A stretch of DNA of 64,000 nucleotides. Source: Gamsiella multidivaricata. Taxonomy: Eukaryota; Mortierellomycota; Mortierellomycetes; Mortierellales; Mortierellaceae. A program made the position numbers and the translations under genes. The stretch spans positions 1-64,000 of the forward strand of contig NW_026251718.1 of NCBI RefSeq assembly GCF_025024155.1. Reading direction: 5' to 3'. Below, piece by piece: positions 1-64,000 of this stretch. The first letter of the stretch is position 1; each line of letters starts with the position of its first letter. The notes under the pieces were generated by a model. That model searched no databases. It was not told the origin of the DNA and was given only the letters and a program-made list of their open reading frames with translations.

Positions 1-31
1 TAAGCGACGCTTTGTCGGCTAATCCGGATAG

Positions 32-200
32 CACAGTCCTCTCTCATTTTCGATACTTTTTTTCGTCGAAAGTGAATTCCAGCGATTCTTTTGGCTATAG
101 GGGCATTCCCTGTCAGTCAGTGTGCTCTACGCCTGAGGCTCGCAGCATTCTGCCCACCATGCCCACCATCATCCCTATCATCATCATCGCCAGCGCTCCT
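32..200 (+). repeat. left terminal inverted repeat of the pogo-like element
   Basis: This arm matches the reverse complement of 2862-3040. Shared stretches include TCCTCTCT, ATTTTCGATACTTTTTTTCG, AAAGTGAATTCCAGCGATTC, CAGCATTCTGCCCACCATG and a CATCATCGCCAGCGCT end. Small insertions and substitutions separate the arms, so the copy is old. Confidence 0.85.
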
Positions 201-217
201 TAATCCCTCTCGCCACG

Positions 218-2545
218 TTGTACCCCATGCTCCCTAAGATTGCAGGCGCGCTGGACCGACCTAAGTCGGACGAGGACGCTTCATTGTCGGACGTAGGTCG
301 CAGTAGTTGGACACTTGCTAGCAAGAAGCGGATTATCGACAATTGGGATGTCTTTCACAAAGGTTATCGGAACCTGCTCAGCAATCCTGTACCAGAATTA
401 CCACCATCAATGAAAGGCTTTGAGACGGCTAACAAGCTGCCACCAAAAACGATCGCCCGACTCATAAAAATGAAGCCTTTTATCAACAAAATGCCTGCCA
501 GCTCTTTAAATACATGGATACAAGGTGCTACACCAAAGCCCACATCCGCGAATTTTATCCAGTCGAGACGATTCTACACCGGGAGATCCAACGTCTTCGC
601 AAAATGAACGCGCCAGTGGATCAATGACTGTTACAGTTGCTTGCAGGAGAGGTATACGACCTGCTTGTGGAAAGAGATGGCCCACTCACGTTTGAAAAGC
701 CAAGATTCTCGTCCGGTTGGGTAGCCAGTTTCAAGGCCACCTGGGGGCTGTCGTTTCATAAGCTGATGGGCGAGGCAGGGTCGGTTGGTTGGGATACGAT
801 AGCGGGGCAAGTGGAGGATCCCAAGTCAATTCTTGCGACTTATGATCTGAATGACATCTACAACGCCGACGAGACTGGCCTCTACCTGCAGACTACCTCA
901 AGCTGGACGCTCGATGTCGAGATGAAGGCCGGAGCAGCCATTCCAGCATCGTGCGTCTCCATTCTCTTCTGCACCAATGCCACAGGTAGCGACAAGCGAA
1001 AGCCTTTTATTCTCAGTAAGTATCCTCTCAGCAGTTGATATTCGGAGCGAGGAGAGGCATTGTTTTATTTTATTTTTTATTTTTATTTTTATGCTGGATG
1101 TCATGTTAATCATATTCGAATCCATTTAGGCGAAAACCTTGCTTCTGGCTTCAGGAGAGATGAAGATCTGCAGCGCTTGGGATACTGCGAAGCAACCATG
1201 CAAGTCCAAGCCAGCTAAAGTAGCGGCAGTCGTCCAGCAACAACACTATGACGCTAGTGGACAAGATGGCGCACCTGGCAATATACAATACCAGCAGCAG
1301 GAGGCCACTTCACAGCATGCCCAGACGCAAAAGCGGCAGACTAAAAAGCGAGCAGATTACACGACCAAGTACACCTTTGCCCACTGGCTGTGCCAGTTCC
1401 AGCAGGCCATCGTCGCGGAGGATCCTGACCGGCGTGTAGTCTTGCTCATCGATGGTGCATCTTGCCATGCAGTGCTAGAACAGTGCAATGTCGATTTTCC
1501 GAACATCAAACTGTTACTTCTGCCGCCGAACTCGACATCAGTAACGCAGCTCCTGGACGCAGGAATCATTGCTGATTTCAAGAGGCGGTATCGCAATCTT
1601 ATTCTAAAGCTACGTGACTTTAAAGTCTCCCAGCCAGTGCTAGACCCCAATGCGCCTCCCAAAGCGGCCAGCAAGGGAAAAAAAACGCGACGAGGGCCAA
1701 GGCGGTCAACGAGGCCATGAAGCCGAAGAGGGATGGGACTTTTAGGGTGTCCAACCTCGAAGGATTGCACATGATAGCTGCTGCCTGGAACCAGGTGGAA
1801 GACAAGTCCATCCGGAGCTGCTTCAGACACGTCCCCATTTTCGGCGAGGCTCAAAAACAGCAACTTTCAACGCACACTAGTTTAGAAGAGGAGGTGGTTG
1901 CGGCGCTCAAGGAGATCCAGCAAAACATTCTCCATCGGATCAGGGTGCAGGGTTACCACGACTCAGTCAGCGGCAGAGACGCGGCTTGTCAACAACGCCA
2001 GTCCTAGACATTTTAATGGGCGTTGCAGAACAAAACGCCGTCATCCCAGAAGATGGCTCTTCGTCAGCAATATCAAGAGGTGTTTCGATCATGGGTGCTC
2101 TTGAGAGCCATGAGAAGCTGCTGGCTTCAACCACAAAACTTTTGGATGGCTCGCCTTACATATGTGAAGTCATTGATCAACTGCAGGAGGACCCCCGATT
2201 TCATATCCCTTCTTCTTGTCACCACAGACGGGTTCCGAGCTTTTGGGTGGTGACTGGCTAGAGAGCACAAGTGATGGCGAAGGCACGGAAGACGACGATT
2301 TCGTGGCGGTGCCCAACCCATTCTTGGTGGTAACCAACGACAGAGGGTCTCCTCTGAAGCCCAAGCATATCAACAAGCCTCTACACAGCCGCGTCTATAT
2401 GAGCCGAATCGAGCAATTGGCTTTCTCAGAGTGCTCTAACACTGACCAGTCGGGACCACAAACAACTTCGATTGAGGAAGAAGGATCTATCGACGAGTAT
2501 TGGGAGAGTGAAGAGGAGGAGGCCGCAGGGGACAAAGTCTACTGA
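218..2545 (+). pseudogene. degenerate pogo/Tigger DDE transposase
   Basis: Pieces of one transposase lie in changing frames. 218-607 holds an N-terminal region. 637-1015 holds a CENP-B/Tigger-type helix-turn-helix (PRFSSGWVASFKATWGLS) and the first catalytic block (YNADETGLY), then VSILFCTNATG. A probable intron with a GTAAGT donor runs about 1015-1130. 1139-1720 holds the second block (VVLLIDGASCH) and the third (TQLLDAGIIADFKRRY). 1717-2545 holds an acidic C-terminal tail. All three acidic catalytic positions of the D-D-D family are still visible. The gene is dead as it stands: a TGA at 625-627, a shift near 607-637, a TAA after 1210 and further shifts in the tail. Confidence 0.85.
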
Positions 2546-2861
2546 GTGCCGCTGTAGTTTTGATGACCTAAAAGAAGCACAGGCGATACAGGAAACAACA
2601 AAATCGCATGGATGATGCCTCAAAAGAGCTACCGTACGTCCATTGCCAAAGACTACAGATCCAGCATGGAGGCAGGCATTCAACAAGAAGAAGGCAGCTC
2701 TGCGCGTCCAGCAAGCGCGGTTCAACAAACGTTTTCCGCCAGCAAGCAAGATCGTTAAGCCAGCACACACCAGAGTGAATAGTCATGCCACGATGGTATT
2801 TATTGATACCCCTTTGCAAAAAAAAAAAAAATACACATATATCGAAATAAGTACGCCTAGA

Positions 2862-3040
2862 AGCGCTGGCGATGATGAGGATGATGATGGGGATGATAGT
2901 GGGCATAGCGGGCATAGTGGGCATGGTGGGCAGAATGCTGCGTAGAATACACTGACCGACAGAAAATGCACCCCCAGCCAATAGAATCGCTGGAATTCAC
3001 TTTCGACGAAAAAAAGTATCGAAAATAAGAGAGGATTATA
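2862..3040 (-). repeat. right terminal inverted repeat of the pogo-like element
   Basis: Inverted copy of 32-200. It contains a short GGGCATAGTGGG-like tandem (about 2898-2925) that is longer here than in the left arm, so the inner part of the arm has expanded by slippage. Confidence 0.85.
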
Positions 3041-3415
3041 CAATGGATTTTTTTGAAAAAGACACGGCGCTACGCGCCAGCCCCATCTTATCTCAGGTCT
3101 CGGAAGCACGGGTCCGCGAGCTGCACCTACGAGTGGACTAACAATGCAATTCTCTGCGCAGGTTGGCCTATTTAACAGAAATAACAAACTCGGGGAACTG
3201 GCTAAAGTTCTATGTACGGTATTGGAATAGGGCTGGGACAGGTTTTTTTTTTTTTTTTTTTTTTGATCCATTGAGTTTATTTGTTCAAAGTGGACACAGC
3301 TAATGTACAAGGTGTTTTGTGAAGAACCAGAGAAATAAATAATATAGTAGTAATAATACGCATGGTATATGGACAGCGGCGACAGTATAAGAGGGAGGGG
3401 GGGGGGACATCGGAT
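3041..3415. other. gene-free stretch between transposon and transporter gene
   Basis: No coding signal was found. A T-tract lies at about 3242-3264 and a G-run at about 3395-3406, just past the stop of the minus-strand transporter gene; this is probably its 3' untranslated region. Confidence 0.5.
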
Positions 3416-6400
3416 TTAGAATCCGAGGGCAGACATGATACCAAAGCCAATGGTGAGGACACAGAGTGTCGCCAGGATAGACAATGGCACACCGCTTTTC
3501 AAAAAGTCCATTGTCTTCAGATAAGGCATGCCCATCTCATCCTCAAGCGCGATAGCATTCATGTTCGGGAACCCAGAGACAGGCAAGCCCATGGCTGCGG
3601 AGCAAACCAGACCGGTGCCCATGACCAGGATACGGGGGTGAGGATCAGCAAACGACATTCCGACCTGTTGAACAATAGGCAGGATAATCACGGCAGCGAC
3701 CGTATGGGAGACAAAAGTGGCAAAGACCAAGGTCAGAGCACCAAAGATCATAAGCACGACCCACACCGAAAAGCCTGAGACGGCCTCCTGGATGTGATGC
3801 GCAATTGTATCCAATAAGCCCGAGGAGTCGACTGCCTTGCCGAGTGCGATACCGCCCATAGCCAGCATGATGACGGTCCAGAGGAAGTTGTTAAAGTCCT
3901 CCTTGTTCAAGAGACCCGTACCAAAGAATGCGATCAAGGGTAGGATAGCAATCACTCCCATGTCCCCGAGCTGTTCCTGGAACGAGTTCTCAACACACCA
4001 GAGCACAATAGTGGCAATGGTAACAAAGCAGATAAAGACCTGAGAGAACGTGATGCGCTCCTTGGTAGCACGGATGGTGGGAATGGAAGGAGTATCACGC
4101 TGGGGACGCCAGAGGAGCATCAACCAGGCCCAGATAATGAGATCGATAACGAGGCAGAGAGGCAAGGCGACCGCAAACCAGCTACCCCAGGAAGGGGCAG
4201 GCGTCATGTTCTGGATGGTGATGATGTTCTGAGGCGACGAGATAGGAGAGGCCATACCGCCAACGTTCGAGGCAAGAGCAATACCCATGATGAGGCAAGG
4301 GCCGAACGAGGACTTGTGGGGCAGAGTGCGCAAGATAGACTAGAGATTGACAGCAAGAACAAAAAAAAATAGAAAATCGTGCGTTAATATCAAGATGGTG
4401 TATCGGCAGAGTTACTAAACATGTAATGGACGACAAAGATAGGATAAAAGTAACAATCGGGTCATACCTGAACCAAGGAGAAGCAGAGAACGGGCGCGGC
4501 AACGTTACTGATAAACATGGAGGCGATGGTGGCGACAAACATGTTGGCGAGAAGGACCCACTTGGGATCTGTTCCGGCTTTGCTCAAGACAGTGCTCGCG
4601 ATTGTCTTTGCGATGCCGTACTTTGAAAGCGCTGAGGCGATGGTGAAGCCTCCGAGCAGCAGCATAATCGTAGGAGAGAACATGTAGCCAAAGACGACTT
4701 TGGTGGCAGCTGAGGTCGAGAGGGTGGCATTCGTGGTAGGGTCGCGCATCACTTGGCAGAGAATCGTCAGCAGAGGGACCAAAAGAGCGGTAGCAAACAG
4801 GGGGAAGACCTCGGTGGCCCAGAAGAAGGCGACTGTGATGAGGATCGCAAAGCAGCGGTTTTGCTCGCGCGTATCAAAGATCGTGATGCTCATCAGGATG
4901 GCGAAGATAACGATGCCAAGGAGACCGAGAAGGACACGGCGCGCTTCTGCGCCGCTGATGAATCGGATGGGATAGCCGAACAGCACCCAGGGCTCTTGCT
5001 CCTTGGGATCCACAGCACGGGCACCCTCAGCCTTGCGCTCTTGTCCGACCATGTCTCTCCAGACAGTGTTACGCTCCCAGACAATATACTCCCTCAGGTG
5101 AGACCGGAGCTCTTTGGCAGCCTGGGCCATGCTTCCGTTGGCACATGTGCGCGCATAGAGGGCCTGGAGACGCAGGATCTGCGCGTCCAAGTGTTGACGG
5201 GACTCGGGCTGGAAGGGGGCTGAGAAGTCAACGACTGTGGACATGTATCTGTTCAAGGTTGTGCAGCGGGCCAGCTTGTCGTGCTTCTTGACGATCTTTT
5301 GGAATCCAAGATAGTTTAGGGCCACATACGACTTGAGCTCAGAGAGGAGCACGTACGTGTCGATGAGGCGTCTGCGGAGGAGAGCCTCGGTGGTGAGGGG
5401 AGCGTAAAGAGAGGGCCTCAGGTTAGGGTTTTCACGACCGATCGTGCCGTGGCCAGTAACCATGTCGCGCATGGCAGTGATTGACCGTCTGGGGTTAAGC
5501 GATACTTTGCTCTGATGCTGGGACTGGGTGCGCTTGAGCTCGGATGTCTCGACCTGGGGCCGTTGAACCATGCCGAGGCTATGGCGCCGGGTGTTGGCGT
5601 GGGACGAGTACTCTTCGTGAGAGTTATCGGCATCGTCGGCATCGTGGTGTGCATCCAACGGGTGCAGCGAGTCTCTGGAATTTTCAGAGCCGCGACTACT
5701 TTCCTTCTTTTTTTTCTTTTGCTTGTCCTCATCAGACTCGATGAGGCATTCACGTCTCCAGACAATCTCGGTAAGGTCTCCGACCGAGCTTTGACGGCCG
5801 TGGGACTTTGGGTTGTACTCGCTTCCATCGACATCAGAGAATGCGTTGCCTGTTCCCGGAACGCTTGAGGTGTCAATTTTGGTGTTGCCGTGGACGCTTT
5901 CGTCCGCGACTGTGGATCCGTTGACAGTCGCTCCCGCTAATCCGTTGCTTCTTGCTTCTGTAGTAGAGTCCAGGTCGACCAGGCCGTCCTTGTCCCAGCC
6001 CATCATACGCTTCAGCTGGGATTTTTCAACCGCCTTGAGTTGCTTTTCGTCTTCCAAGTTGACGGACATGCGGCGCTTGAGTTCTTCTGCCTCTATCCTA
6101 TCACCCTTCTCTTCTCCGTAAGCAATACGGTCATTCTTTTGCTTCAGTTCCTCCAATTCCCACTGACGGTCGACAGCCTCAAGTTCAGCGGACAGCTCTC
6201 GCTCCTTACGAATGTAGAATGAGGTGACTTTGGCCAGCTCCTTCGCTAGTCCGCGTTCGAATGCAGCGCTCTCGGGTGGGAAGATGTCGCTTCCGTTGTG
6301 TAAGGCTGCCTCCTGAGCAGCAGCGGCGACCGCGACTTCCTTTTGGCTCTTGCCCTTCAATCCAAGGAAGCGTCCGACTTTTGATGACTTTTCTGGATCT

Positions 6401-7274
6401 GAGGATGAGACTGGGACACCATAGCCGTGTTCGATGTCCGATGGCCTGGGCGTCCCTCCCTCGATGGCAGCTTGTGCGTTGTATTTTTCGATGGCATAGA
6501 GGGTCTTCTTGAGGTTCGAGTACGCGACGTATTCGTTGGCCCAGTCAGGGACTAGTATGGAGTTGTACGAGATGAAGAGAGATGAAGAGTTAGGACACAC
6601 CATAGCCGACATTGAGGAAAGATGGAGAAAGAGAAAGAGAAAGAGAGAGAGAGAGAGACGAGAAACAGAGCAGGCGCAGAAGCACCGCAGTCGACAAAGA
6701 GGTGCATGGCATGAGTTAGATAATATATGTTCAGCGGAGGAGAAAGGAGGGAAATCAAGGAGTCCAGGAGGATTGGAGGGGGTTGACTGGAGGCGACCAG
6801 AACCCGAGTAGAGTTGCCTATAACAAATTCTGCGGAGTGGAGGGGTTCGTTTGTGCGACGATAATTGCCTTAAAAGGAAGTCGCGTGATGGTTACACTAA
6901 GCCAGAAAAAAATTTGCACACCCACACCACCATGAACATAGAACATAGAACATGGACAACATAAACACTCCCGACGCATGGTTGAACATCGGTATGATGC
7001 CATCAAAGAACACCAGCCAAGCATTATGTAATGATGGATAGAGGGAGGGCGGGGTTGCCCATTCTGAGGCACAGCCCGATTTGGAGTTGTGAAGTGGATC
7101 TGCAGCGGGACATGGCAAATTGATCAGCGAAGGAAAGACAGCCGTAAACGGTGGCGATGGAGTTGACATGAAAGAGGAAGGGGGAGGGGGGAATGCGGGG
7201 AGGGGCTGCATGGCTGCATGGTTGCATGGGTACATACCGGTGTTGAACTGCAGACTGTGGCTGAACTTGACCAT
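3416..7274 (-). CDS. SPX-domain low-affinity phosphate transporter (Pho87/Pho90/Pho91 family)
   Basis: Three exons on the minus strand: 7274-7238, 6551-4468 and 4339-3416, about 1014 aa. The tiny first exon supplies MVKFSHSLQFNT, the classic SPX start, and splices across 686 bp (GTATGT..CTAG) to VPDWANEYVAYSNLKK. The SPX domain binds inositol pyrophosphates and phosphate and gates transport. It is interrupted by long Ser/Glu/Lys-rich stretches. From about residue 540 a hydrophobic domain of the divalent anion/sodium symporter (CitMHS/Na-sulphate) type follows, with segments such as LLGLLGIVIFAILMSITIF, MLLLGGFTIASALSKYGIAK and SNVGGMASPISSPQN. The family moves phosphate across the plasma or vacuolar membrane. 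The second intron (4340-4467) joins CFSLVQ to SILRTLPHKSSFG. Whether it is the plasma-membrane (Pho87/90) or vacuolar (Pho91) type cannot be told. Confidence 0.92.
6620..6660. repeat. GA-rich microsatellite inside transporter intron 1
   Basis: A purine run of GAGAAA and GA units lies inside the 686-bp first intron (6552-7237) of the SPX transporter gene. It gives a CT-rich pyrimidine tract on the transcript strand about 70-110 nt upstream of the acceptor. Confidence 0.7.
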
Positions 7275-7423
7275 GGCTGTTTAAGGAATGTGTGGGTGGG
7301 TGCGGTGGTATGTGGATGGCGCTTCTCCTCCGAGGGCGATGTCCCTGCGAGTTCCGGATAAGGAGAGAGAGAGAGAGAGGGTCAACCACGCAGGGTGTGT
7401 GGATGAGGGAGTGAGTGAGAGTG

Positions 7424-7467
<44 letters not shown>

Positions 7468-8446
7468 TGAAAGAGTGAAAGAGTGAGAGGAAGAGGCAGG
7501 GAGGAGAGAGGGAGACAGGCGAGGGAAAGGTCCAGCTTTTTATGGGAGATGGGAGAAGTGGGTGAGTGGAACCGCTGCAAAAGGGAAGTTGAAATCGTTG
7601 GGCAGGATCGAAATAGTTAGTGTAGTAATGTAGTATCATTCAATCAGCAGCCTAGCCAGTTCCACGGCTGTACTCCACCCGTCACTAGAATCCTGTCTGT
7701 CCGTCCGTCTGTCCGTGAAATCTCTCTCACCCCTCCCCCCTTTTGCGGCCAATCGGTTGTTTCTTCAGACAGAAAGATAAAATAAAGCCGAGCCCAGCTC
7801 CTCCACTACGACATCTCTCCATCCCCTCTTACTGGAGCAGTCTAGCCTCATTCCTCAGGCCCAGGGCCGCGTGTCCCCCTCCGCAACCTCCGCCCCGGGT
7901 TCAATCTATTCTCAGGACCATTCCTGGGCCCTCGGTCCCCAATCGACTGACTGATAAAAAAGAAGGCCGCCTTTCTGGGCCAGTTCTGTGTGTACTGCAC
8001 ATGTCTGTCCATCTACTTTACCCTTTCCTGGCCAGAATCAATCCATCTGGACAGGTTAACAACGTCCACGAAACCACTGCCCAACCCCTACTTGATCTTG
8101 CTACGAACGACGAATGGTCGTGGGCAGCCTCCTTATCACTCGACATCAACGTAACGCATCTTAAACCAAACCACTTCTATTGGTCAGCCAGGAGCAACCA
8201 AAGCGAACCCTGGCCAAAGAAACAACCGCGTGTGTTGGTAACGCAAGCTGATTGGCTACAGCACTCACGTACTCCGATGCACGCGAGATGCCAGATTTAG
8301 CATGCAATTGGCGCTAGTCCTTAATAGGATGTGGGTCAATGTACCCTCACAGGCATCGGTCGTTTTCTGTGCGACGTCGACGTCATGATAGATGCGAAAG
8401 CAAGATGACCCACAAGCGCACTCATCCCTCCAAACACCAATCAAAC
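7275..8446. other. divergent promoter region, transporter (-) and thymidylate kinase (+)
   Basis: The region holds a (GA)n tract at about 7361-7380 and a GTGAGA/GAGTGA tandem at about 7406-7470, then C-rich and CT-rich DNA to about 7930. An open frame of 185 codons at 7743-8300 has no recognisable domain and an irregular composition, so I did not call it. No known promoter element was recognised. Confidence 0.5.
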
Positions 8447-9380
8447 ATGGCTCGAGGACGCTTCATCCTGTTAGAGGGATGCGATCGTGCAGGAAAGTCA
8501 ACGCAGTGCGAAATGCTTGTCGCCGCAATGAAGGAGAGGGGGCATTCGGTTGAGCTATGCAAGTTTCCAGGTAAAAAATAAAATAAAATAAAAAAAGGCA
8601 CGCCAGGTTGCATACCTGTATACATCTCGACGAGGAGTCAGTTGGCTCGTTTTAACAAGGTCATAAATAAATGTTGTCGACAGATAGGACTACCACTATT
8701 GGGCAGATGATCCATGCTTATTTGACGAATACAAGGGAACTGGACGACAGAGCAATTCACCTGCTCTTTTCTGCGAATAGATGGGAGGCCATGTATGAAA
8801 TTGTCCCTTTTCGTGTTCTGGCCGATATCAAATTTGCTAACGAGCTCACACCGCCGCCTTCATTGCTCAAATGACAGGCAAGCAATGAAGCGCAAGTTAC
8901 AGCAAGGCATACATCTAGTTGTTGATCGATACGCATATTCGGGAGTCGCGTTTTCAACAGCCAAGGTAATAAATACATCGCGTTCTCCATGGGTTCCTGA
9001 AGAGAGTACTTTTTTTTTTTTTTTTAATAGTGCCAATCTACTCATCGATGTAGGGCTTGGATTTGACATGGTGCAAGAACCCTGACCGTGGACTTGTCCG
9101 ACCAGACCTGACATTTTTCTTGGACCTCCCAACATCCGAGGCAGAGAAACGTGGAGGATTCGGTGAGGAGCGGTACGAAAAGCGGGAGCTTCAAGAGAGA
9201 GTTCGAGACGTGTTTTTGCAGCTCAAGAGCAATGAATGGGTGATAGTCGATGCCTGTAAATCGGTCCAGTCGATGCACAACGAGCTCCTGAGGGAGGTGG
9301 AGCACAAAATCCGCGTAGCTGAGGAAGATGCGAAGCTTGCAGACGATGAGGATGATATCCTAGAGGATATGTTCATGTGA
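8447..9380 (+). CDS. CDC8: thymidylate kinase (dTMP kinase, Cdc8/DTYMK type)
   Basis: Four exons: 8447-8570, 8684-8792, 8878-8965 and 9054-9380, giving 215 aa, the usual size. The enzyme phosphorylates dTMP to dTDP for DNA synthesis. Visible motifs are the P-loop LLEGCDRAGKSTQ near the N-terminus, FPDRTTTIGQ across the first junction, HLLFSANRWEAM, the DRY block VVDRYAYSGVAFS and LDLTWCKNPDRGL before PDLTFFLDLP. Junctions are GTAAAA..ACAG, GTATGA..ACAG and GTAATA..GTAG, and each restores frame. The start at 8447 (MARGRF) fits yeast and human lengths; in-frame ATGs at 8405 and 8339 would add 14 or 36 residues. The acidic C-terminus (DDEDDILEDMFM) resembles an added tail. Confidence 0.95.
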
Positions 9381-10487
9381 TGAACCACCAACGATAGTTG
9401 TACGCGACAAAAAAAAAAAAAAAAAAAAATACTCTCCCAATACGATTGCTATCCTCAGGCCATCAATCACACCTTGTCTTCTTATTTTTCCGCATCTCTC
9501 AAGGCCTGCCAAAACAAAAGGTTTCGCGTTCTTGGCAGTGCATGCATGCATGCGTTGATGCCTATAAAATTTGCGCAATACACCCTCATTTCACCAAAGC
9601 ATACCTTTGAAGTTTACCCAGACGCTGCGGATCGGACGCTGCTGGACTGCCTACAAGGGAGGAGGCGGTTGACAACCATGGAGGGGGTGGGGAAGATACT
9701 CTTCTTGTAACAAGGTGTTTTCAGCTTTTAACACACTGATGAGGTGAGGCAATTGTTGCGCAGGCCCTAGGGGCAGGCCCGGGGAATGTGGCCTGTCTTT
9801 TGGCGACTGTGGATCGGCTCTGCTTCGGTGGAAAGGACGACTGTAGTAGATCATTGCTAGTTGGGTCTGATAGATTCGCAGGGTCAACCGACTCGAGAGA
9901 ACAAATTGTTATAACCCCCCCCCCCAAAGCATACCTTTGACTTTATCAATCCTTCTCCTACGCATCTCTAACTCTCCCTACAGAGCCATGCTTCAATCGA
10001 AAATATAACTTTTACCTCTGACCTCGGGTGGCATATGAAAGCCCTGAATGTCCTGCAGGCACAGGCTCGACAGGCCCAGCACGCCCAGCACGCGCTTTTT
10101 TTCTGAGCTACTCTCCACCCCAGTGCCGCCAGCACCACTATCACCGCTAGTCAGCAAGCACTGGAGTCATCTTCAAAGCTCTCGACATCCAAGAACGATG
10201 CCTCGGAGGTCCTCAAAGTGAAATGGGGATTATGGGAATATGCAGTGCTCTGATACTTTATTCTGTAGGACAATAATGAACTTTAAGCAGCAGAAATAAA
10301 GGCGGTCACCATGCCTGTGTCTGGAAGCACAACAACAACAAACGCCCCCCTTTACCTTTTTTTTTTTTTTTTTTTTTGGTGTAAAAGTTAAAAGTTGAGG
10401 TCGTATCAAAGTTTCTTTCTCTTTACCCGCTTCCCTTTTCAATACCCCTTCCCCCCTTCCCTTTTCCACACCTACCACATACCCAAT
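9381..10487. other. intergenic region with A-tract and direct-repeat-flanked insert
   Basis: An A-run follows the kinase stop at about 9410-9429. A 313-bp block flanked by 17-bp direct repeats is listed separately. 10021-10220 has a short open stretch rich in Gln/Ala codons that ends quickly; I do not support a gene. A T-tract lies at about 10360-10377, upstream of the helicase start. Confidence 0.5.
9594..9940. mobile_element. possible small retroposed insert with 17-bp flanking duplication
   Basis: The 17-mer CCAAAGCATACCTTTGA occurs at 9594-9610 and again at 9924-9940. The 313 bp between them end in a run of C (about 9915-9925) directly before the second copy. Long flanking duplication, no terminal inverted repeat and a homopolymer at one end recall a SINE-like or retroposed transcript, although a C-tail is unusual. 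No internal tRNA-like promoter was seen. Confidence 0.4.
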
Positions 10488-12706
10488 ATGCCCTCAATCG
10501 AAACAAAGCTGGCCATGGACGTCGCCGACATGAAGCTGAAGGAGGTCAAGGAGAAGAAGGACAAGAAAGACAAGAAAGACAAGAAGGAAAAGAAGGAGAA
10601 AAAAGAGAAGAAGGAAAAGAAAGAGAAGAGATCTCGCAAGGCCGATTCTTCAGACTCGGAAGAAGAAGAGGTCAAGCCCGGCTTCAAGAAGGCCCGTCTC
10701 GACTCTTCCAACACTCCCTCCCCTGCGGAGACCCCCCGCGACTCCACCCCTGAGGCTGGTGCAGCTAAGGAGGCAGAGGATGTAGTTCCTGAAAACCTGA
10801 GATTGAGCACCTACAGGATTTCGCCCCCCACCGTCGCTGCTCTCGCCGCCCGCGGCATCAATGCTCTGTTCCCTATTCAGGCAGAGACCTTCGATCATAT
10901 CTACAACGGAAACGATGTCCTTGGACGGGCTAGGACCGGTACCGGAAAGACCCTCGCCTTTGCTCTGCCCATGGTTGAGATGCTGCTTAAGAATCATGTC
11001 AGCGCGGACCGCGGTCGTGCTCCCCGTGTTCTCGTCCTCGGTAAGAATGCGGCACTGGATTCAGTGTGCTGTCTATCAAGAAGAAAACCTTTTCATTTCT
11101 GATGTTAATTTATTAATTGTCTATTCGTTATGGCTCTTTTTTTTTTCTCCCTCTAGCCCCTACTCGTGATTTGGCTATTCAGGTCGCAAACGAATTCACC
11201 ACTATTGCACCCAACTTGAAAACAATCTGCGCCTATGGTGGTACTCCTATGCACGAGCAGACATCAGCCCTTCGTTCCGGAGTAGACGTTGTCATTGGAA
11301 CACCTGGTCGCTGCTTGGATCATATCAACCGCGGCAACTTGCGTCTGGACTCCCTTCTCTTCGTTTGCTTGGATGAGGCCGATCAAATGCTGGATATTGG
11401 ATTTGCCGACGACATGGAACAGGTCCTGCAGCACGTTCAGACGCAGAAGCAGAGCCGCGGTTCCTCTGCACCCAAGCATCAGACCCTACTCTTCTCTGCA
11501 ACAGCTCCCGAGTGGATCAAACGCACGGTTGAGAAGTACCTCGACCCCAAGTACATCAATGTCGATCTGGTTGGAAATTCGCGTGTCAAGACTAACGAGA
11601 ACATTCGCCATTACGCCATTCCCTCAACCTGGCAGTCGCGCAAGGATGTCATTGGAGATGTTGTTGCTGTCTATGGCGGTAACCGCGGCCTGACAGTCAT
11701 TTTCGCCAACACCAAGGCCGAGGCAGATGAGCTTGCGCTGACGGACAAGCTGAGGGCCGATGCCAAGGTCCTCCACGGAGACATTCCTCAGGCCCAGCGT
11801 GAGTTGACGCTTCAAGGATTCCGTGAGGCCAAGGTCAAGTGCATCATCTGCACGGATGTCTTGGCTCGTGGTATCGATATCCCTATGGTTGATCTCGTCA
11901 TCAACTGCCAGCCTCCCAAGGATGTCGAAACATATGTCCACCGCTCTGGTCGTACCGGTCGTGCTGGCCGCAAAGGTGTCTGTGTGACATTCTTCAAGGC
12001 ACAGGAAGAGTACATGATCCAGAACATCCAGCGCCGAGCAGGCATGGAGATGGTCAAGGCCGGTCCTCCTCAGCCTCAGGATATCATTGCCGCCACAGCA
12101 CAGGATGCAGCAGACATTGTTGTCAAGGTCGTCAAGAATGTCATTCCCATGTTCAGGCCCATTGCCGAGTCCATGATTGCCGAGAACTTTGGGGGCGATG
12201 CCACGGAAGCTCTGGCTGCTGCGTTGGCACAGATTTCAGGATATGGAGCTGGAGTCCGTGCGCGCTCTCTCATGTCTGCGACTGAGGGATTCACCACGAT
12301 GATCTTCCAGCTCTCGCATGAGATTCAGCATGCTGGATATGTCCGCAATATTTTGAGCCGTAATTTCCCCAAGCTGGGTTACGAGGACGTCAAGGGCATG
12401 AGGATGACCAAGGACATGACGGGTGTCGTCTTTGACGTAGTCTCGGAGAAGCTTGAGGTCGACAGCAACAATACGATTTCCCTTGGTGGAAACAAATGGA
12501 CGGATCTCGATAACATTACACTCGAGGTCGCCAAGACCCTGCCAGAGCTGGAACAGCGGATGGACGATCGCCGTGGAGGCAATGGCGGCGGACGTGGCGG
12601 CTATGGCGGTGGACGCGGAGGTGGATTTGGGGGACGTGGAGGGTCCCGCGGCGGACGCGGTGGTAACGGAGGAGGGTTCCGTGGTGGACGGGGCGGCCGT
12701 CGCTAA
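10488..12706 (+). CDS. nucleolar DEAD-box RNA helicase, DDX21-like
   Basis: Two exons, 10488-11040 and 11157-12706, about 700 aa. The 116-bp intron (GTAAGA..CTAG) falls inside motif Ia and its removal gives VLVLAPTRDLAIQV. In order: a Lys-rich repeat of DKK/EKK units at about residues 20-46, an acidic patch, the Q-motif region (FPIQAETFDHI), motif I ARTGTGKT, PTRDLA, TPGR, motif II LDEAD, motif III SAT, VIFANTK, TDVLARGIDIP and motif VI HRSGRTGRAG. After the helicase core comes a region like the GUCT domain of DDX21/DDX50 (FTTMIFQLSHEIQHAG), then a Gly/Arg-rich RGG tail of about 50 residues. Such proteins remodel RNA in ribosome synthesis. Assignment to DDX21 rests on the lysine-rich start, GUCT-like block and RGG tail together. 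Confidence 0.9.
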
Positions 12707-13833
12707 AGAGATTTGAGCTGCGCTTCTTTTTTTGATTCTCATGTTAATATCTGTGTACTATAGATCGCCATTCATTATTTGACCTCTCTACTCTGCATCA
12801 TCATCCATTCATTCTTCAAGGCATTCTTCAAGGCATTCTTTTTTTGAAAATAAACAAGCATCCATAGAGATTTCCTGTAGTGATATGAACACGTTGTGAG
12901 GCCCGCTGCTCGGGGCATATGGGGATCAATTGATATACGTTGTTCTGTAGACAATCAAATCTAGGATGTCGCCTTCTTTAAGCGCTCCTTGTGTTGATGA
13001 TACGGCCCTGACGCATACTACGTGTATGGGTAACGTGGTAACATTCGCGACCCAGAACTAGCAGAAAGTGGAGGATTCGCTTGGCGCGTGAGTATGTGTC
13101 GTGAATAGAAGCCTTTTTTTCTATTTCTTATTTTCTTTTGTTCGGTGCTTGCTCAAAGCATGGCCCATGCCTTACGCGGCTTGGACAGCTATATTTTATG
13201 AAAAGCATAGTGAGCGGTCGAACTGCCCGCTTCGCGCTACACTTGGAGCCATTGAGGCCATGGTCCTGTGTCCTAGGCTCTAGGTGAGCATTCTCAGGGA
13301 CGTTGGCATGACTTGTTTTTTTATCGGTGGCAATCGGAGAGAGAGAGGGGGGGTGCGCCGGGTTTTGAATGGCAGCGAGAGCTTGGTTCGGCCTTATGAG
13401 GAGGGGAGGGGGGGCTGGCAGAGAGCGGCGAGCAAACAGAAGGGCGGGCGGATCCGATAAAAAAAAATAAGGAAATGGCGATAGTTTGATTTGATGGGGC
13501 ACGAATCTTTTTTTTTTTCTCGATATTGCATCCCCGCCCTATCTGCGTGCGACATTATATCATATCATATCTTTTTTTTTTTGTTTACACGTAAGGAGGC
13601 ATTTCCATTTCCATTTCCATCTTCAGTGTCTTCAGTGGGTGGACAGAGGACAATAGGGCCGTGAGAGACTGGGCGCTATTTCCTGGCACTGCTGCCCGCT
13701 CGACGGACGCTCTGCACCACATCCCCCTCCTCTCCTCCGCTCCTCCGCTCCTCCTCTCCTCCTCTCCTCCCTCATTGCCTCTCCATCCCAAGACACATCC
13801 GCTTTTCGCCATCCACTCAACGAACACAACCTC
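12707..13833. other. intergenic region
   Basis: No gene was found. There is a near-tandem ATTCTTCAAGGC at about 12808-12838, a poly-T run at about 13508-13519, a repeated TTTCCA at about 13600-13620 and a CTCC-rich stretch (about 13725-13780) upstream of the protein X gene. Confidence 0.5.
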
Positions 13834-16461
13834 ATGCTCTCTCTCTCAAAGACCTTGGCCATGCGCTCTGTCGCTGGCGTCAAATGTATTCCAATGCAGA
13901 GCAATGATCTCTCCCTCGCATAATGCCCATCCATTCATTCAGCGCCCCCCCCCCCCCCTGCCTTGTTCCGCGCACCCTTCACCACGCCGCGACTCACACA
14001 GAACCCTTGTCATATCCCTTCTAGACTTCCACGCAGCTGCTGTCCAGCACGCAACCACGACCTTGAACATGCCAGCACTGTCGCCCACCATGACCGAGGG
14101 AACAATCACCGCCTGGAAGAAGAAGGAGGGTATGCAGAAAACCCTACTTTTGGATGATAAACGCTCATCTGCCGCACACCCCCCTGCTATCGTCGCTTGT
14201 CGCTTGCTGCTGAGCCTGTCAGTCAGCCGGCAACAGCTTCCTTATTTCTACTGAACTCGATTGGGTGTGTGTGTGTGGTATATGTATCATGATGTGCTGA
14301 TCGCGTAATGGTCTCTTGTTTAAACGCCTAGGCGACGCGGTCATTGCTGGCGATGTGCTTCTGGAGATTGAAACCGATAAGGCGGGCATGGATGTGGAGG
14401 CTGTTGAGGATGGTATTCTTGCAAAGATCTTGGTAAGTGCTTTTTTCTTCTTTTTTTTTCGATATCTCTGGGATTGATGAGCGCGCCTGATTTGATTTCC
14501 CACGCGTGCGCAGTCGACTCTACACGAAATATCGCTCTGCCTACACTATGTATTTACGCGATTGATGGCTCTTATTTTGCTACAACAGCATCCAGACGGA
14601 TCCAAGGTTCCTGTCAACGAAGCTATCGCGTTGTTGGCCGAGGAGGGCGATGATCTGTCAAAGATTGAAATTCCAAAGACCAAGGCAGCCCCCAAGGGCG
14701 ACACACCCGTAAAGGAAGAGAAGAAGGACACTCCAGGTGCGTGTAAATGACCAGGATGACCGATTGCTTTTCGGGAAATGCGCCAGGATCTATATGTCAA
14801 GATTATACCATGGAACGCGTGGAACAGGAATGAACTGAAAGCGAACGCGGAACCTTATTTCTTACATTGCAAGAGGAGATGGCCCCGGCAGACAGCAACG
14901 TTCATGAAGATTGTACAGGGCTCACATGGAAAAATCTCTCATTGTCGACTTGACTACACTAAGCAAGGATCGGCAGCGAGCCTTTTCAGACGGACTCGGA
15001 AGAGACGCTATGCGATTCTAATTGTATGTTCGTATTTTCGCGACCATGATTACATTCAGCTCCCAAGAAGGAGGAGTCCAAGCAGCCGCATTTTCAGCAG
15101 ACTGCCACCACTCCATCCTCAAACCTTCTCTCGCCTGCCGTTGCCCATTTGCTGCTTCAGAACCACATCCAGGATGTCACCAAAATTCCTTCGACTGGAC
15201 CGAAGGGCCGCGTCTTGAAAGGAGATGTCCTCGCCTTCCTTGGCAAAATTAAGGCTCGTCCTGCACCAGAACCCACCATTCCTCAGCCCAAGACCCTTTC
15301 TCCCCCATCCAAGCCATCCTCTGCCTCACAACCCCAGGCCTCGAAAGCTGCGCCTGCTGCCGCTGCTCCAGGATCGACATTCACAGATACTCCTACAACC
15401 AACATGCGCAGGATCATTGCTTCTCGTCTGAGCGAGACCAAGACGACTGTCCCACACTCTTACGTCACTCGCGATATTGTTATTGACAACATGATGAAGC
15501 TCCGTCGGCTTTTGGCTGGTAAGTTTTAGTTTTTGGGCCATCAAAGAAAGCTTTGTCAACTATACTTTGGAGCCGTTGTTAATGCAATGTTCTTTATTCA
15601 TTGAACCAATAGACGAGCTTGAGGCTAAGGTCTCTGTGAACGACTTTTTGATCAAGGCCGCATCACTTGCTTTGCGTGATGTGCCAGAATCGAATGTTCA
15701 GTTTTCTGCCGGGGACAATGCTAAGCAGCTCAAGGATATCGACATCTCTGTTGCTGTCGCCACACCCACTGGTCTAATCACTCCCATCGTCAAGGGTGCT
15801 GACACTCGTGGCGTTCAATCCGTGTCGCTGGTCGTCAAAGAATTGGCAGAGAGGGCAAAGAAGAACAAGCTAAAGCCGGAGGAGTACCAAGGCGGCTCAT
15901 TCAGGTATAACACGCTCCTATTCATACATAGCATGTACTTTTCTGCAAAGTAAGAGACTTATTTGTTCCTTACCTTCCAATCTGCTTGCACTTAGCATCT
16001 CCAACTTGGGTATGTTTGGCGTCAGCAACTTTTCAGCGATCATCAACCTTCCACAGGCCTGTATTCTGGCCGTTGGCGGTGCCCGCACAATCTTCAAGCC
16101 GGCGGCAGTTGAGGAGACGGATCTGTTGAGCGACTCTGAGATCTTTGACTACTTGGGTGGCCAGAGCAAGAAGAGCGCATCCTCGTCATCGTCGTCCACA
16201 TCTTCTAAGAAGACCAAGGAGGATCTTGACCTGATTGAGTTCTTGGGCGGAAGCGCACCATTGAAGAAAAAGTCGACCTCTACCTCCGAGTCAGCATTAG
16301 GAGATGAGGTACTGCGTCGGTTGCGTCCCTCGCTTGAGAAGTCCCAGGTGGTGAGCGTGACATTGAGTATTGACGAGCGCGTAGTCGATGGAGAGGTTGC
16401 TGGACGGTTCCTGGAGCGCCTCTCGCACTATGTCGAGAACCCCGAATCTATGATTCTTTGA
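13834..16461 (+). CDS. pyruvate dehydrogenase complex protein X (E3-binding, PDHX/Pdx1-like)
   Basis: Seven exons: 13834-13885, 14025-14129, 14332-14432, 14589-14736, 15060-15518, 15613-15904 and 15996-16461, 540 aa. The start ([12 protein letters not shown]) looks like a mitochondrial presequence. A lipoyl domain follows, with its acceptor lysine in LEIETDKAG. Then come a linker, a peripheral-subunit-binding domain ([16 protein letters not shown]) and an acyltransferase-like core ([52 protein letters not shown]). True E2 enzymes carry DHRxxDG at the end of the core; here it reads IDERVVDG, so the catalytic histidine is replaced by glutamate. Animal PDHX likewise lacks this histidine, so the protein is read as the structural E3-binding component. 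A Ser/Lys-rich insert with two LGG motifs (DYLGG, EFLGG) precedes that strand. Confidence 0.87.
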
Positions 16462-17213
16462 AAGGATTAGCTATGATTATGGTGATTAGGGACCGAAGGA
16501 GGGGGGGGGGGGGGGAGGGGGGGGGGGCATTGATGCAAATTTATGAGGGTGTGTCCATGAAGAGAGTTTGCAACGTAACAATAAAAGCATCGCTATCATT
16601 AGACTATAATTGACACATACTTGTGCAACAGTGCACTGGCCATTGCTAATTGCGATATGGTGCTATTACATCCGATGGACAGAGTCCGGAAATGTGCTCC
16701 TCTGCAGGCGGACAAGATGGACGGGGTAGCTTTTTGTGGATCGACAGAATGGAACAGGATGGAACAAGGGATAAAGGAGTCGATCGTCATATGAGTCGCC
16801 GATGGAGGAGTGAAGAGGCCTTTCACATGCACGGATGCGAGACCCTCAATAGAAAGATAGCATTTCATTTCCCAGTGGGCGGGGGGCTTTTGCTCATTTT
16901 TTTTTTCTTTTCGATCGGGCAGACAAATTGGACTGACGGGCTTGACAGTTGACCTCATTGTCGGGGCCGGGTGAAAAGGATGCCAATCAGTCCATGGCAA
17001 AACTGTTCCCGCACTATATGAACTTGGCATTTCTAGCTCCCTCTCCTATCTCTCACACCCTGTCTCTCTTTCTTCCGCACAAAAAAACTTCCACCCTCTC
17101 ACGCTCGCCCGACCCACTACCGCCCACGACCCTCCTTTCACTTCCTACCCCACTCCTCCTTTCCCCCATCTCACTTGTCTTTTACGTCCAAGCACAGCTA
17201 CACTCCTCAGAGG
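16462..17213. other. intergenic region with G-tract
   Basis: A G-run of about 27 bases broken by one A lies at 16500-16527, 40 bases after the protein X stop. A T-tract lies at about 16897-16906. The 150 bases before the DGAT2 start are C/T-rich, as in many fungal promoters. No other feature was recognised. Confidence 0.5.
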
Positions 17214-17519
17214 ATGGCCACCTTTGCTCCAATCCGCCTCCCCATCAAGCGGAGGCTGCAGACTGCTGCGGTCCTGGTCTGGATCTCTGCCCTTGCAGTG
17301 ACAACAACGGTCTTCTTTTACCTCTGCACCATCAAATACCTCTGGCCCTTGATCATCATCTATCTTCTATGGATCCTCATGTTCGACCAAGCACCCGAGC
17401 GGGGCGGAAGACGCTTCAATTGGGCGAGAAAGTGTGTCGTATGGTCCTACTTTGCCCAGTACTTTCCTATGACGCTGATCAAGGTAATGAGTGTTTGAAT
17501 GAGACAGGACAGCAACTCC

Positions 17520-17551
<32 letters not shown>

Positions 17552-18147
17552 GGTTCGATCTCTTGGGGCCTTTTTGTAAACGGGTCTTTTCATGCCACTG
17601 TTGGGGTATGTCGTATACTGACTGACTGATCCATATTGTAAAATTCATTCGCACACCTCCTTAGGAAGCTGATCTGGATCCCTCCAAGAACTATATCTTT
17701 GGTTATCACCCACACGGCATCATCTCCCTCGGCGCGTTTTCCACGTTTGGGACCGAGGGCCTCAACTTCTCGAAGCGCTTTCCTGGGATCACACCTCGTC
17801 TCTTGACATTGCAATCGAACTTCAACATCCCGATCTATCGCGACTACATCATGGCGCATGGATGTGCTTCGGTTTCGAAGGAGTCTTGTGAACACATTCT
17901 TCGATCGGGTCCAGGAAATTCAATTACGATTGTCGTTGGAGGCGCCCAGGAGAGTCTTGCAGCCAAGCCTGGGACGTTGGACTTGACGCTCAAGAAAAGA
18001 ATGGGCTTTATCAAGCTAGCACTGGTGAACGGGTATGTCTTTTTGTTTTTGCTTTTGTTTTTTGATTGCAAGGAGGATGGGATGTGTTTTTTTTCCGCTA
18101 TCGTGGGATATTTCAAAAATTAAAAAAAAATCTCTTTTGTTTACATG

Positions 18148-18200
<53 letters not shown>

Positions 18201-18719
18201 AGAGCAAGTCTTGTGCCCACTTTGGCATTCGGCGAGAACGATCTTTATGAACTGTACAGTACCTCCCATACAAGCAGGCTATACCATGTGCAGCAATTCA
18301 TGAAGAAGGCTCTCGGCTTCACGATGCCCATGTTCAATGGCCGCGGTGTCTTCAATTGTACGTCTTGGTCTTGTGATTGTTTTTTTTAGCGCTGCTGGAA
18401 ATACTCATTCTCTGAGTAACAAAAAAAAAAAGAGAAAAAAGGGCGAGCATTTTGATCTCTCTGGACTCACATGTGTGTGTTTTTCTCTTTTTTTTTAAAA
18501 AAAAATTCCATAGATGAGTATGGATTGTTGCCAAGGAGGAAGCCAGTGTTCATTGTGGTTGGAAAGCCGATCCATGTCGAGAAGGTCGAGGGCGCACCCA
18601 CGACGGAACAACTTCAGGATTTGCAAAAGAAGTACATTGACGAGCTCGTGACGATCTGGGAGCGATACAAGGACAAGTACGCGGTCGGTCGTTCTCAAGA
18701 ACTTCAGATCGTAGAATAG
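17214..18719 (+). CDS. diacylglycerol O-acyltransferase type 2 (DGAT2/Dga1)
   Basis: Four exons: 17214-17483, 17665-18032, 18203-18357 and 18514-18719, 332 aa. It makes triacylglycerol from diacylglycerol and acyl-CoA at the ER and lipid droplets. Two close hydrophobic segments lie at about residues 15-60 (AVLVWISALAVTTTVFFYL, WPLIIIYLLWIL). The DGAT2 hallmark YHPHG sits in exon 2 (IFGYHPHGIISLGAF), followed by LRSGPGNSITIVVGGAQESL, LVPTLAFGENDLY and RKPVFIVVGKPI. The fourth exon carries the C-terminal LQKKYIDELVTIWERYKDKY. Introns use GTAATG, GTATGT and GTACGT donors. The second contains a long CT microsatellite ahead of its acceptor and the first a long A-run. Family assignment is firm; substrate preference cannot be read. 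Confidence 0.95.
18149..18196 (+). repeat. (CT)n microsatellite in DGAT2 intron 2
   Basis: About 23 CT units run to six bases before the acceptor region (GAATAG, exon at 18203). It serves as, or has grown out of, the polypyrimidine tract. Length variation here could affect splicing of DGAT2. Confidence 0.9.
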
Positions 18720-18842
18720 TATGCGGCACTCGTCAATCAAAAAAAAAATCAAAATAAGTAAAAAGTCAATCTAATTCACGCTTGCATGTAGTTTAGTTGT
18801 CTTTAACGTACAAGTGATATTTTTTGTACAAATAGGTACAGC

Positions 18843-18875
<33 letters not shown>

Positions 18876-18932
18876 GTGCTTTATTTTCGATATGGGATTG
18901 GAGTGAATCGTTTTGGGGCATTTTGTTGTTTT

Positions 18933-20015
18933 CTACTGGGGTCCTTCGCCTCCTGGGATCAGCTACAAGGGTCACAAAAAAAATATACATGTTAAGAGGT
19001 GCATTCATAAACTATATCATACGGCCCATAAGCACACAAACCACATTCGTATACAGCCCGATCGATGTACTTACCATACAGATGTTGTTCCCGTTCAAAA
19101 GAATTTGCTCCAGCTTTGTCGTTTTCCTTCCTTCCGGTGTGTTCTCACTAGGCGCGATGAGACGATCGCAAGATTACGAATTATCAGTTAGTAATGAGTC
19201 GCATATCGCACGTCCAGCTGCACCATTGTATGTGCCGTGGAGCTGTGTAAACGTATCCTGTATCTTTATGCGTGTCTTCCAAGGCAAAAGAAGAAAAAAA
19301 AAAGGTGGGGAGCGCCTTACAATTCTGTAACATCTTCGAGCACCATGTTGACATAGTCATCAAAGTACTTGAGCGTTCCTGTGAACTCCTTCTCTGATTT
19401 CATGACTACCCAGATCTTGGATCCGATGCAAGAGTCGATCAATTCTATAGCCACGTAAAAAAGGGCGAATAGTGCATCAATAACATGTTAAGCAGCAATG
19501 AGTAGAGTGTTCACTACACAAGTCGTTGTATTCCGTCGTGGAAGGCGAGGTGTCTTTTGCGTTGGTGATAGTCGAGCATCCTTCATTGAGTACAGCCATG
19601 GCATGCATTATTTACGTCAGTTCTGGATTGAACTGTTGGCGCGTTTTAATGTTCATGTCGAGGCTGTATCCATCCGAGGTGGAATGAGTAATATGCTGAT
19701 GATAGTTGAGCGTTCTGTGCCCTGTACCCATAATCATGCTGGCTACCATTCATGACAGCTCCCTTTGAGTAGTCCAGCCATTGGAAAGCAGGTTGCCGCT
19801 CCGCAATCCTGGTTAATCATACAGCTGGGGACAATACAATTAGGCAGGTATCCATTGTCCTGTTTCCAGTGCTTTTGTTTTCGTGTTCATTCGCTCGTCC
19901 AGTCGAGATGCTGATCTGAACCCGCTGTTGTCCTTTCTTCGTTACCTAATGGCAGCTGGTGAATAGATGCGATTGCAGGTGCAGTAGCTGATCCGCTTGA
20001 GTTTGGTGCCGACAT
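18933..20015 (-). CDS. LSM5: U6 snRNA-associated Sm-like protein LSm5
   Basis: Four small exons on the minus strand: 20015-19946, 19444-19321, 19147-19075 and 18962-18933, giving 98 aa. Exon 1 encodes a short Ala/Ser-rich start ending HQLPL. Exon 2 gives the Sm1 motif ([40 protein letters not shown]). Exon 3 gives [20 protein letters not shown], which holds the Sm2 signature, and exon 4 gives LIPGGEGPQ and stop. All junctions are GT..AG (GTAACG..ATAG, GTAAGG..CTAG, GTAAGT..GTAG) and in frame. LSm5 is part of the Lsm1-7 ring in mRNA decay and the Lsm2-8 ring on U6 snRNA. It ends 213 bp from the convergent DGAT2 stop and starts 328 bp from the divergent Crinkler gene. Confidence 0.92.
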
Positions 20016-20343
20016 GTCTGAGAATCCCTTTCGGTTATGGTCTTGGTTGGTGATGCCTTCAGAGTCAAGGCTCCCCTTTCCCCCCACCTCTAGAGAATGG
20101 AAAATGACAAGCAGGAGATGCGCTGGGTGAACGTTCCGTGACTTCATACGATTTTGCCACCACGGCACATGTGGTGGCAAATCCACAGCCCTGCGCCGTG
20201 GTCGCGCGCCTTGAAGACACCTCTTTCGCTCTTTCCACACTTACTCCTTCACTTTTTCCTGCCTCTCTCACATTCTCATCCACTCGTTCACACGCTTACT
20301 TACTCAGTCGCTTCATCACAACTACGCGTCCCATTCAACAACC
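20016..20343. promoter_or_regulatory. shared divergent promoter, LSM5 (-) and Crinkler 1 (+)
   Basis: 328 bp separate the two start codons. The right part, about 20221-20343, is a CT/CA-rich leader nearly identical to 23035-23156 in front of the second Crinkler gene, so it belongs to the Crinkler unit. An ACGCGT hexamer lies at 20324-20329; the second copy has ACGCGC there. No TATA box was recognised. Confidence 0.6.
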
Positions 20344-22265
20344 ATGGCCAAACTCAAGCTCTTTTGTCTAGTCGAGGGTGAATCCACGTCGAGAGCCTTT
20401 CCGCTGTCTGTTCCTTCGACACAAACAGTCGGTGACCTCAAGAAGCTCATCAAGACCGAGAAAACCATTGCCTTCAGCGACGTCGATGCAGGCAGGATCA
20501 CGCTCTGGCTCGTCACGATTCCCAATGATGCTGAGGAGGTTCCCATCAGGCTCGACACCCTGAATGAGAAGAAGAAGCTGCGCCCGACTAGCGTTCTCTC
20601 AAAAGTGTTTAGTGAGGGGACACCAAAGAACACAATCCACATCATCGTTCAGCGACCGCCACCAAGTAAGGCTTTCACGCTCACTTTGCAGTCGTGCCTG
20701 GACTTACTCGCTGTGTTGTGCTGAAAACTGAGCCTTGACAACGATTGGAAACGCCACTAAATGAAAGTCTCTTTTCCCACTATTTCTACTTGTGTGTCCG
20801 ATGTAATAGTCCCGAAAAAGACATCTCGGCAATCAAGGCTAGACAACCCGCGATGATCGAAACATCTTGTTTTACTATATACCCTTGGGTCATGCCGCGC
20901 CCTGGTTCGTCACACTCACATCCACTTCTTTCCTTCGTGATCTAGATCCCTCTTTATCTGCGCCTTCCCCTGGCTCTCCTGTGATCCACTCCTCTTGTAA
21001 GCGTATGATCGGGGTTTGGTGCTGACTTGCTGTGATTCCATCTACATCATTTATCTGCGCTTACAAAACCACAACTGGCGGCTTGCTTTGCTTGTACCTC
21101 ATCCAACTTATTAGCGCCCCCTCTCAAGAAGACCCATATTAACAGGGGTACTCTGACGAATGCGATTGAGAGCGCTGGTCTTATGGACAAGGCTTTAATG
21201 GATGGCCTGTATGACCTTTCTCGCCTTGACCAGAAAGAAAAGGTATCGCTGCTTATGTTCCTTGGTCAACCGATTGACGGAAACGATCCATTCGATTCAT
21301 TGCTGCAGGCTGCTCGTATATATCGAAATACCAACGAACAAGAATTGGACACAATATCATCACCTTCCGGCACTCGGTTTCCTGTGGTCGACACTGAGGG
21401 TCTTTACGTCAGACACGCCTACAAAGATCTTTGTGACAAAGTCGCCTCGACGTTCACAGACAGTCCCGATACAACATATCAGAATCGCATCGTCGTCGCC
21501 GGCACACCTGGGATCGGCAAGTCGGCGTTCCTGTTATACTTTACTATCCGACTTCTTGCTGCAAGCAATGACGACAATCCTCCTCTTGTCGTTTTCCACA
21601 CCCAAGAGGGTTCGGACTGCTATGTCTATGGAGGGATCTCCACTGTACGTCAAGGGAAAATCGACGATTTTCGTCTCCTCCTGGACCTCCCCGAAACCTG
21701 GTATCTGATCGACAGCTCTCCTAATCCAGCACTCGTACAAGCCAAGACCATTATATCGGCATCGCCACAGATTCTCTGTCCCGACAGTGGCCGATATCAA
21801 GATGTTTTGAAGGAGACGCCACAGCTACATTACATGGCGCCCTGGGAGTTCGATGAGTTGGAAACATGCCGGGTCTGTGTCAGGAGCTTCAATGTGGTCG
21901 GCCAGGACTTGATGAAGAGGCTTTACTTTAAGATAGGGGGTGTGCCGAGATATGTTCTGCACTCTCCGGCGAATACCTTGGGTCGAGACCGGAACGATTT
22001 TGCTGGTGCCGAGTCGAAAGCATTGTATCGGGTCCAGCTGGCCCTCAATAATGCCAAGGGTCCGTTAACACTTCTACAATACTTGGCTCAAAAAGGAGAA
22101 TCCTTGGAGTTCAGTAGCCATCTGCTCCACCGCTGGCCTACGAACGATCACGCAGATTACCACCTGCGATGGGCCACAAATTATATCAAAATGGAACTTG
22201 TCGAGGGTTTGGGCGACGAATCATGGATTGTCTTATTGAAGGCCATGCAAATGGGCTTGATGTAG
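20344..22265 (+). CDS. Crinkler (CRN) family protein 1 with P-loop NTPase body
   Basis: Proposed exons are 20344-20665, 20946-20996 and 21115-22265, 507 aa; both introns follow the GT..AG rule and keep frame. Residues 1-107 are a ubiquitin-like Crinkler header starting LKLFCLVEGESTSRAF and ending IHIIVQRPPP, the fungal counterpart of the LFLAK..HVLV header of oomycete CRNs. A Pro/Ser linker follows, then a body with Walker A GTPGIGKS at about 254-261 and a Walker B-like WYLID. Fungal CRN proteins act as secreted or intracellular effectors or in self/non-self conflict; which applies here is unknown. No signal peptide is visible. The frame stops at 22263-22265, but similar coding sequence continues in another frame to 22513 (listed separately), so the C-terminus may have been cut by a frameshift. 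Confidence 0.8.
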
Positions 22266-22513
22266 CGCTAAAAGAGCTTGTTACATTCTACAAGGATATT
22301 TGTACAAGGACATTTGGAAATTCTATAGGTTGGTCGCGCACAATATTTCAGTTGTACCAATTTTTCAAGCAAATTTGTTTCGCAAGGTCTCCATTGACGG
22401 ATCGCGTCCACGATGGCAAAGAAATTGCAGGGAGACCTTTATTCGAGCTATACGTACTCCATATCTTTCGAAAGGGCGGCTATGCCTTCGATGACATCAA
22501 TAAATTGCTTTAG
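22266..22513 (+). pseudogene. out-of-frame C-terminal remnant of Crinkler 1
   Basis: After the stop of Crinkler 1 the next frame reads VALKELVTFYKDI and later AGRPLFELYVLHIFRKGGY before a stop at 22511-22513. The LFE..H..L..GG pattern is like the end of CRN-type NTPase bodies. A one-base shift shortly before 22260 would join it to the upstream frame, and no credible intron bridges the two. Either this allele is truncated or the read has an indel. Confidence 0.6.
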
Positions 22514-23156
22514 TTGCTTTCCACTCTATTAAAACAATTTGGATGCACAGATAGATGACACTACTGGGTTCCCCTTACTGAGGTGCATGTTCCTTGTTGG
22601 CAGACCAACAGCTGGTTTATAACAAATGGGGTCAGGAATGGACGTGCATTACGTTTGCCTTGACTTAGCTGGCTCGCATACAATCACGGCGCTGTGGGTT
22701 CTACAATGCCTCTAAGGACGATTTGGGATTGAACAGCACGTCAATTCTTTACACTAGAGGCTCTGCTGTTCTTGCCAATGGGGAATCTCTCCATCTGGTT
22801 GCCTTCTCGAACAGTCGACATCTCACCAAGTAATGTGCCGTTCCATTCGTAGACTCCTTTACTAATTTTTTTCAGCCAATAGGAGCCTTGGAATGGATGG
22901 ACGTTTGCATAAAATCATAAAATGGTGGCAATGGACGTGCCGAACAGTTAGACAGCGGCGTACCACGCATGCCTTGCGCCATGGTCGGGCCTGCTCATTT
23001 CGTGAAGGAGCATCTCGCGCGCCCATAAAGATATCTCTTTCGCTCTTTCCACACTACTCCCCTACTCTTCCCTGCCTCTCTCTCATTCCCATCCATTCAT
23101 TCACACGCTTACTTACTCAGTCGCTCAATCACAACCACGCGCCCCATTCAACAACC
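22514..23156. other. spacer and promoter upstream of Crinkler 2
   Basis: 22514-23030 shows no gene. 23035-23156 is a leader copy that closely matches 20221-20343 before Crinkler 1, including TTCACACGCTTACTTACTCA and CCCATTCAACAACC directly before the ATG. Confidence 0.6.
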
Positions 23157-26084
23157 ATGGCCAACCTCAAGCTCTTTTGTCTAGTCGAGGGTGAATCCAC
23201 GTCGAGAGCCTTTCCGCTGTCTGTTCCTTCGACACAAACAGTCGGTGACCTCAAGAAGCTCATCAAGACCGAGAAAACCATTGCCTTCAACGACGTCGAT
23301 GCAGACGGGATCACGCTCTGGCTCGTCACGGTTCCCGATGATACTGATGAGGTTCCCATCAGGCTCGACTCCTTGAATGAGAAGAAGAAGCTGCGCCCGA
23401 CTAGCGATCTCTCGGAAGTGTTTAGTGAGGGAGCACCAAAGAATACAATCCACATTATTGTACAACGGCCGCCGCCAGGTACTACATCAACCGCTGGCAC
23501 CTAGACTCCTCTAGAAGGCTCGTTTGTTCTCTGCGTTGCACTGTACTAAATCTTGCGCGCCACTTTCTCCTTCTCATACGCTTCTCTGTTACCTAGCTAC
23601 TTCTATCAACGTTCCGGACCATCTATTGCAGAGATCTCGTCCCGCTTCTCCGCTTTTTGGCCTCGATGTGTCTGGTGAGCTCGATATCTATGCACATTAC
23701 CCCGCACTTCAATAGACATAGCCTGTTTTGGTATCTCTTTTAAACTTTTCAAAATAGTTGCATTGGCCACGATCGCGAGTAGATTTTTTAGGCCCGGATC
23801 CGAACACGCCAAGTTCCTGAAAGAGTTTGTGATGGGCTCACACACTTTGCCTGTAACGCGAGGTGGGGTGCCGGGTTTACCAAGAGTTGGGAAGCGGGGA
23901 CAGGTGACGGTTCGAGAGGCTCCGACGCTATTGTTTTTCGACTTGCCAGGCCCTGAACATTCCAGCACACCCATTAGTGGTGCGGAAGAAATTCTGACCA
24001 AGTATCCATGGGTGCGTCACCTGCCTCTTTTTGGAGTCAGCGGATGCGGCAAAACACGGACAACTTTGGAACTACTGTCGAGAACATGGGGGCTCTACTT
24101 CAACGCCGGTGAAAAGGACCTTGGTTCGAACGACGTGCGCGCCATTATCCACGCACTATCGGACCGTCCAAATATCTATTTAACGGATAGCAAGGAACAA
24201 AATACTGACAGAGTGCGATATTTGACCTTTGGCCTCCTGTATACGCGGCTTTTGATCCTGGACTACTGTTTGGGTATCCCCGAAAGTAACACCTCGTTCA
24301 CGTGCCAGAGATGGATGCTCCTGCAAGCTGCCACGCCTGCTTTCCAGGATGTGTTCGAGAGCTTGTTCCAGGATATCAGCCTAGTGTTCCACAATCGCGG
24401 TTCATCGAATCTCAACATTATCGACCTCGTACAAGACTTATACGACAAAGTGCAGAAGCAACTTATTGGACGGGCAGCTTTTCCAGCCCACTTCAAATTT
24501 CTCCTGGTTTTGGACGAGGCGCAAGTGCTAAGTAGGCTCGCCGATGGTGCGTTTCTCGACAGCGACCGCAAAACCAGTCGGCCAGTTCTGGCGCCAATGC
24601 TCCACGCATTCCGGCGAGTTGCAAAGATGCAGGACGAGGACAAGGTTTGCGTCATACCTTGCGGAACGGGCTTGAGCTATTATGAGCTGGAATGGTCCGG
24701 TGGCTCTTCATCAGGTGCCAAACTCTCGGCAGACGAATTTCAGGCGGCAAAAGATGCTAGTATCGTCGTGGACTTTGCCGGTTGGACCAACGTGGATTCG
24801 GTTTCATCTTATCTCGGGCGATTGGGCCAAGCACTAGATGTTGAGGCGAGAACACGACTAGCCGATCTGTTTCCAGACGATGTTATCAAGAGGCTCTTTC
24901 GTGACTTCCGCGGTCGATTCCGCCCCATTGTGTCCATTATCGAGGACATTATCATGAAGAACGATCCAACAACGTGGAGAGAGAGCGTCGACGAATTCAT
25001 GTACCGCTTGACGACGGCAGATGTTTCCACCAACGTTGTCGAGAAGGAGCTCTTCCACGGTAACCTGTGTTCCGAATTGAGTCGCGTGCTGAACCGGGTG
25101 AAGGCCGAGCCGATGACGTTTGCCCGGTTCCAAAGCGTTGAATTGACATTGAGGGTTGCCACAGCCGCATTCAACACACAAGGCGGGTTCATGGCATACA
25201 AAGGGGAGCTCCCTGAGTTGGTGGAAATCGCGTTTGGCCGAATCCGACGATACAATGGGGAACGATACACGGTGATCGACGAGCCATTCGTGTTCCGAGC
25301 AGCAAACAATTATTTTCGGAAGACGGATCCAGGATACTTTCAGCATCAAGCCGATCTATTGGCGACATGCACCAGTGAGGCAAAGCGTGGGGAGTACTGG
25401 GAATGCATAGTGCCGACGAATCTGGAAGGGATATTCCACAACAAGGTCATTTCAAGGGACCTGTTCAACGGCGCTGAGCCCCCTCATGGGATGTTCCAAC
25501 GCCGGGCAGAGATTGTTGGACGGACGACTGCGATGCAGACGACCTGCCACGAGACCATGACTCTAACAGATTTTCTGGATGCCCACTTTTACCATGACTC
25601 TGAGCACAAGGGGGATCCCGTACCGCCTTTCTTCTTTCCCAAGGCTCATGAGTCAGGCCCCGATATTGCTTTTGTCGTCCGATTCAGGGATGCGGCTGCG
25701 GATAAGACGGACATCACCTGCCCAGTGTTTGTTCAGCTGAAGCTTCGCGCCGAACTTGGCCGGTCCGATGCAGAAAAAGCCCGTGAGACGGTCCAGCCAA
25801 CAAAGATCAACAACCATGGTATCGACCTCGGCAAGTATTGCAAGCCCCACAAACACTACATTAGCCCTATTGTCTCATATCCTGCAGAGGTCGCCAAGTA
25901 TTTCAAAAACGAGCCTCTCATTATGAAACACGGCGAGGACGACTTCGAGATTCCATTAACAATCGACAACAACAACATACGCCAGCTATTCGCAAAGGAA
26001 TACGTCGCAGTGCTGAATCAAGTCAAACGACTGGGAGGCGAGATGACGGCTAACTTAAACCGTGTCAAACGTGCCAGGATTTAG
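23157..26084 (+). CDS. Crinkler (CRN) family protein 2 with STAND-like NTPase and degenerate nuclease-like C-terminus
   Basis: Proposed exons are 23157-23478, 23597-23674 and 23758-26084, 908 aa. The header (residues 1-107) is almost the same as in Crinkler 1, and exon 1 has the same length (322 nt) and phase. The body is unrelated to Crinkler 1 apart from being an NTPase: Walker A GVSGCGKT at about 226-233, Walker B FLLVLDEAQ at about 381-389. Near the end GPDIAFVVRF followed by CPVFVQLKL resembles a PD-(D/E)xK nuclease core with Gln in place of the acidic residue (about D769, Q793, K795). This header-NTPase-nuclease order is known for Crinklers. No signal peptide was seen. The terminal codons are altered by a foldback element: the stop TAG at 26082-26084 is made at the insertion junction. 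Confidence 0.85.
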
Positions 26085-26170
26085 GCTCGTTCCCAGCCTG
26101 AGGGAGAAAGATTGCGCAATGCGCACCGCTTATTGCACAATCTTTCCCCTCTCAGGCTGGGAACGAGCCT
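26083..26170. mobile_element. 88-bp foldback MITE with 10-bp target duplication
   Basis: The arms AGGCTCGTTCCCAGCCTGAG (26083-26102) and its exact inverse at the right end continue inward with few mismatches for about 38 bp each, leaving a loop of only about 12 bases. GCCAGGATTT lies on both sides (26073-26082 and 26171-26180), a 10-bp target duplication that fits Mutator-like transposons better than hAT (8) or mariner (TA). It sits across the last codons of Crinkler 2. No coding capacity. Confidence 0.85.
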
Positions 26171-26180
26171 GCCAGGATTT

Positions 26181-27018
26181 TTTAATTAACCAGTTTGCGA
26201 AACCATTTTCCAAAGTGAAATAAAGTTTCAACTTCGATAATCTTTCATTGCGAAAAGGGGTGCCGATAAACCAGATTCGACTGCACACCGAGGGGAGGGA
26301 CATCTCACTTTTCTATTTCTCTTAAAAATATGCCACTCCGCATACCCCGCATTGACAATGAGCAACGACAGCGATATTTTTGGCAACCCACACTACTTAA
26401 AATGACAGCCACACCGACACCTACAGCGACGACGTTGACAGTGATGTCAGCCTGTCGAAGTGTAGTATATCTGCATGGGGCTCATGGGGTGAAGCATGGA
26501 CGGGAGAAGCGGGTAGATGGTAGAGCGATGAAGAAAGCAAAAAGGCAAATACCAGTTCATGAGCGCATTCGGGGGGGATTTTTTTTTCATCGTTTGTTGC
26601 CACCAAAAAAAAAAAGAGGATATGAGCCAATGGCATTGCGCATAGAACTTGGGTTGAATCTGGGCAACTTCGCCCAAGTTCAATGCCAAAAAAAAAAAAA
26701 AAAGGCGCGAACCTTATTGAACTTCTGCCCCTGGTAAAATTCACCCACGTTGGCATTGATTCATCGTTAATCCAGTTCTTCTCGATATACCGGATTAAGC
26801 CGGCTTTTTGTGCATGTTGGCCCCTTGAGCTCGTCCCATAGATCGAGTAGTTTCTCCTTGGACTCTGAAGCGTGAACCTTGTTCAGCAAAGGTGGCATCT
26901 CATCGCGTTCCTTCACCTAATGATGTGAACAAGGTTTCGCGCGGTTCATTATCATACACTTCTATGCAAGCAGTGCTACATGATAATATATCGATGAATT
27001 AGGAGATACTGCCCTCAG
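26181..27018. other. gene-free stretch in the accessory island
   Basis: No gene was recognised. A-tracts lie at about 26603-26615 and 26688-26703 and a T-tract at about 26579-26588. CAACTTCGCCCAAGTTCAA is found at 26664-26682. Short open frames on both strands have no coding character. Confidence 0.4.
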
Positions 27019-28270
27019 CGCCTGGACTTACCCGCTGTCTTTTCTGTGCTGTACTTGTGCTGAATACTGAGCCTTGACAACGATAGGAAACCCCCACTAA
27101 ATGAGAGTTTCTCTTCCCACTATTTCTACTAATACAGAATTGACTGCAGCTACTTCACTTGGAAAGAAAAAGTGGAATTCCGCGGATGTGAAATAACAAA
27201 CTGTTAGGGCAAAGTTGACAATTGAGCCTTGCAACTACAGGGAAGCCTCGCTAGTTTTAAGAAAGGAGAAGTTCAAAGGCTTCCCCCCCCCCTTTCAATG
27301 ACAAGAGCAACTTTGAGTCAATCCGCGCGAACCCACTTATACGCCTACTTCGATCGTACCAGCTACATATCTGCATTCTTGAATATGTGCTGCTCTTCCT
27401 GAAGCCACGTCGATTCGGCAAGTCTCTATTTCTCAGAACTTTGGCTCATTTTCATGGCGTAGAGCACAGGCAAGACTATGAGGCTCTCTTCCAGGTATGT
27501 GACAATACTTTTTTTTTTTCAGTGTAGTCCGCTATTGACCTATTCTTCTAATTTGTTGAAGAGTCTTGACGTCGACCGAGGTGCGAAAAGCGGGAAAGTA
27601 TCATCTGGCCAGTGCCTTTTGATTTTTCTGCGGTTGACCGCTCCTCCGCTCTAAAGATTGCTTGGAGTCCTGAATACTTGCCACTATTTGTCCGTATCTG
27701 CCTTACTTAGAAAAAGGTCATCTTGACTCTGAATAAGCATAGGTTCACGACAGGCTGTTAGCAACTCAGAAGTTCCTGAACCCGCACTCCAAATGCTTGC
27801 AGCCTTGCCTGTGGCAAGCAGTATCACTTCCGGGAGTCTTAGGAATCAGGCATTACCATCAGGGAACCATCCGATTTATGTAGACAAGCTTCAAGAATCA
27901 CTCTGCCTTACCCAGTTGGTGCGTTAAACGGTTATCGTACTTTGTGTTTATACATGATTATCTTCGCTAACAGTCGTAGCTTGCTTCATGTATACTCTTT
28001 TAAGCCGGCGACATTGAAGCCAGCAAACCAGCGTGGCTGAGCTACATGCTTCATATTGGTGGGTTGGCGTTCAACCACAGCGCCGCAGTACGCGTTGGGC
28101 AAAGCTACTCTGGATCGTCTCAACCTGATCCTCGAGACGTCGACCTTGCTTTTCAGAACATTGTTTCAACCGGGGATATCAATTAGGTACTTGGATTATT
28201 CCGGCGAACTATGAACATCCGTAATGTTGGCTACAGTGACTTTTACGAAAAAAAGAGGAGCATCATCGCG
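27019..28270 (+). pseudogene. relic of a third Crinkler/AAA-ATPase-like gene
   Basis: 27019-27130 closely matches the first intron of Crinkler 1 (about 20697-20792), sharing GAGCCTTGACAACGAT and CCCACTATTTCTACT. Beyond it, reading in three frames, are pieces typical of the fungal AAA-ATPase-like/DUF1703 type: VLLFLKPRRFGKSLFLRT (27381-27494, a P-loop-like RRFGKS), then after a GTATGT intron a SLDVDRGAKSGKV block near 27563, and around 28017-28250 GDIEASKPAWLSYMLHIGGL, VSTGDIN and NIRNVGYSDF. Stops and shifts separate the pieces and no header exon remains. I infer a dead gene with a Crinkler-type 5' intron and a third kind of body. Confidence 0.65.
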
Positions 28271-28550
28271 ATTCCTTTTATTACACTCTTCACGGTAATT
28301 CACACCCGTCTCCGAAAAATTGAGATGGAGGTTAAAACCATCAAGGTAAGAGAAAGCGGAAGTTCTTGCAACAGCAGCAGAGCCAAGGGGTCAAGGGCAG
28401 TGGTCAAGTATGAATGCGTAGAAATGAATGCTGTTTAATGATCATAAGCGAGGTCTATATATACATGTTTGTGGCCTATTGTACAGTGTCGTAACGGTGT
28501 CGCCATGGTGCCGGGCTCCATCCTGGTTCTGCGTGTCGTAACCGTGCAGC

Positions 28551-29093
28551 TTGGTAACTGAGTGGTACTCCTGTTGCACGTATCCTGTAGAGTACCTGAA
28601 TCCTCTCAATCCTCCAGGTATGCCTCCCTATGAGTTGCTGCTGAAGATGGGCCAGCCCATCATTCTCCTTCGAAACATGGACGGGAAATCCGGCCTCTGC
28701 AATGGTACCCGTCTGATTGTCCGAGCACTCCATCGGAGATACATCAGTGCCGAGGTTCTTAACGGTGACTTCAGGAGACGAACGGTGCTTATTCCACGCA
28801 TACCTCTCACGACCCTGGATGACGCATCTACGCCAATCAAGTCCACTAGGCGCCGGTCTCCTGTCAAGCCTGCGTTTGCCATGACCATTAATAAGGCGCA
28901 AGGACAAACACTTGACCACGTTGGTGTTTACCTTCCTCAGCACGTCTTTGGTGCAGGGCAGCTGCATGTCAGCTTCTCGCGTTACAAACATCGAGATAAC
29001 CTCAAGGCTCTGGTCGAAAATGGCGCCATAATGGAAGGGAGGGGGTTTATATCCGAAATATCGCCTGTAGAAATCTGCTGAACGAGCAATAAA
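28551..29093 (+). pseudogene. Helitron helicase (PIF1-like) C-terminal fragment
   Basis: The frame carries YPVEYLNPLNPPGMPPYELL, GQPIILLRNMDGKSGLCNGT, FAMTINKAQGQT and QLHVSFSR, the last PIF1-type helicase motifs of Helitron replicases. The N-terminal Rep and the first helicase motifs are absent, so this is a 5'-truncated piece. A shift at about 29037 takes the annotated frame away from the natural end; the next frame reads VYIRNIACRNLLNEQ and stops at about 29093. A terminal CTRR with hairpin could not be defined with confidence. Confidence 0.85.
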
Positions 29094-29598
29094 TCTACAG
29101 TAGATTCAGAGTTGGTAATCATATATGCAATAGGCATTCCTAAACAGATATGTGGACGTGTGTACGGGAGGGTTTCCAGGTGGCTCGTCCTCGATAGGCC
29201 TCAGAGATTCAACAGTCTTATCAGCCTATTCTCATTCATAATCTGTTGAAGGGAGAAAAGAAAGCAGCAACAGAGACACAGACAGATAGATAAAAAAAAG
29301 TGCCGAGAGAGCAAGAGAGATTTAGAAGCAGACTCTTAGGGCATGTTACACAGCATGAAAAGCTGAGTACTGTAGTCAGGTTCCTGGCGATCGTATGTGA
29401 GAATCCCCCTGCTTAATGTCAATTTCCTTTTGAGCTTAAGGATCTGTGCGTCTTTTGCATTTACACTTTTTTTTCTCTGGCTTGCCAGATCTTTCCTGTT
29501 CATACACTCTCACGCTCCTTCACTTTTCCCACACTCTCATCTTCCTTCATTGTCATTGTTCGAAAAAGTTTCCATATCTTCTTATCGCGTAGACAACC
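29094..29598. other. gene-free stretch upstream of the PIN-RuvC relic
   Basis: An A/G-rich stretch lies at about 29257-29330. The last 100 bases before the relic are CT-rich (CACTCTCACGCTCCTTCAC) and end GACAACC directly before the expected start, the same layout as the Crinkler leaders. This is probably the relic's old promoter. Confidence 0.5.
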
Positions 29599-30621
29599 AT
29601 AGGCATTGAGGGCCTGTGGCCCTTTATACGGAAGAAAGAGCACGAACCTGTTTCTTCGCCATCAGTCTTCCCGCTTGTTGAACCTCCCAACTCTTTTGAC
29701 CACAATTCGATGATTCGAGTCGACATCCTTGGATCGTTTTATGTCACCGTCCGCTACACCTACTCCTCATACCCCATGGAGGATGCTCACTGCGCTATTG
29801 AGCGAGAAGTACGGAAGCTTGGGACCCAGGCGAACCTGGTTCTTTACCTGGATGGCGGCTCCTCAGAAGAAAAGAGACCCGCTCAAGTGCACCAGCTTTG
29901 CGAGTCATGTTACGGAGCTCGGGATAGTAAAGGGACAACTCGATGGGTTTTACAACGGCAACAACCATTTCAAGAAGCACAAGCGGGATGCAGGAAGGGC
30001 CAGAGATGCAGAGTAAAGACTCATAACGGATCGCCTACTCAAGTTGGTTGGCGGGTCGATCGGCGGAAAGAGGGATGAAGCTAACAAGATGGTTATTGGA
30101 GTCGGTTTGGGCAAGTTTTCAACCAAGACGAGACTTTTCTCGCTACATGGATCTTTCCAGTCATACTTTGTTCAATAGGTAAGGGTACTATCACTAAAGA
30201 TTCCATGTCGTGTAAAATCGTTTTGTATATTTTGCTGACTTCGTCTTGGTGTCACATAGGCGGCTACATCATGGTTGGTGTAAATGAATACTCTACGTCC
30301 AAGAAGTGCCCGACATACGAGAAGTTTGTCGGGCAGGTCGAGATCCGTAGGCTGTACTGCTCGACCTGCAAGTCTTAAATGCACCGCGATATCATGACGG
30401 GACACAACATTGCCAATGCGATTCGTGGTCATTTGGTCAATCAACAACGACCTCTCTACCTTCAACCGGTGGATAAAAATAAGCACTACCCTTGGATGCA
30501 GAATGCAAGATTGCATACAGAAGCCGTTAGCAGCAACATCAGCAGGAGCAGCGGCAGAAGTAGCGCGGTGGAGCCAGGGCAAGGGCGAGTTGGTGGTGGA
30601 CGTGCCAAACAGTTTAGCTAG
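29599..30621 (+). pseudogene. internally deleted PIN (FEN1/XPG-like)-RuvC gene, TnpB/Fanzor-like
   Basis: The 5' part reads GIEGLWPFIRKKEHEP and then DILGSFYVTVRYTY and NLVLYLDG, like the N-terminus of a FEN1/XPG-type nuclease, but the start codon is ATA (29599-29601) instead of ATG. At about 29880 the frame shifts and the sequence jumps to a far C-terminal region: QLDGFYNGNNHFKKHKRDAG, MVIGVGLGKFSTKTRLFSL, then after a GTAAGG..ATAG intron (about 30179-30258) VGVNEYSTSKKCPT, RRLYCSTC and MHRDIMTGHNIANAI. This end matches the RuvC and zinc-ribbon pattern of TnpB/Fanzor nucleases (NEY..TSKxC, CxxC, HRD). Damage: lost start, deletion of most of the middle, TAA near 30018, TAA before MHRD (30376-30378), and one zinc cysteine changed to Tyr (CPTY). 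The Fanzor relation is inference from motifs. Confidence 0.7.
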
Positions 30622-30826
30622 TCTAGCTTTATTTTCATTTGTGTGTTAGTTAGCAAGCACACTTTTAGTTTAGAGGTGGCACGTCCTGGCGGGAAGAGCG
30701 TCTTCGGTGACGTATTTTCGGCAAGAAACGAGCTAGCTACTTTCTATTCATCAAACCATCGGATCCACCCTCTCGCCTCCTTTCACCAACACTCTTTCCT
30801 TTACTCGCCATATTCAACAGACAACC
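30622..30826. other. promoter region of the complex I subunit gene
   Basis: 205 bp between the end of the PIN-RuvC relic and the next start. It marks the right border of the accessory island. CTCACC/CCTTTCACC-rich near the start codon; no specific site recognised. Confidence 0.4.
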
Positions 30827-31452
30827 ATGGGTGGATACTTGACTCCCGATCCCGCCATTGAAAAGTGGGTCCGCATGCGCGAGTCGACCGCGCCTTACTT
30901 CCGCTGGAGCGCACGTAATGTCCGTTCCGTCGCCCTCCTCGGACTCGTGATCCCTGCCGGAATCTTGTTCGTTGCTGAAAAATACGATGTAAGCTGGCCC
31001 CCAACCTGCATCTCCCGAGGCAACATCAACAATACTCATTCACGGACTGGTAGCTCAGGATAACATCAGGAGGTTTCAACTATCTTTCACGGAGCTACCG
31101 ATTTGGTTTTGGAAACAAGACTATCTATCTCAGGTGGAGGCATACTTCAAAAGTTCGTCGTTGTACCATCAGGATGTCGACCGATGCAACTATCGGGAAG
31201 ATAGTTTTACATGGTGCTAAAAACGATTATAGGAATTCAACGGATATTATGCAGGATGACCAGTGGCACCAATGATTGGTACAGCGGCGTAGGGGTATCT
31301 AGCTCAAGGAAAAAAGACATTGAGACATCATATATTCGACTAACACGCTTGATGTTCTTGGCTTGCCTATCTTGACATACTAGCGCCAGTTCCAATGGGC
31401 TGCTAAGGGTCCCTCACCCAAGGCCCCTGCCGAGAAGGAGGAGGATGCTTAG
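30827..31452 (+). CDS. mitochondrial complex I accessory subunit, NDUFB4-like
   Basis: Two exons, 30827-30988 and 31384-31452, encode 76 aa. The intron (GTAAGC..CTAG, 395 bp) joins FVAEKYD to RQFQWAAKGP. The pattern DPAIEKWVRMRESTAPYFRWSARNVR, cut here as DPAIEKWVRMRE and YFRWSARNVR, followed by one hydrophobic segment (VALLGLVIPAGILFVA) and a short polar tail fits the B15/NDUFB4 subunit of NADH:ubiquinone oxidoreductase, a small single-span protein of the membrane arm. The charged C-terminus (EKEEDA) is unremarkable. The protein is too short for certainty; another small inner-membrane protein is possible. Confidence 0.7.
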
Positions 31453-31974
31453 ATGCTTTTCAGTCAGCATTTTGTTATTTCATCTCTCCGAAACCTTGTT
31501 GTTGTCCACCTACCTTCACCTCTCTTCTCTCATTCGAACAACTTCTTTTCACTTTTCATCAAGACTCTACCACAGTCTGACGATGGGACAATGGGCATGA
31601 TGGGATACCTACTGATAGAACAAATAGTCATCCAATTGCTTCGCGAACGCACATACAATAAAGCTCCAGCGTCCTTTTGGCAAATAACGAGCCGCAAAAA
31701 TAAAAATAAAAAAGATGTCATGAATAGTAGTTGAATTGCAGAAAGTCGTAGTTGTTCGTCTTGAGACTGTCGACTGCGATGTGAATCGGGTCCGATATGG
31801 ATCATGGGCAGCATCCAATTGAGAGGACACAGCTCAAGCGACAGAAAATCTTCCTCCCCTGCGTGTGGATGGCGTTCGTGCCCTATGAAATGAAGCGAAC
31901 CTTTTTTTTCTCTGGTTTCCATCATCCTTTTTCATCATCCCTCTCTCTCACTTCACCAATCAGCACTTAACATC
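31453..31974. other. intergenic region before ARF1
   Basis: No gene seen. An (AAAAAT)n-like stretch lies at about 31695-31712. The last 70 bases before the ARF1 start are T/C-rich. Confidence 0.4.
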
Positions 31975-33322
<1,348 letters not shown>

Positions 33323-34740
33323 GGAGGAGGATTACGACGATGCGATTTTTTTTATAATTCTTGACTCGCTACTATCAACACCACCGCTTTATCACAGAAT
33401 CCATCCATATATAAAAAGAGTAGAGAATGAAGAAATTCAGTAGTACCTTTCTTGTGCCATGGTGTGCTCTTTAATGTGTTTCCATCGGTCAGGTGTCAGG
33501 TGATGGCTTATGCGGGCTACTAGACATCAACTGAGGATCTCGTCCATTTTGTTCTTCTTGTCCAGCAACCACCGCGAAAGTAAGTTAACACTCGACAAGA
33601 CAACAAGACCAAAGCACAGGAATGAGAGACCACATGATGATAAAGCGGAACAGAGCAATAAGTGCGTATATGGATCAGGATGTTTTCGCTCCTCGAGATG
33701 ATTCCTTCAGGATGCTTACTGGGTCGATCGGCAGACAATGCTTTCGACTACCTTGGGCTTTTCTTGTTAACTACCCCATATCACAGGGCAAAACCTCCCC
33801 TTCGTGTTCAACAATGCCAGCGATATGGTGAATCCAGGCGCTGTTGGACTCCTTGTGTTCCCTCGAATCTCGCGATGGTTACGGCCTGTTTTTTTTTTTT
33901 TTTTTTTTTTTTTCAATTGGAAACACTTGCCTAACCGAGAGGAGACAGAGAACCAGGAGAGTGCCATGAGGAGCTATGTGCCAAGGCTTGCGAGACCTAG
34001 GGTGTGTGTGTGTGATATGGGGTCATCTCAAGATCTCCTTGCTCGAGTGGTTTGGCGATGGTTGGCCCTCTTCGACCCGTTGTACCTGGAGAGTTTCTTT
34101 ATTTTGGGGTTGCACTTGAAAACTGAGTATCCATTCTCCTAGTCAGGAGGCGTCATTGCAATGAAGCTTTTTTAACTTGATCTTATCTGATGGTCTTCCT
34201 CCACCTACATCTACATCGATGCAAATGGACCCCATTGAACTGTCTGAATGACCGGATACTAATCGTAGCATCTTGTTTCGACGTATCATCCTAGCATACA
34301 GGATCCAGTAATCCACAGCAAAAAAAAAAAAAAAAAAAGTATAAAGCGTAATAAAAAGTGTTGACAACCAGATCCCTTATTCAAAAACGGTGTTATCGGC
34401 TACCCTTCAGTGTCGAACTGGAGATCATGTATCTTAGTCTCAGAGCATAATATATATGCAAATGTCCCATGGTGCGCAATCGGCTGCGTACAGTATGTCT
34501 GGATGGGATGTTGGGCGTGGGTCCGTCCTTTTGCTCACTGCTTCTTACTTGCTCACTTGGCCCTGCCCACTTCCCCACTGACACGAGATCATGTTTAAAG
34601 TTATCGCCTCTGGTACGTTGAGTTTTTTTACACGATCACTCTTGCTCCTTTGTCATCATCCCTCATCATCTAAACAAGAAGCGCTACCGCCCTTCCTCCA
34701 GCCGATCCCTCCATTTCCTCATCTTCCCTTTCACGTCAAT
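33323..34740. other. 1.4-kb intergenic region between ARF1 and PI 4-kinase
   Basis: A T-tract lies at about 33891-33913, a GTGTGT run at about 34003-34011 and an A-tract at about 34319-34338. Several open frames on both strands cross the T- and A-tracts and have no protein character. An ATG at 34591 is in frame with the kinase (see that entry). Confidence 0.5.
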
Positions 34741-37700
34741 ATGATGAATTCGGGGAACTCGATGCTGCTCCGGCTGTTCAAGTCGGAATTCTTCAACGCC
34801 TGGATCGCGGTCTCTTATTTGTTCAAATACCCAGATGCCGTTGGCATCCAGCACTATCTGTGTAATGAACTGAAGAAGTTCCCTCTCGACGAGATTGAGT
34901 TCTTTCTCCCCCAGCTTGTGTAAGAAACCAGGACGTAGAAGGTGTAATGAATACAAAGGACGCTGCTTGCTCCAGCCCTGGACGCGTTCTTAACACGCAT
35001 GCCCTGTGCACCCTGTTTGCTGTTTGTTAACCCGATAGACATTTGCTGATCAGCCGGCCTTCAGAGTCCGTGGCGCTTGAGAACTTCATTCTGGACCGGT
35101 GCCAGATATCGTCGCATATGGCCATCCTGGTAAGCGAACCAATTGTTCATCCTAGGATAACGTTTTTGTGTCGCAGGAATAAAGGAACCCAGCAGCGACA
35201 GGACTTTGGTTCATCGAACCTAGAAAGTGTCAGGAACCAGAGATCTCTCTTCATCGTTCAGAGAGCAGCCATTGGGCTTCAGATTGGAAGTGACGGCACC
35301 ATACTACGGACAGCACGAGGTTCATGAGGCAGAATATGGTGACCACAATTGATGCATGCATACTGATTGTTTTACACTTGATTTCTCGTGTAGACATTAT
35401 GGTACCTGCAGGCTTACACGTCAGATCTCGCTGCTTCACCCAACACACCTTCGTTCAAACTGTGCAAACGCGTGTTCAACAAGTGCCAGGCAATTGTCTT
35501 TGCAACAGAGACGCCAGGAGAATATGAGGACATCTATGTTAAAAACGGCGTTCCAAAAGTTAGGGAGAATGCGTTTTCAGCCATGGTCGGCATGGGCGTC
35601 ATGCTCGCAGCGTTCGGTCAGCCCCTAATGACCAAGAGTCCGGGTCAATTAGCCCTTGCTCAAGGTCGACGGCCCAGGGCGTTCAGCGTAACTGCGGATA
35701 ATGCCGAGGAGAGTGCTGCAGGGGAGACGCAATCACAACAAGCCGAAACCCAGCAACAGCCGCAACAGCAACAATCTCATCATCAGCAGCAGCAGCACAC
35801 CAATCAAACAGAATCGCAACAGCCCGGTCATGTCAGTCACGCGTCTCCACAAGAAAGTGGCCGGTCCACGCCAGCGGGAAGCATGACTAAGCACGATGCC
35901 GAAGGAACTACCACCCCTCGATCCGCTACAGGAGAACCGGGCTCGCCTCATGCGACCGTTGCAGGAATGAGTGTGTCGACTGTCCACAATATCCAACGGA
36001 ATCACGTTGTCACGTCGCCATCACTGGAAGACCTTCGAGGAGGCCAAGCTTTCAAGCTGCGACGCGACCGTTACGCCAGCCCGCGATACAGTCACGATAC
36101 CGCTCCATCGTCGCCTATCAGCCTACGGTTCTCGGATCGGGACTCAATGGATGGACGATCTTCAGCTGCCTCTCTGGAGTTGGCAAGGCGCTCATATTTC
36201 CACTCAGAGATGCAGTTCCTGTTGGCCCTGGTCGATATTGCGACCAGGCTCGTGATTGTACCCAAACCAGCACGTTTGAGTGCACTCCGTGCTGAGCTCA
36301 CATTGCTAAACCACAACTTGCCAGCCGAGATCTGTGTGCCGCTTTGGTGCAAGGCCACAGTTGAGCATCCTTCGCACCACCGCGTTGTGCGTATACCACC
36401 TCAAGATGCCGTCGTCTTGAATTCTGCAGATCGCGTAAGTTCAGATTCATTGCGTTACTCGCTATATCGCAGAACGCTGTCTTATTTTTGAACACGGCTT
36501 CGTTTGGTTTCTAACGTTTAACTTTATAATTGCATAGGTGCCTTATTTACTTCAAGTTGAAGTTCTCGAAACGGATATGAGCGTTGAAGAGATTCGGGCG
36601 CAACGCAGGGACCTTCATGAGTCTGAGGACGGCAGCCACCATGGGCATGAATACCATACAAAGGAGGTGCAGATGAACGAGGATGGAACCATTCAACTCG
36701 AGCACGCAATTGCCTCGCATGAAAACAGCGAACAGAATGACTATGATACCGACGAGACACTGTCAGCAAAAGCAGACGACTCTATTTCACCCAACGGTGT
36801 CGAGAATGGAGGCCGTTCGGTTGATGGGGCGCCTCGACCACCTGTAGGCTCACTGGCCGATCTAACAATTTCACCCCCAGGATCGCCCTCACCGGCTAGC
36901 CCTGTCGTTTCCGTGGATCTCACTGGACGGATGAAGAGCCCCGCACCACTCTCACCTTCTGCAGGAGGCTCCTTTCGACCACCAACTCAATCTCGCTCAA
37001 ATGAGGCATACCTTCAGACGGTTTTGAAGCGTCGGGCATCCAACAGCGCGGATGATTTTGCAGAGAAGATGAGGACGGCAGCTGTGATGCTAGCCCAGCT
37101 GAGCCAACAACAAGCTGCTCAGCAGGTAGGCGCAGGCGCAAGTAGTAACTCGAGAACGAGTGCACAATCGCGCTCGAGCATCAAGGCAAAGGCGACATCA
37201 GTCGAAGATATTCGGGCCAAGATCATAAAGGAGATGATGGCCTTGGAGGAGCAGAGAATGCAGAGAATGAAGGACGAGGGTGTAAGCAGTGGAATTGGAG
37301 GTGGCGGCGGCGAAGGTGCTGGAAGCGAGATGCTGGAGGACGAGCGCAAGATCATGGCCAACGTTACCACTGATGATCCAAGTGGTAGGAACACGCACTA
37401 TTGCCCTGTTTCCACACTCGCATGGCATATAATGTCGAACACTGAAAACTGACCCGTCTCTTATACTTTTTTTTTTTTTTTTTTTTTTTTTGGTATGAAA
37501 TAGCTGCTGTATTCTCTGAAGACTGGGATACCAAGATGAGCCGTATCAGAGAGAATTCACCCTATGGTCATTTGCCGTCCTGGCAGCTGCTCTCTGTGAT
37601 TGTGAAGCAAGGTGCGGACCTGAGGCAAGAGCAGCTGGCCTGCCAATTGATCCGTGAAATGGGATGGATCTGGGAGCGTGCCAAGATCGATGTTTGGATC

Positions 37701-38583
37701 ACTTAGTAAGACTTTGAATTCTATTGACTGGCGACAATGGCTTATCAGGATTGTGTTAGCTGACATTGCTAATGTACCGCTTACTTTCTCTGCTCTACAG
37801 TATGCGTATCCTTGTTACTTCAGATAACTCTGGCTTGATCGAGACCGTTCGCAACACCATCTCGATCCACTCTATCAAGAAGGATGCTTATGCTCGTCGA
37901 TTGAACGAAGTCGGAGTCGTCTTTACCCTCTACGACTACTTCCAGCAGGTAATATGACATGGACGCTGTATTCTGCGGTGGAGTTGATCGTGTCTGTAGA
38001 CACTCCTTGCTGATATGTTCGCGCTATGAATCTTTAGAAATTCGGCGATCCAGCAAGCGAAAAGTATATTAAGGCGCAGGACAACTTTATGCGGTCCTTG
38101 GCTGCCTATTCTGTAATCACATATGTTCTTCAGATCCGCGACCGGCACAACGGCAACATCCTGCTGGATACAGAGGGCCACATCATCCACATTGATTTTG
38201 GATTCATGCTGTCGAACTCTCCGGGCTCTGTTGGATTCGAGCTTGCGCCGTTCAAGCTGCCGCAGGAATATCTGGATGTGCTTGGAGGAGTTAACAGCGA
38301 GAAGTTTGCAGAGTTCAAGCAGCTTTTGAAGAAGGCCTTCATGGCGGTGCGAAAACATACCGAAAACATTGTGCTGTTGATCGACATGATGTCCAAGGAC
38401 TCAAAGCTGCCGTGTTTCCAGTACGGTGACAACGCAGCGCAGGCTGTTCGGGATCGGTTAGCGCTCAATTTGACAGAGGTCCAGGCGGAGGAGTTTGTGG
38501 AGAAGCTGATTATGAGCAGCTGCTGCAACGTCTTTACGCGACTTTATGATACCTTCCAATACTACTCGAACGGAATCCTGTAA
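34741..38583 (+). CDS. PIK1: phosphatidylinositol 4-kinase beta (Pik1)
   Basis: Exons are 34741-34919, 35039-35129, 35394-36434, 36538-37384, 37504-37705, 37801-37948 and 38038-38583, 1017 aa. The helical lipid-kinase-unique domain is at the N-terminus (LLRLFKSEFFNAWIAVSYL, HLLISRPSESVALE, TLWYLQAYTSD, FNKCQAIVF). A long Gln/Ser-rich region (about residues 170-300) and a phospho-site-rich region follow. The catalytic part is in the last four exons: SPYGHLPSWQLLSVIVKQGA, LVTSDNSGLIET, SIHSIKKDAYARRL, catalytic loop DRHNGNILLD and metal-binding DFGFML. It makes PI4P at the Golgi. Start: 34741 and 34744 are adjacent ATGs before MLLRLF; an upstream in-frame ATG at 34591 would add 50 residues of uncertain reality. 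All introns are short GT..AG and phase-consistent. Confidence 0.95.
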
Positions 38584-38982
38584 AGGAGATAGACTTTGAA
38601 AGGGAGGTGGTTTAGCAAGCCAGGTCAAAGCAAATATAATAGATACAGCATTAATAACAAAGGGGAAGGAATAACCTCGCGCACGAGATGATATACCATT
38701 GACACGCGTCTGTCAGGTAGGCGTAGACGCATTTTCTCGCGCATGGACGTCCAACTGTCACGAAGACACGTACGCGCGAACGCGCTATATACGCAGAAAC
38801 ATTTTTCTTTTGAGACACGCCACGCTCATGCCGAGCCCAGGTGGTCCAGCGGCAAAAAAAGGCATGGGTTCCCATCCGACACATTCACCTACGCTCATCG
38901 TCCACCCAGCTGTCTTCCCTTCTCTCCCATCGCTCGATTCTTACCATCCACACACATACCGCCCACATCGCACACTCTGGGG
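38584..38982. other. promoter region of the APSES factor
   Basis: 399 bp, rich in CG dinucleotides in its middle (ACGCGT, CTCGCGCATGG, CGTACGCGCGAACGCGC at about 38768-38784). This contrasts with the AT-rich spacers elsewhere in the window. Confidence 0.5.
38704..38709. promoter_or_regulatory. ACGCGT box (MCB-like) upstream of the Mbp1-like gene
   Basis: A palindromic ACGCGT lies 274 bp before the start codon of an APSES factor whose yeast relatives (Mbp1 in MBF) bind exactly this hexamer. Autoregulation is plausible but a single hexamer can occur by chance. Confidence 0.35.
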
Positions 38983-41640
38983 ATGACCGACGCAGGCCAC
39001 CACATCTACACGGCTGTGTACTCGGGCGTGCCCGTTTATGAGCTTATGTGTCGCGGCATCGCCGTAATGCGACGCAAGCACGACTCGTATCTGAATGCCA
39101 CTCAGATTCTCAAGGTTGCAGGCATCGAAAAGGGAAAGCGCACAAAAATACTCGAACGCGAGGTCTTGTCCGGCGAGCATGAGAAAGTCCAGGGAGGCTA
39201 TGGCAAATACCAAGGAACCTGGTGAGAATTCAATTGTTGCTACAAACTAGGTCTTTGATGGTATCAATGACAGAACCACTGACGTACTGCCTTGTGGCAT
39301 GGAACAGGGTTCCGTTTCAACGCGGAAAGAACTTGGCGAAGCAATACAAAGTGGAGCCGTATCTGCGCACGCTCTTCGAGTACGAGATCCCAGCAGGAGA
39401 ATCTGATACGGTTACGCCTACGAAGGAGATGGTTCAGGCGGCCATCAAGGCCAGGGATGGACCCAAACCCAAGAAACTGTCTGGTTCGCCTAGGATGAGT
39501 CCGGCAATGAAGCGAGGCCGAAGCAGCTCAGCCATGCCCAATGCGTCAGGCTCACAATCTTTCCACCACGCCTCTTCCATGACACCATCTCCACTCCACC
39601 CGTCCTTCAACGCATCTTCGCCCTCGATCCCACCTTCACCCCAATGGCACACGGAACACCCGCCCAGGAAGAGAATAAGGACTAATAACTCACCGCCACC
39701 GCTACATGAATTCGACGACGACGGTCCATCCCGACCGCACTTGAGCCATTTCCCGTCCTTGGATCATCATCATCGTGGTCAGCACTCATATCATCCACGC
39801 TCGTCGCACCCTGATCACCGCGATCCATATGATGAAAGAGATTATGGTCATGGACGTGGACCCGGATATCACCCAGATCAACAGCTAGAGGAACCACCGT
39901 TGGAGGGGACCGAGAAGTACAGGACAATCCTCATGAGCATCTTCTTGAACGACGACCAGGAACAGATCCCAGATCTATTGACAAACCCGATACCGCCGCC
40001 TGATCTGGACATCAACCTTGTAATCGATGACCAGGGCCATACGGCTTTGCATTGGGCGGCAGCGCTGGCGAGGATATCGGTATTGGACTTGCTGGTGCAG
40101 AAGCAGGCGGATATTCGACGGGTCAACTATAATGGCGAGTCGGCACTGGTGCGAGCGGTGCTGGTGACCAACAACTTTGACAAGCAATCGTTCCCGCATG
40201 TGCTGAGTCTACTTCATTCGGCGGTTCCTTTGGTGGATCGGAAGAACCGGACGTTGCTCCACCATATTGCTGTCACCGCAGGAATCCGTGGGCGAGAAAC
40301 GAGCTCCCGGTATTATATGGAATGTTTGTTTGAGTGGATCGCACGACATGGAGGCGATTTCGCATCGATTGTGGATGTACAGGATAAGAATGGAGACACG
40401 GCGCTGACGATTGCGGCGAGGGTTGGGGATCGGTACCTGGCAAAGATGTTGATGGACGTTGGAGCGAATCGTGAGATTGAGAACAAGGTCGGTCTGAAGG
40501 CTGAAGACTTTGGTCTGGACGATTTCCTGGTACGTGGTCTGCAATGATCCCATGTGCCGATGCTGAGACTTCTGAAGCTAAGTATCTGTTGCTGACATTT
40601 TTTTTTCCTACTAGGCTGGTTCATCAGGAGCTCCTCCTCCGTCACGTCCTGTCAAGCCAGCATCCAATGTCGAGTCGGCTCAATCGAAGCCTTTTGCACA
40701 CAGGGGCAAAGATCTGATGAATGGTAGGTGCTCTCTGCCACGCTGTTGTTCTGTTATTCATGATGACTATAAAAGGCACCATTAAACTGACCGCTGGTGT
40801 GCCTATTTCCTTGTATGTGCCATTTCAGTTGTTCAAAAGATGGTGGATGAGCTCGATCTGGAGTTCTCGCACGAGATTATGGCACGACAAGGACAGCTTC
40901 AGGATACACAAGCCTTGCTTCGCCACGCAACCAGCGAGCTTTCAGACACCCGGCGGATAATCAAACTATGCCGCAACAAAGTATTACGGCTTGTGGAGGC
41001 GCAGCACAAGATTAAGAACCTGGAGCAGTCTCTGGAGGAAGAATCACAAAAGACACGGAGTCAGAAGGGCTATTCTGGAGCACTGCGGCAAAAGGACAGT
41101 ACTAATGACGACATTGATCGACTGTTCTATGTTGCTCCCCGACCGCCATTATATGTTGTCGAGAGCACCAATGGTATGGGTGGTACCGATGGTGTGGAGG
41201 ACGGATCAAATGATATGGAGAGGGAGAGAGAGATGCAGCTACGGAAGGAGGTGTTGTTGTTGCGGTCACGTATTCTTGCGTACGAGCAGAATGAGAAGGA
41301 GTTGGCGCAGGAACTGGTTGAGATTACAGGCCAGTCGATGGATAAGGAGCTGCAGTGCCGGAAGGTAATTTCAGTCTGCTGCAATATCCCGCTGGACAAG
41401 GTCGATGAAATGCTGGTGCCCTTGACGTTGGCGGTAGAGAGCGACGGAGCTAGTCTGGACTTGTCGCGGGTAGCAGGGTTCATGAGCAAGGTAAAGCAGC
41501 AGGACGCTATCGCAGCGACAGGAGCAGGTTCAGGGACGAATACAGCAGTAAGGACAAGGGCAGGAGCTGGAGCTGGGATGGCTGTAGGGGCAGGAATAGG
41601 CGGGCCGCGGACATCGTCTCCTCCTCCTACGGCATTGTAA
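38983..41640 (+). CDS. APSES/KilA-N cell-cycle transcription factor with ankyrin repeats (Mbp1/Swi4/Res type)
   Basis: Exons are 38983-39221, 39308-40529, 40615-40723 and 40829-41640, 793 aa. Residues 8 to about 105 form the APSES DNA-binding domain ([55 protein letters not shown] across the first junction). A Ser/Pro/His-rich linker follows, then ankyrin repeats from about 319 ([64 protein letters not shown]). The C-terminal third has two coiled-coil stretches (about 540-610 and 655-700), as in Mbp1/Swi4 where this end binds Swi6. In yeasts these proteins drive G1/S genes. Which of Mbp1, Swi4 or Swi6-like partners it is cannot be fixed, but it has its own DNA-binding domain, so it is not Swi6. 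It ends in an Ala/Gly-rich tail. Confidence 0.93.
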
Positions 41641-42095
41641 ATATTATCGACAGGAACGCTTTTTTTTTTTTTCTTTTGTAGACAATCAATCTTGGTAATT
41701 TATTTTCATCGACATCACAACTAATAAACACGATCATATCCTCTCACGTCGACTCGCATCATATCATATATTGTTATACGAAAAAGAATCATGCCTCTGG
41801 GAGTTTGACAAGAGCAGCAGGGAGCCAACGGAGCGGTAGTTCTCAGCCGAGTAAAACTTTAAGGTTTGTGATCAAGGGAATGCCAACCTAAACTACCGCC
41901 CTACACATCACACCCCATCTGAAAGGTCTTCGCCTTCATCATCATCATCGTCTTCCTCTTCCTCTTCGTCCTCGATCTCATCCTCATCCTTATCCTCATC
42001 CTCATCTCCTTTCTCATTCCGGTTTTCTCCTTCTTCCTGTCTCTTGTCACCCTTTACAGAAGATCCTCTCATATTTTCCAGCACCGGATCTCGTT
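41641..42095. other. intergenic region with CAT/TCC trinucleotide tract
   Basis: 41930-42010 is a run of ATC, TCC and CTT triplets (CATCATCATCATCG, CTCATCCTCATCC) on the coding strand just before the exostosin gene, probably in its 5' leader. It could encode Glu/Asp-rich peptide on the other strand but has no gene context there. Confidence 0.5.
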
Positions 42096-43783
42096 ATGCC
42101 AAACTACTATTACAAGGGCCAGTTCTGGCCACCAGATGACAAGTATCATCGCCAGGGCGTTGTCCAGACCATCAAGCGAATAATGCTGTCACGGAGAGGT
42201 GTACGTATCCATTGAGCCTGTCTTTTTTGCCATGCTAGCTGCTCGGCGGAGCAGTGGAAGGGGACCGAAAAAAATGCGAGTGTTCATAGTGAAAGATCTG
42301 ATAATCATTCTGCGCATGCAAATAGATGATATACATCATCGGTGGAGTCTTATTCGCATGGTTCTATACCCTGATCCGCCTCACGTTTTTCAATCCTTCG
42401 CCCTATGGTAACACGCCAATGCGCATTGGGTTTGTCTCTACGACGCGGTATTGCAAGATTGTTTATTAACCAAGTCCGTTTATTTATTTCACAGATCTGG
42501 AGTCAGACCTGGAGAGGAGACTAGCGGGCGCAAGGACTCACAAATCCTCTTTACACGCAGGGATAAACAAAAACCCAACTCGCTATACCCCCATCCTCGC
42601 CAGCCCGGTCGCGCCTCTCGAATCCCAGCTCTCCTGGCCGCCCAGCATCGACAAGATGCTGTGTCGCCCAAAGATCTATGTCTACCCAGATCCACCCGCA
42701 ATTCAGGAGGTCTACGCCAAAGTACCGCCCGTCCATACCCCCTATATCTCTGAACGCATTCTGTTGGAACAACTCCGGGACCCGGAATCAAGTGTATACA
42801 AGAACTATGTGACGACGGATCCAGAAGAAGCTGATTTTTTTTACATCCCATTCCTGGGAGCCCGGTACCTGAATCACTGCTGGTTTATTCTGGGCCAGAA
42901 GGGCAGCGATTGCGACGTCGATGAGAAGTATGTGCTACCGATGATGCGGCATGTGCAGCAGGAACTGCCGTATTGGAACCGGACCTGGGGACAGGACCAT
43001 CTGATGGCGCATCCGATGGATCGGTCGTCACAATACTATCAGCAAAGGGATATCTTCGAGAACGCGACCTACTTGACGACGATCGGAGATCTGCGTCCGA
43101 TCGGGGCTTCGGCCGTGGGCTACAGGCGGTATAAGAATATCGTGATTCCCTCAGCAACGACACTTCTGGACCTGGTCAGAGTCGATCCGATGCAGTACCT
43201 CACCAGCGCTGGACATCCACGTAACAAACATCGGGACGTCTTTCTGTTGTTCGGCGGACGCTACAGTGATGTCCAACCGGATGATGTCTATTCTGCAGGG
43301 GTCCGGTCTTTGCTTCTGAACGGGTTTGATCGGCAGCCGGATTACGTGATCGGGCCCGGATGGGAGACCGAAAAGTATATGAAGCTGCTTTCGAGAGCTC
43401 GCTTTGGACTCGCCCCTATGGGTCATACGCTCGACACGACAAGAATCTGGGAGTATTTGGCATTCGGAGTAGTACCTGTGATCATCGCGGACGGAATCGT
43501 CGAGCCTTATGAGGACGATGTGGACTGGAGCAGTTTCAGTATCCGTATCCGGCGCAATGATGCTCACCGGATGGACGCGATTCTGAGAGCGATTCCTGAG
43601 AGGGAGTATCAGCAGAAGCGAGAGAGGGTCTGGAATTATGGACGGAGGGTCCTGTTGACGAGAGATTCTTGGCACCTGATCGTGAGAGACCTTTGCAGAA
43701 GAGGCGCTCTGGAGGGCAAGAGGACCATCAGCAGGAACAACCATGTTGAGCTGACACCATCTTACATGTCCATCCTGCCATAA
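42096..43783 (+). CDS. exostosin-family glycosyltransferase (GT47-like), type II membrane protein
   Basis: Three exons, 42096-42200, 42326-42407 and 42495-43783, give 491 aa. A 35-residue basic cytoplasmic start is followed by one membrane segment in exon 2 (MIYIIGGVLFAWFYTLIRL), the layout of Golgi type II enzymes. The lumenal part carries exostosin features: YVYPDPP, EADFFYIPF with an acidic start, NTAT-like wording in WNRTWGQDHLMAHP, RDVFLLFGGRYSD, LLSRARFGLAPMGHTLDTTR and EYLAFGVVPVIIADGIVEPY, the usual GT47 nucleotide-sugar-binding end. The acceptor and sugar are unknown; fungi do not make heparan sulphate, so the enzyme likely acts on another surface glycan. The first exon's donor was set at GTACGT to keep the membrane segment in frame. 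Confidence 0.88.
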
Positions 43784-43914
43784 GCGTCCTCACCTTCCTT
43801 CTCTCTATACTTACCATGCGTCCTTTTTTTTTTTTTTTTTTTTTTTTGTAAAAAAAAATATTTTATTTGCAAACAATAATGCTCATTCTCTATGTTGGCA
43901 TGTTCGCGAAATGG

Positions 43915-45969
43915 TTATGCGAGGTCTTTGACTTGTGTCAATTGCACCTCCAGGCACGGTCTATGATCCTTCAGTTTCTGAAGTAGCTTTGTCGACATGC
44001 TATATCCTCCCTTAAACACCAACTGATGCAATGAAGGCAAAGGTGTCTTCTCTCTTCTCGACTGTTCCTCAACAACCAAGGTATCTTGATTCATCGCACC
44101 CAACAGCCAATCGACCTCCGGTTGACCCAGGGGCTGTCCAAGACCAGTTAGCTCAAGGACTTGCAGCTTCTCCAAATGACCCAGTCGTGAGAAACCCTTA
44201 GCAAGATCCAGCGGCAGATGGATATCACGCATGTCCAGCACCGAAAGCTGCGTGAGCTGCTCGATCTGGCGGTAGACTTGAGTAAGGATCAAGTGCTGAC
44301 GATATTCTTGAACCGAGGAGAACGAATTGTCTTCATCTCGATGGAAGTGGTCTGCAAGCGATGACATTGGCGTTGTGTTGATGTTGTTGACCGAGGCTGA
44401 GAGTTGATTTGAGTTCATGGGGGTATCATCCAACTCGGGCCCGCCATAGACCAAGTATTCGAGCTGGGGCTCATAGAATACAGACGAGGCATCTCCCTGA
44501 ATTCCCGTCTCCGTCTCAGTCTCCGTGTCTGTAGTCACCGCGCTCGGGTTCACTTCCATCACTGGGGCTGGAGCTCCTCCTGTGAGTCCATGTTCGATTA
44601 GGTCCATATGTCGACCGTTCAGCGAGAATCGCAGCTCTTGAAGACCCAAACACTTCCAAAGGTTCTGAAAGAATACTCTGATGGTGATCCGATGGCAGTA
44701 CAGGAACGAGACCGCCCGAAGTTGGCGGCATTGTCTCAACAAGGTTTGTAAGCCCAGATTCGAAATCGCGGCACAGCAGTTGAGAACGAGGCTTTTTAGA
44801 CTCTTATTCTGGGAGGCTAAAACTTGAAGGGCTGCATCCTCCACGCGTGTTGACATCAGGTTCACATGCTGGAGGTTCCTGGAGCATTCAAAGAGTGCCT
44901 GGAACCCTGTGGACTGGATCTGGTTGCAGTTTGCGAAATTAATAGTCGTCAACTCTGTCATCCCAACTACTGGTGCCTTTGACAGATATAGCCTGCTGTT
45001 GGTAAAGCTATAGTTGGGGTGGTGGTGCAGACTGGCCGAGGACGAAGAGGAAGACGAAGAGGACGTAGCGATCTGTTCGCACCATTGGATCAACCCCTCG
45101 TGAGTGAGACCCTTATTACCCGAGACAATCAACACGCGGATCTGAGGGCAGGTCCTGGTGATACTGACGAGAGCCGAATCCGTCATCTGGCTCGAGTCCG
45201 CCATGTTGAGTTCGACAATTCGCCTGGACCCCTGAAAGGACGGCTCAAAGAACTCGTTTTCTTCGGACTGTGAGCCCTGGAGGCGTGAGATCGAGAGCCG
45301 CTCGAGTTTTTGGAGATAGACCAGGGATGCGAGTAGATCGGCGTCCATCCAAGTGGCGTCGAGGTCAAGAAGGTTTGGCATGCCGCGCAGCAACGCCATG
45401 ATCCTAGAACACCAGTGATTCTATAATTTAAAATTACAGAAAAAAAATAAAAAAATAAGGTTGGTGTAGAAATGAGTACACTTTTCTTCTCCAGTGATGC
45501 TATGCATCGTGGGGTATGAGACCATCGAACGTACCACTTCTCGAGCAGCGGCCAGTTTCCGACAATGGTGCCCATTCCGCCGAACACCCAGCTCCAGGCT
45601 ATCGATCTTAAATCCCCGCCAGGCAAGGGTGATCTCGCGGTAGAGCAGCGGCAGACTGATGGCAGACCAGGTCCTGTTAATCCTTGTGGCCACAGCCAGC
45701 GAGGGTGCGTCGAGATAGGCGCAGACGATGGAGATGATCTCCGGTAGAAGTACAGGGGATGTAGGGGCAGTGAAAAGAGGCATCATTGGGAAAGAGCGGA
45801 AGGAGTGTGAGTGTGAGCGGGAGCTGAGCGTTGAGGTCGAACAAAAGTTGGCGGCGTTCATAATCGGACAGGCCACGGAGGAGTTAGCCTGGTGTTCCCA
45901 AGCGGGCGAGGGCAGGACTGTTGCTTGTGTCTGCATAGCTGTCTTTGAGCGCAAGTGGGAGACGGGCAA
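43915..45969 (-). CDS. F-box and leucine-rich-repeat protein
   Basis: Two exons on the minus strand, 45969-45535 and 45420-43915, about 646 aa. The 114-bp intron (GTACGT..ATAG) joins AAAREV to NHWCSRIMALLRG. Exon 1 holds an F-box-like helix set at about residues 68-112 (LLPEIISIVCAYLDAPSLAV, INRTWSAISLPLLYREI). Exon 2 holds leucine-rich repeats of the AMN1/FBXL kind (LTTINFANCNQIQSTGFQAL, LQHVNLMSTRVEDAALQVL, LKSLVLNCCAAISNLGLQTL). A serine run of nine to ten residues lies near residue 255. Such proteins are substrate receptors of SCF ubiquitin ligases; the target is unknown. In-frame ATGs at 45933, 45858 and 45786 are alternative starts. Confidence 0.8.
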
Positions 45970-46449
45970 CGAGGGTGAACGAGGATTGGATTGGAGGGTA
46001 AGGAGTAACGGTGAGGAAAAGTAGTGGGAAGAGAGGAGGGGATACGTGAGATGGCTTGCTTAAAAAATGCACCCGTGGGTCGTGCTTGTGTATTTATAGG
46101 CGAGGTCTCTTCGATTCGGCGTTAAGGAGCACCCTCCTTCGCCTCGGCAAGATTGCATCGGTCCTAGATAATCCCCATGGATGCATATCGCTCCCTCCTA
46201 GCACAGTTCAGACGATCTCAACGAAGAACAACTCTTGTTTGGTGGATGCACCGGCACTCCAGGTGCGGCAGAGGATTCGTTTATGAGAATTGCGTAATGT
46301 ATATGTATGTAGACTATGTTGAGTAGAGCAGTAGTGTATATGCCGCAGAATTACTTATGTTGTATCGGTTGGAGGGTCGGGTGGATGATTTGTTCGTGGC
46401 AAAAACTCAGGCGCCCTGCGCTTCTGTCTCTTGCTTGCTTCCTTTCTTC
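45970..46449. other. intergenic region between F-box gene and FAD monooxygenase 1
   Basis: 480 bp with no gene recognised. It holds the start region of the F-box gene and the 3' end of the monooxygenase, both on the minus strand. Confidence 0.45.
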
Positions 46450-49400
46450 TTACACATAGGGCGAGTCCATGTACGGATTCCAGGGCATTCCTGGCCCATC
46501 ATACTGGCGTTCGCCTGGCCTTGACGACACCCTCGGCGGCACCATGCCTTCCAGGTCCATGGCCCTCGTCGTCGGCAGCGATGGCACTGCAGGCAACATC
46601 AAAATCGACGGCATCGATAATGAGAAGTTATGGGCCTCGAAATCCAAGTCTGGGCTCCACAGGTCATGGTGTTTGCCTCCGGATCCTCCGCTGCTGTATC
46701 CGGAAGAGACAGATTTTCTCCGTGCCATCTCGTACCGCTTATCTTGCAGCAGAGGCACGCTCTTGTCCTTGTTCTTGGACGTGCCCCTATCCGGCACGGG
46801 CTTGAGGAACGGCAGCGTCGGACGGGACTCGAACAATCGATCACACATCGTGATATTCATCCACTCTGACACCCAGCTCGAGGCTAGCTTGCGCATAATC
46901 TTGCCTGTCATTTTCTATGAATACATGGGGCAAAAAGATATACGAAAAAAATATGAATGAGATAAGTAGGAGATTCATTCGTTCGTTCATTTGTTAGTTG
47001 ACGGTATTCATTACGAATGACATGTCAATATGGTTATCTGCAAGACATGTGGCAACAGCAGGGACACTTACTCGATTGAAGAGTAACTGGTCTTGCTTCT
47101 TCGAGACAATCACCGCGGCCTTTGCGCCGGGTGCGCGTCGACCGTAGTGTACACGGAAGAGGGCTTCGATATCGCTCGGAGAATTCGAGGGCAGCTCCGC
47201 CAGGAGCGAAGCCAGGCTGATGGCATCTAGGATGGCCTGCGTCGTACCATGACCAGAGGATGGGAGGAGCTATAGGAGTGTTGCGATGATGATGAATTAT
47301 GAAAGAGCAAGGAGAGATAGCAAGGGTGTAAACAGAAGAGATAGGACGGACGCCTTGTTTTAGTAACATTGATAGAGCGGAGACTGGAATGTCCGTGCAT
47401 CGCACACAGCCGCCGATAGCTTATTTGGCGGCAGATTACGATCGCCTCTGTCTTATTATTTTTTTCATACATACCTTGTGGCACGCTGTGGTACGGTGAC
47501 GAAACGAGATAAGCGGAGTGCGATGCAATTGCATAGCACAAGAGGAGGCAAAGAACATGGCATAGTCAGTCAACAATTACTCAGATATCCAAAACACCAA
47601 AACCACGAGGAATGATGCCATTATCCTAATTCTTGTTTGTCTGTTGCTTACCATCGCCCAGGAGCACGGTACGGCCAAAGTGCCACATGTGGTAGAACTT
47701 CTCCTCGACCACGACCGTAGTGATCATCTTTCGCGTTGTCTGCTCGATGATATCGCCGAATGTGCCACCGTAGGGGCAGGGCTGCTCCTTGATAAACTCG
47801 TCAATATGGAATTTCTCATCTAACTTGTCCCACACCCTGTCGTTCGGGAGCTCCTTCAAATCCAGACTGCTCGACTCGTTGAGCTGGAGAACTGTGGGGT
47901 ATTGCTGGAATGTCTTTTGGGATGATCCAGTCGATGTAGCCGAGTGCTTCGATAGCTTGCTAAACGATTGCCTCTTCTTGATGGAATGGGACGGGGTAAA
48001 AGGAGCGCTATTGCTGGTATTGTTCGGTGGATAGTATTTACCAATGTAGTCAGACATGTCACCTCCTGGAGATGACGATGAGGCGGATGAGGAAGGGCTT
48101 TGGGATGCGGTTGAGATGGCTGAGAAGGACTGTGTCATGCCATGGATAGAAGCAGGTGATCCAGGTAACTCGATCCCTGACTCGCCACTGTCGCGTGCTC
48201 CTGCGAATGATGCCTGGTTTTCGTATATTTTGGAGTCTGCTGCACTTGAGGGCAGGGGCGAGGTGATGCCCCAGCCAAAACGTCTCTCTGCCATAGGTAT
48301 AAACCAAATCTAGAACGATAAATAGTGTTGTCAGCACGATTGTCTGCACCAGTGGCAGGGGTTACCAGCAATAAAAAAGTCATATTTAGACTGTAATAAA
48401 TGAGCCGTAGGGGTATTGATGCATTGCTATATTGCTCATTTTCCTGGGTTTTTTTTTCTAGGACGCATTGACCCAAAGGGATTACGAGCTTTTTTTTTTT
48501 TCCATACCCACGATTGGTGGGAAGCGATGGGAATCAGAGTCGGCGCACACATTTCACAAACAAAAAGGAGCATGCATCTGTCTCTTTGATTACCATGCAG
48601 TTCGTCTCTTTAGGCATGAGCAGTAGCAGCTCACAATTCTTGGACGCCAAGATAGGATATTGCTTCGTCGACAGCGGTTCAGACACCCCGACGATGCATC
48701 GTTGGTCCATCTTGGGTTGTGCATAATCTCCTGGGTAGGGTGTCTTCTTGGACCGCCGCTTGATTTCTCGATAGATGGCGCCTCTGATTGGTGAGGCACC
48801 GCCATCGGATGCGACGAGGATGTCCCCGCTGTAGGTGGACCCGTCCTGACAACGAACCTTGACTCCTTCGCTGTTTTGCGCTGTGGAGATGACGCGCTTC
48901 GCAAACAGGATCTTGTAGGCAGGAATGCGGGAGAGGAGGATAGCATAGAGCTTTGGGCGCACAATAGTGAGACTATCGTAGCCATATCTGGTTTGTATGA
49001 ATGTGCACCAGGATAGACAGGACAGAGAGAGAAGAGAAATTAGCCAATGGCGGACGAGTTCTGTTTTGGTTGGAGGTTAAAGAGAGTAATGAGGGGATAG
49101 GATGCGATGACCGTTATTGGTTGTAGAACAAGACTGAATAAGAGAGCGCTGGAAAACGGGATAGATTGCATGGCATCGGTATGTGCAAATTCAGTTCAAC
49201 AGACCAAGCAGATTAGAATAATAGTATGCAGAGTATATAAACGATACATATAGCACGCATGGCATGCATGGCATGTATCCAGCAGAAAGGAGAGGGGAAA
49301 AAATTGAGAGAGCCCGGTGGAACAACACACAAGAAACAGATGACAGGAGGCAACAAAGCAACAGGTAATATGCATCGCAAACAAAAGTAAAAAGGTATCG

Positions 49401-50035
49401 AATAGAAACAACAAGGCATAAGAAAAAAAAAACCTGCGCTATTTGTTTATGGTTGGTGAAGGGAGCGAAGGGAGCGAAAAAGGAGCGACAACATCGACAG
49501 CCCTTTTGATCGTTGGCCATCGGCATCGGCATGGTAATCAAACCATGGCGGTCGACATTCCGTCCTATCTTTTCTCACTTTTGACGGCCAATCTGAGAAT
49601 GTCTTTGCCGCACCATACTCACGTGGATGTACAGTTATATCCCTCCGCCTAGTAAAGCAAGCGTAGACCTCTCCTTTTTGTAGACCTTTGTTCCGGTTAC
49701 TTGGGAAGACAAGAAACGAGCTGAGATTGAACCTTTTGAATTTACCTGTCTCTGGCGTAGTCGGCGTTGATGCGGCAGATCTGGTTGAGCTTGCTGTCGA
49801 GAACAGTGACCCCAGTCATGATATTGGACTGGCGAACCAGGTCCTCCAGTAAACCCAATTGCTCAAAGGCTCGAAGCACTGGCGGTCCCAGCATGACCAC
49901 ACCGCCCAGGGGACGAACGTCTGAGGTGGCCTCGAGAATCAGGTAATCGATCCCTGCACGCTCAAGCATCACTCCAAGGGAGAGACCAACAATACCACCG
50001 CCAGCAATGATGACCTTGAATTGTGGGGGTGCCAT
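46450..50035 (-). CDS. FAD-dependent monooxygenase 1 (UbiH/salicylate-hydroxylase-like)
   Basis: Six exons on the minus strand: 50035-49746, 48987-48594, 48309-47652, 47485-47475 (11 nt), 47269-47072 and 46914-46450, 671 aa. The dinucleotide-binding start is IIAGGGIVGLSLGVMLERAG, with the usual Glu at the end of the second strand. The middle has ILVASDGGASPIRGAIYRE, the DG motif. The second FAD motif is split by introns: TVLLGDG, then the micro-exon supplying ACHK, then LLPSSGHGTTQAILDAISLA. Exon 3 adds a Ser/Thr-rich insert of about 100 residues that the paralogue at 53745-55574 largely lacks. Family members hydroxylate aromatic or other small molecules with NAD(P)H and oxygen; the substrate is unknown. 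The C-terminal tail is long and low in recognisable motifs. Confidence 0.85.
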
Positions 50036-50322
50036 TTTTCTTTAAAATATAACGATTAGCGCGCGTTGTTGCAGAAAGTTGATACTGCTCCTGCTGTTGA
50101 GATTAATAACGAACTATCAAAGGGAGGAGAGTGGAGAGAACAATGCAAGAAAATGAAGACGAAGCTGATGATCGCTGGTGGGAGGGGAGAAGAAGGAAGG
50201 CGTTCAATTAAAGAGAAAGAGATGTGCAGTGCACGACCGTTGGAATAGGAAAGTTTGTGCCTGAATTTTTTTTAAAAGCCGTTCCTGAAAATCTGTGCCA
50301 ACCTCTGATAAAAGAACGAATG

Positions 50323-50356
<34 letters not shown>

Positions 50357-51482
50357 GATCAGATTAGGGAGTGGAGCAATGCGGATGCAGATGCAATGAG
50401 AGGGTGTCGAGTGACATGCAAAGGGAATGCTAATGCTGATGTTGATGAGAAAAAGAGATGAGAATGGGAGGAGTAAACGGTTGGTGACACTAAGAGAGAG
50501 GAGAATAAAATAAAAGGAGAGATCCGCTGAGAGAAAGAGCAACAACAACAACCACAACGATGCGATACAGGTACGCATACGATGTACGATCGTGATATGA
50601 TAGGACAGAAACAGGACAAGGTGTGCAATGCGGATGCAATGCAATGCGTTCTAGCCTATCTCATTACTTCCTTTTTTATTCCCGTTTTACATGGTCACTA
50701 CTGCATGGATGGCTGCATGAGTAATTAGGATAACGGGTAAATGTTTGTTGTTCCTTAATCCTTCGTCCATTCGTTCGCTCAATAACACACTTCTGTAGTC
50801 TCCTGGACATGTAAAAAAATATGCCATGGCGCATGGTGCATGCACTTTTTGGTCAACATTTGTCTCATAGTCTAGGTGTATCGATCGGCTAATGGTTCAA
50901 TGGCCCAATGGGTCGATCGCAATTACCGGTCTTTTTTTAATGTTGACTGTGGATCTGCTCTCGTTCCCCGGAGCTGCTTTAGTCCCGGATCGCCGCCTTC
51001 TTCATAGACTATGCTCTTCCTCTTTACCATATACGCCACCGAAGGTATCCCTTGTAAGGTATGAATGTGTATATCTCTAACGTGCAACGGTCTACAAAAT
51101 TGTGTATCCATCTCGGCACCCATATAATTGCTTACAGATGGTGCAGTGTCGTGGGCCGCCTAGGCCCTCTAAAAGACTAAGGTTCCTCAGGAAAATAGAT
51201 ATAGTTCGTCAGCATGAATGGAAACTCTGCCTAATGCAAAGGAACAACCATATTGTTGTTGGTCGTTCATAGTTGAGCATATAAGCATGTAAACAACATC
51301 ACGAACGGGTACGTACACCTGTCTGTGTACCCCCTCACTTTTTCACCAGTCAACATCAAAATCAAAACGAGCATCAACGCAAAAGACTTTAATTCCACTG
51401 TGAACAGGAGGATATCGATTTTTACGCTTACACAAAAACAACAAAACACCCGGCAAAAACAAATAATCCGCGCTCTCGCACC
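50036..51482. other. 1.4-kb intergenic region
   Basis: An A-tract of about 30 bases lies at 50324-50353. A GATGCAATG/GGATGCAGATGCAATG-type repeat lies at about 50381-50400 and again at 50630-50645. 50700-51480 is AT-rich with no coding signal. Confidence 0.45.
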
Positions 51483-52996
51483 TCAACCTTGAGCCTTCAG
51501 TTGCTCCGCAACCAGCTCATACGCAACGCCATCGAATGCAGCGTGGCCCCGAAACCGTTGCAGCATATTCATAGCTGCATCCGCAACAAAGACCGACCCA
51601 TCGTATCCGACGTCGATCAACGTCCGCACGAGCTCCCTCCGTAGCTTCGGGAATCTGTACCCCCACCCAAACAGCACCTGGACAGCGCTCTCGGGGGCGA
51701 TCAGACCACCGCGTCCAGTATGTCGTCTCTTTGTTAACCTGCTCTTCATCGGTCGCGGGCCCAAGCACGGCGATGCTCGCTCTGATGCGTATTGTCTATT
51801 TTGTTGATGTGTTCCGCCAGGGGGGCCATATGGGTGAAATCCAGCCTTGTTGAGATTGGCGCGTGAAAATATGATCCTATTATGGTCGTAACGGTCCTCT
51901 GCTCCATGAGAGAGCCGTGTCCTCACTGCTGTCGTTCCCGTTGCTTTCATTCCGCAGGCCCTACCCAGAACCAAATCCACACAATAATTCTGCAGGCACT
52001 CGACCTCGAGGTATGTCGCCAACTCCATCAAATCCTTGACCGTGTATCCACACATCGGTTCTAATACTGGGCATTGTCCAAAATAAATGTAGGAAAGTAC
52101 AGCCTCGACAGCTGCTGGCGGCGAATCCTCGAAACGGATTTCACGTATCGGACTTGAACGAAGGTTATGCTGATGGTCGTTCGATCGACCGGTGCATCCG
52201 AAAAAAGGGTAGTCTGGCGAATATGTGTTCAAAAGGCGCTCCATGGGCTGGGTTCCAGCAGCCTTGAGGATACATGAGTGTGCATATAGAGCAAGGTTAT
52301 CCGAGGTCTCGCAATTGGGGAGATTCTTGAGTGCCTGTCGCTGAGGGAATGAGGGCACCTTTCGAGCGCAGAACGAGAGACGGATATCGGAGTTGGTCGC
52401 CCTTTCGAGAAATTCAACTAACCGATGTTGGGCTTCCAGAGAGACATGACTCGAAGCAAGGCAGGAAGCGACGCAAGGAGTCCAAAAATGTCCGCACGGA
52501 GAAGCGTGGTGTTGGTGTTGGTGTTGGTGTGAGCGTTCATTGTCGTTAACGAGGATAGCGCGGAAGATGTACCGATTGAACGACCTGACCATGCATGGAT
52601 CTATTTCGACTACATGCACAAGAACAATCTGCTGCATTAATGGAATGTGTATAACGAGCGTGGGACTATTGAGCAATCTATTTCTGAGAAATTACCTTGT
52701 ATGCCATGAAGCAGCGACTGTGGATCTCGAATAGGCGTTTCTAGGACAAGAGAGTCAGAACCCTCAGTACAGGGTGCAAAGATGCAGAGTCGAGTGGGAA
52801 TGGTGCGTTCGTAATGGGGATAGGCTGCGATGGGCTGGTGCGAGATCTGGACTGCGAGGTCCGGGCCGTATCCGGCGCCCAGGGATGATATGGATATGGA
52901 ACAGATCCAAGGCCCGGATTGCAATACGAAGGGCGAGGTGAATAATTCACATGCGGGGATGTCGATGAGGAATACGGTATCGTTATCGGCATCCAT
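51483..52996 (-). CDS. MATH-like and BTB/POZ domain protein
   Basis: Two exons on the minus strand, 52996-52696 and 52609-51483, 475 aa. The intron (86 bp, GTAATT..GTAG) joins LLHGIQ to VEIDPCMVRS. The first 150 residues look like a MATH or related beta-sandwich (FTSPFVLQSGPWICSISI, RLCIFAPC, RYIFRAIL). The BTB part follows: ALYAHSCILKAAG, then IREIRFEDSPPAAVEAVLSY, IYFGQCP and DLMELATYLEVECLQNYC. This order (MATH then BTB) is that of SPOP-like Cullin-3 substrate adaptors. A His/Gln run (HQHQHQHH) lies between the two. The C-terminal part is rich in Leu and has no named domain. The gene sits between two FAD monooxygenase paralogues on the same strand. Confidence 0.75.
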
Positions 52997-53744
52997 GGTG
53001 ATGAGGTGTGTTTTTCAGGCTGCTGTGGACTGAGGGGAAAAGAAAGATGGAAAAGGGAGACGAGGTACACCTCTTTGGCACACTGCTCAATAAGCTCAAT
53101 CGGGATGTCGTTTGCTGTGTCTCACTCTCAGCAATTAACGTGTTCGATCGGTGGCGCAGTGGTGTCATTTCATCTCCGGTGTGCTGTCCACTGCCAGAGG
53201 CTGGCAAGCAACCCTTTTTTGTCTTTTCTTTTTCTCTTTTTTCTTCACAATAAACCATCGGATATATTCACCACGAAGGAACCAGCCCCACATGAATAAT
53301 ATACAGCCAGATGAGGCACATTCAGCTCACAGGGAGAGATACAGGGAGAGATACAGGGAGAGATACAGGGAGATGATGGAGTGCAAGAGAAAGTAAACTG
53401 CAAGGCGAAGATCTGAAGAAAGAGATGGAGCTTCAAAGGTGCAAAGCGAAAAGGAAAGAATAAAAGAGCGAGCGAGGCAAGAAGGCTATAACGATAGTCT
53501 ATTCCAGGCCCAAAGGTAAGGAAATGCATATTGTTGCCATGGGCGCGCACAGACTGCATTCGTTTCTTCATAGCCCCTCTTTTTATATCTCTTTTTATAG
53601 ACAAAGGCCTTCCTTTTTTGGCCAGCTATTCTGCCCTTTTGGGATGTACTTTTTCATACCTTCAGCCCTCGGTTGCCACAACATACTCGTCTTTTACTAT
53701 TTCCGAGAATCCATCAAGTTCAAAGGATACCAAAGATTTCAGTA
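52997..53744. other. intergenic region with short tandem repeat
   Basis: No gene recognised. See the separate 12-bp tandem entry. CT-rich DNA at 53210-53250. Confidence 0.45.
53331..53375. repeat. 12-bp tandem repeat, about 3.7 copies
   Basis: The unit AGGGAGAGATAC is repeated in perfect register, the last copy ending AGGGAGATGATGG. It lies downstream of the FAD monooxygenase 2 stop codon. Confidence 0.9.
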
Positions 53745-55574
53745 CTAAGGGAAGAGTGCCGGCGCAATTGTACCTGAGTCGTCTACGCTCGGCAGGAATG
53801 GTAACAACGGTCGCACACGGAAGTATGAATCGGAAAGCACATAGAACCATTTCTGGGGCAAGACGCGGAAATAGAGGTACCGAAAAAAACGGGACCAGTA
53901 CCCTTGCCCGCCAAAGATGTGATCGAACCAGCTGGACCCCATTGTCGCCACCTTGGCTATGACTGATCGCTCACGGTAGTATTCCTCAAAGATGGCAGTG
54001 ATCTCTGATCGAGTAGGTGGCTGTAGTGACGACCTCGGACCAGTCACTTCCGTTACATGATCGCCGTATGAGGAACAAACCAATTTCTGCAGTTGCGTGA
54101 CGAGAAAGATGCTATCGAGGATTGCTTGATTGGCGCCTTGGCCGCCGTAGGGTAAGCTCTTATGGCAGGCATCTCCAATCAGGACTGTGCGGTTGTGGTA
54201 CCAACGGCTGTAAACGCCCTGCTCAATCGTGACCTTGGAGATTAGGTCCGGGTTAGTCCTGTCGAGAAGGTCACCAAATACACCACTGGCACTGCTCAGT
54301 GGGTTACGCATGCCACGCAAACTCTCGAGGATTGCTTGAGCATGCTCTTGGACCTTTTTGGTGAGACAATATCGTAGGCGCTCATGGTGAGACGCGTTCG
54401 CGCTGGTGAAGTCGCCATTGTCGTTGCTGTTATTGTTACTGTTGTTGTTGTCGTTAGATGATGCTGAGAGTGAGGTTGAGATCTGACGCAAGGCTAACTG
54501 TATATCTTTATATTCTTGATGAAGATCCTCGGGAAAGTGGCAGAATAGGGTCCATGCGATTCGGTATTTTGTTAGGGGCATTAACCAAACCTTTAGAGAT
54601 TGGATTAGGAAAAGAAAATGTGAATTAGGTATGCACTCTTCACCAAACGAGGAAGACAAACGCTTCTGCTAGTGCTTGCTTTTGCAGCAACTCACCGAGT
54701 GCTTTTGCTCCTTCCCACGCATGACTTGGAATTCGCCATACTCTCGTTGCAGGATTTCGAACTCTTTAGGATCCAAGGATTCAGTCATGCCGGCAATGCA
54801 GTGCTGGTGTGGCATCAACGGCGCGGTCTCGTCTTTGTCCATCTCTCCTGTTTTTTCAAGGACATGATACATTTGCTGACGGATAGTGCTGTAAGCACCA
54901 TCGGCACCGATGAGAATTGAGCCCCGGTATTCAGTCCCATCGTCACAGAAGCAGCTTACATAGCCGTTCACTCCTCCATCGCCATCGGGGTCGTGTTCCT
55001 GTGTGCGGATCACGCGTTTGCCGAAGAGTAGCTTATGAGAAGGAATCCGAGAATAGAGAATGCTGTAAAACGTTGGCCGTGGGATCACACGGATGGCACT
55101 TCCATATCTATTACAAGGGGCAGCCAAACAATCAACAATCGTGTAAGAGAAGCCCTCCGGAAGGAACCAAAAAAAAAAAAAAAAACAAGAGCAGGTATTT
55201 TAAGTCAATTGTCCTCTCGCAACAACATACCGCGTCTCGCAAAATATCATGTCGGCAATCCCATGGCACTGGTCCATATTCAGTTCGCCATCCATCTGAT
55301 TGAAATACCGCAGTTGACGAATAGGCACGCTCTCTCGGACGAACTCCTCCTTGAACCCAAGCTGCTCTATCACCCGCATGACTGTTGGACCGATGGAGAT
55401 GGCACAGCCTGCAGAGCGGATGGCTTCACTCCGCTCGAGGATCTGGTAAGAGATGCCAGCCTGTTCGAGCATGACACCCATCATGATCCCGCCTAGACCA
55501 GCTCCTGCAATTAATACATGTATTGAGTTGAGACTGCTGCTAGGTGATATGGTAGCGGTGGATGAATAATCCAT
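53745..55574 (-). CDS. FAD-dependent monooxygenase 2 (paralogue of monooxygenase 1)
   Basis: Three exons on the minus strand, 55574-55231, 55107-54696 and 54590-53745, 533 aa. Motifs are VLIAGAGLGGIMMGVMLEQA near the N-terminus, RPTFYSILYSRIPSHKLLFG, ILIGADGAYSTIRQQMY and TVLIGDACHKSLPYGGQGAN. The first two junctions correspond in place and phase to introns 1 and 2 of the paralogue at 46450-50035 (R-YG and before VWLMP/IWFIP), so they are old. The GDACHK region is uninterrupted here, unlike in the paralogue. An Asn/Ser run (NNNNSNNNSNDN) lies in exon 3. The start at 55574 (MDYSST) is preferred because the upstream ATG would add a His/Pro-rich stretch. The substrate is unknown. Confidence 0.87.
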
Positions 55575-56483
55575 GGGATATATGTTGAGAATGATCGGGT
55601 ACTGAAGACGCCAAGGAGCGGTATGGTTCAATGCTGGATGTGGTGGATGATAGTGATGTAGAGAAAAAAAGGAGTGGAGGTAACACTGTTGCGCTATCAA
55701 ATGTTGTGAAATAAGAAGGTGAAGCGAACTTGTTGCTGCGTTGCAATGCTTTTCATGGCAAGAGAAGGCTGCATACTTATGTAGTTGACAGAAAAAAACA
55801 AAATGGAAAAGTGCGAGGGAACAAGGGTGGTTTACTTGCCGAAACGTGAATACATGTTTTTTGTTCTCAATCCTGGTGCACCAAAGGGCCAGGGACCCCC
55901 TTTTTGCCCTTTGAGTCGCGCCTGGACTCGAACCGTCGACGCATGCTTAGCCCACATGCATGCTGCACTTGACATTGTAGCGCCTTTCGGTTGTGGTTTG
56001 CTGTACCATTCTATCGTAACGGCCAAATGGTAGACATGCACCAAGACCGACCCCTTCGCATATCCAGCCAGGTCAATTTTCATTCCAGCCTCACTCATAT
56101 TGTCTTGACTTCGTTGCTTATTGCGTGCTAGTCTTTAATTATTCTCGATTGTAATGTTTGTTACTGCCAGATATATATAAGCTTATGCTCATCACGCCCC
56201 TACTTCACAAGCAGTTAACAGGCAGCACATCCGAATCATTAAAGCATAAATGCTGTATTACCACCTTACCTGCGATTTAATGCTGAATCATGAACTGCTT
56301 GTGGGCAATGTGGAAGCTGCATTTGCTGCTGCGCGTCTATTTGTCTACTGACCACTAAAAGTTAAGAACATCAACTTACAACCTTCAATACAGGTTTTCT
56401 TTTTAGATATTTAATTAAGAAATACACGTGGAGGTCGCATTGACATGTATAATGGGGGACGCATGGCGGCTATGGTGCCTCTA
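55575..56483. other. intergenic region upstream of FAD monooxygenase 2
   Basis: No gene was recognised. A tRNA B-box-like GGTTCGAGTCC is present on the minus strand at about 55922-55932 but no cloverleaf can be built around it. 56100-56460 is AT-rich. Confidence 0.45.
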
Positions 56484-59400
56484 CTAGCCGTCATCCTCAC
56501 CGCTGTCTCCATCCTCGTCCGACTCAATGATGCGACGCGCCCGCGATGCTGCAGCCCGTTTTGACCGTGTAGGGGGTACGGCCGCTACTTCTTTGCTCGA
56601 TGCCCCTCTTGACGTCTTTTTAGCTGGTTTGCGCATCAGGGCCTCTTTTTCCTCCTCTTCATCTTCCTCCACGTACTCCGGCTCCTCTGCTTCCTCCTCC
56701 TCTGTATCGTCTTCATTATCTGACCATTTTTTCTTCTTGCTACTCTTCTTGCGCGAGGCTGGTTTACTTTTGGCTGTGGAAGCCTTGGAGACGGCGGTCG
56801 GTGCTAACGTTCGCTTGCTTTGCTTGATAGAAACCTCGACACGTTCCTCTTCAAGACCCTCCTCATCGGCACCAGAGACCACCGCATTGTTGTCATCCAT
56901 GTGAGCATCTCCATCTGCATCCAAGCGTCCCTGCTTTGGTTTAACCTGCTGCTGCCTTCGGGATGATCGCACTTTGGGTTCCGTGTCCTGTACAGCCAAC
57001 TTCTCCATGCCTTCCTCCACTTCTGCCTCCTTATCGTCAAAAGCTTCGTCTTCTTCCATCTCATCTTCGTCATAGCCTTCACCACGTGTGTCTCTCCTGG
57101 ATTGTCGCGTCCTCTTGTCAGATGCAGGAGCCATGGATGCCTCTGGAACACCCTTGACCTTCAACCCAGCCAACGTGCTACCGGCTTTGCGGCCACCCTT
57201 ACGCGTACCCTTCTTGACCGCTGTGATCGCCTTCGCCTCCGTCTCCTGAACCTCGTCGCCCTTAGCCTTAGCCTCCTTGAGTTTAGCCTCAAACTCATCT
57301 ATCACTGGCTTCATCTCTGGCTTAGGTGGTTTGATGGCTCTTCCCTATTGGCATTAAGCACAAAGATAGGAAGTGCATATAGAGCGTTAAGTAAAAGAGA
57401 GCGATTGAAAGTTTGAAAAGCACGCAACACGAGCAACCCAAGTGTGTATGCCATGTAGGCACTAATACCTTGGCTATGATGTCTGTGAGATACTTGAACA
57501 CTTGCTCTTCGTGAACCTTATCCTGGTAGTTTGGAAATCCCTCAAGCAGTCTCTTGAAGCTTTTCTCAGTCTTGAATGGCAGCATGGACAGACAGAACGC
57601 GATATCTCTCCATCCTCGGGGCTCATCCGTATTCTTGAATCGTTGGCACAACTTCTCCGTCATCGACTCCATGTTCTTCTCCTTAATCAATTCGAACAGA
57701 AACCTCATAATCTTCCGGTACGACTCCTCGTCGATGCTGGCGTTCGACATATGGCTGATGATATCGGGCATATTGTTGTACACGGCGTTGTCCTTGCTGG
57801 TCAGCTCCGTAAAGAACAGACGGGCCAGATCGCTGATACGCGCATCCTCGTCAACGAGGCAGATAGCCATCTCTCCGAGCTGACCTTTGACCTTAACCAT
57901 GCCGTTCAGAATCAAATGTGTGAGCACCATCAACGTGTTTTTCTTCACCGCTGCATCCGAGTCTGATAGTCGCTTGTAGAGATAGGCGATATTGGCATCG
58001 ATAAGGTTGTTGAAGCAGACAGCCATGTCTCCGAGTGCAATGATGATGTTGGATCGAATTGTCGGCTCTGTGGATTTCTCCAGGATCGTGAACAAGAGTT
58101 GCAAGTTGTGTTCGCAGAATTCAGCCGAGATACACATCAGCTTGCACAGCGCCAACGCGGCGGAACTCTGGAGCGTCTTGTCCTATAGGTGGTCCCGAAC
58201 GTAGGAAAATCGCGTTAACTTTCGGTATCAGTCCTAATCTCATAAAAAATGGCAAACAGGAACATAAATATACTTACCGCATACAGCGTATTGTTGCCGC
58301 AGATGGTGACAATCAGTGGTCCAAATACTTGCAGCAAACTACTCTCGCCAAACAACAGCTCCCTCTCTCGAATATGCGCCATCGCATCGCCAAACTCGTC
58401 CTCGGTAGTCCCAACGACCTGATCCAGCTCATCATCCACAGCACTATCCTTGCCCTTCTTCTTGTCGTTCCCAGCAGCGGCCTTTCGTCGTTTGAACTCT
58501 TCCTCAATCACCTCCATATGGACAATATGCTTGATCGCCACATGGCCCACAATGAAGAGAAGTTGACTAAGCTGCCAGGAATCGATCACAAATGCAGTTT
58601 CCGTATTCATGTTCATAGTTGTATCCTCACCCAAAGAGTTCATGGGTGCATCGATCGACATATGATCAAGAGGCGAATCGCCCGGATCCTGCAAGCTGAA
58701 GATGGCTTTGCACCTCTTCTTAATGATATCGCCGCAGAGAATATCAGGGTGTTCACCAAGTAAGTATATCGTGTTCAATGCCTGTTCCGACACAGCAAAC
58801 CTATTTGTTATAGATATCATGTTAGTCATTGAACCTTGATCCATATAGCAACATGGTTGTCAATCTGATATATTGCCAGCGCTAAACTCACCAATTCTTG
58901 GACGTAGTGGGGTAGTCGATCAGATTGCTGAGCTTGATAAATATCGGATGATCCATTGGTAGCCGTACAGTATCTTGTCCGATAACACCTTTCTGCTTCT
59001 TCTTCTCTCCGGCGATGCGCTGCAGGGCAATACAGGAATAGCGAGCTAGAGCGAGGTCCGCCTTGCCATGTTTGCCGAGGCCGATCTTGAGAATCGTCTC
59101 AATCTTTTGTGCCACAATGTCAGGCTTGGCTTTAGCCAGCATGCCCAGGATAATGATGGCCCCCCGACGCTGTGGGTTCGGAATGTCCTTATGATGGCTG
59201 TAGACCTGCCACAGTTTTTCAACCACCTCATCCGAAATGGTGATATCACTCGCATGCGCTATCGAATCCGCAACGATGGTGCTCAGTAACTGTTCTAACG
59301 ACGTCAACTCTGCCAAGGTACTGCCATATGTAAGGCTGATTGTAGCACATAATTGTATAACGTTAATATCGGACCTTTGGTGGTCGCTAATAAAATTTAT

Positions 59401-61996
59401 GATATCATTGCATAGCTCCGCTTCGTACCTGACCAGGTTTCTTGCAATCAGGGCGGTATTCTCTTTCTCCGTCAGGCTGTCGTCCGGAGCGAGATAGATC
59501 TGCCAGTAGCACTCCATGAGACGACTGCGAACGCTTTTGGCCTCATCACCGCTGTCTTTCATCCATACAAGGTGCACCATTTTGCGGATTCCGTCCTATA
59601 AAAGGCATATAGGAGTGAGTAACTACAATTATATCACTTCAGAGTTGCTCTCGCCTTTTGATGTTGCCGTACGAGACATCCAGAACTTACGTTAGCAGCG
59701 CGGACTTTATATCGATGAATGGTAACGAAGAACTCCATCGCCTCTACGACTTCCAGCTTCATGGTGGACGCCAACAGCTCACACATGACAGGCACCGCGC
59801 GGTGGATCAGGTGAATAAATCGGATCGCGTCTGCGTAGTATCGCTGCTGAAGAGTCTTGGTCACGTACTCCTTGGATGACTGCAGTTCCAGCAGCTCTTC
59901 GTCTGTAGGGAGAGCAATGTCTTTGTCATCGTCGTCATCGGCTTCAGCACCGGGGTCTACTCCATCCACCTCCATGCTGCCTGCATTTTCATCCGCGCTC
60001 CTGAGAGCCGCTCTCCTCTTTGAAGGCTTAGTAATCATCGCCTTCAATTCGTCCGTGACTTCGGTGTACTGGATTTCCCACTCTTCCAAGTCAAGTTCTC
60101 CACCATGCATCGAGTAAGGGTGAGTTTCAATCATACGCACCAAAGTCTTGATGGCCTGCTTTCGCGACCAGAAACTCTTGTCTGAGAGCCGTCCAATAAC
60201 GAGCTCCGTCAATCGCTGTCGGCGCTTAGGGAACTTGACACGCAGGTCACACAGCTGTCCGGCGATCTGAAGCAGTTTTGTACGCACGTAGGAATTGTTG
60301 TCCATGAAGCGCTCTTCCAAAATATCGAAGAATCCATCAATCTGATTCTTAACTTGCTCTGTTTGCTCGATCTCAGACAGATAGGCGATTAAGTTTCCGA
60401 TAACCTCGACAATAGCTTGGCGCATGATATAGGACTTTAAAAGAAAGAGAAAAAGAAAAAAAATAGGTGTATGAGTGCGCTGAAGGTTAATATACGATAG
60501 CCGCTTCAGAACAAGCTTAGTTCGCTTACCTCTCCATCAAGGTGGTCAATCAAAAGTCCCATCTGCTTCAGAACCAACTTTGGCGCAAGCTCCGATAATT
60601 TCACCAAGAACTTGGAGAACGCCCGTGGGACGCTGACATCCTTATTTGTCTCGCCGAATTCTTTTGCGCTGACCTCCCGCAAAATACTGTCTGCCAGTTG
60701 TGAATAGTCGTAGTCGTTGATTAACATCACCAACAGTTCCGCCATAGGTTCCGGTGTATGTTCCCAGTACTGAAGGTTTTGCAAGATGGTCGTTTTTGCG
60801 CCTAAAACGAAATAAGTCAGAGTATATGGGGTTCATTAACACTAAATCCCAGAATAGAGCGGCATATCGATGCATCCAAGGAACGAACCATACCGAATTC
60901 ATGGTTGTGACGCTTGATACAGATACAGAGGACGTTGTAGACGCGCTGCTTAAGCGCCGAGATCTTGACATTCTCCTTGTTCTCCAGAATTTGGTATGCG
61001 GGTTTGAAGAATAAGCTGATAAATGTCTCCTTTTCGTGCGTCGCGGTCCAAATTTTGGAAAGTTGCAGCTCCAGGCACTTGCTCATCAAGTCCATCGCCT
61101 TTTGTTTCTCGGTCGTCCAAGTGGAAGTTCCTTGCTCTGAATCATCATTATCCTTTGCCGACCGTGCCCCTTTACCACGCTATTCAAACAAATCGAGTCA
61201 ATGGATACAAAGAATAGGCATCAGAGAAAAGTCCACGCAAATACTTGTGATAAATCGATAAACGAAGGCTCAAGGGTTTACCGTGGCCTTTCCAGATTTT
61301 TCTGCTGCTGCTGCTCGGGAGGTGGCCTTTTGCTCTGTAATGCCAATGACCCAAAACATCAAGAAGCCATACATCTCCAGCGGTTCTCGGTGCTGCATAT
61401 ACATGTCTTGGTCATTGATGTCCAGGTCTTGTGCTGTCGATACGATTTCAGAGTTGAATCCTGAATCCGAAATACAGAGAAATGCGCGTTAGCAATCAAT
61501 GGCCAGTCGAAGAAAGGGCTGAACGCGGCTCACGGACTCGGTACCTGAAAGAATAATGTCCCAGACTTTTGTTGCGGTAGTCTTCTTAAGCGTGTTAAAA
61601 TGTCTAGCGTCGAACAAGACGGAGTCGATATAAGTGAGTTGAACGGCTGTCAAACATGACCAAATTCAATGAATCTCGCCGGTGTCATACTTGATGAAAC
61701 TCCTGATTTGGTCGAATGTAGTGCTGTCAGTGATGTTGCCTGAAGCCTCCTGCAGTGTGTCCACGATTTCTAATGAAAGAAATACATAAAAGCCATTACG
61801 ATAATGCTCATTATTCCGCCGCTGCTACTGGTATTGCACGATTCTTAGCATCGCGAGAACAGTTCATTCATGTACCGTTCAGTATTCGCTCCAGGGTCTT
61901 TTGGTTCTCTCCCTCAATAGAGATTTCCTGCGAGATGTGGACAGAGTCCTGCTGGACATTGTTGAGCTCCTCATCTAGTTCAAAGTTTGCTGACAT
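56484..61996 (-). CDS. YCS4: condensin complex subunit 1 (Cnd1/Ycs4/NCAPD2)
   Basis: Eleven exons on the minus strand: 61996-61876, 61769-61701, 61646-61545, 61460-61282, 61179-60894, 60801-60530, 60434-59691, 59595-58892, 58800-58278, 58182-57469 and 57344-56484, about 1524 aa. This is a HEAT-repeat subunit of condensin, which compacts mitotic chromosomes. Family landmarks: KPLEM-like REPLEMYGFLMF, HLVWMKDSGDEAKSVRSRLM, PNPQRRGAIIILGMLAKAKP, LALARYSCIALQRIAGEKK, and the conserved Cnd1 block EPTIRSNIIIALGDMAVCFN with VLTHLILNGMVKVKGQLGEM. The last 280 residues are a Lys/Glu/Ser-rich disordered tail with possible nuclear-localisation clusters (SRKKSSKKKKW). The second intron was placed at a GTTTCA donor (54 bp) only because it restores frame; that junction is the weak point. 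Confidence 0.92.
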
Positions 61997-62638
61997 GGTT
62001 GCAGACGCTTGCTTTCCTGTCCGTTCTGTTCCTTGTCGCAAGACGGGATGAAGATGCAGGAACCCAGGCTGAAGTGATGATAGTTGTTCGCGTTTGGTGG
62101 CAACTTCTGTTTACGTACGTGGAGAATCTCAGTACATTTTTTCTCTCCTGAAATGTTTACGTTTGTGGCTGGATCGGCTCACCATAAAACTGAATAATAA
62201 AAAAAAAACTTCTTGCCCCTTCTCTCTCTGTTCCTCTTCCTCCACCTCTTCCCCCTTCTCTTCCTTCACTCCTTCCATTCCACTTTTATCCTCCGTATCA
62301 TTGCCTCGTTTCTAACATAAGTATACTTTACCGACTGTGGTTTTATTCAAATATGCCAATAAATTCTATTATATCCCTTCGTGTGCTTTGTCATAAAATA
62401 TGAATTGATGGCTGTATGTATCGTATAGTCCCTTCCCCTTCCCTCCTCACTCTACAAGCAAGCTATGATGATTACAATAGAGTCAAGCACTGAATACCCG
62501 GCCGCCATCGTGCGATGTCGGATGGATGCACAACTTTATAATTCTGAGCGCTTGTACTCCTTCCCCTTCCATTATCGATCCATATCATTTAAGAATAGCA
62601 GAAAGAACAAAAGAACATTAATAAAATAAGACTGGATC
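61997..62638. other. intergenic region upstream of the condensin gene
   Basis: 62220-62290 is C/T-rich (CTTCCTCCACCTCTTCC). 62300-62638 is AT-rich and also holds the 3' end of the gene at the right edge. No other feature recognised. Confidence 0.45.
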
Positions 62639-64000
62639 TTAATGCTGCTGTGCTTGACGCTGTTGTACAATTGCCTGCATTGCCTTGTCCTTTGCAGCCA
62701 TAAGGTCTGCAGAGTGGACATAGGAAGGTTCGATCTGGAAATTCGGGAACTTGAGTCGAAGCTGATCGATCCAATATGCAGCCTTGCGACTGTACGAGTG
62801 AATTAGATGAGGGGATACGCAGACTAGCGACATCATGTAAAGGCTGTCGATTATCTATATAGTAATATACGTATGCAAATATACAAACATTGGACACAGA
62901 AGTGTTGATGTTAGAGTCGCTGCCGCGATATGATACCATGGCCAACAGCATTAGATCCAATACCTGGCAATAATGCTCAGGACGTTTCTCTTCATCGCGC
63001 GCAGTATCAATGGCCGTCTTCCCATATATCAAAGCTATCAGCATATTGGTTTGATTAGAGCTGTCTTGCAGTAATCGCATCATGTCGGATAGCACTTGAT
63101 GTACCTGTAATTGCCGCGCGTCGCATTTCAAAGAACATGGGGCTGACTTTTGGGATGAGTAGCAAAGGCTTTCCGGGCTGCTCATGGATCCACAGCGCAA
63201 ACTGCAGGTGTGCCTTTGAGATTCCATATACGAATTGAGCGCAGTTTTTCCGGTTCTCCCGCCAAGCACCTTTCAAAAGTCGAACGGTGTGCTGTGTCCA
63301 GATTTGTCGCGCAAGAATTTCGTTCGTAAGTTGCGTATAGGCTTCAGTCAAAGCAGCCATCTTGCTCCACTCTTGATCCTTGAAGGGCTCAGCGGTCGAT
63401 CGACATAAAGTTGGGTAGTACCGCATACCGCACTCGAATGACCGCAGGGCCTGAGTAACCTGCTGGCGAGCCATCTCGTAAAGTGCGTCGGGGGGAGCCA
63501 ACTCAACTATTCTTTCTCGTTCCTTGATCTCATTGATCGTCCTCATGGCCTAGTAGCGTAAGAAATTAGAGTGCATGGCCATGTCAGACGCGAGGCATAG
63601 GTGGTCGACAATGCAGCTTTATCGCGCACTCAGGCGCACCTGAATCTGCAGGATGCAGCTGATCATGGTCGGATATCTCCAGTACTTGTCCATGGCACTA
63701 TCGTCTTTCCCCAAAGTTACTCGCATTATTTGATATCCTTTCTGTGCCAATGTCATAGCCATTTCAAGGTACTTCCTGACCCGATCTGGAGTAAGGACTT
63801 TCACTTGAATGGAGATTCCCAGATCATAAAGGCACATGGATCGTAACAGATAGTAATCGGATTCAAGCAGCACAGGTTCATTCCAGTCATCGATGAGGGC
63901 AGATAGGTACTCGCTATCCCAGTCCGGTGCAGGCACGTATTCGCCATCATGCCGATGTGGCGGACGACCTGCTCGTGCTACGTATAACAGGGAAGAAAAC
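62639..64000 (-). CDS. unrecognised alpha-helical protein, 5' part beyond the window
   Basis: Proposed exons on the minus strand: (edge 64000)-63640, 63549-63148, 63104-62964 and 62854-62639; all joins are phase 0. The 5' end lies outside the window. The sequence is helical throughout (RVRKYLEMAMTLAQKGYQIM, LRSFECGMRYYPTLC, QLTNEILARQIWTQHTVRLL, SKAHLQFALWIHEQ, SDMMRLLQDSSNQTNMLIAL, AAYWIDQLRLKFPNFQ) and ends in a Gln-rich tail. The spacing of Ala/Leu/Trp recalls TPR-like or fungal-transcription-factor middle regions, but I do not recognise the family and make no functional claim. The third intron is only 43 bp with a GTCAGC donor; the alternative GTACAT donor at 63104 would end the frame early. 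Confidence 0.6.

Follow-up and report, generated by a model that had tools for sequence, protein, structure and literature searches.

The window, by which we mean the whole 64,000-nucleotide stretch of Gamsiella multidivaricata DNA analysed here, holds the relic of a gene whose two ends can still be read (Table 1). In frame 1 from 29599 the translation begins I(ATA)-GIEGLWPFIRKK and reaches VLYLDG at 29839, after which the frame is lost. The middle is read in frame 2 as FYNGNNHFKKHKRDAGRARDAE, a stop codon, RLITDRLLKLVGGSIGG and, further on, MVIGVGLGKF. The C-terminal part is again in frame 1 and contains GVNEYSTSKKCPTY, then YCSTCKS, a stop codon and MHRDIMTGHNIANAI; NEYSTSKKC and YCSTC stand before this TAA and MHRDIMTGHNI after it. 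A PIN probe taken from another copy matched C2:29716-29874 (E 1.5e-6) and the PF07282 zinc-ribbon model matched C2:30262-30411 (E 4.9e-5). The relic is real: both end blocks are present, a second copy resembles it beyond chance and, as set out below, the two ends come from one gene. The preliminary description had read here a FEN1/PIN-like start and a zinc-ribbon/RuvC end in a single relic that had lost its ATG, most of its middle and one zinc cysteine, and all of this was confirmed.

Table 1. Features of the relic, in window coordinates
Feature	Position	Strand	Basis
Relic element	29375..30749	+	Stretch common to L027 (C2:390024-391425), 85% identity
Start codon site, ATA	29599..29601	+	Comparison with L027, L033, L034, L035
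N-terminal PIN (FEN1/Rad2-like) block: GIEGLWPFIRKK, Asp of IRVD, VLYLDG	29599..29893	+	Translation, PIN probe
Deletion junction, 3-bp ACC microhomology	29891..29893	+	Alignment with undeleted relatives
Remnant of exon stretch between RuvC-I and RuvC-II: FYNGNN..., LLKLVGGSIG, VIGVGLGKF	29894..30178	+	Frame 2, with stop; homology to L027, L033, L034
Presumed intron 4 (GTAAGG...CATAG)	30179..30259	+	Same place as phase-0 intron 4 of longer copies
TNB/zinc-ribbon exon	30262..30621	+	PF07282 match, translation
Alternative Glu	30286-30288	+	Translation
Zinc Cys	30307-30309	+	Translation
Zinc Cys replaced by Tyr	30316-30318	+	Translation
In-frame TAA	30376-30378	+	Translation
RuvC-III Asp	30388-30390	+	Translation
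Terminal stop	30619-30621	+	Translation
Right end, with GGTGACGTA at 30706-30714	30690..30749	+	Right-end comparison

Position 30749 was taken as the right end of the relic, and 29375 is simply the point where homology stops. An ATG stands at the start site in two of three longer relatives (L034 and L035); ATA is found in the relic, in its second copy L027 and also in the undeleted L033, so the loss of the start need not accompany the deletion. Undeleted relatives hold 2.3 kb (L034) or 2.9 kb (L033) at the deletion junction, and the relic is without RuvC-I, most of the PIN acids and the ATG. On its sequence we take it to be a shrunken, protein-dead copy of a transposon family of the Mortierellaceae, a family of soil fungi, in which a FEN1-like nuclease is predicted to be fused to a Fanzor.

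The C-terminal part of a Pif1-type helicase (28551-29081, plus strand; PF21530, E 6.4e-17) precedes the relic by about 300 bp; it is possibly the end of a Helitron and may have cut off the left part of the relic. A small host gene resembling NDUFB4 (PF07225, 17.5 bits, below the cut-off of 21) starts at 30827 on the plus strand; its ATG is 78 bp past the right end, so the relic lies in the upstream region of that gene. Further away, two very similar Crinkler N-terminal domains (PF20147) are found on the plus strand at 20344-20721 (E 1.1e-26) and 23157-23501 (E 3.9e-28).

Among the best 40 of 91 candidates from a nucleotide search of the genome, whose copy counts are lower bounds, the same deletion was found at one other place (L027), seven further places had both blocks 1.1-3.0 kb apart and the remainder had one block only. 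The PF07282 model gave 109 matches in the 37.5-Mb genome (180 contigs), and a PIN probe of 87 residues, taken from the start of one PIN copy, gave 44 rows, or 43 loci, as C166 gives two rows. In 24 of the 44 PIN rows a zinc-ribbon match followed in the same orientation at a distance of up to 8 kb; it lay upstream on the same strand in two and on the opposite strand in five. The gap between the two matches was 2.19-3.65 kb in 21 of these 24 pairs, 1.7 kb in one and 0.39 kb in the window relic and L027. Right ends were constant and left ends varied, and zinc-ribbon matches outnumbered PIN rows; deletion, one-ended transposition and unequal reach of the probes are candidate causes of this pattern, and the PIN probe is less conserved than the zinc ribbon. 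Three near-identical copies (L036 on C111, L038 on C33 and L039 on C62) lay 1.5-2.5 kb from contig ends. A link with telomeres was considered, as three of the four copies fetched lay near contig ends, but neither TTAGGG nor CCCTAA occurred in their stretches; the assembly was therefore probably broken at the repeats of this young subfamily.

To follow the gene between its ends, query exons were cut from L019 for the PIN (e1, e1b), the linker (e2, e3, e3b, e3c), RuvC (e4) and the TNB (e5). Their order was kept in L009, L010, L012-L015, L018, L019 and L029-L032, in some cases with a missing exon, gaps or frameshifts. GT-AG introns keeping the frame were sought in eight copies; as several solutions were possible for most gaps, those common between copies were chosen. 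Solutions of common phase were obtained for intron 1 (phase 1) in five of the eight, intron 2 (phase 2) in six, intron 3 (phase 0) in seven and intron 4 (phase 0) in six, whereas L014 and L010 gave no frame-keeping solution for intron 4, nor L029 for intron 1. Where the preliminary description had thought intact relatives possible elsewhere in the genome, longer copies with both ends were found; every long clade-1 copy read through in this genome has one or more stops or frameshifts. The same genome also holds other PIN-Fanzor lineages that are very divergent (L044, L045, and L046 at C24:63500-68700). Probes from L045 found 13 PIN loci with 79-100% identity, 12 of them followed in the same orientation by the RuvC part. 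The stretches of L045 that were read contain neither a stop nor a frameshift, and one PIN acid of L045 is Asn.

Three protein searches returned 39 distinct proteins, all 39 from Mortierellaceae genera. Two of these searches scored the best 7995 candidates by common words, so that absence outside the Mortierellaceae is weak evidence; one scan of viral contigs confirmed no relative there. Records with both halves, 1174-1358 aa long, came from Gryganskiella, Entomortierella, Haplosporangium, Linnemannia, Podila, Benniella and Mortierella, and PF00867 (XPG_I) and PF07282 are listed together in two protein records. One record, P0031 of Entomortierella parvispora, is a NACHT protein in which 13% of the query was matched at 61% identity; either a NACHT gene has taken up a piece of the transposon or the gene model is in error. 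The search with both ends, in the genome and in related fungi, places them in the same order in many copies and in full-length records of several genera. The common order and spacing, the intron phases and the full-length predicted records support that both ends belong to one gene, and the longer and full-length homologues rule against their being parts of different proteins.

Residue conservation was followed in an alignment (A4) of 34 sequences, many of them partial, out of the 36 proteins then known (P0031 and P0032 were left out). Its PIN columns contain D35 in 27 of 29 rows, D78 in 32/32, E163 in 32/32, D165 in 32/32, D182 in 32/33, D184 in 33/33 and D232 in 30/32. Among the rows with a letter there, the RuvC triad is kept throughout (D877 20/20, E1063 14/14, D1097 14/14), against the possibility that intact relatives might lack it, and the four zinc positions hold Cys in 14/14, 12/14, 14/14 and 13/14. 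Eleven rows cover all ten catalytic columns and nine of them have all ten residues.

Concerning the N-terminal half, the predicted model has the Rad2-family PIN fold, and the seven columns correspond, matched by motif order, to the seven active-site acids of Rad2/FEN1/XPG nucleases. K85 and R92 are invariant (11/11) and stand, together with D78, at the spacing of FEN1 D86, K93 and R100; D86 and R100 are named in PDB titles. None of the six genome matches of Pfam XPG_N (PF00752) lay at a PIN-probe site. The XPG_I model scored above its cut-off (24.9) with the L019 exon (25.0) and P0008 (28.1) and below it with P0013, P0006, P0033, P0034 and a piece of L018. Known activities of the Rad2 family are the trimming of 5' flaps and the resection of 5' ends.

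For the C-terminal half we looked for two Fanzor fingerprints given by Yoon et al. 2023 (PMC10711439): RuvC-I with the motif DPG, and a Glu placed six residues ahead of the zinc finger. DPG was found in none of the 20 A4 rows with letters, which represent the clade of the window relic and show DLG (6), DAG (6) or DGG (8). It is present in other PIN-fused lineages, namely P0032 and P0037 (Mortierella alpina) and, in the same genome as the relic, L044 and L045 (GIDPGEV) and L046 (GVDPGEV); relatives of P0032 and P0037 have DLG (P0038) or GLG (P0039). Since several PIN-fused lineages have DPG, the fusion is probably old within the Mortierellaceae family, and we read the clade of the window as having lost the Pro. 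The alternative Glu is found at E1063 in all 14 rows, in L044-L046 and in the window relic. A full-length homologue was modelled, as the preliminary description had proposed: both folds were predicted and the model aligned with SpuFz1 over 474 residues, but the pLDDT of the RuvC part was middling. A model from the P0038 clade had a mean pLDDT of 60.6 and no Fanzor row among the 50 matches listed. We call the family Fanzor-derived and PIN-fused rather than typical Fanzor1, and are highly confident of this identity of the relic's family. Because these genes are broken by introns, are reached by Pfam mainly through the zinc ribbon and have PIN domains near or below the cut-offs, the diversity of Fanzors in the Mortierellaceae may be under-read.

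The copies have the setting of a transposon. Right ends were sharp and flanks differed in the five subfamilies compared, and in each of these the start of GGTGACGT / GGTGACGTA, or of a motif close to it, lies 33-44 nt inside the right end. A motif like ACGTCACC (complement GGTGACGT) is also found at one presumed left end (L012 group), so the motif may serve the transposase; nothing else resembling a left-end TIR was found in that group. A gene lying upstream in divergent orientation contains, on reading by eye, MDSTHK, MVD and ESWHK together with CxH motifs of SWIM type, and we take MDSTH, MVD, ESWHK and the CxH motif to be those of a DDE/SWIM transposase. The Pfam MULE model scored it at 12.8 bits (cut-off 27.6, E 0.17), and none of the 8 genome matches of PF10551 was this gene. 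A 63-aa probe from it gave 24 rows (two from C122), which were compared with all 44 PIN rows and with 10 of the 109 zinc-ribbon matches, picked by contig: 11 were divergent to a PIN match and 7 more to a zinc-ribbon match alone. One element, C122:217495-225234 (7740 bp), has GCTTGGATG on both sides, an apparent 9-bp TSD whose chance is about 1e-4 for 30 left positions, and short imperfect terminal inverted repeats. This was the one element with a TSD; none was found for the window relic, L027 and L010 (by script), L015 (by eye) or L012. A 14-bp match near window position 29255, tried as left TIR, was judged to be about chance level. Fixed right and variable left ends had first suggested a retrotransposon-like 5' truncation, but in view of the TSD and inverted repeats of the C122 element, a DNA transposon of which some copies are deleted is the likelier reading.

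In TnpB-type systems the guide RNA originates from the right end of the element. In 14 of 19 copies, which all belong to three of the five subfamilies, the terminal 60 nt at the right end fold more stably than shuffled sequences (z <= -1.9); copies within one subfamily are not independent in these counts. The same z was reached by 13 of 19 copies with 100 nt, by 6 of 19 with 150 nt and by 4 of 49 flank control windows of 60 nt. At 60 nt the hairpin was absent or weak in L019/L015/L009, in L027 and in the window copy; the left end of the L019 element, used as control, gave no hairpin, and neither did its right end at this length. The right-end hairpins of the three subfamilies fit an omega-RNA-like scaffold, which they do not prove. 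Between subfamilies dN/dS was 0.10-0.20 where computable (5 of 21 PIN pairs and 13 of 21 RuvC pairs, with dS >= 1.2), the other pairs being saturated in dS; within subfamilies it was 0.16-0.77, with one PIN pair at 1.6.

The explanation we favour, with a probability of about 0.6 as a whole, is that the family is a Mortierellaceae DNA transposon encoding one predicted protein of about 1,150-1,360 aa, in which an N-terminal Rad2-family PIN nuclease (FEN1/EXO1/XPG-like) is followed by a linker and a Fanzor-type body (RuvC and TNB zinc ribbon). At least one element also has the divergent DDE/SWIM transposase-like gene, short imperfect TIRs and the apparent 9-bp TSD, as would a Mutator-like element. 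For its action we propose a mechanism to which we give somewhat less than even odds. The Fanzor half would be loaded with RNA from the right end of the element and would cleave either the site that transposition has left empty or an empty allele; the fused flap/5'-exonuclease would trim or resect the 5' ends, exposing 3' ends, and these resected ends would steer repair to recombination, by which the element would be copied back. RNA guidance, cleavage, resection and homing of the family are what we infer here. It is a little more doubtful again that a eukaryotic RNA-guided nuclease carries its own flap/5'-exonuclease, one polypeptide cutting the guided site, resecting it and steering the copy-back; if true, guided cutting and resection would be united in one natural enzyme that has branched into several lineages in one fungal family.

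An unlikely, though the strongest, alternative accepts the fusion without RNA guidance: the protein would be an accessory nuclease of the transposon, binding the ends by its zinc-ribbon/RuvC part and trimming excision or insertion flaps by its PIN. The GGTGACGT-like motif near the right ends and at one presumed left end agrees with such a role, as does the transposase-like gene, 18 of whose 24 probe rows lie next to a member of the family. However, the alignment of the predicted model with SpuFz1 extends beyond the catalytic core, in three subfamilies hairpins run up to the right end and dN/dS is low in both halves where it could be computed. It is less probable still that the fused PIN acts on RNA, in guide-precursor processing or RNA removal, rather than on DNA ends. 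Outside the Rad2 family PIN domains are often RNases, and flaps that contain RNA are substrates of enzymes of the FEN1 type, but both the predicted fold and the arch residues are those of structure-specific DNA nucleases of the Rad2 family. Finally, that PIN and Fanzor are neighbouring genes wrongly joined by gene models, and brought together in the relic by its deletion, is very improbable: the joins are predictions and three intron gaps are without solution, but order and spacing are the same in many copies, intron phases are in common, full-length models come from several genera and the order recurs in further divergent lineages.

To our knowledge, why transposons carry Fanzors is an open question. 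The fusion to a Rad2-type nuclease whose active site looks intact allows a direct test of the idea that Fanzors drive recombination-based retention. If the PIN-Fanzor family is guided as we propose, it is also a natural guided enzyme that brings its own domain for end processing. We found no description of a Fanzor fused to a Rad2-type nuclease in the literature searched, which lay mostly outside subscription papers, and in that sense the fusion is undescribed. FEN1, EXO1 and XPG/Rad2 are separate host repair proteins, whereas in the window family such a domain is predicted to stand at the start of a Fanzor-type protein encoded by a transposon. Fanzor cuts DNA under the guidance of an omega RNA that its own locus supplies (PMC10432273), and the texts available for the Fanzor1 proteins SpuFz1, PpFz1 and GtFz1 (PMC10432273, PMC11423790) mention no such fusion. 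The window family differs from them by a fused N-terminal Rad2-family nuclease of about 300 residues and a linker (about 300-445), mostly predicted with low confidence, and the clade of the window also by DLG, DAG or DGG at RuvC-I. "Fanzor flap endonuclease homologs (Fendons)" are named in large DNA viruses and viral contigs (PMC11071296); that source, in its accessible part, names Fanzor and flap endonuclease together and describes no fused protein, fungus or transposon. There is a likeness in setting with the Fanzor1 proteins in MuDR-type elements of Rhizopus, Phycomyces and Mucor with 9-bp TSDs (Bao and Jurka 2013, PMC3627910), as the window family fits a Mutator-like setting, has an apparent 9-bp TSD in one element and has hosts in the same broad fungal group. 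However, those elements are reported not to encode a MuDR transposase, and the section on them mentions no PIN, whereas the window family combines a transposase-like gene with a predicted fused PIN.
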